Source of the DNA: Pseudomonadota bacterium
GTDB lineage: Bacteria; Desulfobacterota; Anaeroferrophillalia; Anaeroferrophillales; Tharpellaceae
Direction of reading: 5' to 3'
DNA: 47,405 nucleotides
Assembly: GCA_011049115.1 (NCBI GenBank)
Contig: DSCM01000053.1
Span: 1 to 47,405, forward strand
Shown here: one piece after another, positions 1-47,405 of the stretch
Position numbering within the stretch: position 1 is the stretch's first letter
Layout: every line of letters begins with the position of its first letter
Position numbers and translations under genes: made by a program
Notes under the pieces: generated by a model
What the model was told of the DNA's origin: nothing
Databases searched by the model: none
The model's input: the letters and a program-made list of their open reading frames with translations, nothing else

Positions 1-42
1 AAATAAGTATTTTGTCCCTATATTTTTTCATAGATTTTTTCT

Positions 43-744
43 TTATATCAGAATGGGATTTCCGACCGTGATTCCGGGGGAGCCGTAACGGCGAGCGGCC
101 AGTAACAGGGTCGCCGCCCGGTCCGAGTCGCGCGGGTGAAGGAAGAGCAGTTCCTTGGGCTCAAGTTGAACCCTCTGCAGCTTGGTGAAAAGTTCGCTCA
201 GTCGTTCGGCCGGAAAGATCAGAAAAAAGGTGCCTCGGTTTTTGAGGAAACGGGAAACCGCGGCCAGCAGTTCGTCGAGGTCGCCGGCGATCTCGTGACG
301 GGCAAGGCGTTTCTGAGGGCATTGGTTCAGGCGGCCGGCGGCCGCCGGGTAGTATGGCGGATTACAGACGATGAACTCAAAACGGTTCTGGAATTCGTGT
401 CGTTTCGCCGTTTCACGGTAGTCATCGGTAATGATGCGAATGCGGTCGGCCAAATGGTTGCGTTTGACGTTGGCGGCCGCCAGGTCGGCCAGATCGGACT
501 GAATTTCGAGGCCGGTAAAGTTGAGCCCGGGCAGGGCCCGGGCCAGAAGCAGCGGCAGAATCCCGACGCCGGTGCCCAAGTCGAGGGCTTCCCCGGCGGG
601 GGCGCAGATCCCTTTCTCAAGCCGACTGCGCACGAAACGAAAAAGATGAAAAGGATCCTGGTTGTAGCGGTAACCCTTTTTCGGCTGTTCGATAAGCAGG
701 TCGACGCCGGGAGGGCTTTCCAGGGTGGTCTTCTTGATCGTCAA
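43..744 (-). CDS. TrmN6-like tRNA (adenine-N6)-methyltransferase
   Basis: Class I SAM-dependent N6-adenine methyltransferase of the TrmN6/YfiC type, expected to methylate A37 of tRNA-Val in the cytoplasm. Visible motifs are the glycine-rich SAM loop LDLGTGVGILP (about residues 54-64) and the N6-adenine signature NPPYY (about 128-132), in a protein of about 233 residues, close to family size. The reading frame stays open upstream to an ATG at 846, but that would overlap the DUF1015 gene by about 89 nt. The TTG at 744, just after that gene's stop, is my preferred start, although no strong Shine-Dalgarno is seen. It is the last gene of a minus-strand run with the prenyltransferase and DUF1015. 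Family is confident; the exact tRNA target is inferred. Confidence 0.85.
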   Translation of the reverse strand: MTIKKTTLESPPGVDLLIEQPKKGYRYNQDPFHLFRFVRSRLEKGICAPAGEALDLGTGVGILPLLLARALPGLNFTGLEIQSDLADLAAANVKRNHLADRIRIITDDYRETAKRHEFQNRFEFIVCNPPYYPAAAGRLNQCPQKRLARHEIAGDLDELLAAVSRFLKNRGTFFLIFPAERLSELFTKLQRVQLEPKELLFLHPRDSDRAATLLLAARRYGSPGITVGNPILI

Positions 745-757
745 GGTTCTCGGTTTC

Positions 758-2071
758 TTATTCGAGGTGGTTGATAACCAGGCCGCTGGCCAGCTTGGGA
801 TAGAAAAAGGTTGATTTTTGCGGCATTTTCTCACCTTCCCGGGCAACTTCCCGAACCTGCTTAATCAAGGTGGACTTGAGCAGAATCGCGATCTGGGCGT
901 CGCCGCGCGCCACCGCGGCCAGGGCTTCGCCGGCATCCTGGGTGTAGCGGATATAACTTTGTTGTTCCATGTCGGCCGCGCTGATGCCGAGAATATGTCC
1001 GAAAACCAGCTGTTGCAGCACTGAAACATCAAGCGCGGCCAGGGCGCGCGGCAGCTGTCCGAGAATTTCGGCCGCGGGTTCCGGTTTCAGGGTCAGCAGC
1101 AAAGGTTGTTCAAGGTTGCCGGCCGCCAAAATAAAGCTTGAGTGGGCGCCGCGTTGTTCAAGTCGGGCCAGGAGCTCTGTGACCGGAGTCGGGTCGGCCG
1201 GCTTTTCCAGAGTGAAATAGGTTTTCAGTCTCCGCCGCAGCTCCTCGGTTGCCGGCAGGGGGAAATTTGAGAGCAGGCGATGGGTTGGTAAAATGGCCAG
1301 GCCGGGGCTTGACATGCTGGAAAAATAACTCATGACGTAATCCCAGGGCCGGTTGTGATCCTGGTTGTCGGGATGGGCGGCATTCATTTCCTGCTGGTAA
1401 AGCAAGGCGGTTTCATAGCGATGGTGGCCGTCGGCGATAAAAATTTCCCGGTCTTGAAGATGCTTCTGGGCGGCGGCGATGGCCTTTTTGTCGGTAATGC
1501 GCCAGAGCCGCCGCGTGACGCCCTCATCGTCCGTGAAGGTCAGCATGGGTTCGGCGGAACGCGCCTGTTGCAGGGTCTTTTCCAGGGTGTTGCGCTCGTC
1601 TTCGTAGAGGGTGAAAATCTGGCTGAAGTTGGCCCGGCAATGGCGGGTCAGTTGCAGGCGGTCTTCCTTGGGGGCGCGCATGGTTTTTTCATGGGGGCGC
1701 ACCGTGTTTTTTCCCGCTTCAAGTTTAAAGCGGCCGATAAAGCCCCGCCGGCAGTAGTTTTTGCCCAGAGCAGTGAATTCCTCTTCGAGGTCGTAAAGCG
1801 CCGGTGTGGTATCGCTGATCAGAATTTTGTCGGCCAGCCATTGCCTGAAGGTGGTCGCGGCGTCGGCGAATTCACTCTCGGGGCGACTGCCGCCCATCTC
1901 CTGGGCCGCCTTGCCGAGAATCAGGCGGATGATATTGTAGGGGTTGCGCTTTTCGAGAGCGGATTTGCCGGCGGCAGTGATGACGTCATAGGGCGGCGCC
2001 GTTACCGCCGCCATGTCGTCGATCAGTTCAGGATTGTAAAAGATGCCGTTGAAAGCCTCGATCTGGGGCAT
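758..2071 (-). CDS. DUF1015 family protein
   Basis: 437-residue soluble protein of the DUF1015 family, whose biochemical function is not established. Family hallmarks are visible: the N-terminal APPYDVI segment (about 25-31), the VRPHEKTM stretch (about 124-131) and the conserved ADGHHRYETAL motif (about 213-223), which looks like a phosphate or metal site but is unproven. There is no signal peptide or membrane segment. The ATG at 2071 is preceded by a GGAG ribosome-binding site. It lies 70 nt after the prenyltransferase gene and 13 nt before the TrmN6-like gene, so co-transcription is likely. Confidence 0.9.
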   Translation of the reverse strand: MPQIEAFNGIFYNPELIDDMAAVTAPPYDVITAAGKSALEKRNPYNIIRLILGKAAQEMGGSRPESEFADAATTFRQWLADKILISDTTPALYDLEEEFTALGKNYCRRGFIGRFKLEAGKNTVRPHEKTMRAPKEDRLQLTRHCRANFSQIFTLYEDERNTLEKTLQQARSAEPMLTFTDDEGVTRRLWRITDKKAIAAAQKHLQDREIFIADGHHRYETALLYQQEMNAAHPDNQDHNRPWDYVMSYFSSMSSPGLAILPTHRLLSNFPLPATEELRRRLKTYFTLEKPADPTPVTELLARLEQRGAHSSFILAAGNLEQPLLLTLKPEPAAEILGQLPRALAALDVSVLQQLVFGHILGISAADMEQQSYIRYTQDAGEALAAVARGDAQIAILLKSTLIKQVREVAREGEKMPQKSTFFYPKLASGLVINHLE

Positions 2072-2141
2072 GGAAATTCTCCGGTTGTGTCTGAAGGTTT
2101 GAGTTGATCTCGTTTTTATTTCAATTCAGGCCGTTGCGATT

Positions 2142-3026
2142 TCAGCCACCCAGAATATCCAGGGCTCCGACCACGAAAAGAATAATGCTGACATAGCCGT
2201 TGACCGTGAAAAAGGCGGTGTCGATGCGGCTGAGGTCGTCCGGGCTTAAAAGCTCGTGTTCATAATGAAGCAGGGCGGCAACCACCAGCAGAGCGCAAAA
2301 GAAAAGCCAGTCCAGTGCCGGCGTTATGAGAAAGATAACAAACAGGGCCCCGAGCATGAGCAGGTGCAGCTTGCGCGCCAGTGTCAGCGTGGCTGCGACG
2401 CCGATGGCGGCGGGGATTGATTTGAGCCCGACGCTTTGGTCGAAGTCGATATCCTGCAGAGCGTAAAGCAGATCAAAACCGCTGACCCAGCAGCCGACCG
2501 CCAGCCCCAGAATCAGCGGGGTCGGGGCGAGGGCGCCGGTCACCGCGATCCAGGCGCCGAGAGGAGCCAGGGCCAGGCAGAAGCCAAGAATGTAATGGGT
2601 GTGGGGGGTAAAACGTTTTGCCAGGGAGTAGGAGGTCAGAATTATGATAATGTAGGGCGCCAGGTGCAGGCAGAGCGGATTGAGGGCGGCGGCGGCCAGA
2701 ATGAAAACCAGATAACTGAGCATGGTCAGCCACAGAACCTGGCGGATGGTAATCAGGCCGGCGGGCAGGGCGCGGTCGCGGGTGCGGGGGTTTTTCGCGT
2801 CAAAGCCGGCATCCAGCAGGCGATTGGCGCCCATGGCTCCGGTTCGGGCGCCGGCCATGGCGACGATAATCCAGAAGATCTTCCAGATTCCCGGCAGGCC
2901 GTCAGCCGCCAGCATGGCGGCCAAAAGAGCAAAAGGCAGGGCGAAAATCGTATGAGAGAACTTGACCATTTCCAGAAAAGTGCGTATCTGAGGCTTGGTT
3001 TCTTTGCGGACGGCTTGCTTTTCCAT
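2142..3026 (-). CDS. mqnP: UbiA-family prenyltransferase, probably MqnP (menaquinone pathway)
   Basis: Integral membrane aromatic prenyltransferase. It carries both aspartate-rich motifs of the UbiA superfamily: NRLLDAGFDAKNPRTRDR (about residues 68-85) and DLLYALQDIDFDQ (about 185-197), which bind Mg-pyrophosphate. The rest is about eight hydrophobic segments. The NPRTRDRALPAG form resembles the MqnP branch that prenylates the futalosine-pathway intermediate; 4-hydroxybenzoate prenyltransferase (UbiA) is the alternative. The ATG at 3026 is chosen because a GAGGA sits about 8 nt upstream; an in-frame TTG at 3041 overlaps that ribosome-binding site. It is first in the minus-strand cluster and divergent from pdxA. 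Superfamily is certain; the MqnP assignment is moderately sure. Confidence 0.85.
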   Translation of the reverse strand: MEKQAVRKETKPQIRTFLEMVKFSHTIFALPFALLAAMLAADGLPGIWKIFWIIVAMAGARTGAMGANRLLDAGFDAKNPRTRDRALPAGLITIRQVLWLTMLSYLVFILAAAALNPLCLHLAPYIIIILTSYSLAKRFTPHTHYILGFCLALAPLGAWIAVTGALAPTPLILGLAVGCWVSGFDLLYALQDIDFDQSVGLKSIPAAIGVAATLTLARKLHLLMLGALFVIFLITPALDWLFFCALLVVAALLHYEHELLSPDDLSRIDTAFFTVNGYVSIILFVVGALDILGG

Positions 3027-3352
3027 GTTCTTTGTCCTCAAAAAAAAGAATTGTAATGATTCGGTCCCGGGTCTGGGGAAAATGGGTTGTTCCGGGGTCG
3101 TTGGCTTAAGACCTGGATTCCCCGGATGACCTGATGGGCTGAATAGTTACAAAAGGGATTTGCCTTTTTGGTTCAGCCGTGCGGGCCGGAATCGGTTACT
3201 GTCCGGGACTTGTCCGGTCTTGACGACCGAGCCCCTTTACTCTATTTGGCGTGATGTTGCAAGGGCTGTTTTGCCTGGCCGGGGTTCATCGTCCGGGTTT
3301 TCAGTCTTGAGATATTATCGTTTTACGGTTGCTTGCAGGTCGGGAGTTGATG
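3027..3352. other. Divergent intergenic region between mqnP and pdxA
   Basis: About 325 nt separating two divergently transcribed genes. It must contain the promoters for both, but I see no clean -35/-10 pair. The only clear signals are the ribosome-binding sites at its two ends (a GAGGA for mqnP on the minus strand and GGGAG at 3342-3346 for pdxA). Frames through the middle show no recognisable protein. Confidence 0.5.
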
Positions 3353-4354
3353 ATGGCGGATTTGGCGGTTTCAATGGGGGATCCGGCCGGGGTCGGACCC
3401 GAGGTCACGGTTCGGGCCCTGGCGCGGCAGACACCGGAACAGCGTCGGGAGATTGTGGTGGTGGGCGAAGCGGCTTGGTTGCGCCGGGTTGCCGAGCGGC
3501 TCGGCGGCGCCGCCCGAAGCCTGGTTTTTGCTGAAACTGGAGGCGGCGAAGCGGATTTAGGCGCCGGGGGTTCGGCTGAGATTGTCAGGGTCAGCAATCC
3601 TCTGGCCCGGGCGCTGCCGGCGCTGCTTTTGGGGCTTGATCACGCGGCTTTCGGCGAGGCTTCGTTTCGCTACGTCGAACGTGGAGTGGAACTGGTGCGT
3701 CAGGGCCGTTGCCGCGCTCTGACCACCGCTCCGATTTCAAAACATGCCTGGCATCTGGCCGGTCATAATTATCCCGGGCATACCGAACTGCTGGGCGAGC
3801 TGGCCGGGGTCGCGGCTGTCGGCATGATGTTCTGGGGCCGTCGGCTGAAGGTTCTGCTGGCGACGACTCATATTCCCCTGGCCCGGGTGGCGGAGGCCCT
3901 GACCCCTGATCTGCTGCGCGACAAGGTGCTGATGCTGCATGCTTTCATGGGGAAAATCGGAATGGCCGGGGAGATCGGGGTGGCGGCCTTGAATCCGCAT
4001 GCCGGCGAACGGGGGGCCTTCGGCGATGAGGATGATCGTCTCTTGCGTCCGGTGTTGGCGGAGCTGCGGCGCGAAGGAGTGCCGGTGTCCGGTCCGGTGC
4101 CGGCGGACACGCTTTTTTATCAAGCCTTGCAGGGGCGCTATGCGGTGGTGGTCGCGCTCTATCATGATCAGGGGCTGGCGCCGTTCAAGATGCTCCATTT
4201 CCATGACGGGGTGAATCTGTCTCTGGGTTTGCCTTTTTTCAGGACTTCCGCTGATCATGGTACGGCGTTTGATATTTCTCGTGATTTTATCGCCGACAGT
4301 CGCAGTATGGAAGAGGCGCTGGATCTGGCCCGCAGATTGTCAAGTAATTATTAA
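3353..4354 (+). CDS. pdxA: 4-hydroxythreonine-4-phosphate dehydrogenase PdxA
   Basis: NAD-dependent oxidation of 4-phosphohydroxy-L-threonine in the DXP-dependent pyridoxal phosphate pathway; cytoplasmic homodimer. 333 residues, typical length. Visible signatures are SMGDPAGVGPE (7-17), TTAPISK (124-130), PGHTE (141-145) and the three metal-binding histidines in TTHIPL (H173), NPHAGE (H216) and YHDQG (H271), followed by DHGTAFD (301-307). The ATG at 3353 has GGGAG with 6-nt spacing; an ATG at 3350 is a close alternative and an in-frame TTG at 3329 is less likely. pdxJ is not nearby. The next gene, an IclR regulator, has its own promoter, so linkage may not mean shared regulation. Confidence 0.97.
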   Translation: MADLAVSMGDPAGVGPEVTVRALARQTPEQRREIVVVGEAAWLRRVAERLGGAARSLVFAETGGGEADLGAGGSAEIVRVSNPLARALPALLLGLDHAAFGEASFRYVERGVELVRQGRCRALTTAPISKHAWHLAGHNYPGHTELLGELAGVAAVGMMFWGRRLKVLLATTHIPLARVAEALTPDLLRDKVLMLHAFMGKIGMAGEIGVAALNPHAGERGAFGDEDDRLLRPVLAELRREGVPVSGPVPADTLFYQALQGRYAVVVALYHDQGLAPFKMLHFHDGVNLSLGLPFFRTSADHGTAFDISRDFIADSRSMEEALDLARRLSSNY

Positions 4355-4407
4355 AATATTTTGTTTTAGCATTATTATAAATCCGTTTTGCCGGGCGCAT
4401 GAAAAGC

Positions 4408-4436
4408 TTGACAGTGGTTTTTTTTTCGGCTATAAC
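4408..4436 (+). promoter_or_regulatory. Sigma-70 promoter for the IclR gene
   Basis: Perfect -35 TTGACA (4408-4413), a 17-nt spacer containing a T9 run, and -10 TATAAC (4431-4436, five of six matches). It lies about 100 nt before the iclR-type start, inside the gap after pdxA. This is the best sigma-70-type promoter in the window. Confidence 0.8.
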
Positions 4437-4474
4437 GCTTGCCGTGTAACTTTTTTTTAAGCTGCTGTTTGTTT

Positions 4475-4488
4475 GTGGCAGGCGCCAC
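4475..4488. promoter_or_regulatory. Palindrome in the IclR gene leader, candidate operator
   Basis: GTGGC-AGGC-GCCAC forms a perfect 5-bp inverted repeat about 40 nt downstream of the -10 box and about 50 nt before the start codon. IclR-family proteins commonly repress their own gene through short palindromes, so autoregulation is a reasonable guess. The palindrome is short and could be chance. Confidence 0.3.
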
Positions 4489-4538
4489 TTCGCAGTATTT
4501 TTTATTCAGGGTTTGATGCGGCGGGCAAGGGGGCTCGG

Positions 4539-5366
4539 ATGATGGTTAAAAGGGAAAAATCAAATTATATAATTCAGGCCGTGGTGCACGCCCTGTCATT
4601 GCTTGAAGAATTCAGCGGGGATGTCGACGAACTTGGGGTCACTGAGCTCAGTAAGCGCCTTAAACTGCATAAAAACAACGTGTTTCGTTTGTTGGCGACG
4701 CTGGAGGAAAAGGGTTATATCGAGCAGAATAAAATCACCGAAAATTATCGTCTGGGCATCAAAAGTCTGGAGTTGGGGCAGACCTTTATTCGGCAGATGG
4801 GGGTTCTGCGTCAGGCCCATCCGGTGATGGAAAAGCTTTGCAAGGATTTACGCGAGAACGTTTATGTCGGGGTGATCCGCAATCATAATGTGGTTTATCT
4901 GGACGTGGTTGAGTCGGATCAGGCGGTGCGGGTGGTTTCCCGGGTCGGCTCGCAGCTGCCGGTCTGGTGTTCCGCCATCGGCAAGGCGCAGGTCGCCTCG
5001 ATGAATGCCGGAGAACTGGAAAAGATTCTGCCTCCGGTCAAGAACTGGGAGGCCTGTACGCCCAAATCAATTCGGGACAAGGATGCTTTTTTTAGTGAAC
5101 TGGAGCGGATTCAGGGGCAGGGCTACGCCATCGATGACGAGGAATATGATCATGACGTCAAATGCGTCGGGGCCGCGATCCGTGACTATACTAAAAGGGT
5201 GGTGGCCGGGATCAGTGTTTCCGGGCCTTCTTTCCGGTTGACGGATGAATGCATCCAGAATAAGGTCGCGCCGGCGGTCAAACAGGCGGCGGCTGAAATT
5301 TCCCGTCGTCTCGGTTATGAAATCACCCTGCAGATCGAAGAAAAAAGCGGGCCGGCATCCGTGTGA
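4539..5366 (+). CDS. IclR-family transcriptional regulator
   Basis: DNA-binding regulator of about 275 residues with the IclR layout: an N-terminal winged helix-turn-helix (about residues 10-70, containing GVTELSKRLKLHKNNVFRLL and LEEKGYIEQ) and a C-terminal GAF-like effector domain (about 85-265) with the conserved pattern VVSRVGSQLPVWCSAIGKA. The ATG at 4539 (or 4542) follows an AAGGGGG ribosome-binding site. An upstream in-frame codon at 4473 lies within the leader and is not favoured. It has its own strong promoter and a following hairpin, so it is probably monocistronic. Effector and targets are unknown; neighbouring pdxA is a possible target only by position. Confidence 0.93.
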   Translation: MMVKREKSNYIIQAVVHALSLLEEFSGDVDELGVTELSKRLKLHKNNVFRLLATLEEKGYIEQNKITENYRLGIKSLELGQTFIRQMGVLRQAHPVMEKLCKDLRENVYVGVIRNHNVVYLDVVESDQAVRVVSRVGSQLPVWCSAIGKAQVASMNAGELEKILPPVKNWEACTPKSIRDKDAFFSELERIQGQGYAIDDEEYDHDVKCVGAAIRDYTKRVVAGISVSGPSFRLTDECIQNKVAPAVKQAAAEISRRLGYEITLQIEEKSGPASV

Positions 5367-5387
5367 CCGCTGGCGGAGTTGCAGCTT

Positions 5388-5427
5388 GCAAAGCATCCTC
5401 AGGGGTGAAACTCCGAGGATGTTTTGC
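5388..5427 (+). terminator. Strong hairpin after the IclR gene
   Basis: A 13-nt arm (5388-5400) pairs with 5415-5427 with one G-T wobble, and the pairing continues inward through GGGGT/ACTCC, so the stem is about 18 bp with a tiny loop. The T-rich stretch lies inside the right arm, not after it, so it is not a textbook intrinsic terminator. It could instead be an mRNA 3'-end stabiliser. Confidence 0.5.
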
Positions 5428-5638
5428 TGAAAATGTGTAACCCCGGTAAGGGCCGTGTCAGCAGCTCACAGTTTAGATTGGTTTGAAAAATCAAGTCAAT
5501 GCAGGGTGAGGGAGCTTGTTCTCAGGCCGCAATAGCCGTTAGGGGCCGGCGGCTTGCTTCGCGTTGAGCTTATGTTTTGGTCCGGTTTCGCTGATGTTCT
5601 GAAAAAAAAGTTGTTTTTAACGCCTTGGCGGGTGCAAG

Positions 5639-6883
5639 TTGAATAAGCCGTCGGCCGCAGGCCATGTCTATATTCATTTACCGTTCTGTCACTCGCGTTG
5701 CTCTTATTGTTCCTTTGTCTCGGTCGCCGTTGATCGGGTTCCGGAAGCCGAATACCTGGAGGCTCTGCTGGCCGAGCTTGATTGTCGCCGCCGGCTTTTC
5801 CCCGAGCTTTTCCACCCTCTTGCCAGCCTTTATTTCGGCGGCGGTACGCCGTCGCTTTTTTCGCCCTCTTTTTTTTCCAAGATTATCGAGTATCTGAGTG
5901 AGACCCCGGGGTTTGCCGAAGACTTCGAAATTACGCTGGAAGCCAATCCCGCCGATGTCGAGCTTTGGCGGATGGAAGGCTATCGCGCTGCCGGGGTCAA
6001 CCGGGTAAGTCTGGGCGTGCAGACCTTTGACGAGCGGGGTTTGAAAATCCTGGGCCGTCGGCATGATGCCGAGAGCGCGGTTCAGGCAATCTCCGTATTA
6101 CGTCGGGCCGGATTCGAGAATCTGAGTTTTGACCTGATCTATGCCTGGCCGGAACAAGAAATCAGTCAGCTGGAGGTCGATCTTGAACGATTGGTTTCCC
6201 TCGCGCCCGAACATGTTTCCGCCTATGTTCTCTCGCTGGAACCGGGGACTCAAATGAAGGCCGAGGTCGCGGCGGGCCGCTTGCGGTCTTTAAGCGAAGC
6301 CGTCCAGCGGGAAATGATGGAACTGGTGAGTCGCCGCCTGGAAAGGGGAGGGCTGCGGCGGTATGAAGTTTCGAACTATGCCCGGGAGCGAAAGTTTCAG
6401 GCGCAACACAACCTGGCTTGTTGGCGGATGCGGGATTTCATCGGGCTTGGCGCCGGGGCCTGCGGTAATTGGAAAGGCCGCCGTCATCAGGATTCGTGGG
6501 CCGAGCACTATTGCAATCTGGCCGATCCTTTTTTGTATATGGAAAAGCTCGCCGCCTGGCGTCGGGCCGCGGCGGCGGGTTTAGGTTTTCGACCCGAGGA
6601 CCGGCTTTGGTCGGCGGTCGGCCGGGAGAGTTCCTGGAGCGAGACCGAAACCGTGGACCGCGAGGTTTCTTTTTCGGAAAGTCTGATGATGGGTCTGCGC
6701 CTGCGTCAGGGGGTTGAACTGGCTGAGCTTAAGGACGAGTTTGGCTGCGAATTGGTAGCCGACCTGCTGTCGCGGGCCCGTCCGCTCGAGTTGGAAGGTC
6801 TGCTGGCCCGCGACCGGCATGCTCTTAAAATAACCGACCAGGGTCTTTTTTTAAGTGACTCTATCCTGGCATTTCTGTTATGA
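5639..6883 (+). CDS. hemW: Radical SAM heme chaperone HemW
   Basis: Radical SAM protein of the HemN/HemW superfamily, 414 residues. The cluster motif C17-x3-C21-x2-C24 followed by F (CHSRCSYCSF), then YFGGGTPS, and the AYVLSLEPGT segment fit HemW, which delivers heme to membrane enzymes. True coproporphyrinogen dehydrogenase HemN is longer at the N-terminus, so HemW is preferred. The frame opens at a stop at 5618, leaving TTG at 5639 as the only reasonable start; a weak GGCGGG precedes it. The C-terminal HemN-C-like part (about 340-410) ends normally. The next gene begins 55 nt later. Confidence 0.92.
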   Translation: MNKPSAAGHVYIHLPFCHSRCSYCSFVSVAVDRVPEAEYLEALLAELDCRRRLFPELFHPLASLYFGGGTPSLFSPSFFSKIIEYLSETPGFAEDFEITLEANPADVELWRMEGYRAAGVNRVSLGVQTFDERGLKILGRRHDAESAVQAISVLRRAGFENLSFDLIYAWPEQEISQLEVDLERLVSLAPEHVSAYVLSLEPGTQMKAEVAAGRLRSLSEAVQREMMELVSRRLERGGLRRYEVSNYARERKFQAQHNLACWRMRDFIGLGAGACGNWKGRRHQDSWAEHYCNLADPFLYMEKLAAWRRAAAAGLGFRPEDRLWSAVGRESSWSETETVDREVSFSESLMMGLRLRQGVELAELKDEFGCELVADLLSRARPLELEGLLARDRHALKITDQGLFLSDSILAFLL

Positions 6884-6938
6884 AGATGGGGCTGAAGAGT
6901 TGCATTTCAGATAAAATTTCAGACGGAGAGATATAGGC

Positions 6939-7358
6939 ATGAGCGCAAACGCCCGGCAGGCAATGACGGAATTTAAGGTAGACACGGAAAATCTTTATCG
7001 GGAAGAAAGCGTGACCGATCTCAAGGTCGCCTCGATCAGGGTTCTGATCCCGATTCACCCCGACGGCAGAGATGAGCTCGATCGCGACCGGGTCTATGTC
7101 GGCAGCACCCAGTTGATGTCGCCCGAAGGCCCGATACCGCTGCAGGCGCCGCTGCCCGCGGAGACTCTGGAGGAGGCGATGGCGGTTTTTCCCGAGGCGA
7201 TGGCGGTTTTTCCCGAGGCGATGCGCCGGGCCCTGAACGACATGGTCGAAAAAAATCAAGGAAATGCAACAACAGCAGAAAATGCAGAGTATGGAAAAAT
7301 CACGGATTATCATTCCCGGTCGCTGAGTCGGCCGCCGCTGAAAAATTTGGTCGGGTAA
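6939..7358 (+). CDS. Small conserved cytoplasmic protein, duplicated segment and frameshifted C-terminus
   Basis: 139 residues as read, with no signal peptide or membrane segment. The first 100 residues (EFKVDTENLYREESVTDLKV, VYVGSTQLMSPEGPIPLQAP, TLEEAMAVFPEAM) resemble an uncharacterised small soluble protein family I recall from deltaproteobacteria; function unknown. Two oddities are present. A 21-bp unit encoding EAMAVFP is tandemly duplicated (7173-7214). After a run of seven A (7249-7255) the frame gives an unlikely tail, whereas the +1 frame gives IKEMQQQQKM...SRIIIPGR and stops at 7326, which looks like the native end. Six A would restore it. The ATG at 6939 has a GGAGAGA ribosome-binding site. 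Either a mutation, an assembly error or slippage at poly-A. Confidence 0.75.
   Translation: MSANARQAMTEFKVDTENLYREESVTDLKVASIRVLIPIHPDGRDELDRDRVYVGSTQLMSPEGPIPLQAPLPAETLEEAMAVFPEAMAVFPEAMRRALNDMVEKNQGNATTAENAEYGKITDYHSRSLSRPPLKNLVG
7173..7223 (+). repeat. 21-bp tandem repeat inside a coding region
   Basis: Two exact 21-nt copies (7173-7193, 7194-7214) and a 9-nt partial third copy (7215-7223). Each full copy encodes EAMAVFP, so the duplication is in frame. Exact identity suggests a recent slippage or unequal-recombination event. Confidence 0.9.
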
Positions 7359-7455
7359 AAAATTGGCCGCCGATTAATCGTTGGGCTGAGTTGTGGTGCC
7401 GGATTGATAAGGCCGGTTGTCTCGCGTCGTTGGCGGAGGGGGCTGGAGGAAATTT

Positions 7456-8451
7456 ATGAAAATCGCCAACCGTCTGAGTTCCCTGGTGGGAGCGACCCCG
7501 CTTTTGCGCCTTGATTTTTTAAGCCGCGAGAGCGGCGCGGAAGTGGTCGCCAAACTGGAGGCTTTTAACCCGCTTTCCAGTATCAAGGATCGGCTTGCGG
7601 TCGCCATGATTGATGCCGCCGAGGCGGACGGCGAATTGCTTCCCGGCGGTCTGATTATCGAGCCGACCAGTGGTAACACGGGTGTCGGCCTGGCCTTTGT
7701 CGCCGCCGAACGGGGTTATGGCCTGCTGCTGACCATGCCGGAGACGATGAGCCTGGAACGGCGCCGCTTGTTGTGGGCCTTGGGGGCGAAGCTGGTTCTG
7801 ACTCCCGGTCCTGAAGGTATGAAAGGGGCCATCGCCGAAGCTTGTCGGTTGCAAGGGCAGAACCCCGGCAGCTTCATGCCGCAGCAATTTACCAACCCCG
7901 CCAATCCTGAATGCCATCGCCGAACCACCGCGCTTGAAATCTGGCGTGATTGCGGCGGCCGGATCGATTTTCTGGTGGCCGGGGTCGGAACCGGCGGGAC
8001 GATTACCGGGTGCGGCGAGGTGCTTAAGGAAAAAAAGCCCGGGCTTAGGGTGATCGCGGTCGAGCCGGCGGAGTCGGCCGTGCTCTCCGGAGGCGAGCCC
8101 GGACCGCATCGCATTCAGGGGATCGGAGCCGGTTTCGTGCCGCCGGTGCTGAATCCGGCGGTCGTCGATGAAATCGTTAAAATATCCAGTGACGAAGCCG
8201 CCGCCATGACGCGCCGCTTGGCGACCGGCATGGGGCTGTTGGTCGGCATTTCCTCCGGCGCCGCCGCCTGCGCCGCCCTGAAAATCGCCGGCCGTCCCGA
8301 AAGCCGGGGGAAAATGATAATTGTGATCTTTCCCGACAGCGGCGAGCGCTATCTTTCCGGCGAGCTTTTCGCAAACGGCGCGGGCAAGGATGAAGGCCGT
8401 TCGATGAGTCGTCACGTGGTTCAGGGTGACAATCTTTGTCACCCTGACTGA
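7456..8451 (+). CDS. cysK: Cysteine synthase (O-acetylserine sulfhydrylase)
   Basis: PLP-dependent fold-type II enzyme making L-cysteine from O-acetylserine and sulfide; cytoplasmic dimer. 331 residues. Visible: PLP lysine K44 in NPLSSIKDR, the substrate loop PTSGNTG (70-76), the phosphate-binding GTGGTITG (179-186), and GISSGAA near residue 260, where serine contacts the PLP ring nitrogen. The ATG at 7456 has GGAGGA at 7445-7450; an in-frame ATG at 7417 lacks such a site. CysK versus CysM cannot be settled by eye. The last codons lie in a perfect inverted repeat that forms part of the 3' end signal, giving an unusual ...CHPD tail. Confidence 0.93.
8421..8447 (+). terminator. Perfect hairpin overlapping the cysK stop region
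   Basis: A 12-bp perfect inverted repeat with a 3-nt loop (8421-8432 / 8436-8447) lies inside the last codons of cysK, ending just before the TGA. No T-tract follows, so it may be a Rho-associated or mRNA-stabilising hairpin, or a protein-binding palindrome. Confidence 0.5.
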
Positions 8452-8591
8452 CAAATCATGTCGCCTGGGGCCGTGAATGCGGTTTCGATAACGAGAGTCT
8501 GCTTTTTGTTTTGGCTTTGCAATGCAGGCTAAGGGGCTGTTTTCCTTGAGCAGAAAAAATTTTTCCGCTTTTTTACCTGAAAAGGTTGCCG

Positions 8592-8607
8592 TGGTATCAA
8601 CCTTGCT
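8592..8607 (+). promoter_or_regulatory. Sigma-54 (-24/-12) promoter for pilA
   Basis: TGGTATCAACCTTGCT matches the sigma-54 pattern TGG(C/T)A(C/T)-N5-TTGC(A/T). The invariant GG (8593-8594) and GC (8605-8606) are separated by exactly 10 nt. It lies about 145 nt before the pilA ATG, and sigma-54 (RpoN, usually with PilR) control of pilin genes is well known. The rest of the 300-nt gap between cysK and pilA shows no coding signal. Confidence 0.85.
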
Positions 8608-8751
8608 GTATAGTAATGCAAAAGCAGTGGTATGAAGTGAGCGCTGACTGCTTGAACAAAAAGAATTTTGTTGGTCGGTTATTCATGTTCTAAAGGAATG
8701 TTTTTTTTAACCCGTAGATCTTTTAAGCAACGTTTGAAAAGGAGCAAAGTC

Positions 8752-9201
8752 ATGAAGAAGACACGTAAGAACAACCAAGGTTTCACGCTTATCGAATTAA
8801 TGATCGTCGTCGCCATCATCGGTATTCTGGCCGCCGTGGCGATCCCCATGTACAAAAACTATATTCAGAAGGCCAGGGTCGCGAGCACGGTAATTCCCAC
8901 GATCCATGCAGTGCAGACCAATATCGCCGCTTACTATGCGACGCACGATGGCGAGTTGCCGACAGCAGATACTTTGCTTACGGCCTTTATCAAGGATGCC
9001 GACACTTCGGCGGTCGACTGGAATACCGCTAAAACCAGTGGTGCTACTTATCAGTTCACGGTGAATACTCTCTCCAGCGCTGTCGGAGACATCGCCAAAG
9101 CATACGGTACTACTTTGACGGCTACTCCTACGACCTCCGATGAGAAAATTACCGGATGGAAGCTGGGCGGCGCTTTTGGCGATGCCGTTGGACTCAAGTA
9201 A
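8752..9201 (+). CDS. pilA: Type IV major pilin PilA
   Basis: Type IVa pilin precursor of 149 residues. A 10-residue basic leader ends in G10, then F11 begins the mature N-terminal helix [20 protein letters not shown] with the essential glutamate at mature position 5 (E15). Cleavage and N-methylation by prepilin peptidase at G10/F11 is expected, with the helix buried in the inner membrane and then the pilus core. The globular part lacks the disulfide cysteines of many pilins and ends in [10 protein letters not shown]. The ATG at 8752 has AAGGAG at 8739-8744. It is preceded by a sigma-54 promoter and followed by an intrinsic terminator, so it can be expressed at high level on its own. The mature 139 residues are far longer than the truncated electron-transferring pilins of Geobacter. 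Confidence 0.95.
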
Positions 9202-9223
9202 ACTTTAAATCACATTTATTGAC

Positions 9224-9261
9224 AAAAAAGGGATGCGGTGGCGTCCCTTTTTTGTTGGCAC
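9224..9261 (+). terminator. Intrinsic terminator after pilA
   Basis: Arms AAAAAAGGGA (9224-9233) and TCCCTTTTTT (9244-9253) flank a GC-rich loop, followed by TTG and further pyrimidines. The A-tract/T-tract symmetry is typical of a strong, potentially bidirectional terminator. It separates pilA from the next gene. Confidence 0.9.
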
Positions 9262-9311
9262 TCACCGATGTCGTTCCCGAGGCCAGAGCAATTTACCTGG
9301 ACTGATTTGTT

Positions 9312-11732
9312 ATGAAAAGAGATAGCCTGTATTGTCGGAGCGGTATTTTCTCGGGTCTTGCCCGTGAATCATTCCTGTTCTACGCAATCGCGTTCATCAT
9401 CCTGCCGATCATGGCTTTTTCGGCCTATTCTAACACTTTCAATTCACCTCTGATTCTCGATGATTATCATAGTTTTATTGACGAACCTAAAATTTATATA
9501 GATACCTTTGACCGGAATTCACTGCTTAAATTGTCGGAGACCAAGTTTGGCCTAAAGCGCTATCTTCCCTTGCTAACATTTTCTCTAGATCATCTGCGTG
9601 GTCGGGGTCGTTTGTCCGTGTATCACTTTACGAACTTGACCATCCATATTTTCGCATATTTAATGCTTTTATTTCTGATCAGTACATTGTTTAAAGTATT
9701 TTCCATTGATAGTCCAAAACAAACCAAGATCCCTAACCTCGATATTCTCATTGTTTTCGTCTCCGGTATGTGGCTGTTATGTCCTGTGCAGACCAATGCC
9801 GTAACTTATGTTGTCCAGCGCATGACGGCTTTGATGAGTTTGTTTTATTTTTTGTCCGTGGCGGCGTATCTTTTTGCCCGCATCGACCTGGAAAAAAGAC
9901 AAAAAACAAGCTTGAAATCCATGCTGTTTTTCGCGGTTTCCCTGATGTCGGCCGTTATGGCGTTCTTAAGTAAAGAAAATTCGGCGATGTTGCCGCTGAT
10001 GTTGTTTGTATCAGAGTTGCTTTTTTTTCGCTCCACAAGAAGGAAATTAAGAACCTGGCTTGGCAACCGGAGAATTATGGTAGTCTTGAGTTTGGTCTCG
10101 GTTCTTGTTTTTGTGTTTGGGTACAAATTTCTTTTGCCCGGCATTCTCGATGGTTACGCCAGTCGTCATTTCTCATGGTCGGAGAGACTGATGACTGAAG
10201 CCCGGGTCGTGGTCACCTATTTTTCCCTTCTCTTACTGCCCCTGCCGTCTCGTTTAAATCTTGAGCATGATGTAATTGTTTCAACCGGAATATTCTCTCC
10301 ACCGACTACCTTTTTTTCCATCATTTTTATTGTGGGCATGGTCTCGGCCGCATACTGGATGCCGGAACGGCAAACATTGCTGAAATTTGGTTTGGCTTGG
10401 TTTTTTATGAATCTTGTAATCGAGTCAAGCATCGTACCTCTTGAACTGATGTTTGAGCATCGCTTATATCTTCCTTCTGTGGGAATCTTTATCATTCTGG
10501 GCATTACGGTTTTTAGTCTGATCAAAAAAATTCGCGGAAATCTATCGGATGATAAGGTCAGAAAAATTCTGATTTCAATTGTTCTTCTGGTTTTTTCAGG
10601 TTTAACTTTGTTAACTTATCAACGTAATGTCGATTGGCGCAGTTCGGTTTCAATTTATCGTGATTGTGCTGAAAAAGCCCCCTTGAAAGCGAGAAATTAC
10701 GCCGGGTTATCCAAGGCTTACAGTTCTGAAGGAAAGTATGAGGAGGCGATAGCGGCCGCTGAACAGGCGATCAGTCTTTCCCGGAAAAACTACGAGGAAT
10801 ACTGGGCTGCGGCATGTAATCTGCTGGCGGCTGAAATATCGGTAAACGGTTATCTCGGTGCAATTGCAAGAGGAGAAGCTCTGCTTGCCGGCGCCCCCAA
10901 GGAGGCAAAAAGAGATGCGTTGCCCTTTTTCCTTGGTAATCTAGGCATAGCCTATTTCAAGGTAGGAGAATACGAGAAAGCCATTTCCACGCTAAATGAT
11001 TCTTTGCGATATTCATTGTTATTTAAAGACCAGTCCGCGACAGTCAAGACCATGGCGCGTTTATTTCTGGCCCATAAGAAACTTTTTGAAGAAAATAAGC
11101 AAATCAGTTCTAACCAAGAGTTTGAAAAATGTGCTAATGAATATGCAAGTTTAAAGCTGACAGACGTATTGATTGAATGTTGTGAGTTTGAGCGGGCTTT
11201 GAATGTCTGTCGCGCCGGCCTGAGTGCTAATGGTGAAAATTCTCAATTGAAAGCCAGGCTGGAAAACATAGAAAAAACCATTGCATCCAATAATCTGCAG
11301 AAAGATAAGGGAACCTTGCAGGAAAAATATTTTTTTAAGGCTTGGCACAGCTCTTCTCATTTTATGATGGGACTGATTTATTTTTTACAAAAATATAATT
11401 TCTCCTTGGATCCTTTGCTGGCGTATTGCTTTCACAACCTGGAGGAAAAAGATGTTTTTCCCGTAGACTTTAACTTACTGTATTCCTGGTATTTCTTTAA
11501 AAAAAACGACTATCTCACGGCCTTACAAAAAATAGAGGCGGCTTTATCCCTGGATCCATTTTATGCCCAGTTATGGGTTAATAAAGGAATGTATCTGCTG
11601 GCGATGGGTGAGCGGGATAAAGCCGGCCGGTCCCTCAAGAGAGCCTTGGAGCTTTTTCCGGCTTATCCTCAAAAAAATAAGGTTCTGGCCATGATACAGC
11701 TGGTTGATAGTGATGGTGAAGTAAGGTTCTGA
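9312..11732 (+). CDS. GT-C-like membrane glycosyltransferase with C-terminal TPRs
   Basis: 806-residue polytopic protein. About ten hydrophobic segments occupy roughly residues 20-460, followed by a soluble C-terminal half with TPR-like helices (about 460-530, 545-600, 730-800). LILDDYHSF (D50-D51) in the first external loop resembles the catalytic acidic pair of GT-C transferases, and YHFTNLTIHI plus PVQTNAVTYVVQRMTAL resemble the TMTC/DUF1736 type of protein O-glycosyltransferase-like proteins. GT-C enzymes use polyprenyl-linked sugar outside the cytoplasm. Placement between two pilin genes suggests pilin modification. The ATG at 9312 has only a weak ribosome-binding site. Fold is fairly sure; substrate is inference. 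Confidence 0.75.
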   Translation: MKRDSLYCRSGIFSGLARESFLFYAIAFIILPIMAFSAYSNTFNSPLILDDYHSFIDEPKIYIDTFDRNSLLKLSETKFGLKRYLPLLTFSLDHLRGRGRLSVYHFTNLTIHIFAYLMLLFLISTLFKVFSIDSPKQTKIPNLDILIVFVSGMWLLCPVQTNAVTYVVQRMTALMSLFYFLSVAAYLFARIDLEKRQKTSLKSMLFFAVSLMSAVMAFLSKENSAMLPLMLFVSELLFFRSTRRKLRTWLGNRRIMVVLSLVSVLVFVFGYKFLLPGILDGYASRHFSWSERLMTEARVVVTYFSLLLLPLPSRLNLEHDVIVSTGIFSPPTTFFSIIFIVGMVSAAYWMPERQTLLKFGLAWFFMNLVIESSIVPLELMFEHRLYLPSVGIFIILGITVFSLIKKIRGNLSDDKVRKILISIVLLVFSGLTLLTYQRNVDWRSSVSIYRDCAEKAPLKARNYAGLSKAYSSEGKYEEAIAAAEQAISLSRKNYEEYWAAACNLLAAEISVNGYLGAIARGEALLAGAPKEAKRDALPFFLGNLGIAYFKVGEYEKAISTLNDSLRYSLLFKDQSATVKTMARLFLAHKKLFEENKQISSNQEFEKCANEYASLKLTDVLIECCEFERALNVCRAGLSANGENSQLKARLENIEKTIASNNLQKDKGTLQEKYFFKAWHSSSHFMMGLIYFLQKYNFSLDPLLAYCFHNLEEKDVFPVDFNLLYSWYFFKKNDYLTALQKIEAALSLDPFYAQLWVNKGMYLLAMGERDKAGRSLKRALELFPAYPQKNKVLAMIQLVDSDGEVRF

Positions 11733-11808
11733 GGTCTTGTTGTTTTTTAGCTCGGCCCTGTTTTTTATGGTGCATTTTTCTGGATTAATGTGGTTGCGGA
11801 GGGGAAAA

Positions 11809-12249
11809 ATGAGTGAGAACAAAGCAGTTGATGGTTTTACCCTGGTTGAGTTGATGATTACCGTCGCTATCCTGGCCGTGTTGGCGGCCGTCGCCATTCC
11901 GTTGTATGCAAACTATGTCGACCGCGCCAAGCAGGCGGATGCGATTATCGGCCTGAAAGCGGCGCAGATGGCCCAGGAACAATTTTTCAGCGAGAATGGT
12001 GTTTATTCGAATACGATTGATATCCTGCCGGGTTTTGCCGATGCGTCGGTAAATAACTCCTATGTCAAGGGTGAATATACGCTCAGTGCGAACGCCACCA
12101 CAGCGCCATCCTTTTCGATTGTGGCGGTCAGGGTTGTCGGTGGCGCGACCGATCGCTGGACGATCAGTCATACCAATATCGACCCGGTCTGTGATACCTC
12201 GGTGGCAGGGATTAAGGGGTATTCGGTTTTCAGATGGATCTTTGATTGA
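11809..12249 (+). CDS. Second type IV pilin-like protein (PilE/minor pilin type)
   Basis: 146-residue prepilin: a short leader ending in G9, then FTLVELMITVAILAVLAAVA with glutamate at mature position 5 (E14). The C-terminal head has one visible cysteine (CDTSVAG) and ends SVFRWIFD, different from PilA, so it is not a recent duplicate. The ATG at 11809 follows a strong GGAGGGG; an upstream in-frame ATG at 11737 would add a hydrophobic stretch and is not favoured. It lies about 75 nt after the GT-C-like gene and probably shares its transcript. It could be a minor pilin, a pseudopilin or an alternative major subunit. Confidence 0.9.
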   Translation: MSENKAVDGFTLVELMITVAILAVLAAVAIPLYANYVDRAKQADAIIGLKAAQMAQEQFFSENGVYSNTIDILPGFADASVNNSYVKGEYTLSANATTAPSFSIVAVRVVGGATDRWTISHTNIDPVCDTSVAGIKGYSVFRWIFD

Positions 12250-12322
12250 GGTCTTTTGCGCTTGAAATTGTCTGCGATAATACCGGCGGGCTGAGTTACT
12301 TTATAGAGGGATGTGAAAATCA

Positions 12323-13915
12323 ATGGTGCAAGAGGCGGTGAAGGTTGCGGTTGTCGGCAGTGGTTACTGGGGGCGGAACCTGGTGCGTAATTTTTATCAA
12401 TTGGGGGTTTTGGCTGCAGTCTGTGACAGAAGTCCTGAAAGTCTGCAATCTGTCAAACACAGTTTTCCGGAAGTTTTAGTCACCTCGTCATATGATCAGA
12501 TTCTGTCTGATTCCTTTATTTCCGCTATCGCGATTGCCACCCCGGCGGAAATGCATTACCCGATGGTTTGTAAGGCCCTGGCTGCGGGCAAGGATGTTTT
12601 TGTAGAAAAACCTCTCAGTCTGACCGCCGACTATGGTGAAGATCTGGTTCGCAGAGCCTCGGCAGCTAAGGCCATCCTAATGGTCGGGCATTTGCTTTGG
12701 TATCATCCGGCCGTGCTTAAAATTAAAGAGATGATAGATGCCGGTTTACTGGGTCGTTTGCAATATATTTATTCAAACCGTCTCAACCTTGGCAAGATTC
12801 GTCGCGAGGAAAATATTTTATGGTCGTTCGCCCCGCACGACATTTCCGTAATTCTGGGGTTGGTTGGTGAAACTCCGGATCGGGTTACGGCTGGCGGTGG
12901 GAATTTTCTTAATCCCAGGCTTGCCGATGTAACTTTAAGCCAGCTGAGTTTTCCTTCTGGAGTACAGGCCCACATTTTTGTTTCCTGGCTGCACCCGTTT
13001 AAGGAACAGCGCCTGGTAGTTGTCGGTGAACGTTGCATGGTGGTTTTTAATGATACCGATCCTGATCCCGATAATAAATTGCTGCTCTATCCTCACACAA
13101 TTGAATGGCGCGGGGTTGAGCCTGTACCATGTAAGGCTGCTGCGGAAAAAGTTCCTTTGCCGGCCGTAGAGCCGTTGCGTGAGGAACTCAAACATTTCCT
13201 TGCCTGTCTGGTGAGTCGCGAGCAACCTCGAACCGACGGGCTTGAGGGGGTTGCGGTGCTCAAAGTGCTGGAACAGTGCCAGTTGTCACTTTCGCGTGAC
13301 CGCGAGCGCGGCAAGACAATAAATTATTCTACCTCCGCGCGGCTGGCATATGATATCCACCCTACCGCTGTAGTCGAAGAAGGAGTGACGATTGGAGCGG
13401 GCGTTAAAATATGGCACTTTTCTCACTTGATGAAAGGCTGTGAAATCGGGGAAAATTCGATCATCGGCCAGAATGTAGTGGTCGCTCCAAATGTCAAAGT
13501 TGGCCGAGGTTGTAAGATCCAGAACAACGTCAGTCTTTTTTCCGGGGTTGAGCTGGCGGATGAAGTTTTTCTCGGGCCGTCCATGGTTTTTACAAATGTT
13601 ATCAATCCTCGAGCTCATATCTCCCGTAAACATGAGTTCCGGCGGACTCGAGTTGGTTATCGGGCCACGATTGGAGCCAACGCCACAGTTGTCTGTGGCA
13701 ACGATATCGGCAGATACGCTTTTGTCGGCGCGGCCGCCGTGGTCACGCATGCGGTTCCGGACCATGCCCTGGTCTTGGGTAATCCGGCTCGCCAGGCGGG
13801 CTGGGTTTGTGATTGCAACCAGCGTCTGGTGTTCGAACAAGCACTGGCCTTATGCCCGGATTGTGGTCGACGTTTCCGCCTTGTCGCAGACCAGGTGTTT
13901 GAGATAAAAGAATAA
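12323..13915 (+). CDS. Fused sugar-nucleotide dehydrogenase / N-acetyltransferase (WlbA-WlbB-like) with C-terminal zinc ribbon
   Basis: 530-residue fusion. Residues about 8-330 are a Gfo/Idh/MocA oxidoreductase (VAVVGSGYWGRNLVRNF nucleotide-binding loop; EKPLS motif). Residues about 345-495 are a left-handed beta-helix acetyltransferase with hexapeptide repeats (GENSIIGQNVVVAPNVKVG, IGANATVVCGNDIG, AVVTHAVPDHALVLGNPARQ). The tail carries C496-x-C498 and C511-x2-C514, a small zinc-ribbon-like site. Separate homologues WlbA/WbpB and WlbB/WbpD oxidise C3 and later N-acetylate the 3-amino group of UDP-GlcNAc-derived uronic acid. The aminotransferase between these steps is not in the window. Sugar identity is inferred from this family pairing. 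Confidence 0.88.
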   Translation: MVQEAVKVAVVGSGYWGRNLVRNFYQLGVLAAVCDRSPESLQSVKHSFPEVLVTSSYDQILSDSFISAIAIATPAEMHYPMVCKALAAGKDVFVEKPLSLTADYGEDLVRRASAAKAILMVGHLLWYHPAVLKIKEMIDAGLLGRLQYIYSNRLNLGKIRREENILWSFAPHDISVILGLVGETPDRVTAGGGNFLNPRLADVTLSQLSFPSGVQAHIFVSWLHPFKEQRLVVVGERCMVVFNDTDPDPDNKLLLYPHTIEWRGVEPVPCKAAAEKVPLPAVEPLREELKHFLACLVSREQPRTDGLEGVAVLKVLEQCQLSLSRDRERGKTINYSTSARLAYDIHPTAVVEEGVTIGAGVKIWHFSHLMKGCEIGENSIIGQNVVVAPNVKVGRGCKIQNNVSLFSGVELADEVFLGPSMVFTNVINPRAHISRKHEFRRTRVGYRATIGANATVVCGNDIGRYAFVGAAAVVTHAVPDHALVLGNPARQAGWVCDCNQRLVFEQALALCPDCGRRFRLVADQVFEIKE

Positions 13916-13941
13916 TTTTTGTTTATTTTACAGGTGTCAGG

Positions 13942-14889
13942 ATGTTCGCGGACAAGACCATAGCCGTGGTTGTTCCGGCTTATAATGAGGAACTGCTGAT
14001 TGCTAAAGTAATTAACAGTATGCCGGATTTTGTCGATCATATTGTGGTGGTTGATGATTGTAGTTTTGATCGGACGGTGGATGTTGTCAAAAAACTGGCA
14101 CAGAACTTGCCGTCCCTGGTGTTGCTGTGCCATGAATCCAATCGTGGCGTAGGGGCCGCGATCGCCACTGGTTATATCTGGGCTCGTGATAATCAAATTG
14201 AAGTGACCGCCGTCATGGCGGCCGATTTCCAGATGGATCCGGCGGACTTGCCCCGCATTGTCGAGCCGGTTTGCCTTGGTGAGTGTGATTATGCTAAAGG
14301 AAACCGGCTCTTTCGGGGCGAATCATGGGACATGATTCCGCATTACCGCTATATCGGCAATTCCTTTCTGTCGCTGTTTACCAAAATTGCCTCCGGTTAC
14401 TGGCATGTTGCCGATTCTCAAAGCGGTTACACCGCAATTTCTCTGATTGCCCTGCAGAGCATTGATCTTGAAAATATTTATCCCCGTTACGGAATGCCCA
14501 ATGATTTACTGATCAAGCTGAATATCGGCTATTTCAGGGTGCGGGACATATCGATCCGGCCGGTTTACAACGTCGGTGAGAAATCCGGTATCAGAGTGCG
14601 CGAGGTGGTCTTTTCGATTTCATGGTTACTGGTTAAAGGTTTCTGGCGGCGCATGTTCGAAAAATACGTGATCCGAGATTTCCATCCGTTGCTTTTTTTC
14701 TATCTGATGGGTATGACGTTAACGCCGCTGGGATTCATTTTTGGGGGGTATTTAGCGTTGCTTCGAATCTTAGGTGCAGGTGTGGCAACGACCAGCGCCT
14801 TGTTTGCCGCCTTTCTTTTTGTCTCCGGTCTGCAATCACTGTTTTTTGCCATGTGGTTTGATATGGAATACAATAAGGAACTACGTTGA
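13942..14889 (+). CDS. Family 2 glycosyltransferase with C-terminal membrane segments
   Basis: 315 residues. The GT-A domain (about 5-230) begins IAVVVPAYNEE and has VVDDCSFDRT and an acidic patch in AADFQMDPADLP, as in dolichyl-phosphate-mannose-synthase-like GT2 enzymes. Two hydrophobic helices follow (about 245-310). Such enzymes move a sugar from a nucleotide donor to a polyprenyl phosphate, which could supply a GT-C enzyme such as the one at 9.3 kb. It starts 26 nt after the fused dehydrogenase/acetyltransferase. Donor sugar is unknown. Confidence 0.9.
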   Translation: MFADKTIAVVVPAYNEELLIAKVINSMPDFVDHIVVVDDCSFDRTVDVVKKLAQNLPSLVLLCHESNRGVGAAIATGYIWARDNQIEVTAVMAADFQMDPADLPRIVEPVCLGECDYAKGNRLFRGESWDMIPHYRYIGNSFLSLFTKIASGYWHVADSQSGYTAISLIALQSIDLENIYPRYGMPNDLLIKLNIGYFRVRDISIRPVYNVGEKSGIRVREVVFSISWLLVKGFWRRMFEKYVIRDFHPLLFFYLMGMTLTPLGFIFGGYLALLRILGAGVATTSALFAAFLFVSGLQSLFFAMWFDMEYNKELR

Positions 14890-14943
14890 TTTTAAATCAA
14901 TGAATTTGTTTTGCGGTGCTGTTCTTGCGATAGGTGTTATATC

Positions 14944-16179
14944 TTGCCAAAAATTCTTTGTATTACTTCCAGCTTTCCTCAATTTAGAGAGGATTATGCA
15001 GGGTCTTTTGTCTATGCCTTAGCTAAAGATTTATCAGAATGTAATGACTTTGACATTGATGTTCTGACCCCGCATACCCCGAATTCACAGCCTGAAGAGA
15101 CTTGGTCTAAAGTGAGAGTCTTTCGCTACAGATATTGGTGGCCGTTGTCTGGAGAAACTCTTTGTTCTCAAGGAAGTGCCTTAGTCAATCTTAAACAAGG
15201 GCTGCATCAGAAATTAAAATTATTTCCATTGATCTTTTTTCAGTTGTTGAATGGGATGTTTTTACAAATAAAGTATCGGTATGACGTTATTCATTGTCAT
15301 TGGTTATTGCCACAAGGACTTATTGGGCTTGTAATTGCGAAAATTTTTAAATTACCGATTATTGTGACTATTCACGGAGGTGACGTTTTTCGCTTGAATG
15401 GCTGGCTTTTTAAGGTCATCAAAAGACTGGTGGTGTCTAATGTTTCATTTATAACGGTGAATAGTTCGGCTACTAAAAAAGCTGTTAACACTCTGGTTCA
15501 AAATCAAAAAAATATACAGTTGATACCTATGGGAGTGTCTGCCCCAGTCGCCGTAAGTGAGGATCGGAAATCGGAAATAAGAGAAAAATATGCTGTTGGT
15601 GAGGGGCCTTTGTTACTGTTTTTGGGGCGACTTGTTGAGGAAAAAGGTGTAGGTGATTTCTTGCATGCGGTTAAAATATTAGTCCAACAAAATATCAGTG
15701 TGAAAGCTTTAATCGTTGGTGAAGGGCAAGATAGAGATAGGTTTGAAAATTTATCAAAGTCATTAGAACTCGAAAATGTTGTTAAGTTTGTTGGGGGGGT
15801 TCCGCCAGCCAGGGTATATGACTACTACTCTGCTGCCGATATATTCATTGGACCATCTAAAATCTCTGATGATGGTTGGATAGAGGGTCAAGGTCTGACT
15901 TTTATTGAGGCCATGTTCTCAGGCACGCCAGTAGTCGCTACAGATTTAGGTGGAATAGCGGACACTATTACCAATCTTGAAACAGGTGTCCTGGTTCCTG
16001 GAAGTTGTCCTGAGAAGATTGCAGATGCTGTTAAAATGTTGTTGCAAGACAAAAGTTTATATGAATCTATCTCAATAAAGGCAAAGTCTTGTGTAGAAGC
16101 AAAATTTTCAAGAAAAGTTTCTGCTGTGTCGTTTGCCTCCTTAATAAACGATTGTCTTGCTCTGGTAAATAAGATGTAG
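14944..16179 (+). CDS. Family 4 glycosyltransferase
   Basis: About 411-residue GT-B enzyme. The N-terminal domain holds ILCITSSFPQFREDYAGSFV and VIHCHWLLPQG; the C-terminal domain holds LLFLGRLVEEKGV and the EGQGLTFIEAMFSGTPVVATD segment with the E-x7-E pattern that binds nucleotide sugar. The TTG at 14944 gives the usual N-terminus; an upstream TTG at 14911 adds 11 cysteine-rich residues. The DNA is clearly more AT-rich than the genes before it, suggesting a different origin. It ends one base into the next gene's possible GTG start. Confidence 0.9.
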   Translation: MPKILCITSSFPQFREDYAGSFVYALAKDLSECNDFDIDVLTPHTPNSQPEETWSKVRVFRYRYWWPLSGETLCSQGSALVNLKQGLHQKLKLFPLIFFQLLNGMFLQIKYRYDVIHCHWLLPQGLIGLVIAKIFKLPIIVTIHGGDVFRLNGWLFKVIKRLVVSNVSFITVNSSATKKAVNTLVQNQKNIQLIPMGVSAPVAVSEDRKSEIREKYAVGEGPLLLFLGRLVEEKGVGDFLHAVKILVQQNISVKALIVGEGQDRDRFENLSKSLELENVVKFVGGVPPARVYDYYSAADIFIGPSKISDDGWIEGQGLTFIEAMFSGTPVVATDLGGIADTITNLETGVLVPGSCPEKIADAVKMLLQDKSLYESISIKAKSCVEAKFSRKVSAVSFASLINDCLALVNKM

Positions 16180-16890
16180 TGTATCGAGGAATGAATAAAA
16201 AAAGTTACGACGAGTTAAAGCTGTTATATGGTTTGGATTACGTTAATGCGTTTGAGAAAATGCAGTCACCTGCTCGTCTTGAAAGGCTATATGATTATTT
16301 TGAATTGGAAGCAGGTTATGTGGTTGCAGACTTTGCTTGTGGAAATGGAATGTTGATGTCCTATCTTTCATCTAGGGTAAAGCATTATTTCGGTATTGAT
16401 TTTTCAGAACATTTTGTGAAACAGGCCAACGATTCCAAAGATCGACTAATGATCAGTAACGCAACTTTTGTTTGTTCAGATATAGTTGATTTCTGTATTA
16501 ATAATCCGGGAAAGTTTGATGTTGGTTTTGCTTTGGACTTTAGCGAGCATGTATATGACGATGAATGGTTGGAAATCCTAAGAGCCATTAAGTCATTACT
16601 AAAAATTGGTGGGAAATTATACTTGCACACGCCCAATGCTGATTACTTTATTGAGATAATGAAAAAATATAATTTCCTTATTCATTCATCAATTTGAAGA
16701 GCATGTTGCCGTTCGAACACCAGAGCAAAACATAAGTTTACTTGAAAAGGCTTTTTTTTCAGATATTAGGTTGAAATTGATCCCACATTACAACCGTATT
16801 CTCAAATATTCTCATGCTTTTTCATTTCTTCCTTTATTAGGGAAATATTTTAAATCCAGATTATTTATCAGCGCCATAAATAATGGATAA
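16179..16890 (+). pseudogene. SAM-dependent methyltransferase broken by a 4-bp duplication
   Basis: Class I methyltransferase: VVADFACGNGMLMSYL is the SAM motif, with FGIDFSEHFV next, and DVGFALDFSEHVYDDEW and GGKLYLHTPNADYF further on. Translation from 16179 (GTG; ATG at 16191 is the alternative) ends at 16697 with ...NFLIHSSI. A second frame from 16690 gives QFEEHVAVRTPEQN... and runs to a TAA at 16888-16890. TTCA is repeated in tandem at 16681-16688; deleting one copy joins NFLIH to QFEEH perfectly. AT-rich like the preceding gene. It may be a recent inactivation or an assembly error; the family usually modifies surface sugars. Confidence 0.85.
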
Positions 16891-16913
16891 GAGAGGCAAT
16901 AGTACATTTTGAA

Positions 16914-18188
16914 ATGTTAAATGGTTTTTTCGCTGTCAGTGTTGTTAATATTTGCGGTCGTCTGCTTAACTTCATTCTTTTTTTTGTTGTTGCTAATCTT
17001 TTCGGCGTTTCGGTTTCTACTGACTGGTTTTTCTTCGTTTATGGTGTAGCTTATTTTTTTGTCAGCATCAGTTATTATGCTGCGGAAAGTGCTTTCGTGC
17101 CGGAATGGTATCGTTTGGCAGAAGATGAACGAGCCGATTTTTATAGATTTTCTGTAAAGTTATCATTCTGTATAGTAATTATTGCCTGTTCCGCTATGCT
17201 GGTGGGTGGGTTTTGGGTCGCTCCCTGGCGCCGGATTCATGTCCCAGATATCGGAATGGCTGCTGTTTGGTCGGTACTTGTTCTTTCCTTGCAGCCTGGG
17301 CTGGCTTTTCTCTCTTCTTTGTTTTCAAGTTACCATCAGTATCAGCGCCGTTACATTTTACCCACCATACACATTTCTCTGCGCAGTATTGGAGTGTTAG
17401 CTACTTTGCTGCTATTGCCGCAGCGTAACATTCTGGTTCTGTCTGTAGCATTTCTAGTTGGTGAGATTTTACGTTTTATCTGCCTTTTTCCCCGTGACCT
17501 TAAAATCAGTTTGAAAAGTGTTCTGCGTCGAAATTCAGATAAGGTGTTTTGGGATGTTTATCGCAATGTCTTGTGGATGACTCTGGTTTTAGCCTGTACC
17601 GTTGTAAACCCAATAGTTGATTTGGCAATGGTTGGTAGCTTTTCACCGGGAAGTGTTACGCTGGTTGAGTATGCAGGTAAATTACGCGGAATGCCGGTTC
17701 TTGCATTAGTGGGGGTGCTGGTAATTCTGCTGGGTGAATGGGCGCAGCAACATAACTCACCAAGTGTTGACTTTTCCTGGAAGACGGTAGCGCGTGCCTG
17801 CTGGCTGACAACCTTATTCTGTTTACCATTTGTTTTGATTTTAATGTTAACCCTGAACATCTGGGTCCCAATAGTATTTCGACCGGGAAATTTTAACGCT
17901 TCAAATTTGCAGGAAATTGAAAGGTTGCTCTGGTGGTACCTTATGGGAATCCCTTTTCTGGCATTGTCTCATGTTTTATCACGGGCCATCCTGGTTTTAC
18001 GGCAAGTTCGTTTACTGGCGTTGGTTTCACTGCTGGCCATGGGAGTTAACTTCTTGGCTAACATCTTTTTGCTTAAATATTGGGGACTCATCGGGGTTGC
18101 CATCGCCACTTCGGTTGTCGATGTTTTTGTTTTTCTGTGTTATTTTTTATTCGTCAGGCGTTATATGTCAGATGTTTTAACGTCGTAA
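16914..18188 (+). CDS. MurJ/Wzx-like polysaccharide flippase
   Basis: 424-residue protein with about 12 hydrophobic segments spread over its full length, of the MOP superfamily (MATE/Wzx/MurJ type). The N-terminal GRLLNFILFFVVANLFG and STDWFFFVYG stretch resembles MurJ-like members. It would move a lipid-linked glycan across the inner membrane. It is the last gene of the sugar cluster, 23 nt after the broken methyltransferase. The start at 16914 has no clear ribosome-binding site. It is less AT-rich than the two genes before it. Substrate unknown. Confidence 0.82.
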   Translation: MLNGFFAVSVVNICGRLLNFILFFVVANLFGVSVSTDWFFFVYGVAYFFVSISYYAAESAFVPEWYRLAEDERADFYRFSVKLSFCIVIIACSAMLVGGFWVAPWRRIHVPDIGMAAVWSVLVLSLQPGLAFLSSLFSSYHQYQRRYILPTIHISLRSIGVLATLLLLPQRNILVLSVAFLVGEILRFICLFPRDLKISLKSVLRRNSDKVFWDVYRNVLWMTLVLACTVVNPIVDLAMVGSFSPGSVTLVEYAGKLRGMPVLALVGVLVILLGEWAQQHNSPSVDFSWKTVARACWLTTLFCLPFVLILMLTLNIWVPIVFRPGNFNASNLQEIERLLWWYLMGIPFLALSHVLSRAILVLRQVRLLALVSLLAMGVNFLANIFLLKYWGLIGVAIATSVVDVFVFLCYFLFVRRYMSDVLTS

Positions 18189-18219
18189 AAAGAGTATTTA
18201 TCGGTAATATGGTTCCTGT

Positions 18220-18369
18220 TTCAATACCAAGGAGCGGTCTTTCCGGGTGGCGGATTTTTCTCCGGCCCAGGTTGCCGATCTCTACGGCCAGCACACGGCG
18301 GAGACCGGGCAGCGCTTTTCGGCCGAGGCCCTGGTGGCTATGCTGCGTGTAGCAGGAGCTCGACTTTAA
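18220..18369 (+). pseudogene. Fragment of an AAA-like ATPase/nuclease gene, middle part
   Basis: An open stretch with no start reads FNTKERSFRVADF, then AQVADLYGQHTAETGQRFS and AEALVAML, then a TAA. I recognise this as the sensor/lid part of the AAA-like ATPase family that has an HAPRQTGKT-type Walker A and a C-terminal PD-(D/E)xK-like domain. Neither the Walker motif nor the nuclease part is attached here. It directly follows the flippase gene. Confidence 0.65.
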
Positions 18370-18422
18370 CTATTGCGTATGCCATGCGTGCCGGTGTGGG
18401 CAGGGGAAATTTGGCAAAATGT

Positions 18423-18451
18423 TTGACATTAGGTCCACCTTGTATTACGTT
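18423..18451 (+). promoter_or_regulatory. Possible sigma-70 promoter of the RHH-PIN pair
   Basis: A perfect -35 TTGACA (18423-18428), a 17-nt spacer and a weak -10 TACGTT (18446-18451), 20 nt before the antitoxin ATG. It is placed where RHH antitoxins usually repress their own operon. The -10 is poor, so confidence is moderate. Confidence 0.45.
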
Positions 18452-18470
18452 GTGAAATACGGAGGTGGCT

Positions 18471-18713
18471 ATGATAACCCTAAGACTTGATCCCGAACTC
18501 GAGCAGGAATTGATTCGCACGGCGAGAAATCTGGGCATGTCGAAATCGGAATTGATCCGCCGGAGTATCGCTGGTTTTCTTGATCGTCTTCCACCGGACA
18601 ATGCCTGGCAAACGGGAAAGGATCTGTTTGGAAATTATTCCAGCGGACGGGGAAACCTCTCTTCCGATCGCAAGAAGATTCTGCGTGAAAAGCTGAGCGG
18701 CAAAAGGGTATGA
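18471..18713 (+). CDS. Ribbon-helix-helix antitoxin
   Basis: 80-residue protein beginning MITLRLDPELEQELIRTARN, then LGMSKSELIRRSIAGFLDRL: a beta strand followed by two helices, the RHH DNA-binding fold used by many antitoxins. The C-terminal 35 residues are polar and likely bind the toxin. The ATG at 18471 is 5 nt after GGAGG (18461-18465); an in-frame GTG at 18465 overlaps the ribosome-binding site. It overlaps the PIN gene by 4 nt (ATGA), a classic translationally coupled toxin-antitoxin arrangement. Confidence 0.88.
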   Translation: MITLRLDPELEQELIRTARNLGMSKSELIRRSIAGFLDRLPPDNAWQTGKDLFGNYSSGRGNLSSDRKKILREKLSGKRV

Positions 18714-19126
18714 AAAAGATTTTGATTGATTCAGGCCCGTTGATTGCTCTTTTCGATGCTTCGGACAGATATCACAAGGCTGCGGTTGATTTCATCCAAA
18801 CCAACGCCGATCCCCTGATTACCACTCTGGCTTCGATAACTGAAGTATTGCATCTTCTTAATTTTAATCGAAACGCCCAGCTGGATTTCCTCGAATGGCT
18901 GAGCCGGGGAGGCCTGGAGATACACGAAATCAAGCGACATGATTTTGCCGTGATCAAGGATCTGACGGATAAATACCGCGATTTACCGATGGATTTCGCT
19001 GATTCGTGCCTGGTTCTCCTGGCCGAGAAACTTTCTCTGAACCGGATTGCCACCATTGATCGTGATTTTACGATTTATCGGATTCAAGGCAAAAAAACAT
19101 TCAAAAATGTCTTTCCCGGGTTGTAA
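18710..19126 (+). CDS. PIN-domain toxin (VapC-like ribonuclease)
   Basis: 138-residue PIN domain. The acidic metal-binding residues are visible: D7 (ILIDSGPLIALFD), E45 (ITEVLHLL), D95/D98 (MDFADSCLV) and D117 (IATIDRDF), the layout of VapC-type RNases that cut tRNA or rRNA. All are intact, so the protein could be active. It is the second gene of the RHH-PIN pair. The pair lies between fragments of a dead ATPase gene, so it may have arrived with, or inserted into, that locus. RNA target unknown. Confidence 0.92.
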   Translation: MKKILIDSGPLIALFDASDRYHKAAVDFIQTNADPLITTLASITEVLHLLNFNRNAQLDFLEWLSRGGLEIHEIKRHDFAVIKDLTDKYRDLPMDFADSCLVLLAEKLSLNRIATIDRDFTIYRIQGKKTFKNVFPGL

Positions 19127-19199
19127 TATACAGAGTGTTGGTTTAACTGATCAGTTGATTTCTTCAGTAGCCCTGAAAATTGTCGCCGACAGGTGAAAC

Positions 19200-19364
19200 A
19201 TGCCTAGATTTTTCAATACCGCCGGGCCTTGTGTGCTCAGGGATCACTATACGGCGGATACGGAAAGCCGTTTCGATAACGTCCGCCGCCGGATTGCCGA
19301 TAAGCGTTATTTCATTCTGCACGCGCCGCGGCAGACCGGTAAGACCACGATTATGCTATACTGA
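19200..19364 (+). pseudogene. Fragment of an AAA-like ATPase/nuclease gene, N-terminus with Walker A
   Basis: 54 codons from an ATG with AGGTG upstream: MPRFFNTAGPCVLRDHYT, then KRYFILHAPRQTGKTTIML and a TGA. FNTAGP and the Walker A HAPRQTGKTT are the family N-terminus, which normally continues for several hundred residues. Here it ends at once. Could be translated as a stub, but it is not functional as an ATPase. Confidence 0.75.
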
Positions 19365-19392
19365 GGCCGCGCACCATTAGACCGTACAGGTT

Positions 19393-19440
19393 ATTTTCTT
19401 GTTTTTTCAATGATTTTTTCAACCACAAAAACAAGAAAAT
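19393..19440. repeat. 14-bp perfect inverted repeat
   Basis: ATTTTCTTGTTTTT (19393-19406) and its exact complement AAAAACAAGAAAAT (19427-19440) are separated by 20 nt. It lies just after the ATPase N-terminal fragment and before another short hairpin (ATCCCC-GAA-GGGGAT). It could be a terminator remnant or a recombination-related end; no gene is involved. Confidence 0.7.
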
Positions 19441-19575
19441 GTTAAGTGTTTCACGGGTTATCCCCGAAGGGGATGTCCCGATGAAGAAACTTATCCAGCT
19501 CTGTTGGGCCTGATAAGAGTGCTTATTTGCGGGCCGTGAGAAATCATTTGGGTTGCGGGATTATTCCCGCATTAG

Positions 19576-19887
19576 ATGTTCTTGGCCTGGTTGCAGCGGA
19601 TTGTCAACGGCGGCGGTTACATCAGCCGGGAATACGCCGCCGGGCTGGGGCGGCTGGATCTGTTGATTGAGTTCAGGGAAGAGCGTTTCGCTTTTAAACT
19701 GAAGCTTAATCGGGCCGAGGCTCTGGCCGAAGGCCGGGTGCAGCTGGCCACCTATTTCGAGCGTCTTGCCCTTGACTTCGGCCGATTGCTGCTTTTTAAT
19801 CGCCGGCCGCCGGATAATCCGGATGAAATCGGCCGCCGCGAACAGCTTCAGGAATCCGGCCGCGTAATTGAGGTGATCTATCTGTAG
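19576..19887 (+). pseudogene. Fragment of an AAA-like ATPase/nuclease gene, C-terminal nuclease-like part
   Basis: 103 residues: FLAWLQRIVNGGGYISREY, then GLGRLDLLIEF and a FKLKLNRAEALAEG segment, then FERLALDFGRLLLFNRRPP. This is the C-terminal PD-(D/E)xK-like domain of the same ATPase family as the two fragments upstream. The usual acidic-x-lysine (for example ELK) reads KLK, so the nuclease site appears lost. The ATG at 19576 follows a TAG and lacks a good ribosome-binding site. Confidence 0.7.
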
Positions 19888-19988
19888 GGTTGTCGGAAAG
19901 GCGGTAATCCGATGCAAAACGAATATGCCGCTGTTGGGAAAGAGAAAATTATTGCTGGTCACAGGAAACAGTTAACGAGAGTGGGTCT

Positions 19989-21788
19989 ATGAATTCAGAC
20001 ATGAAACTTGAAGATAAAGACAGTGTAATTGTGCCGGCGGTTGTTGACAATCACGTGGCTGGAGCAAACGAAGTGGCGAACGAGATGGCAAACGGGTCGG
20101 CGGCCGGGAGCCCGGCCGGGGCCGCCAATTTTATTCAGGTGCTGATTGATGAGGATCTGCGGGCGGGCAAGAATGAGGGTCGGGTACATACCCGTTTCCC
20201 GCCGGAGCCCAACGGCTATCTTCATATCGGGCATGCCAAATCGATCTGCCTTAATTTCGGCCTGGCCGAGAAGTTTCAGGGCAAATGCAATCTCCGCTTT
20301 GATGACACCAACCCGAGCAAGGAGGAGGCCGAATATGTAGATTCAATCAGGGCTGATGTCCGTTGGCTCGGATTTGACTGGCGGGAGCGCGAATTTTTTG
20401 CTTCCGACTATTTTGAGCAGCTTTATCTTTACGCCGAAACGCTGATCCGGGACGGCAAGGCCTATGTCTGCGATCTCAGCGCCGAAGAAATCAGGGCTTA
20501 TCGCGGCACTTTGACCGAACCCGGCCGCGAGAGCCCTTACCGGGAACGTTCGACGGCGGAAAATCTTGACCTTTTCCGGCGGATGCGGGCGGGAGAATAC
20601 GCCGACGGAAGCCGGGTGTTGCGAGCAAAAATTGACATGGCGGCGGGCAATATCAACCTGCGCGATCCGGTCATGTATCGAGTCCTGCGGGCCAGGCATC
20701 ATCGCAGCGGTGATGCCTGGTGCATCTATCCGATGTACGATTTCGCGCACGGTCTGTGCGACGCGATCGAGGGGATCACGCATTCGATCTGCACCCTTGA
20801 GTTCCAGGACCATCGTTCTCTCTATGGCTGGTTTATCGAGAATCTGCCGGTGCCGGCAAGGCCCCGGCAGATTGAATTCGCCCGGCTCAATCTCAGCTAT
20901 ACGGTCATGAGCAAGCGGAAATTGCTGCAGCTGGTCAGAGAAGGGCTTGTCGACGGTTGGGACGATCCCCGCATGCCGACGATTTCCGGCCTGCGCCGGC
21001 GGGGCTTTACCCCGGAGTCGATTCGTAATTTCTGTGAGCGTATCGGGGTGGCCCGGCGCAACAGCATGGTTGATATCGGTCTGCTGGAATATGCGGTGCG
21101 CGAAGATTTAAACCGGCGGGCGCCGCGTTACATGGGGGTCTTGAATCCGCTGAAGGTGATCATCGAGAACTATCCCGAAGGCTTGGTGGAGGAATTGGAG
21201 GCGGTCAATAATCCGGAAGATCCGGCCATGGGCCGCCGCAAGGTTCCTTTTGCCCGGGAACTTTATATCGAACGTGACGATTTCATGGAGGAGGCTCCGA
21301 AACGGTTTTTCCGTCTGACTCCGGGTCGTGAAGTCCGCCTGCGCTACGCTTATTTCATTCGTTGCGAACGAGTGGAAAAAGACGCCCAGGGCGAGATCAC
21401 TGCGCTCTACTGTTCCTACGATCCCGCGACCCGGGGCGGCAACGCTCCGGACGGGCGCAAGGTCAAGGCGACGCTGCACTGGGTGGCGGCGGCGAGCGCG
21501 GTTCGTGCCGAGGTGCGTCTCTACGATCGCCTTTTTTCGGTCGAGGATCCCGGAGCCGAAAAGGATGGCCGGCCCTTCACGAGCAAGATCAACCCCAGCT
21601 CCCTGATCGTGCTGGATGATTGCCGTCTGGAGCCGGCCCTGGCCGAAGTTCCGTTGGGAGTCTCGGTGCAGTTCGAGCGGCTAGGATATTTTACTCCGGA
21701 TCGCCGGGTCGAACCCGGCTTGCACCCGGTTTTTAATCGCACCGTGACCTTGCGGGATACCTGGGCCCGGGAAAACGTTAGGGATTAG
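19989..21788 (+). CDS. glnS: Glutaminyl-tRNA synthetase
   Basis: Class I aminoacyl-tRNA synthetase charging tRNA-Gln; 599 residues. HIGH is at 79-82 ([11 protein letters not shown]), and the KMSKS equivalent reads VMSKRKLL (about residue 310). The catalytic-domain stretch [23 protein letters not shown] is the GlnRS/eukaryotic-GluRS type, followed by a C-terminal beta-barrel anticodon-binding part. The first about 45 residues are an extra low-complexity extension (many A, G, N, V) compared with E. coli GlnRS; a later start such as M33 is possible. A GlnRS suggests tRNA-Gln is charged directly, although Gat amidotransferase genes could exist elsewhere. Confidence 0.96.
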
Positions 21789-21819
21789 ATTGGTGCCCCA
21801 CAGTTTATTTTCTGGTTTG

Positions 21820-21883
21820 CGGATATTCCGGGGACACGACCTGATTTCCAAAGGAAACCGGGAGCGTGTCCCCGGAATATCCG
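21820..21883. repeat. 19-bp perfect inverted repeat between glnS and murE
   Basis: CGGATATTCCGGGGACACG (21820-21838) pairs perfectly with CGTGTCCCCGGAATATCCG (21865-21883), with a 26-nt loop that has its own small TTTCC/GGAAA stem. A further CGGAATATCCG lies at the right edge. This looks like a REP/IS200-type palindromic element; it may also act as a terminator for glnS, though no T-tract follows. Confidence 0.8.
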
Positions 21884-21929
21884 GCGGAATATCCGATAAT
21901 TTTATCTGAGTTTAAGAAGGACGACCTGT

Positions 21930-23420
21930 TTGATTGAAGGCTTACGGCTGAAGGATTATCTGCGCTCTCTGGGCGCCGGGCTCGTGGCCTGCCGGGGTGA
22001 CCCGCGGACTCAGATTCTGGGGGCCACCAACGATTCGCGGCAAATCCGGCCCGGTTGGCTGTTTGTCGCGGTTCGGGGGCAGGCGGATGATGGTCATCGC
22101 TATCTCGAAGCGGCGCTCCTGGCCGGGGCGGTGGCGGTGATCAGCGAAAGGTCGTTGCGGTTGCCGTCCGGGGTCGTCGCGATTCAGGTGACGGACGCTT
22201 ACGCGGCGGCGGGTATCGCGGCTGAAGTCAGCCATGGTTTTCCGGCGACCGCTCTGCAGCTGATCGGCATCACCGGAACCAACGGTAAGACCACAACCGC
22301 TTTTCTGCTGCGTGAGATTTTTTCCCGGGTCGACGGCAAGGTCGGCATGCTGGGCACGGTCGGTTACGACTGCGGCGGCACCTGGGAAAGCGCGACCCGG
22401 ACCACGCCCGATCCTTTTGTCCTGCAGGCGCGGTTGGCCCAAATGGTGGAAAACGGCTGTCGCCGGGCCGTGCTCGAGGTTTCAAGCCACGCGCTGCTGC
22501 AGAAACGTCTGGGGCGAACCCGTTTCGCCGGAGCGATTTTCACCAATCTGAGCGGTGATCATCTTGACTATCACGGCAATATGGAAAACTATTATCAGGC
22601 GAAAAAGATTCTTTTTCGTCAACTTTTGCGGGATCGGGCTCCGGTGGTGATCAATGGCGATGATGCGTATGGCCGGCGGCTTTTTCGCGAATTGGCCGAT
22701 AAACGCTGCCTGGTCTGGGGCCGTCGCTATCCGGCCGCGTATCGTCTGCAAGGGCTCAGGGAAGGTCTGTTCGGCCAGGTCTGTCAGCTGGGCGGCGGGT
22801 CTGAAGTCCGGCGCTGGCGAACCACTCTGCTCGGAGATTATAACGCCGCCAACATGGCGTCAGCGGCGTTGCTGGCCCGTGGTCTGGGAGTGGACTGGTC
22901 GGAGATTGTCGCGGCATTCGCCGCGACGTCGGGAGTGCCGGGCCGGCTTCAGCCGGTGCGTTTTCCCAACCAGGCCCTGGCGCTGGTCGATTACGCGCAT
23001 ACCGATGACGCCTTGTTCAAGGTTTTGCGGAGCTTGAAAAGGATTCCCCATAATCGTCTGCTGGTGCTGTTTGGTTGCGGCGGCGATCGCGACCGCGGCA
23101 AGCGCCCGCGGATGGGGCGGGCGGCGGCGGCCTTCGCCGACCGGATTCTGGTGACCAGTGACAATCCTCGCAGTGAGGACCCCGCGAAAATTATCGCTGA
23201 AATCGTGGCCGGCATTCCCGCCCGCGTGCCCTGCCGCGTGATTGTCGACCGGCGCCAGGCGTTGACCGAGGCGGTTTGCGGGTTGCAGCCGGGGGACCTT
23301 TTGCTGGTCGCCGGCAAGGGGCATGAAAATTACCAGGAAATCGGAAACGAGCGCTTTTTTTTCGATGACCGGGTTGAACTTTTGCGCCTGCGCGAGGAGC
23401 TGGCGGCGGCGTCATGCTGA
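21930..23420 (+). CDS. murE: UDP-MurNAc-tripeptide synthetase MurE (DAP-adding)
   Basis: 496-residue ATP-dependent Mur ligase adding the third peptide residue to UDP-MurNAc-Ala-Glu. The ATP loop is GITGTNGKTT (113-122). DNPR at about 411-414 is the signature for meso-diaminopimelate rather than lysine. The C-terminal KGHENYQ segment is also typical. The TTG at 21930 is preceded by AAGAAGG. murE is normally in the dcw cluster; here it stands beside tsaD with a 123-nt gap. DAP use fits a Gram-negative wall. Confidence 0.95.
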   Translation: MIEGLRLKDYLRSLGAGLVACRGDPRTQILGATNDSRQIRPGWLFVAVRGQADDGHRYLEAALLAGAVAVISERSLRLPSGVVAIQVTDAYAAAGIAAEVSHGFPATALQLIGITGTNGKTTTAFLLREIFSRVDGKVGMLGTVGYDCGGTWESATRTTPDPFVLQARLAQMVENGCRRAVLEVSSHALLQKRLGRTRFAGAIFTNLSGDHLDYHGNMENYYQAKKILFRQLLRDRAPVVINGDDAYGRRLFRELADKRCLVWGRRYPAAYRLQGLREGLFGQVCQLGGGSEVRRWRTTLLGDYNAANMASAALLARGLGVDWSEIVAAFAATSGVPGRLQPVRFPNQALALVDYAHTDDALFKVLRSLKRIPHNRLLVLFGCGGDRDRGKRPRMGRAAAAFADRILVTSDNPRSEDPAKIIAEIVAGIPARVPCRVIVDRRQALTEAVCGLQPGDLLLVAGKGHENYQEIGNERFFFDDRVELLRLREELAAASC

Positions 23421-23543
23421 CGTTTTTTCTGTGGCGGCGCGGGCGTGAACATGATTCCGGCTTGCAACAGCGCGAGAAGTTTATGGCCGCGGGGCTGTTT
23501 TTTCTCTTGTCCCCAGGCTGCAAATAGGTTAGAGAACGCCCCC

Positions 23544-24542
23544 ATGAATCTTCTCGCCATCGAAACTTCCTGTGATGATACCTGCGCCGCCGTTCTTGGT
23601 GACGGCGATGAAGTGCGTGCAAGCATTGTTTCCAGTCAGGTGAAGCTCCATGCCGCTTACGGGGGCGTGGTTCCCGAGCTGGCTTCGCGGCGGCATGGCG
23701 AGAATATGCGCTGGGTGGTCGAGCAGACCCTGGCGGAAGCTCGGCTGAACCTGACGGAAATCGGGGCGGTTTGTGTCACGCGGGGGCCCGGTCTGGTCGG
23801 TTCCCTGCTGGTCGGAGTGGCCTATGCCAAGGCTCTGGCCTACGCCTTGAAAATTCCCCTGGTCGGAGTCAATCACGTCGAGGGGCATTTGCTTTCCCCG
23901 TTGCTGACCAATCCCGGTCTCGGTTTTCCTTTTGTCGGCCTGGTGGTTTCCGGCGGGCACACGAGCCTTTACCTGGCGCGGGGCTGGCATGATTATGAGC
24001 TGCTCGGGAGCTCGATCGACGATGCCGCCGGTGAGGCTTTCGATAAGGTTGCGAGGTTGCTTGAACTCGGTTTTCCCGGTGGGCCGGTGGTCGAGGAACG
24101 GGCGCGAACAGGCGCTGCCGGGGCCGTCAAATTGCCGCGGGCCTGGCTGGGCCGGGAGTCTCTGGATTTCAGTTTCAGCGGCCTGAAAACCGCGGTGCGC
24201 ACCGCTTTATTGAAGGAAGCCGGGCCCGGCCCGGAGTTTGTCAGTGATCTGGCGGCCTCCTTTCAGGCGGCGGTCAGTGAGGTCCTGGTGCAAAAGACCC
24301 TGAGTGCGGCTCGTCGTTGCCGGGTCGGGCAGGTGGCCTTTGCGGGCGGGGTTTCCTGCAATGGCTTTCTGCGCTCCCAAATGGCGGCGGCGGCCCGGGC
24401 CGAAGGACTTGATTTTTTTCTCGCGCCTCCTAAATTCTGTACCGACAATGCCGCCATGATCGGCCTGGTCGGACGCCGGCGTCTGGCGGCCGGGTATGTC
24501 GATGATCTGACCTTAAATCCCAGCTCACGTCTGCCTTTGTGA
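23544..24542 (+). CDS. tsaD: tRNA threonylcarbamoyladenosine transferase TsaD
   Basis: 332-residue Kae1/TsaD enzyme transferring threonylcarbamoyl to A37 of ANN-decoding tRNAs, together with TsaB and TsaE (not in this window). The N-terminal LLAIETSCDDT (3-13), GGVVPELASRRH (40-51) and the metal-binding histidines of NHVEGHLL (H111, H115) are present, as is SGGHTSL. The ATG at 23544 gives the canonical N-terminus; an upstream in-frame ATG at 23445 adds 33 non-conserved residues. Its stop overlaps the rsmA GTG start by 4 nt. Confidence 0.96.
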   Translation: MNLLAIETSCDDTCAAVLGDGDEVRASIVSSQVKLHAAYGGVVPELASRRHGENMRWVVEQTLAEARLNLTEIGAVCVTRGPGLVGSLLVGVAYAKALAYALKIPLVGVNHVEGHLLSPLLTNPGLGFPFVGLVVSGGHTSLYLARGWHDYELLGSSIDDAAGEAFDKVARLLELGFPGGPVVEERARTGAAGAVKLPRAWLGRESLDFSFSGLKTAVRTALLKEAGPGPEFVSDLAASFQAAVSEVLVQKTLSAARRCRVGQVAFAGGVSCNGFLRSQMAAAARAEGLDFFLAPPKFCTDNAAMIGLVGRRRLAAGYVDDLTLNPSSRLPL

Positions 24543-25417
24543 AGCATCATCGTCCCTCTTCTGTTCCCGAGGCTTCGGCCCCATTCAAGGTTTCCGCCCG
24601 TCGGGCCAAGAAACGTCTAGGACAGCACTTCTTGCGTGATCAGAGCGTGATTGCCCGGATTATCGCTCTTGCCGCCCTGGGTGCGGGCGAAAGGGTGCTT
24701 GAAATCGGGCCCGGGGAAGGGGTTCTGAGCGCTGCCCTGCTGCAAAGCGGCGCCCGGGTGCTGGCGGTGGAGACCGATGCCGATCTCTGGGCTCCTCTGG
24801 AGAACCGTTTTTGCTCTTTTACGGCGGAAAATTTCTCCTTGATCAGGGGTGATTTTCTGAAAACCGATCTTAAAGCGTTGCTGGCGTCGCAGGCGAACGA
24901 TCCGGTCGCGGTGGTGGCCAACATTCCCTATCAGATTACCACTCCGATTCTGTTTCGGCTGATCAAATACCGGCAGTTCTTTTCTCGGGCGATTCTGATG
25001 ATGCAGGAAGAGGTCGCCGCGCGCCTGCTGGCCGAAACCGGCAGTCGGGATTATGGTCGCCTGACTATCGGCGCCGGGCTTTACTGTGATATCCATTCCG
25101 GTTTTAAGGTTTCACCGGCGGCTTTTTCGCCCCGGCCCAAGGTCTGGTCCCGGGTTCTGCGCTTTGAATTTCTGGACCAGCCCCGTTACCCGGTGGCGGA
25201 CCCGCTATTTTTCGAGCAACTAGTCAATACCCTGTTCAGTCAACGTCGCAAACAAATTATCAAACCTCTGAAAGGTCTGCTGCCCTCTCTTGATCGGGAA
25301 CAGCTGGCGGCCAAACTCCTGGGCGCCGGTATTTCTCCGGAGCTGCGTCCGGCAACCCTAAGCCCGGCCGAACTCGTGCACCTGGCCGACCTGCTGCGCC
25401 CTGGGCAAAAAGTTTAA
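24539..25417 (+). CDS. rsmA: 16S rRNA dimethyladenosine transferase RsmA (KsgA)
   Basis: 292-residue methyltransferase dimethylating two adjacent adenosines in the 3' hairpin of 16S rRNA. Visible: KKRLGQHFLRDQ (24-35), SAM loop LEIGPGEGVL (54-63) and the catalytic NIPY (128-131). The start is a GTG overlapping the tsaD stop (GTGA), implying translational coupling. It ends 2 nt before the PBP1A start. Confidence 0.96.
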   Translation: MKHHRPSSVPEASAPFKVSARRAKKRLGQHFLRDQSVIARIIALAALGAGERVLEIGPGEGVLSAALLQSGARVLAVETDADLWAPLENRFCSFTAENFSLIRGDFLKTDLKALLASQANDPVAVVANIPYQITTPILFRLIKYRQFFSRAILMMQEEVAARLLAETGSRDYGRLTIGAGLYCDIHSGFKVSPAAFSPRPKVWSRVLRFEFLDQPRYPVADPLFFEQLVNTLFSQRRKQIIKPLKGLLPSLDREQLAAKLLGAGISPELRPATLSPAELVHLADLLRPGQKV

Positions 25418-25419
25418 AA

Positions 25420-27822
25420 ATGATCATGCGCTTTTGTAAAATTCTGATGCTGTTGTTGCTTCTGGGCATTTTGTTCGGCGTGGCGGGCGTGGCGGGGGTC
25501 TTTTCCTACTATGCCCGTGACTTGCCGAAGATTACCTCGCTGAAGGATTATCATCCTTATACGATGACTGAGGTTTTTGCCGCTGACGGCCGCCTGATTG
25601 GTCGTTTTGGCTTGGAAAAAAGGAAGATCGTGCCGATCGAGGAAATTCCGGAACTCCTCAAGAAAGCCTTTATCGCCAGCGAGGACAGCCGCTTTTATGA
25701 GCATCAGGGGGTGGATTTCTGGGGGGTCGCCCGGGCCATGCTCAAGAATATCGCCGCCCGGCGGATTGTTCAGGGCGGCAGCACGATCACCCAGCAGGTC
25801 ACTAAGTCCCTGCTGCTTACTCCGGAACGTAAATTCAAGAGAAAGATCAAGGAAGCCATTCTGGCCTACCGGATTGAAAAATATCTGAGCAAGGATGAAA
25901 TCCTGTTCATCTATCTCAACCAGATCTATCTGGGGCACGGCATGTATGGGGTCGAAATGGCCGCGCAACGCTATTTCGGGAAAAAAACCCGTGACCTCAA
26001 TCTGGCCGAGATGACCATTATCGCCGGCATGCCCAAGGCGCCCAGCAATCTTTCGCCGATCACCCATCCCGAGCGTTCGGCCGCGCGGCAGCGCTATGTT
26101 CTGGCGCAGATGCTGGAACGGGAATTTATTACCCGCGAGCAGCTTAAACAGGCGCTGCTGACCGAAGTCAGGCTGGCGGCGCCGGCCGATCCCTCGGTTG
26201 ATACCCCTTACTATACCGAACATGTGCGGCGCTATCTGGAGAAAAAATATGGCTACGACCAGCTCTACAAAGAGGGCTTGCAGGTTTATACCGGAGTCAA
26301 TGTCGACTGGCAGCAGGCGGCCTGCGCGGCGATTGATCGAGGTTTGCGGAACCTAGCCAAAAGGCGGGGTTTCAGAGGGCCGCTAGAACATCTCGAAGCG
26401 AGAACCTGGCCCGAGTTCCTGACGCGCTTACAGGCCGAAAGGGAAGCGCGGTTTCCCGAAGGTCTGCGGGAAGGTGATTATTGTCGGGCCCTGGTGTTGG
26501 CGGTCGCTGACGAGCAGGAAAACGTGAGTCTGGATCTGGGTGGCCTGGCGGCGTCCCTTTCCCTGGCCGAGATGGTCTGGGCTCGGCGTCCGGATGCGGA
26601 TGGCGCCAGGCATGCGCTGGCTCGCATAAAAAAACCTTCCCAGGCCCTGAGCGCCGGCGATGTGGTTCAGGTGCGCATTAAGACTCTTGAAGGCGAAGTC
26701 TCGCCCGCGATTACGGTTGCGCTGGAAGAGGAAGCCGAGGCCCAGGCTGCCTTGCTGGCGCTGGAGCCGCAAAGCGGTCTGGTGCGGGCCATGATCGGGG
26801 GGCGGGATTTTCAGACCAGCGAGTTCAACCGGGCGATTCAGTCGCGGCGCTCTCCCGGTTCAGCTTTTAAGCCGATTATTTACGCCGCCGGTCTGGATAA
26901 CGGCCTGACTCCGGCCACCATTTTTCTTGACAGTCCGATCGTCTACAAGGATGTCGGGGATGACTGGAGCTCGGCCTGGAAACCGCGTAACTATGAACAG
27001 AAATTCTATGGGCCGACGACCGTGCGGCAGGCCCTGATTCATTCGCGCAATCTGGTGACCATCAAGATGTTGCGGCAAATCGGGGTACAAAAGGTGATCA
27101 ATTATGCGAAAAAACTTGGTTTCACCTCTCAGCTCAATGCGGACCTGACCCTGGCCCTGGGTTCTTCCGGGGTTTCCCTGATGGAAATGACCACAGCCTA
27201 TGGCGTTTTCGCCAATCACGGGCGTCGGGTCAAGCCGGTATTCGTCAAGCGCGTCGAAGACCGGCATGGTGAAATTCTTGAAGAACACGAAGGCGTGGGG
27301 ATCGCCGGGCTGGAACTGACTTCCCTGCTGCCTTTGGAGACGGAAGCCGTGATTCCCGAACCGACCGCTTATCTGATGAGCAGCATGCTTGCCGATGTCG
27401 TCAAACGAGGAACCGGCCGCGCCGTCGCCCGGGCTCTGAAACGGCCGTTGGCCGGCAAGACCGGCACGACCAATGATTATCACGACGCCTGGTTCATGGG
27501 TTATGCACCGCAGCTGGTCGTGGGGGTCTGGGTTGGTTTCGATGAGCTTCAGCCTTTGGGGCGGCATGAAACCGGGGCTCGGGCCGCATGTCCGATCTGG
27601 ATCGATTTCATGAAGGTCGCCCTGGACAAGATGCCGGAAATGAATTTTACGGTTCCGCCCGGGATTGTTTTTGCCAATATCGACGAAAACACGGGCCTAT
27701 TGGCGGTGCCCGAAAGCGAAAAAACCTTTTTTGAATGTTTCAAGGAAGGCACCGTGCCGCTTGCATATTCCCAACCGGTTTCCGCCGAAACGCTGGAAGA
27801 GCGTTTATTTCTTGACGAATAA
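25420..27822 (+). CDS. mrcA: Class A penicillin-binding protein 1A
   Basis: 800-residue bifunctional peptidoglycan synthase. A membrane anchor (about residues 5-30), then the GT51 glycosyltransferase domain with EDSRFYEHQGVD (88-99) and GGSTITQQVTKS (119-130), a linker/OB region, then the transpeptidase domain with S481-A-F-K484, an SRN-like motif and K680-T-G. It is inner-membrane bound with catalytic domains in the periplasm. The ATG at 25420 (or 25426) is directly after rsmA, so murE-tsaD-rsmA-mrcA may be partly co-expressed. Confidence 0.95.
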   Translation: MIMRFCKILMLLLLLGILFGVAGVAGVFSYYARDLPKITSLKDYHPYTMTEVFAADGRLIGRFGLEKRKIVPIEEIPELLKKAFIASEDSRFYEHQGVDFWGVARAMLKNIAARRIVQGGSTITQQVTKSLLLTPERKFKRKIKEAILAYRIEKYLSKDEILFIYLNQIYLGHGMYGVEMAAQRYFGKKTRDLNLAEMTIIAGMPKAPSNLSPITHPERSAARQRYVLAQMLEREFITREQLKQALLTEVRLAAPADPSVDTPYYTEHVRRYLEKKYGYDQLYKEGLQVYTGVNVDWQQAACAAIDRGLRNLAKRRGFRGPLEHLEARTWPEFLTRLQAEREARFPEGLREGDYCRALVLAVADEQENVSLDLGGLAASLSLAEMVWARRPDADGARHALARIKKPSQALSAGDVVQVRIKTLEGEVSPAITVALEEEAEAQAALLALEPQSGLVRAMIGGRDFQTSEFNRAIQSRRSPGSAFKPIIYAAGLDNGLTPATIFLDSPIVYKDVGDDWSSAWKPRNYEQKFYGPTTVRQALIHSRNLVTIKMLRQIGVQKVINYAKKLGFTSQLNADLTLALGSSGVSLMEMTTAYGVFANHGRRVKPVFVKRVEDRHGEILEEHEGVGIAGLELTSLLPLETEAVIPEPTAYLMSSMLADVVKRGTGRAVARALKRPLAGKTGTTNDYHDAWFMGYAPQLVVGVWVGFDELQPLGRHETGARAACPIWIDFMKVALDKMPEMNFTVPPGIVFANIDENTGLLAVPESEKTFFECFKEGTVPLAYSQPVSAETLEERLFLDE

Positions 27823-28232
27823 GCTCTCTTGCTGACGGCGTCGTAAGCAAAAAAACACGGCAAACAAATTCGTCCATGCTTTCTCCTGTCCGGACGGAGC
27901 GCGGTTTTTGTGCCGGGGGCCGTTTTTTGCACCCTCCGGACTCTGGTTTTACCCTTCTTCGTGGTTACAAGCCTTTTCCTGCCGCCTATCCGGCAAATAT
28001 TTCCTCTTTGAGATAAGCGCACAAGCTTATCCTGAACCCCGGTTTTGCGGCTAAAGTCCGCATTCAGCCTGCGTTTGTCGGCCGTCCGGGACAATCTTTT
28101 TAGTTGGTATCATAGTTGCAAAGGCCTACGTTGCCGGCACCGGCTAAAGGTTTTTTGCCGGGGGGGTGATCACCTGGCGGACGGCGCATTAAGCGGCGTG
28201 AATTTTTGACAGGCGCTTGGGGTGGTAAATCA
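27823..28232. other. Intergenic region between mrcA and the hook operon
   Basis: About 410 nt with no supported gene. It contains a GC-rich inverted segment with T-runs near 27900-27950 (CCGGAC/GTCCGG arms) that may help terminate mrcA. Its main signal is the sigma-54 promoter at 28104-28120. Confidence 0.6.
28104..28120 (+). promoter_or_regulatory. Sigma-54 promoter of the flagellar hook operon
   Basis: TTGGTATCATAGTTGCA matches TTGG(C/T)A(C/T)-N5-TTGCA. GG (28106-28107) and GC (28118-28119) are 10 nt apart. It lies about 115 nt before the MotE-like gene. Flagellar hook genes are typically sigma-54 dependent in proteobacteria, so position and match support each other. Confidence 0.85.
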
Positions 28233-28718
28233 ATGATGTTTGCGCGAGTCACTTTTTGGGTTTTGATGATGTTGCTGCTTGCGGTCGCACCGGTCCGAGC
28301 GGAAGAGGACTATAACCACGAAAACCTGATTAATCTGGCTGAAGTATTGAAAAACAAGGAAAAAGACCTGGAAAGTCGGGCAGCGGCCCTGGTCGAGGCG
28401 GAAAAACGTCTTGCCCTGTTGCACCGGGAGCTTGAGGAACAGCGCTCGGACCTGGAAAAAACCAGACTGTCGGTTGAGACCTTGCTGGCCGAGTACAAGC
28501 TGTTGAAAGATGAGGATCTGGGCCGCCTGGTTGAGGTTTATAGCGCAATGAAACCCGAGGCCGCGGCTCCTTTGCTGGCCGAAATGGAAATAAAATACGC
28601 GGTTGAGGTGGTGTTGCGGATGCCGGCGAAAAAATCGGCCAAGCTTTTGAGCGCGGTTGAGCCGAGTCGGGCGGCGGCGATTTCACGGGCCATAACCGAG
28701 CTTAAACCGGCTCAATGA
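28233..28718 (+). CDS. MotE-like flagellar protein (coiled coil, MgtE-N-like domain)
   Basis: 161-residue exported protein. A hydrophobic signal segment (MMFARVTFWVLMMLLLAV, ending VRAEED) is followed by a long charged coiled coil (about 30-95; NLINLAEVLKNKEKDLESR) and a small helical domain at the end (AMKPEAAAPLLAEMEIKYAVEVVLRMPAKK) like the MgtE N-terminal helices. Such proteins sit beside flagellar genes and are thought to chaperone motor proteins. The ATG at 28233 is preceded by GGGGTGG; an in-frame TTG at 28206 is less likely. First gene of the sigma-54 operon. Confidence 0.8.
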   Translation: MMFARVTFWVLMMLLLAVAPVRAEEDYNHENLINLAEVLKNKEKDLESRAAALVEAEKRLALLHRELEEQRSDLEKTRLSVETLLAEYKLLKDEDLGRLVEVYSAMKPEAAAPLLAEMEIKYAVEVVLRMPAKKSAKLLSAVEPSRAAAISRAITELKPAQ

Positions 28719-28790
28719 CGGTTGTTTTGTGAAAGTTATTTCCGCCGGAACCGGAATCGTTTTCCAACCTTGAGGGGCTGAGGTGCTGTT

Positions 28791-30890
28791 GTGAAAACCC
28801 TGGCATCAGTTTTGTTGACATCGCTGGCAGCGGGAGAGAACCGTCCGTTGAAAGGTAACGGTGGCGTTGCAAAATCCGTCTATCAAGGCAGTCGTGCAAG
28901 CGGCTTTGCCGAGACCTTGGCCGAAGCCTCTAAATCAAGCCACCCGGCAGCCAAAAAGCCTGAGGGGCCGGAGTCGGTCTCCAAAACGGTCGCCGCGGTC
29001 GCCGCGGAAGAACCTTCGGGCACAACTGGTGACGGCAGGCTCGAAAACAGCGATGAGGTCTCGGTTCTGCCGGTGAAGGCGACGCAACCAGTGTCTGAAG
29101 TATCTGAAGTGTCTGAAGCTGGTGTTGGTGCTGAGGCTGGGGCCGGGAACGATTCATCGGGTGACAAGGAAAACACCGTTGTGGTAGATGCCTGGTTGTT
29201 GGTCGAGACGGAAAAAAATGAAAATGTGATCCTTCCCGCCGGAACCTCGATTTCGGTGGTTACCGAGACTACGGTCGGTCAGGGGGCCTCGACCCGGCAA
29301 ATTGCGGAAATTACTGTGGCAAAGGTTGCTTCGCGTAAAGTCCCGGGGCTGGGCGAGCAGAACCCGGCCGCGCCTTCGGGCGCGGAGGATGGCGCGCCAG
29401 GCGGAGCGGCGCTTTCGGCCAAGGCGGCGGCCCGGGACGGACAAACCGGCAATTGCCTGGCCGGTGCAAAGGAAGGACCGGATGGGGCCGGCAGTGGCGA
29501 AAAGACTTTATTGACGGATACTCCGGCCCGGGAACCGCAGTTTTCCGAAGCGTCGCTTTTCGCGGGCGGGGGTTCGAGGGAACCTGACGCGGTCGGTTAT
29601 GGCGGGTCGGAAAACCCGGTTGCGGAAAATGCTGCGGGCCCGGAAAATTTTTCCTCGTGGGCGCGTTTGAGGTCGGAAGACGTGGCCCTGCCGGACGGTG
29701 GCCAAGGGGTCTCGCCTGAGTTCGACGCGGCGTTTTCCCCGGGGGTCGTCGAATCCGAGAGTCCGGCCGGGGCGGCGCTTTTTGCTGGTGAAGAATCCGT
29801 CGAAGCCGGCAATGACGGCGAGCTCGCGAAAACCGCCGAAAATTTGGGTTTGTCGGCGGAAGGCCATGGCGCCGGCCGGCACGGCCGGAAGGAGCGGGCT
29901 TGGCGCGGGGAGCGGGTGGTTTCCCAAAAGATGCATTTCGATAACTCACGTTCGCTGCCGGAAATGCCGGAACGGGCGATTTTTCAGATCAGACGGGATT
30001 ATTCGGCGGAGTTGAGCGGTGGCGAAAAGACGGCGTCGGCGTCCCGGGACGGAGTCGTTGTTCAAGGTGAAAACCGGGGAAACGGCATTTTGTGGCTGCA
30101 GGAACAGGCTCGTCAAAACCAGTCGGTAAATCTGAGGCTGGATGAAAGCGCCGCAACGGTTTCCGAAAGCGCTGCGGCCGAGGACGAAGCTTTATCCCTG
30201 ACGGCCGCGGCGGAAAAGAAAAGAAATGAACTTTTTCCATTTTCAGCCGAGGTTTATGCTGCCGGCCGTGAAAAAGTGAAGACCGGAGGGGGAGCGGTCG
30301 GCAATCACGAAATCGGTGCCGGCGCTGTCGCGGTCAAAGACAATTCAGCAAAAACCGCGGCCGCTCCTTCCCGTGTGCCTTCTTTACCGGTCAGCGATGA
30401 GAATCTGCTTGACCAGATTAAAAATGGTTTAACGCGAGGCATTCAGGGACGGCAGACGGTCACGATTCGGCTCTGGCCGGAAAACCTGGGCAAGGTGGAG
30501 GTCAGGTTGGTCCTGAAAGAACAGCAGATGACCGCGACCTTTACCGTGGAACAGGCTGAAGTCAAGGAGGCACTGCTGAGAAAGGTCGAAGGTTTGCGGG
30601 ATGGTTTGGGACTGCGCGGTATTGAGGTCAAGGATATCGAGGTCAAGGTGGCTACGGTTAAATCCGGGGGTAGCCCGGAGCTTTTCCTGCAGGACCAGAA
30701 TCGAGGCCACGCCGATTTCCGGCACCGGCGGGATCAGGAAGCGTTTTCGCAAACCGGCGCCGGGGTTCGGGGCTCAAACGTGCCGGTAAACGATACTAAC
30801 GATTCTGAGGTTTCATCCGGTCGAATGGCGCGGGGGAACCCGCTTTTCGGCCTGACGGAGGCATCCGGTTCCTTATATATCATGGCCTAA
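28791..30890 (+). CDS. fliK: Flagellar hook-length control protein FliK
   Basis: 699-residue FliK. The first about 540 residues are low-complexity (rich in A, E, G, S, V), as expected for the poorly conserved molecular-ruler region. The C-terminal domain (about 540-640) is recognisable: QTVTIRLWPENLGKVEVRLV, LKEQQMTATFTVEQAEVKEA and LRDGLGLRGIEV. It sets hook length and switches the export apparatus to filament substrates. The start is a GTG at 28791 with GAGGTG upstream. It lies between the MotE-like gene and flgD, as expected. Confidence 0.9.
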   Translation: MKTLASVLLTSLAAGENRPLKGNGGVAKSVYQGSRASGFAETLAEASKSSHPAAKKPEGPESVSKTVAAVAAEEPSGTTGDGRLENSDEVSVLPVKATQPVSEVSEVSEAGVGAEAGAGNDSSGDKENTVVVDAWLLVETEKNENVILPAGTSISVVTETTVGQGASTRQIAEITVAKVASRKVPGLGEQNPAAPSGAEDGAPGGAALSAKAAARDGQTGNCLAGAKEGPDGAGSGEKTLLTDTPAREPQFSEASLFAGGGSREPDAVGYGGSENPVAENAAGPENFSSWARLRSEDVALPDGGQGVSPEFDAAFSPGVVESESPAGAALFAGEESVEAGNDGELAKTAENLGLSAEGHGAGRHGRKERAWRGERVVSQKMHFDNSRSLPEMPERAIFQIRRDYSAELSGGEKTASASRDGVVVQGENRGNGILWLQEQARQNQSVNLRLDESAATVSESAAAEDEALSLTAAAEKKRNELFPFSAEVYAAGREKVKTGGGAVGNHEIGAGAVAVKDNSAKTAAAPSRVPSLPVSDENLLDQIKNGLTRGIQGRQTVTIRLWPENLGKVEVRLVLKEQQMTATFTVEQAEVKEALLRKVEGLRDGLGLRGIEVKDIEVKVATVKSGGSPELFLQDQNRGHADFRHRRDQEAFSQTGAGVRGSNVPVNDTNDSEVSSGRMARGNPLFGLTEASGSLYIMA

Positions 30891-30914
30891 AGGATAAATT
30901 CAGGGAGAAGTCAC

Positions 30915-31628
30915 ATGTCAATGTTTAACAGCAATGTCAGCGCGGTTGAAGGCGCGACTTACAGCGATCCCTTCGCGATTCCCACGACCGGGAAAAAGGA
31001 TGATATCGGCAAGGAAACTTTCCTGCTGCTTCTGGTTGAACAGCTTAAAAATCAGGACCCTCTGGAACCCATGGACGGCACTGATTTCACGGCGCAGCTG
31101 GCCCAGTTCAGCTCGCTTGAACAGCAGACGGCCACCAATGAAAATCTGATCCTGCTGCAGGAATATTCGGCCACGCTCAACCGCCTGAACGCCCTCAATA
31201 TGATCGGCAGGAAAGTTGAGTTTGACGGCAGTGGCTCCGGGTCGGCAAAGATTGCCGGGGACGGGCAGCCGATCGCCCTGAATTTCGAGCTGGCCGATAA
31301 CGCTCAGGAAGTGACGATTGATATCTACAACCAGGAGGGTGGCCGGGTGGCGACCCTGGAGCTGGGATATTATGATCTGGGCTCCCGGGAATATAACTGG
31401 AACGGCAGGGATAGCGAGGGCAACGCCCTGCCTGTCGGCGACTACACCTATGAGGTGTACGCCCGCGACGAGCTTGGGCAACTGGTGGGCGTGACGGTTA
31501 ACGGCAGCGGCGAGGTCACGGGCATTGAAACCGACCCGAAAAACGGTAATACCCTGCTGGTTTTGCAGAGCGGCACCCGTATCGGGATCGACCAGGTCGT
31601 CGCGGTCAAGCAGATTCCGGGGGGCTGA
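30915..31628 (+). CDS. flgD: Flagellar hook cap (assembly) protein FlgD
   Basis: 237-residue protein that caps the growing hook. The N-terminal signature [20 protein letters not shown] (about 32-51) and [11 protein letters not shown] (about 60-70) are textbook FlgD. The C-terminal half ([18 protein letters not shown], then [20 protein letters not shown]) is the FlgD Ig-like/tudor part. The ATG at 30915 follows AGGGAGA. It is 24 nt after fliK and before flgE. Confidence 0.97.
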
Positions 31629-31724
31629 ACTCCGGTTTGGGGTGACCATTGAGATTGAAAAACAGACGCATCAAAAGCAACTTTCGGATAATTTCATATA
31701 GCTTATTAAACCATGGAGGCGATC

Positions 31725-33863
31725 ATGGCACTTACATCTCTTTACGCGGGCATCAGCGGCCTGAATGTCAACAGCGACGCGATTTCTCTGATCGGTAACA
31801 ATATCGCGAACAGTAATACCATCGGTTTCAAGGCCGGCCGGATTCAGTTCAAGGATATCGTCAGCAGCAGTCTGGGCGGTGGTTCCTCCGGCCAGATCGG
31901 GCGCGGCGCCACCACCGGCGGCATCAGCACACTTTTTACCCAGAGCTCCTTTGAAACCACCACCCGGGGCACCGATCTGGCGATTGACGGCGATGGCTTC
32001 TTTGTCGTCGCCGATGGGGGGACCAATTATTATACCCGGGCCGGGGATTTTATTTTCGATAAAGAGGGGCTGCTGGTCAACAGCAGCAATCTGACGGTGC
32101 AGGGCTGGAAGGTTACCGAGGATGGACAGACCGTCGGCGATATCGGCGATATCAATATTTCCGATGTCTCTTCGTCCAGCAAGGCGACCTCCAGTGTCGA
32201 TCTGGGGGCAAACCTCGATTCCACCGCGGAAACCCGAATCGTGATCAACGATTATAACAATCGTTTTGTTCTTAACGACGGAACCAATGATGTGGTCATC
32301 AGCCTGGTCAACGGGACTTATACCGGAGAAACCCTGGCCAACGAGTTGCAGAATAAGATTCAGGAGGATCCGTTGTTTGCCGCCGACGTGGCCTCGCCCA
32401 CCGATTTTACCGTCACCTACAGCAAGGTGACTGGAAAATACACCTTTACCAACAATACCGGCAGCAATATCACACTGAATGTGATGACCGATGCCGGCGC
32501 CGAGACGGATTTCACGATGAAGGAGGTCCTGGGGCTTCAGATCAAGGATCGGACTGATCCGGTTGACGGCATCGTCGACAATATTGAAATCGCGACCGGC
32601 ACCAACTTTATTTCGGATGCGCTGCCGCGCCTGACCGATAAACTTTTTTACGTCAACAATAATAATAATACGATCATTTTCAATGTCGGGACAACGGAAT
32701 ATCAGGCCCTGATTCCGGTTCAGGCCGATCCCTACACGACCTTGTTCGCCGGTGGCGGCACCAACCGGGTTCCGGCGACCGGTTCGATGGCCGCGGCTCT
32801 GGCGGACGCGCTCAACGCCGCCACGGAAACCGCCGATGGGGTCACGGGGTTATCCGGCACCGGTCCGACCTTTTCGGTAGAATACGATGATGAAACCGGG
32901 CGATTCACGATATTTTCTGCGGATGGGGGCGACGGCGACGATATCCGTTTCAAATGGGAGGATGAGCGGACCTCGGCCGAACAGCTGCTGGGTTTTGCCA
33001 GCGAATACGATCCCAACAACACGAAGACCGTCACCAGCTTTTCGATAACCGGCAGCAGCGGCAGCGTGGAGAGCGTCTTTGCTCCGAACACGGTTTTTGA
33101 TCCGACCGCCACGACCTACTCAACCGCCATGAATGTCTACGATACCCTGGGATCGCCGCATACGGTCACCTATTATTTCAAGAAACAGGGCAGTAATCAG
33201 TGGGAGTGGCATGCGGTCATGAGCAGTGCCGACCTTGATAACGGGATTCCCAATGACGACGGCAGCCCGCGTCTGATGGAGGTGGGTTCGGGCGGCATTC
33301 TGAAATTCAACCCCAACGGCTCGCTGAAAAGTGAGAGCGGCCATAATGACGTTTATTTCAACTTTGCCGGCGGCGCGACCCTGATGCAGGCAATCGATAT
33401 CAATTTCGGGGACAGCACCACGGAGGGCGGCAGCGGTCTCGACGGAACCACGCAATACGCGGATTCCTCGGCCACCTTTTCGCAAACCCAGGACGGTTTC
33501 CCGGCGGGCTCGCTTTCCGGGGTGAGCATTGCCGCCGACGGGCTGATTTCCGGGATTTTCTCGAATGGAGAGATCAAGCCCATCGCCCGTCTGGCGCTGG
33601 CGATGTTCAGCAGTCCCTGGGGGCTGGAGAAGAAAGGCGGCAATATCTGGGCCGAGACGATCGAGTCGGGCAATGTCAGTATCGGCATGGCCGGAACCGC
33701 CGGCCGGGGGACGATCGCCTCTAATTCTCTGGAACAGTCAAATGTTGATATTGCCACTGAATTTGTCAAGATGATCGCGGCGCAACGGGCTTTTCAGGCC
33801 AATGCCAAGATGATCACCACCAGCGATGAGTTGCTGAACGAGGTCGTTAACCTTAAGCGTTAA
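31725..33863 (+). CDS. flgE: Flagellar hook protein FlgE
   Basis: 712-residue hook monomer, secreted through the flagellar type III system. The N-terminal rod-type motif LYAGISGLNVNSDAISLIGN, then NIANSNTIGFKA, and the C-terminal SLEQSNVDIATEFVKMIAAQ, then RAFQANAKMITTSDELLNEV, form the D0 coiled core. The large middle (about 80-600) forms the exposed D1/D2 domains and is longer than the roughly 400-residue E. coli FlgE. The ATG at 31725 has GGAGG just upstream. It ends the operon at a terminator. Confidence 0.96.
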   Translation: MALTSLYAGISGLNVNSDAISLIGNNIANSNTIGFKAGRIQFKDIVSSSLGGGSSGQIGRGATTGGISTLFTQSSFETTTRGTDLAIDGDGFFVVADGGTNYYTRAGDFIFDKEGLLVNSSNLTVQGWKVTEDGQTVGDIGDINISDVSSSSKATSSVDLGANLDSTAETRIVINDYNNRFVLNDGTNDVVISLVNGTYTGETLANELQNKIQEDPLFAADVASPTDFTVTYSKVTGKYTFTNNTGSNITLNVMTDAGAETDFTMKEVLGLQIKDRTDPVDGIVDNIEIATGTNFISDALPRLTDKLFYVNNNNNTIIFNVGTTEYQALIPVQADPYTTLFAGGGTNRVPATGSMAAALADALNAATETADGVTGLSGTGPTFSVEYDDETGRFTIFSADGGDGDDIRFKWEDERTSAEQLLGFASEYDPNNTKTVTSFSITGSSGSVESVFAPNTVFDPTATTYSTAMNVYDTLGSPHTVTYYFKKQGSNQWEWHAVMSSADLDNGIPNDDGSPRLMEVGSGGILKFNPNGSLKSESGHNDVYFNFAGGATLMQAIDINFGDSTTEGGSGLDGTTQYADSSATFSQTQDGFPAGSLSGVSIAADGLISGIFSNGEIKPIARLALAMFSSPWGLEKKGGNIWAETIESGNVSIGMAGTAGRGTIASNSLEQSNVDIATEFVKMIAAQRAFQANAKMITTSDELLNEVVNLKR

Positions 33864-33954
33864 AGCCTGAAACCCAAGACCTGAAACCAGATCCGGTAAA
33901 TAGCGCGCCGCGCCGGGCTCGGCTTTTAACACACGGATAAAATTATAATTTTCT

Positions 33955-33995
33955 AAAGGGGGTGGATTTAAGATCTGCCCCCTTTACTTTTTTTC
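33955..33995 (+). terminator. Intrinsic terminator after flgE
   Basis: AAAGGGGG (33955-33962) pairs with CCCCCTTT (33978-33985), followed by ACTTTTTTTT. A 15-nt loop. It closes the hook operon. Confidence 0.9.
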
Positions 33996-34091
33996 GGCCT
34001 TTAGTTACTTTAGATTCCGTGATTGAGTTTGGCCCTGCCGAGTTTGAGGGTGGGTCGCGGTTGAGGATGATCTTATCGGAGGTTTTGCCTT

Positions 34092-34772
34092 ATGAAGGTT
34101 CTGGTGGTTGAAGACGAGCAGAAGGTGGCGAACTTTCTGCAGAAAGGTTTGAAGGAAGAGCAGTTTGTGGTTGATGTCGCCGGCGACGGTCCCGATGGGG
34201 AGCGGATGGCGCTTGAAAATGAATACGACCTGATTCTGTTGGATGTGATGTTGCCGGGTAAGGATGGAGTTCAGGTTCTGGAGGAGCTGCGCACCCGCAA
34301 GGTCGAGACCCCGGTCATTATGCTGACCGCCAAGGATATGGTGGTAGACAAACTCAAGGGTTTTGAAGCCGGTTGCGACGACTATCTTGCCAAACCGTTT
34401 TCCTTCGAAGAACTGCTGGCCCGGATTCGGGCGGTGCTGCGCCGGCGCAGCGGGACCACCGGTAATGTGCTTAATTTTGCCGATCTGACTCTTGATCTTA
34501 TTTCCCATAAGGTCATTCGGGGAGGCAATGAGATCGAATTGACAGCCAAGGAGTACGCTCTGATGGAATATCTGATGCGGAATCCGAATCGGGTGCTGAC
34601 CCGGACCATGATCACTCAGCATGTCTGGGACTATAATTTCGACAGTTTCACGAATGTGATCGATGTCTATGTCAACTATCTGCGCAACAAGGTTGATCGA
34701 GGTTTCCCTCAGAAACTGATTCATACGGTCAGGGGGGTGGGTTATATTCTCAAGGAGGGTGACAAAAAGTGA
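34092..34772 (+). CDS. OmpR-family response regulator
   Basis: 226-residue two-component response regulator. The receiver domain has E7/D8, the phospho-acceptor D51 (LILLDVMLPGKDG), T79 and K101. The C-terminal winged helix (about 130-220; ELTAKEYALMEYLMRNPNRVLTR split over a wing, ending HTVRGVGYILK) is OmpR/PhoB type. It resembles CusR/CopR-like heavy-metal regulators, but the ligand is not visible from sequence. Its last 4 nt overlap the histidine kinase start, so the pair is translationally coupled. Followed about 1.8 kb later by degQ. Confidence 0.95.
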   Translation: MKVLVVEDEQKVANFLQKGLKEEQFVVDVAGDGPDGERMALENEYDLILLDVMLPGKDGVQVLEELRTRKVETPVIMLTAKDMVVDKLKGFEAGCDDYLAKPFSFEELLARIRAVLRRRSGTTGNVLNFADLTLDLISHKVIRGGNEIELTAKEYALMEYLMRNPNRVLTRTMITQHVWDYNFDSFTNVIDVYVNYLRNKVDRGFPQKLIHTVRGVGYILKEGDKK

Positions 34773-36235
34773 GACCGATCAGTATCAGGTTTAAATTGAC
34801 GGCCTGGTACGTGCTGGTTTTCAGTGTGGTTCTGGCTTGTTTTTGTTTCAGTATCTACGTGATTTTGGAAAAGAAACTGCTGGATTCGGTTGATCGCCGC
34901 CTGCAGACCATGGCGGAGCTGATTTCCAAAACGGAACTCTGTTTGGTGCCCAACTTCCTGCCGCCTGATTTTGAACGGCGCCTGAATCGTATTTTCGGTA
35001 CCCGGCCGGTGGGTAAGTTTGTGCGGGTGCTTGATTTCTCGGGTGAAATCGGCTCGCGGACCGACAACCTCGACGAAGACCAGATTCCGGTCAACAAGGA
35101 TCTGGTCCGCGAGGTTATCGCCCGAGGGGAGATCATTTACGAAACCCAGTATCCGCTGGGACGTGACATGCCGATTCGTTTTATTAATTTTCCGGTTAAA
35201 AGCTTTAACAGTAAAAATGTTCGGGGGGTGGTTCAGGTGGGGACCTCCCTTGAATTTGTCCGCGAATCGATGCGCAATCTGCTGATTGTGTTCTTTGCTT
35301 TGGGCCCCAGCCTGCTCTTTGTCGCGGCGGCGGTGGGTTTTTTCCTGGCCGGCAAGGCTTTGAAGCCGATTCGCGAGATTGCCCGGACGGCTCGGCATAT
35401 TACCGTCAATAATCTGCAGGAGAGGATCACGGTGCCGGTGGCCCGGGACGATATCGGACAACTGGCCACCACCATTAACGGTATGCTGGATCGATTATCG
35501 CTGTCGTTTCAAAAGATTACCCAGTTTACCACGGATGCCTCGCACGAGTTGCGAACCCCGTTGACGATCATGCGGGGAGAGCTGGAAATTGCTCTGCGCG
35601 GCGAACGTAGCTCCGAAGAATACCAGGAAACCCTGGGCAGCAGTCTCGAAGAGGTCGAGCGCATGTCCAAGATTGTTAACGATCTGTTGTTTCTTTCCAA
35701 AAGCGACATGGGGCAGGAGGAACTGCACTCCGATCCGGTTGATCTGCGCGCCCTGTTATTGAATCTGTTGCCTTATTTCAAGCTTCTGGCCGAGGAACAT
35801 CGACTTGAGCTTGAAAGTTCCCTGGCGGAGGTGAACTCGATTTATGGGGATCAGCTTAAATTGCGGCAGATGGTGATTAATCTGCTCAGTAACGCGATTC
35901 GTTATACCCCGGCCGGCGGCCATGTTAATCTGGGCTTGAAAAACCTTGATGATGGAGTGGAAATTATGGTGGCGGATACCGGCATCGGGATTCCGGAAGA
36001 AGCGGTTCCCCGCATTTTTGACCGTTTTTACCGGGCCGATAAGGCCCGTAGTCGTCAGTTTGGCGGCAGCGGCCTGGGTTTGAGCATTGTTAAGTGGATA
36101 GTCGATGCGCATCACGGTGTGATCAAGGTTGACAGCGTGGTTGGCGAAGGCAGTGTTTTTCGGGTTTTTCTGCCCGGCGGCTTGCCGGTGAACGGGGAAC
36201 AGAAGCCTTTTCTGGTGGAAACGGCTCAGCGTTAG
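34769..36235 (+). CDS. Sensor histidine kinase
   Basis: 488-residue membrane kinase. TM1 is at about 10-32 (LTAWYVLVFSVVLACFCFSI), a periplasmic sensor of about 130 residues follows, then TM2 near 170-195 (LIVFFALGPSLLFVAAAVGF), HAMP (LKPIREIARTARHITVNNL), HisKA with phospho-histidine H259 (DASHELRTPLT), and HATPase with NLLSNAIRYTP, DTGIGIPEEAVPRIFDRFYR and GGSGLGLSIVKWI. The GTG at 34769 overlaps the response regulator stop. It is related to CusS-type envelope/metal sensors; the signal is unknown. Confidence 0.95.
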   Translation: MRPISIRFKLTAWYVLVFSVVLACFCFSIYVILEKKLLDSVDRRLQTMAELISKTELCLVPNFLPPDFERRLNRIFGTRPVGKFVRVLDFSGEIGSRTDNLDEDQIPVNKDLVREVIARGEIIYETQYPLGRDMPIRFINFPVKSFNSKNVRGVVQVGTSLEFVRESMRNLLIVFFALGPSLLFVAAAVGFFLAGKALKPIREIARTARHITVNNLQERITVPVARDDIGQLATTINGMLDRLSLSFQKITQFTTDASHELRTPLTIMRGELEIALRGERSSEEYQETLGSSLEEVERMSKIVNDLLFLSKSDMGQEELHSDPVDLRALLLNLLPYFKLLAEEHRLELESSLAEVNSIYGDQLKLRQMVINLLSNAIRYTPAGGHVNLGLKNLDDGVEIMVADTGIGIPEEAVPRIFDRFYRADKARSRQFGGSGLGLSIVKWIVDAHHGVIKVDSVVGEGSVFRVFLPGGLPVNGEQKPFLVETAQR

Positions 36236-36262
36236 CCGCGCCCCCGGGGGGGGGCGGTTTTT
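36236..36262 (+). terminator. GC-rich terminator after the histidine kinase
   Basis: CCG...CCCCC (36236-36245) pairs with the following GGGGG...CGG (36246-36257), then TTTTT. One mismatch in the stem. Immediately after the histidine kinase stop codon. Confidence 0.6.
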
Positions 36263-36371
36263 GTCGTTGGTAAAAAATGCTTTTTTAAGGAAAAAATAAT
36301 TTCTCTTTAATCCTCATATAATGTTGGTTTGTTACTATGCTTGATGAAGACTCCTTTTCTTCCTTGTTGGC

Positions 36372-36431
36372 GGCCGACCCTCTCCTCCTCCTTGTTAAAT
36401 TTGCTGGCACAGTAAATTTGGGGGGTCGGCC
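36372..36431. repeat. Nested inverted repeats before degQ
   Basis: Outer arms GGCCGACCC (36372-36380) and GGGTCGGCC (36423-36431) enclose an inner 10-bp arm AAATTTGCTG / CAGTAAATTT (36397-36406 / 36410-36419, one G-T wobble). The structure leads directly into the terminator hairpin, so the leader is strongly folded. It may be a stable leader RNA, a small RNA or a regulatory fold for degQ. Confidence 0.6.
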
Positions 36432-36476
36432 AACCACCCCTTGATCATCGGGTTGGTCAAGGGGTGGTTTTTTTTT
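36432..36476 (+). terminator. Perfect terminator hairpin upstream of degQ
   Basis: AACCACCCCTTGA (36432-36444) and TCAAGGGGTGGTT (36457-36469) are exact complements with a 12-nt loop, followed by T8. A textbook intrinsic terminator lying about 80 nt before the degQ ATG, so it can end the kinase transcript or a small leader transcript, or act as an attenuator. The 36236-36555 gap holds no supported gene. Confidence 0.85.
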
Positions 36477-36555
36477 ATCATGGTTAAGTTCGGTTTCTTT
36501 CGGATTCGCATTAATAAACTGTAACGTTAAAAAATTTTTCGGGAGGTATTTCACG

Positions 36556-38004
36556 ATGTTTTTTCAGCGTCCCCTGGCCGCGAGTTTCCATCGCAGCGTA
36601 ATTATTCATTTCTTGTTGCCGGTGCTTGCCGGTTTGCTGGTGCTGGGAGCTTTTTCGGCAAATGCGGCCTCGATGCCGCCGAGTTTCGCTCCACTGGTCG
36701 AGAAACTGACCCCGGCGGTGGTCAATATCAATACCGAGAAAAAGGTCTTGTCGAGCGGCGGGCGGGGGTTTAATTTCCCCGGTCAGGGCTCGGATCCTTT
36801 TGAGGAGTTTTTCGGCCGTTTTTTCGGTCAGTTCGATAATTTTCATCGTCGTTCTCAGCCTCGGCCCGTCAAAAGCCTGGGTTCCGGTTTTATCATCAGT
36901 GACGACGGTTATATTCTTACCAATAACCATGTTGTCGAAGACGCCGATCAGATCAAGGTTACGCTTTCCGACAAGAACGCCTACGAGGCCCGTCTCATTG
37001 GCCGTGACGCCAAAACCGATCTCGCGATCCTGAAGATTGATGTCGATCACGAGCTGCCGGTGGTCAGGATGGGGGACTCGGATTCCCTGAAGGTCGGCGA
37101 CTGGGTGATTGCCATCGGCAATCCTTTCGGTCTGGCCCGCACCGTGACGGCCGGCATCGTCAGTGCCCGCGGCCGGGTGATCGGTTCCGGGCCTTATGAT
37201 GATTTTATTCAGACCGACGCCTCCATCAATCCCGGCAACAGTGGCGGGCCGCTGTTTAATCTGGAGGGTGAAGTCGTCGGTATCAATACGGCGATCGTCG
37301 CCAGCGGTCAGGGCATCGGTTTCGCGATTCCGGTCAATATGGCCAAAGTTCTGTTGCCTCAACTGAAAACCGGCAAGGTGTCGCGAGGGCGTCTCGGGGT
37401 TCATGTTCAGGAAGTAACCGAAGAACTGGCCGCTTCTTTCGGTCTGGAGGAAAAATCCGGGGCGGTGGTTTCCGAGGTCGTCGAAGACAGTCCCGCTTCC
37501 CGCTCAGGGCTTCAGGTTGGTGATATTATTCTTGAGGTTGATGGCGAGAAAATTGAGGAAATGCGCTATCTGCCGCGTCTGGTCGCGGCCAAGAAACCGG
37601 GGACCAAGGTTGAACTTAAACTCCTGCGGCAGGGTAAAATTGTGAAGACCAAGGTCGTGCTTGACGATCTGGAGAACGAGGGCCTTGAGGAAAGCTCGGC
37701 TTTGAGTGATGATCGACTTGGTGAACTGGGACTGGCCGTCCGTAATCTGACCCCGGAACTGGCCGCTCGGCAGCGACTCGGAGTGGAAAACGGGGTTATC
37801 ATCAGTCGGCTGGATCCCGACGGTCGCGCTGCCCAGGCCGGCCTGCAACTGGGGGATGTAATTCTGATGGTCGATAATGAACAGATTGAAACCGTGAATG
37901 ACTTCAATAAGGCATTACGGGCCGGAAAACAACGCAGCTACCTGCGCTTTCTGGTTCAGCGTCAGCAGCTCCGCCTTTTTGCCGTGGTCAGGTTGGATAA
38001 ATGA
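36556..38004 (+). CDS. degQ: Periplasmic serine protease DegQ/HtrA
   Basis: 482-residue HtrA-family protease/chaperone. Signal peptide about residues 1-37 (hydrophobic core then ANA). Catalytic triad H125 (TNNHVVEDA), D155 (AKTDLAILKI) and S229 (NPGNSGGPL). Two PDZ domains follow (about 280-365 and 390-475). It degrades misfolded envelope proteins. The ATG at 36556 has GGGAGG at 36541-36546. degP and degQ cannot be separated by eye. It lies after the two-component pair, which fits envelope-stress control, and before prmA, whose start overlaps its stop by 4 nt. Confidence 0.95.
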   Translation: MFFQRPLAASFHRSVIIHFLLPVLAGLLVLGAFSANAASMPPSFAPLVEKLTPAVVNINTEKKVLSSGGRGFNFPGQGSDPFEEFFGRFFGQFDNFHRRSQPRPVKSLGSGFIISDDGYILTNNHVVEDADQIKVTLSDKNAYEARLIGRDAKTDLAILKIDVDHELPVVRMGDSDSLKVGDWVIAIGNPFGLARTVTAGIVSARGRVIGSGPYDDFIQTDASINPGNSGGPLFNLEGEVVGINTAIVASGQGIGFAIPVNMAKVLLPQLKTGKVSRGRLGVHVQEVTEELAASFGLEEKSGAVVSEVVEDSPASRSGLQVGDIILEVDGEKIEEMRYLPRLVAAKKPGTKVELKLLRQGKIVKTKVVLDDLENEGLEESSALSDDRLGELGLAVRNLTPELAARQRLGVENGVIISRLDPDGRAAQAGLQLGDVILMVDNEQIETVNDFNKALRAGKQRSYLRFLVQRQQLRLFAVVRLDK

Positions 38005-38918
38005 CGACTCGCGATAAATCAAACTGGTGGGCTCTGGTCTGTACTCCTGTGGCCGAGGCTTCGGCCCGGGAGCGCTTGGAAGAAATTCTTTTTGCGCATG
38101 ATTGCTGTGGGCTCTGGGAGGGGGTCGAAGGCCTGGTCGAGAAGGTTGAGGAGCCCTTGCCACCGGTCGGCTTTCCGGCTTTTCTGACCGCCTATTTCGC
38201 CGATGTGGAAGACGGAGCTCTACGGGAACTGGTCCCGTGCCTGCAACAGGAAAACCTGATCACCGGTGAAGTCCGAATCGTCGCCGTTGAGAATCAGGAC
38301 TGGTTCGAGAACTGGCGGAAAAATTTTGTGCCGGTGGCCTTGACCGCAAAAACCCTGGTCGTGCCGGCCTGGCAGGAAGAGGTGTCCGAGAACGAGGCCA
38401 CTCGGGTGGTGAAAATTTATCCGGGACAGGGGTTCGGGACGGGAACCCATGAGACCACCCGGCTGGCCGCGCTGAACTTGGAGCGGGAACTGGAAAAAAC
38501 CGGGCCGTCGGCAACGGTTCTGGATGTCGGCACAGGGAGCGGCATTCTCGCGATCATGGCCGCCGTCCAGGGCGCCGCTCGCGTCCTGGCCCTGGATGTT
38601 GATCCGGATGCCCTCGACAATGCCCGGGAAAATTGCGTTCATAATCAAATTGAAGATCTAGTCGAACTTGACTGTCGACCTCTGACCGAAGTTGAGGGCT
38701 CTTTCACCCTGATTGTCGCCAATATCATTGCTCCGGTGCTGAAAAGTCTGTTGCCGCAACTTCATCGTCTTCTGGCCGCTTCCGGGCGCTTGATTTTGTC
38801 GGGGATATTGCTTGAACAGATAGATGAAATGAAGGAATATTGCGAACGGCGCGGTTTTAAGGTCGAGTTGGTTGAAACCGCCGGCGAGTGGGCCGCTTTT
38901 GTCTGCGCCCGGCAGTAA
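38001..38918 (+). CDS. prmA: Ribosomal protein L11 methyltransferase PrmA
   Basis: 305-residue SAM methyltransferase that methylates ribosomal protein L11. N-terminal L11-binding part (about 1-130), then the catalytic domain with GQGFGTGTHETTRLA (about 143-157), LDVGTGSGILAIMAA (about 175-189) and LIVANIIAPVL (about 236-246). The ATG overlaps the degQ stop (ATGA), so the two are coupled. Normal length. Confidence 0.96.
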   Translation: MTTRDKSNWWALVCTPVAEASARERLEEILFAHDCCGLWEGVEGLVEKVEEPLPPVGFPAFLTAYFADVEDGALRELVPCLQQENLITGEVRIVAVENQDWFENWRKNFVPVALTAKTLVVPAWQEEVSENEATRVVKIYPGQGFGTGTHETTRLAALNLERELEKTGPSATVLDVGTGSGILAIMAAVQGAARVLALDVDPDALDNARENCVHNQIEDLVELDCRPLTEVEGSFTLIVANIIAPVLKSLLPQLHRLLAASGRLILSGILLEQIDEMKEYCERRGFKVELVETAGEWAAFVCARQ

Positions 38919-39042
38919 AGACCACGCCGGGATTGAAAATGAGCTTAGTCAGACGGTGGCCCGGGCGTAGGAACCGTGATTTCAACATAACCGGGTTGGC
39001 TGAATGGTTGCAAAAAATCTTTGATCTTTCGATTTTTAGCAG

Positions 39043-39071
39043 TTGACAAGTCGGATTTTTTAAGTTAAAAG
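39043..39071 (+). promoter_or_regulatory. Sigma-70 promoter of tRNA-Glu
   Basis: -35 TTGACA (39043-39048), 17-nt spacer, -10 TAAAAG (39066-39071). Placed about 65 nt before the tRNA-Glu gene in the gap after prmA. Confidence 0.65.
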
Positions 39072-39136
39072 ACGCCTCCGTTTCACGCAAGAGCCGGCTT
39101 GTTTCATCAGGTTCTGCAACGAGAAACAACCCATGC

Positions 39137-39214
39137 GTCCCCATCGTCTAGCCTGGCCCAGGACACCGCCCTTTCACGGCGGCGACAGGGGTTCAAATCC
39201 CCTTGGGGACGCCA
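39137..39214 (+). tRNA. tRNA-Glu(UUC)
   Basis: Complete cloverleaf by eye: acceptor GTCCCCA/TGGGGAC, anticodon stem ACCGCC-like with loop CTTTCAC giving anticodon TTC (39173-39175), T-arm AGGGGTTCAAATCCCCT, discriminator G and an encoded CCA (39212-39214). Decodes GAA/GAG. Its 3' half is imperfectly copied at 40864-40912. Confidence 0.95.
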
Positions 39215-39366
39215 ACAAAATTAAGCCACTTATGAAACTATTTTTAGCTTTTTGTCGAGCGGGGTGGTTTCTGGGTGGTTTTTTTTGCTTTTTGATCCAG
39301 TTCGGGTAGCATCTTCATGGGCCGGTCGAACCGATAGTTTCGTAGAAAGAAAAAACAGTTGCTTGG

Positions 39367-40541
39367 CTAACCTTCCGGAAATAATCCCGGCAGCCATCTT
39401 GAAGCAAGCTTTGTTGGGAACGCCACATAAAGCGGTGCGCGAGAACTTCTGGAGTCAAGGGCTCCGGTTCCAATCAGTGCGGATGTTATGCGTCGGGCAT
39501 GGCGATCGGTGCTGTTCAAAAGAGTCGCAACATCTCCGCGAGGAAGTTTTCCCCGATACAGAACCGACTCTAAAACCCTGTCCGAATGCAGGGGCAGAGA
39601 TCCCGTCCGGATCTCTGCTTCGGCCCAGAGCTGGATACGGATTCGCAACTTGTCCGGCTGAATCAGTCCTTCCATGAATTTCACCTGGTCGATGCAGGTT
39701 TCAAGAAAATATTTGGTAAAATCGGCCAGTGCCTCTTCGCTCAAGCTGCCTCGGCCATCAAGGTCGTTACGACGGGGCGTGTCGCATTCAGCCAAGTAAG
39801 GCTTGTACGCTTCTTGAGTCCGGGCAAGACCACGCGCAACAGACCATATCCCGCCGGTATCAAGTGCATCGAGCAGCATGGCGTGTGACATCAGGCGGGC
39901 AACCCTGCCGTTACCGTCCATGAAGGGATGAATCCATAGCAGACGGTGATGAGCTGCCGGAATAGCTAGGATCGCATCTGTCTTGCCAAGACGGCTGTAG
40001 ACTTGCTCGAAGCGTGTCAGGAACCCTGGACCGCACCTGGGCTTATAGCGACATGATGTCCAACTCGGACATCTCTGTCGCGCAGCTCTCCCGGAGTGAT
40101 CCCGAACCTCTTGCCGGTATCCGGGTCTTTGGCGTACCGCAGTTCTTTCGGGAGCAGCTCGCAAAACCGGCGATGAATCTCACACACCCCTTCTCGTGTC
40201 GCGGCGCGACCGGACAGACTGCCGGCATCTATCCACCGCTGCACTTCGACATGAGCCTTGGCTTCGAGTTGGAGGTTGCGTTTCTCCGGGTCAGAGCTGC
40301 AATCGTTTTTTAAAGCTCGTTCTATATCGACTGGGTGAGTGTTGTGATCTTCGATCAGGTTGCTGTAATAGCAGTTCATGACCCTAACCAGTCCGGCCAA
40401 GGCTGTAGAAATTTCTTCGGGGAGACTGCGGCGCAAGCCTGCCGCGCTTGCTGCAAGCTCAACCGCCAGGTCCGTTAGCTCCGAGCGGTGTCTGGAGCCT
40501 GCCGCAATCAGCATTGGTTCCATCATGTCAGGGCTTTCCAT
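39367..40541 (-). pseudogene. Fic-family protein gene with a single-base frameshift
   Basis: Two minus-strand frames join to one Fic protein. The first (from ATG 40541) carries the N-terminal part including the helix YYSNLIEDHNTHPVDIERAL and a Fic-like LPKELRYAKDPD, and runs to a premature stop near 40017. The second, entered about 40030, continues GFLTRFEQVYSRLGKTDAIL and contains the active-site motif HPFMDGNGRVARL, ending at 39367. Adding one base in the GG at 40028-40029 joins the frames (...GAVPGFLTRF). Fic proteins transfer AMP or other NMPs to protein targets. The C-terminal half has a winged-helix-like tail (RGDVATLLNSTDRHARRI). Sequencing error is the alternative. Confidence 0.88.
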
Positions 40542-40607
40542 GCCAGGGCTCTCTTTGCGGTTGTCGATGTCCTGCTTATTGTCCTGTTTGATAATCTGTG
40601 TAGTTTA

Positions 40608-40636
40608 TGTATAGCATTGCTCTTTGTAGAATGCAA
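40608..40636 (-). promoter_or_regulatory. Sigma-70 promoter for the Fic gene
   Basis: On the minus strand: -35 TTGCAT (40636-40631), exactly 17 nt, -10 TATACA (40613-40608). About 70 nt before the Fic ATG. Confidence 0.7.
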
Positions 40637-40863
40637 GCTTTGACAGTCGGTGATAAATGTCCGTTATTTTGCCATAGGTTTCAACTCAACCAAGGTGCTT
40701 CAACTGCCCGGTAGGGGCTTGACTTTTGCAGATAATCTGCGATAGTATCAGTCTTTTTTAGCTTGGGTGGCTTCTCGGGTGGCCGGCGTGCCGGCTTTTA
40801 TTGTTCCCTGATGTCCTTTTAGGTTGTGTAAGGTATCTGAAAATGCCGGCGGAGTACTCTACG

Positions 40864-40912
40864 GGACACCCTTTCACGACGGCGCCAGGGGTTCAAATGC
40901 CCTTGGGGACGC
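40864..40912 (+). repeat. Degenerate copy of the tRNA-Glu 3' half
   Basis: About 50 nt match the tRNA-Glu from the D-stem edge through the acceptor 3' strand (GGACACC, CTTTCAC, GGGGTTCAAAT, CTTGGGGACGC), with a 3-nt deletion and three substitutions. There is no 5' half. This is the type of direct repeat left at the far end of an element integrated in a tRNA gene; it lies about 1.7 kb from the real tRNA. Confidence 0.85.
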
Positions 40913-41128
40913 AGATTATATCAAACTACTCGGAGGGCTCCTGCACTATGATAAGTTTAAGGCGGCCGCCAAGTGGTTATTTTTTGCGGTCTCGGCCGGG
41001 CGGCAAGGGAAGATTGGGGTTGAATCACCACTTCCGGCGCGTATTTTTTGTCCAAGGGTGAGACGGCTCAATTTTTTCGGTCTTGGCCGGAATCCTGAAA
41101 TGAATTTTTATGAAAGGCGGGTATGGGT

Positions 41129-42487
41129 ATGAGAAACGGTCGGATGTTGAGCTCTTTGGCAATGTTTCTGGTTTTCTGTGCTTTACCGGGGTTGCTCGGC
41201 GTCGGCTTCGCGGCCTCGGCCCTCGACGAGGGTCCGCGCTGGTCGCGATCTTGTCGGTGAGCGCGGAACCACTTGATACGATCGAATGGTTGTCGCAAAG
41301 GCCGGAGGACGGTTTGGCCCTGATGGTTTCCGGTCCGGGCGAGGTGAGTCTCAAAAGACGTTTTTCTCCCGGCGAAGAGGTTGTTTTTTCGTCTCGCGAC
41401 GATAACGGCGATCCCCTGCCGGATGGAAATTACAACTATGAGTTTTATGTGTTGCCGGCCTTCGGCGCGCTCAGAAGCGGCGCGGATGACGAAGCGGCGG
41501 TTGCGGAGGATGACTCAGGCCCCAACGTGCAATGCGGGTCGTTCGCCATTATCCAGGGAGAGATGGTCATTCCCGTCGAAGGCGAAGGTGAAAACGACAA
41601 TGCAAGATTGCGGGGCGACATGACATCTTGCATTACGACGATGTGATCGTGACCGGCAGTCAATGTATCGGTTTTGACTGCGCCGATGGCGAAAACTTTG
41701 GTTGCTCTACCCTGAAGCTCAAGTAAAACAATCTGCAAATCCTGTTCGAGGACACCAGCACCGGCACTTTTTCGACCACCGACTGGAGAATTCTGGTCAA
41801 CGATGCGACCAGCGGCGGCGCCGGCTATTTCACCATCTGGGATGTCGACGCCGGCCGTCGTCCCTTTACGATCGAGGCCGGGGCTCCGGCCCATGCCCTG
41901 TATGTCGAGGATTACGGGCGGGTGGGGTTGGGAACCTCAATTCTCTACGTCGAACTGCATATCGTCGATGGCGACAGCCCGACGGTGCGGTTGGATCAGA
42001 ATGGGTCAAATGGATGGGCCCCGCAGAAATGGGATCTTTGTGGCAATGAAACTAATTTTTTCATTCGCGACGTTACTAATGGTTCCGCGCTCTGTTTTCG
42101 CATTCAGCCTTCGACGCCCAGCAATACCCTTTGCTGAAAGCCACCGGCAACGTCGGTATCGGTACTTGGGCTCCAACATGCAAGCTGGACGTGGACGGCG
42201 ATATCAGGGCCAGCGGCGGCCTGGTGGTGGGTTCAAGTCGGGATCTGAAGTTAGACATTGAAGAGCTGCAATCCGAGGACGCCCTGAAAACCTTGCTCGC
42301 GCTCAACCCGGTCAACTACCGTTACAAGGCCGATTTGCAGGAAAAGAGGGTCGGTTTTATCGCCGAGAAGGTGCCGGAGCTGGTCGCCATGAACGATCAC
42401 CAGGGCCTGAGCACAATGGATATCGTCGCCGCCCTGACCAAGGTGGTGCAGGAGCAGCGGAAAAACATTGACAAGTTACGGCTTTAG
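41129..42487 (+). pseudogene. Decayed secreted protein with tail-fibre/S74-type C-terminus
   Basis: A signal peptide frame (ATG 41129 with AGGCGGG upstream; SLAMFLVFCALPGLLGVGFA) shifts near 41235 into EPLDTIEWLSQRPEDG... (to 41646), then shifts near 41600-41630 into HYDDVIVTGSQCIGFDC, meets a TAA at 41724 in LKLK*NNL (GAA to TAA by one base), reads on to 42137, and shifts again into LLKATGNVGIGT. The end, SSRDLKLDIEELQSEDALKT...GFIAEKVPELV, is the intramolecular-chaperone (peptidase S74/tail-fibre) domain. Three frameshifts plus one stop make it clearly non-functional. Confidence 0.88.
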
Positions 42488-42785
42488 ACAGGTCTGGGCC
42501 GGGCGAAAACGGTGAGTCCTGCGGTCTTTGTGGAGGCCGCGCCGTTCTGAGCTTTCATGGCGGTGTTTGGTTGTCGCGGAAAGGCGCTCTGCTTTCGTTC
42601 TTTCGTGAAAACGCCGCCCGTCGACATTGATCAACATGGTCGATGAAACTGCTGTTTGCGGTTTTTGCAGGCTTTGCGGAAAGACTGCGGCCGGGTGAAG
42701 CGAGAATCTTGTGGGGCTTGTCCCGGATTTTGGGGGCCGGCTCGGAAGATAAATTGTGACTGAAACCTTGACTCAGAGGTAAATT

Positions 42786-43883
42786 GTGCGCGACCAGAAC
42801 ACCGCCGGATTCAGTCTGCTTAGCCGCCTGCAGAGCTTTCCCATTCCGCGGGCGGAAATCTCCGCCATCGCCGTCGCTCTGCCGGAGACCGAGATTGATA
42901 ATCAGGCGCTTTCCGCGCTGCTGACCGCCCCGGATGAACTCAGGAAGAGGCTGCCGGGCATCATCGCCCGGACCACCGGTATTCACCGCCGGCGTTTTTC
43001 CGCCCCCGGCCAAGCGCCCTCTGATCTGGGTCTGCTGGCTGTCAGGAAGCTCCTGCGTGAGACCGGCACCCATAAGAATGAGATAGACACGCTGATTTTT
43101 GCCGGTACCGACCAGGATTGCCTGGAACCGGCCACCGCTAACATCCTGCAACATAAACTCGGCATTCGCACGGTCAATTCTTTCGACGTGAAAAACGCCT
43201 GCAATGGTTTTCTGCAGTCCCTCAACCTTGCCAACAGCCTGATTATCTCCGGAGCCGCCCGAAAAATCTGCATCTGTGTCGCCGAGCTTCCCAGCCATTG
43301 GTTCTGCCGGGTGCTTCATGGCAAGGAGGATCTTCGCTGTAAACTCGGTGGTCTGACCTTGGGTGACGGCGCGGCCGCGATAATGGTCGAACCGAGTCGG
43401 GGGTGCGCCGGAATCACGGAAATCAATCTTTTTGCCCAAGGGGCCCACTGGGAACTCTGCCATGTTCCCGAGGACCCGCACTGGCGCCGGAAAATTCCGT
43501 CGAGCATCAATGGCTGGTTTTATCTTGACCTCAGCAATCTGGCCCGGGTCGTGCGTCCTCTGAGTATTAAGTACTTTCGCGAGTACCGGAGTTTCCGGCG
43601 GAGGGTGCATGGGGAAACAAATTTTACCGGGCGGCTGGACAAGGTTATTCCCCATCAGATATCACCCCATCTGATTGCAGAGATTGTCAAGATCTTCAGG
43701 GAAAAAATGGAGAAGGTGGCGATTACGGCCGACTATCTCGGCAATACGGCGGCGGCAGCGATTCCGATAACCCTCAGTGCCCAGATCGAATGCGGCAATC
43801 TGGGTTTCGGCAGCGGGCAGGAAATCCTGCTGTTCGGCGCCGCCAGTGGTCTGGGTATGGGACATGTGCGCATGACTCTTTAA
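42786..43883 (+). CDS. 3-oxoacyl-ACP synthase III family protein (FabH-like)
   Basis: 365-residue thiolase-fold condensing enzyme. Complete Cys-His-Asn triad: C139 (VKNACNGFLQ), H290 (VIPHQIS) and N320 (LGNTAAAAIP), with GLTLGDGAAAIMVE and a C-terminal GSGQEILLFGAASGLGMG. FabH primes fatty-acid synthesis; related stand-alone enzymes make other condensed products, and with no fab neighbours here the product is unknown. The start is GTG 42786 with AGAGGT upstream. It is transcribed alone and convergent with the next gene. Confidence 0.88.
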   Translation: MRDQNTAGFSLLSRLQSFPIPRAEISAIAVALPETEIDNQALSALLTAPDELRKRLPGIIARTTGIHRRRFSAPGQAPSDLGLLAVRKLLRETGTHKNEIDTLIFAGTDQDCLEPATANILQHKLGIRTVNSFDVKNACNGFLQSLNLANSLIISGAARKICICVAELPSHWFCRVLHGKEDLRCKLGGLTLGDGAAAIMVEPSRGCAGITEINLFAQGAHWELCHVPEDPHWRRKIPSSINGWFYLDLSNLARVVRPLSIKYFREYRSFRRRVHGETNFTGRLDKVIPHQISPHLIAEIVKIFREKMEKVAITADYLGNTAAAAIPITLSAQIECGNLGFGSGQEILLFGAASGLGMGHVRMTL

Positions 43884-43969
43884 CGGCTGAAGGCATAAGT
43901 TTTTGCTTTTTGCGCTTTTGCTGGAGATGGAAAGCGTTGCTTGTGAAATGAAGGGCTGGGTGAGAAACC

Positions 43970-44018
43970 AGGCCCGGAATGTGGATGCGTGATGCTCCCC
44001 ACTCCGGGCCTTTTTTTT
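43970..44018. terminator. Terminator between two convergent genes
   Basis: AGGCCCGGA (43970-43978) pairs with TCCGGGCCT (44003-44011), with an inner GTGG/CCAC, then T8 reaching the stop codon of the minus-strand gene. Works for the plus-strand ketoacyl synthase and possibly for both. Confidence 0.9.
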
Positions 44019-46230
44019 ATGGTTGACTTACAATATAGCTGCCGTCACAGGCGTTGGTGAATAGCAGGCTATAGCTTGTCGCCGCCTGGCTCAGATTGAT
44101 GGTGCCGCTGCTGGGATAGTCGGCGCAGACCGCGGGGTTTAAGGTCAGATTGTTGATGGTGACATTGTAGCCGGCCAGCGATCCGGTCTGGGTGGTGTTG
44201 ATCACGATAACCTCGTCGCTTGATTCGGTGATGTTCAGACTCAGATTGACCGGGCCGGAATTGGTTTGCAGATTGGCGACCGCCTGATAACTTGAACTGC
44301 CGGGCGTCAGGGTTAGAGTGCCGCTGCTGACGCTGTAGGTTCCGGTGCTGAAATTATTAAAGCCGACGCTGATCTGGGCAAAGGAAAAATCGTCCAGGGA
44401 CAGGTTGCTGGCGTTGATGGTTACCTGGCCGTTCAGGACTATGCCCTCAATGCTTTGCAGATCGGTGAACTTCAGGGTGATTGTTGCCCCATTATTGTCG
44501 GCCGACAGATTGCCGGAAACGCTGCCGTTGAGCAGCGGCACGCCGTCGCGGATGAGCTGGGTGGCAGTCAGGGTGAAGTCGGCTGAAATTCCGCTGGACG
44601 TCAGAGCCAGATTGGCGAGACTGAGCGTGGCCTGGCCGGAATAGGTGCTGGTGCTGCCCTGTGGTTGACAACCCTGACCGAAGTCGATGGTTACGGTAGC
44701 GGTTGCGGGCAGGTGCTCCAGATTGATGGTTGCGGGGTTGCTGGTGACCTCCGGACAGCTTGAACCGTCGCCTTCCATGACGAGAAGGAAGAGGTCCATG
44801 ATTTCATCCAGAATATCCGCCAGCTCATCGTTGTAGGCGACCAGGTCCAGGACGTTTTCGACTTCGGTGGCCAGACCGGCGGGCAGGGCCGCGTCGCTTG
44901 AGGTCGCCGGCGCCTTGAGGCTGGGCATGCCGTCCAGCATGGTGGCGAAATTATCGCCATTAAGCTGAAAGCCCACCAGCTCAAGATCGGAAGCGTATCG
45001 GACATAGGTGGCCGTCGCCAGATTCTGAGGGGAGAAGATGTTTTCCGGGGTGCCCAGTTCCTTTTTATGGGCGGCCAGGTTTATGGTTTTGGCGGAGATC
45101 TGGTTGCCGTAGTTGTCGTAGGCGGTCAGCGTTACCGTGGCGCTGGTCGCATTGGGGTTAACCAGGGCGATTCCCGTCCAGCCCTGTTTTTCCAGGCGGG
45201 CGAAAACGCCGTTTCTGCTTTTGAGATCGACCAGGGAATAGCCTGCCAGCTGCTCACTGTCGTTCGAGCCGAAAAGCTCCAGACTGGTGATGTCGGCGCT
45301 GCTGCTGATACTGAACCAGGCGGTGTCGGCCGACAGGCCGAGAGTGGCCGGGGTGCCGATGTATTTTTGTCCGGGGCCCAGGGTTGCGCTCTTGCCAGTC
45401 AGGGGCGTGCCGTTGGCGTTGTAGGGTTGAATCGTGAGGTTGGCGGTGTTGCTGGAAGACGGATTGTAGGCGACGATTCCGGTCCACCAGGAAGCGTCGG
45501 CGACGACATGGGCGACGTTGATGGTTTTGCCGAGCTTATCCTCAAGCACGACTCCGGAGAGTTGTCGGCTGTTGCCGAAAAGCTCGAGCCCGACCACGCC
45601 GTTGGCGTTACTGATAACGCCGGAGTTGATCAGCGGCTTGCTGAGCACGCCGAACAGGCCAGCGATAGTGAAAACCCGGTGTTCTTTGGGACCCAGGCTT
45701 AGCGATCGGGTTTCGCCGGTGTTGAAAGTGATGGTCAGATTCTTGGTCGCATCGGTGGTGTTGACCAGGCTGAGACCGGTCCACCAATTACTGTCGGAGG
45801 CGATATGGGCGATATAAATGTTGCTGTTGCCGGTTTCGCTCACGGCCGGCACCGCCACCTGGGAAATTCCGTACTGGAAGAATTTGGTATAGCCGACCAG
45901 GGAACTTGCATCTGTGGTGAAAATCAGATAGCCGATGTTTTGAGGATCGGCCATTTCCGCGCCGACGTTTACCTGGCGGCGCTGATTGGGACCCAGCTGA
46001 ATGTCCAGGTTGCCGGCTGGAACGCCGTCGTTGCGGTAGGCTTGCAGTGTGCCGGAAACCGTGGCGCCGGCGCTCGTATTGATCAGGCAGACCTCGGTTC
46101 CCCAGGCGGCATTGCTGGCGACATGGGGAAAATAGACATGGGCTTCGGCCTTGAGTCGGCAATCAACCAGGATGAAAGCCAGAACGGCAAGCAGAAAAAC
46201 AAATTGCAGACGGTTGAAAAATATTTTCAT
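44017..46230 (-). CDS. Large secreted protein built from repeated WWTG-type modules
   Basis: 737 residues. Signal peptide about 1-30 (MKIFFNRLQFVFLLAVLAFI, cleaved after AEA). About residues 30-440 contain four repeats of about 100 residues: YFPHVASNAAWGTEVCLINT, IYIAHIASDSNWWTGLSLVN, INVAHVVADASWWTGIVAYN and the shortened VFARLEKQGWTGIALVN, probably beta-sandwich domains. The C-terminal 250 residues are Ser/Thr/Gly/Asn-rich beta-type sequence with a TINLSQAATSYSLLFTN end. No known enzyme motif. Exported, perhaps surface bound. A GGAGAG ribosome-binding site precedes ATG 46230. Function unknown. Confidence 0.85.
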   Translation of the reverse strand: MKIFFNRLQFVFLLAVLAFILVDCRLKAEAHVYFPHVASNAAWGTEVCLINTSAGATVSGTLQAYRNDGVPAGNLDIQLGPNQRRQVNVGAEMADPQNIGYLIFTTDASSLVGYTKFFQYGISQVAVPAVSETGNSNIYIAHIASDSNWWTGLSLVNTTDATKNLTITFNTGETRSLSLGPKEHRVFTIAGLFGVLSKPLINSGVISNANGVVGLELFGNSRQLSGVVLEDKLGKTINVAHVVADASWWTGIVAYNPSSSNTANLTIQPYNANGTPLTGKSATLGPGQKYIGTPATLGLSADTAWFSISSSADITSLELFGSNDSEQLAGYSLVDLKSRNGVFARLEKQGWTGIALVNPNATSATVTLTAYDNYGNQISAKTINLAAHKKELGTPENIFSPQNLATATYVRYASDLELVGFQLNGDNFATMLDGMPSLKAPATSSDAALPAGLATEVENVLDLVAYNDELADILDEIMDLFLLVMEGDGSSCPEVTSNPATINLEHLPATATVTIDFGQGCQPQGSTSTYSGQATLSLANLALTSSGISADFTLTATQLIRDGVPLLNGSVSGNLSADNNGATITLKFTDLQSIEGIVLNGQVTINASNLSLDDFSFAQISVGFNNFSTGTYSVSSGTLTLTPGSSSYQAVANLQTNSGPVNLSLNITESSDEVIVINTTQTGSLAGYNVTINNLTLNPAVCADYPSSGTINLSQAATSYSLLFTNACDGSYIVSQP

Positions 46231-46993
46231 ATGACTCTCCTGTGAACATTGTGATTGAAGTGGAAAATTGAATTGGAACTACGCGCTGGTTGTTATGCTC
46301 CGCTTCAGCAGTCGCAGAAAACCAATAAAACGCTTTATTTCCTCAGTATACGGCCTTTCCGAGTAGATTTAAAAAATCCTGCGGCGCATGGACACGGACA
46401 GCTCGTCTGTGAACTTTAAACCTGAAGTATAACTCTGTGGGAAATCCCTTGACATGGTTCTGACGATGTTTTATGGATGGTTGAAAAGTCAAATCAACTC
46501 GGAGCGATAATATCAAAAAGCAGCTTAAAGATCAAGTTGTAAGGTCAAATTTGGCTGATAAAAATATAATGTTAAAAATCGCGCCCCACCTTTGGAGGGT
46601 GCGTCGACCTGGCGCAAAACAGTCTCCACCCTCGACTTTCCCTGTAACCAATTGATGTGAAATGAAAAATAATGCTCGCCGACATCTTGCGGCAGCTCAT
46701 GTCACAGGAAGCGATTTTCTCCCCCGATTTCCCTGCACCGGACGAGGGTAACGGGTTTGCAGTCCGGTCGGATACCGGAAATCGCTCTCCAACTTCCCCG
46801 TCTTATTGCCTCCCACCGACATCGTTTCGTTGTATTTTCACCCGATCCGTGGCATGGATTGTCGGCCTCTTTTCGGCCGAGTTCATCGGGAGGTCGAAAC
46901 CGGGGCTTTCCCAGGGGTGCGGAAACATATGCACCGCTCAAACTGTATTGAAATCAACAGGATATGCATCCCGTGCAGTATCGTGGGTTGGGC
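46231..46993. other. Region without a supported gene between the secreted protein and the transposase
   Basis: About 760 nt. Frames are short and look non-coding. It contains an imperfect inverted repeat (AGCGATTTTC near 46709 and GGAAATCGCT near 46778) and GC-rich segments just before the transposase gene, which may be part of the element's left flank; no terminal repeat can be proved here. Confidence 0.5.
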
Positions 46994-47405
46994 ATGAAAT
47001 TCAATCTTTACTTCGTTCTTTTCACCTTTCTGGCACATCGGTTTCTGCCGAAATACGACGTCCGGATGCAGCTGCTGATGTTCCAGATCAAAATGCTGCG
47101 CGACCGGATCGAAGACCAGCGCATTGTCCCCACGCCGGAGGAGCGAGCCAAGCTGCTGCGGCTGGGAAACGAGATCAACCACGACGTTGCAGACGTCATG
47201 CTGGTGGTCAAGCCGCAGACCTACCGGCGATGGCTGAGTCCGAAAGCCAAAACCCGCAGTCCGAAACCGGCAGGTCGTCCCAGCACCGCCGAGGATATCG
47301 TGGCGCTGATCCTGCGCATGGCGACCGAAAACCTCTCCTGGGGCTACAAGCGTATCTTCGGCGAGCTCAAAAAGCTCGGCATTGCCGTGAGGCTTACCAC
47401 CATCC
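46994..47405 (+). CDS. Transposase/integrase-core protein, 5' part cut by the window end
   Basis: 137 codons open to the last base: MKFNLYFVLFTFLAHRFLPK, then RIVPTPEERAKLLRLGNEI and DVMLVVKPQTYRRWLSPKAK, then ENLSWGYKRIFGELKKLGI. The VKPQTYRRWL helix-turn-helix and the WGYKRIFGELKKLGI linker are characteristic of the rve-type integrase/transposase family found in insertion elements. The DDE catalytic core lies beyond the window. The ATG at 46994 follows GGGTTGGG. Completeness cannot be judged. Confidence 0.8.
   Translation, partial: MKFNLYFVLFTFLAHRFLPKYDVRMQLLMFQIKMLRDRIEDQRIVPTPEERAKLLRLGNEINHDVADVMLVVKPQTYRRWLSPKAKTRSPKPAGRPSTAEDIVALILRMATENLSWGYKRIFGELKKLGIAVRLTTI

Follow-up and report, generated by a model that had tools for sequence, protein, structure and literature searches.

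The small open reading frame (ORF) at 6939-7358 (+), judged from its sequence, is a damaged rather than an intact member of a family of about 120 residues, and the feature looks like an unremarkable frameshift of recent date, or else a slip in the assembly, and not like a two-product switch. Among the readings weighed below, we lean towards a real and recent one-base expansion of an A run in a dispensable gene. The window is the whole stretch of 47,405 nucleotides that was analysed; the features that the argument draws on are as follows.

6939-7358, + strand: small-protein ORF in the 0 frame, 139 amino acids; of family type as far as residue 105 (K), followed by 34 residues foreign to the family
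7173-7214, + strand: tandem duplication of a 21-bp unit (EAMAVFP) in two exact in-frame copies, which none of the 12 aligned relatives has
7249-7255, + strand: A7 run, the point where the frame leaves the family
7254-7358, + strand: 0-frame tail NQGNATT...KNLVG, then stop; without conservation in relatives
7255-7326, + strand: displaced family ending IKEMQ...SRIIIPGR, out of frame with the ORF
5639-6883, + strand: hemW-type radical SAM gene, upstream neighbour, intact
7456-8451, + strand: cysK-type cysteine synthase, downstream neighbour, intact (the listed ORF opens at 7417; we place the start at the ATG near 7456)

A family ending displaced from its reading frame

Past the A7 run, the next frame reads IKEMQQQQKMQSMEKSRIIIPGR, with a stop at 7324-7326. 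The S-R-I-I-x-P-G C-terminus typical of the family is found in this frame only and is absent from the main frame of the ORF. When a profile of 52 relatives was run over the whole genome, it matched the core at 6939-7262 (E 6.2e-38) and, directly after this main match, the displaced tail as a separate one (7237-7323, profile positions 92-119 of 119, E 6e-4); the ORF is the sole copy in the genome. Since the profile picks up the displaced tail independently beside the core, the switch of frame is not due to chance. The first-pass annotation had claimed a poly-A frameshift here, and the ORF, the A7 at 7249-7255 and the +1-frame ending in SRIIIPGR are all confirmed. The ORF shows one mark of a frameshift pseudogene, in that an indel, as judged against the homologues, has left the conserved ending whole but in a different frame; a true pseudogene would also have this indel in the organism and not just in the assembly. 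The A7 run by itself is unremarkable, as the window contains 36 homopolymers of at least seven nucleotides, 11 of which are A7.

The ending remains in frame in the relatives

We searched 16 genomes of the same bacterial family, 13 of which match when the window's own is counted, leaving 12 relatives. Ten of their copies are complete, one (G003) runs off its contig and has the final 32 residues on a second one, and one (G004) is truncated at the 5' end. In all 12 the ending follows on from the VEK codons without a change of frame. The A run is A6 in four of them and shorter in the other eight, owing to synonymous use of GAG or AAG, which leaves A4 or less next to the junction; none has A7. The proposal of one extra A is thus supported by all 12 relatives, each combining a run of A6 or shorter with an ending in the main frame.

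The first-pass annotation had also asked whether relatives encode the 0-frame tail. In the 12 relatives it is not conserved: its counterpart stops after one codon in 5 of 12 and within 28 codons in 11 of 12. A conserved overlapping frame was considered as a source of the tail and was rejected, because the relatives' shifted frame closes early. Residues 105-133 of the 0-frame product show weak similarity (48%) to one relative (L012), which reflects the same DNA read out of frame there, the shifted frame of L012 being open for 42 codons by chance.

An unnamed family with a strict C-terminal motif

Outside the bacterial family the same ending recurs. Among 80 wider homologue loci, which include 9 of the 12 relatives, the I-I-x-P ending is in frame in 78 and the other two are contig ends; I115 and P118 are invariant across the 52 rows of our family alignment (A4). 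The protein family occurs in 46 of 297 genomes of a phylum-wide sample; of the loci matched in that sample, only the window's is broken up over two neighbouring frames of a single contig. Two further matches with an internal stop (G144 and G293) on reading both just end with the motif. By record titles, the family is also present in several other phyla. Among cultured relatives, Desulfosarcina widdelii and Desulfospira joergensenii have an intact homologue (L033, L067).

The ORF retains the core residues of this family: L18, E21, E22, the T-D-L-K stretch at 25-28 (T25, D26, L27, K28), P37, R48, G63, P66 and A79 are all present, and the strand regions are likewise shared with alignment A4. By alignment, the otherwise invariant D45 is E in the window's protein. 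Two things set the ORF apart from the family: seven residues are duplicated close to where the long helix begins, and the ending lies in another frame.

This family of about 120 residues from Desulfobacterota and other phyla has no name and no Pfam or NCBIfam model. A Pfam search of the ORF gave no match, with only weak matches for relatives (best E 0.0026), an NCBIfam search of the ORF and relatives gave no convincing model, and a PDB search found no sequence relative. The protein is probably cytosolic.

The predicted model of a relative, based on the 52-row alignment, comprises four strands and one long helix (76-112) at a mean pLDDT of 83.2. The frameshift falls after residue 97 of this relative and, according to the model, would remove about 15 helix residues together with the ending. 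Foldseek with the same model returned no match at E <=0.001. The best rows of a VIA-align comparison reached Z 5.1 and below, which may reflect only a common arrangement; SecB, thought of from the topology, was not among the 50 rows shown. Gene context was compared over 52 loci. One group is widespread among them and very probably consists of the family's own members, which at one locus seem merged into a longer ORF; the other groups occur in at most 6. A scan of genome contigs with a single protein as query found nothing.

A simple pattern count finds a second similar motif just ahead of the end in 7 of the 80 homologues (L066, L073, L074, L075, L078, L082 and L085), where an R/K/Q-I-x-x-P motif occurs twice close to the C-terminus. 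As a guess, such a doubled motif would fit a docking peptide.

Both lesions appear young

The first-pass annotation further described an exact in-frame 21-bp duplication, which is confirmed with copies at 7173-7193 and 7194-7214. It is the only exact tandem repeat in the window with a unit above 9 bp (units of 9-79 were tested). The first nine bases of the unit recur at 7215-7223, right after copy 2, so that the period-21 match extends over 30 nt; this recurrence is expected from slipped pairing of two 9-bp direct repeats. Slippage between such repeats would have produced the duplication as an event separate from the A7 run.

The displaced ending differs from that of the relatives almost only at synonymous positions. 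IKEMQ was compared with 11 relatives and has 2-4 synonymous differences from them but no nonsynonymous one from any; SRIIIPGR, compared with ten relatives after L005 was dropped because of a contig end, shows no nonsynonymous difference from five and 1-2 from the other five, with 3-6 synonymous ones. In the core, the window and nine of 11 relatives are separated by a dS of 1.0-2.4 (infinite for one) and a dN of 0.17-0.28; L005 and L012 were dropped here, as the segment is cut at a different place. The displaced tail thus looks as if it had been under selection until lately. A rough, unsimulated calculation with some 30 nonsynonymous sites and a distance along the window branch of no less than 0.5 per neutral site suggests that zero changes would permit neutrality for at most about one-fifth of the window branch. 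The two 21-bp copies are identical, which suggests that the duplication is young too. From the mostly synonymous differences in the tail and the identical copies, both the A-run insertion and the duplication look recent.

Origin of the frameshift

We consider it somewhat probable that a dispensable gene has really, and recently, gained one base in its A run. An ancestral A6 would have become A7 by replication slippage, and ribosomes that read past residue 105 would then leave the family frame and append 34 residues unrelated to the family. Missing from the product would be the final stretch of the long C-terminal helix as well as the conserved SRIIxPG ending. Both the reality of the insertion and its inactivating or weakening effect on the protein are steps that we infer. 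The main rival, which we regard as a possible but less likely account, is an assembly or base-calling error, in which case the true run would be A6 and the gene intact save for the seven-residue duplication. A one-base homopolymer difference is a typical sequencing indel, the genome is a draft in 143 contigs, and both tail and core are conserved and show few nonsynonymous changes. Beyond the two lesions and the D45 to E exchange the gene shows no sign of decay, a state that an assembly error would account for just as well. However, the window has 20 other homopolymers of 7-8 within long ORFs that run on without interruption, and seven syntenic neighbour genes are unbroken, which together argue against a generally error-prone assembly, and the same gene carries a second change of another type, the duplication. 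A run of seven As is also short for such errors with short reads, although the platform used for this genome may differ. The window's genus is represented by one genome, and the contig could be a mixed-strain one that carries a minority allele. It is unlikely, on the other hand, that the product of the 0 frame, new tail included, is a variant both stable and functional in a lineage that does not need the helix end and SRIIxPG. Nearly all invariant residues are kept in the core up to residue 105 and core dN is low relative to a dS of 1.0 or more, as would suit such a variant; yet this low dN mostly dates from before the lesion, the new tail is without a conserved counterpart, and each of the 78 uncut homologues in the wider set has kept the ending.

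While one extra A in the first-pass interpretation stands, its suggestion that transcriptional slippage makes both products is disfavoured, and we judge either this or ribosomal frameshifting at A7 to be very unlikely. The A run does lie exactly at the frame junction, with both frames open past it, and precedents with long runs exist. In Citrobacter rodentium tssM1, as described in the part of that report used here, an A run likewise sits where truncated and full-length readings meet; it is an A11 with slippage measured at 20-25%, and both forms are needed (PMC4256274). The present run, in contrast, is an A7, is unconserved and would have to lose rather than gain a base, and it is known from sequence alone. 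Homopolymer frameshifts in genes of Blochmannia, discussed together with Buchnera, resemble our case in that a one-base A-run indel occurs in an otherwise well-conserved gene, with early decay or rescue by slippage considered, as here; by the sections of that work drawn on, these are extremely AT-biased endosymbiont genomes with many A runs of at least nine, whereas here we see a single A7 and no such setting (PMC3017870). For Escherichia coli RNA polymerase, the consulted portion of one study gives slippage as undetectable on fewer than eight As, with insertions threefold over deletions (PMC6260861); A7 falls below this minimum of A8, although the host polymerase may differ, and the base loss needed here is the less favoured direction. 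Selection against A/T runs sets in at about nine in many genomes, varying among bacteria, according to the part of a second study at hand (PMC1088944), and by the thresholds of these two sources a gene using slippage would have a run of 8-9 or more As. Such a gene would also have a conserved run and two-frame layout; here none of the 12 relatives has A7, the run is down to A4 or less by the junction in 8 of 12 relatives, and the shifted frame closes after a single codon in five. The in-frame A-AAA-AAT heptamer, a motif favouring -1 frameshifting, would shift ribosomes into the third frame and not into the family frame. We think it more doubtful still that A7 acts as a low-level leak that keeps some full-length protein while most of the product carries the new tail; were this true, it would account for a displaced ending that still looks selected.

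Gene loss commonly begins with a homopolymer frameshift, and assemblies commonly contain such frameshifts in error; as a mechanism the case carries little weight. For annotation, the gene should carry a flag for possible disruption, and the case points to a small-protein family that is conserved but unnamed and whose C-terminal motif is strict.

Dispensability and neighbouring genes

A profile search did not find the gene in G001 and G002, both genomes of the sister genus, one of them 94% complete, and gave no match in G014 (68% complete). G004 (97% complete) has a remnant from residue ~59 on, outside the hemW-cysK context. The gene appears to have been lost or broken more than once in the bacterial family, although incomplete genomes could explain some of the absences; repeated loss or breakage fits decay in the window, and the gene seems dispensable in this bacterial family.

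The G004 copy (L014/L104) adjoins repeat-like sequence, presumably of the REP type, which occurs once, elsewhere, in the window's genome; the copy lies behind what we take to be a RelE/RelB-like pair. In the window, an IclR-type regulator at 4473-5366 (+) is 89-93% identical to three relatives, and the other genes of the block are mostly at 50-75%. A second apparently broken gene lies at 41110-42487 (+), where three successive frames hold pieces of seemingly one protein, ending in a Peptidase_S74 domain with an in-frame stop; its junctions are unlike homopolymer indels, and the genome holds no other copy of the middle piece. A large ORF at 9312-11732, probably a membrane protein, is flanked by ORFs at 8668-9201 and 11737-12249 (+), which by their motifs (GFTLIELM and GFTLVELM, respectively) are presumably type IV pilin-like.
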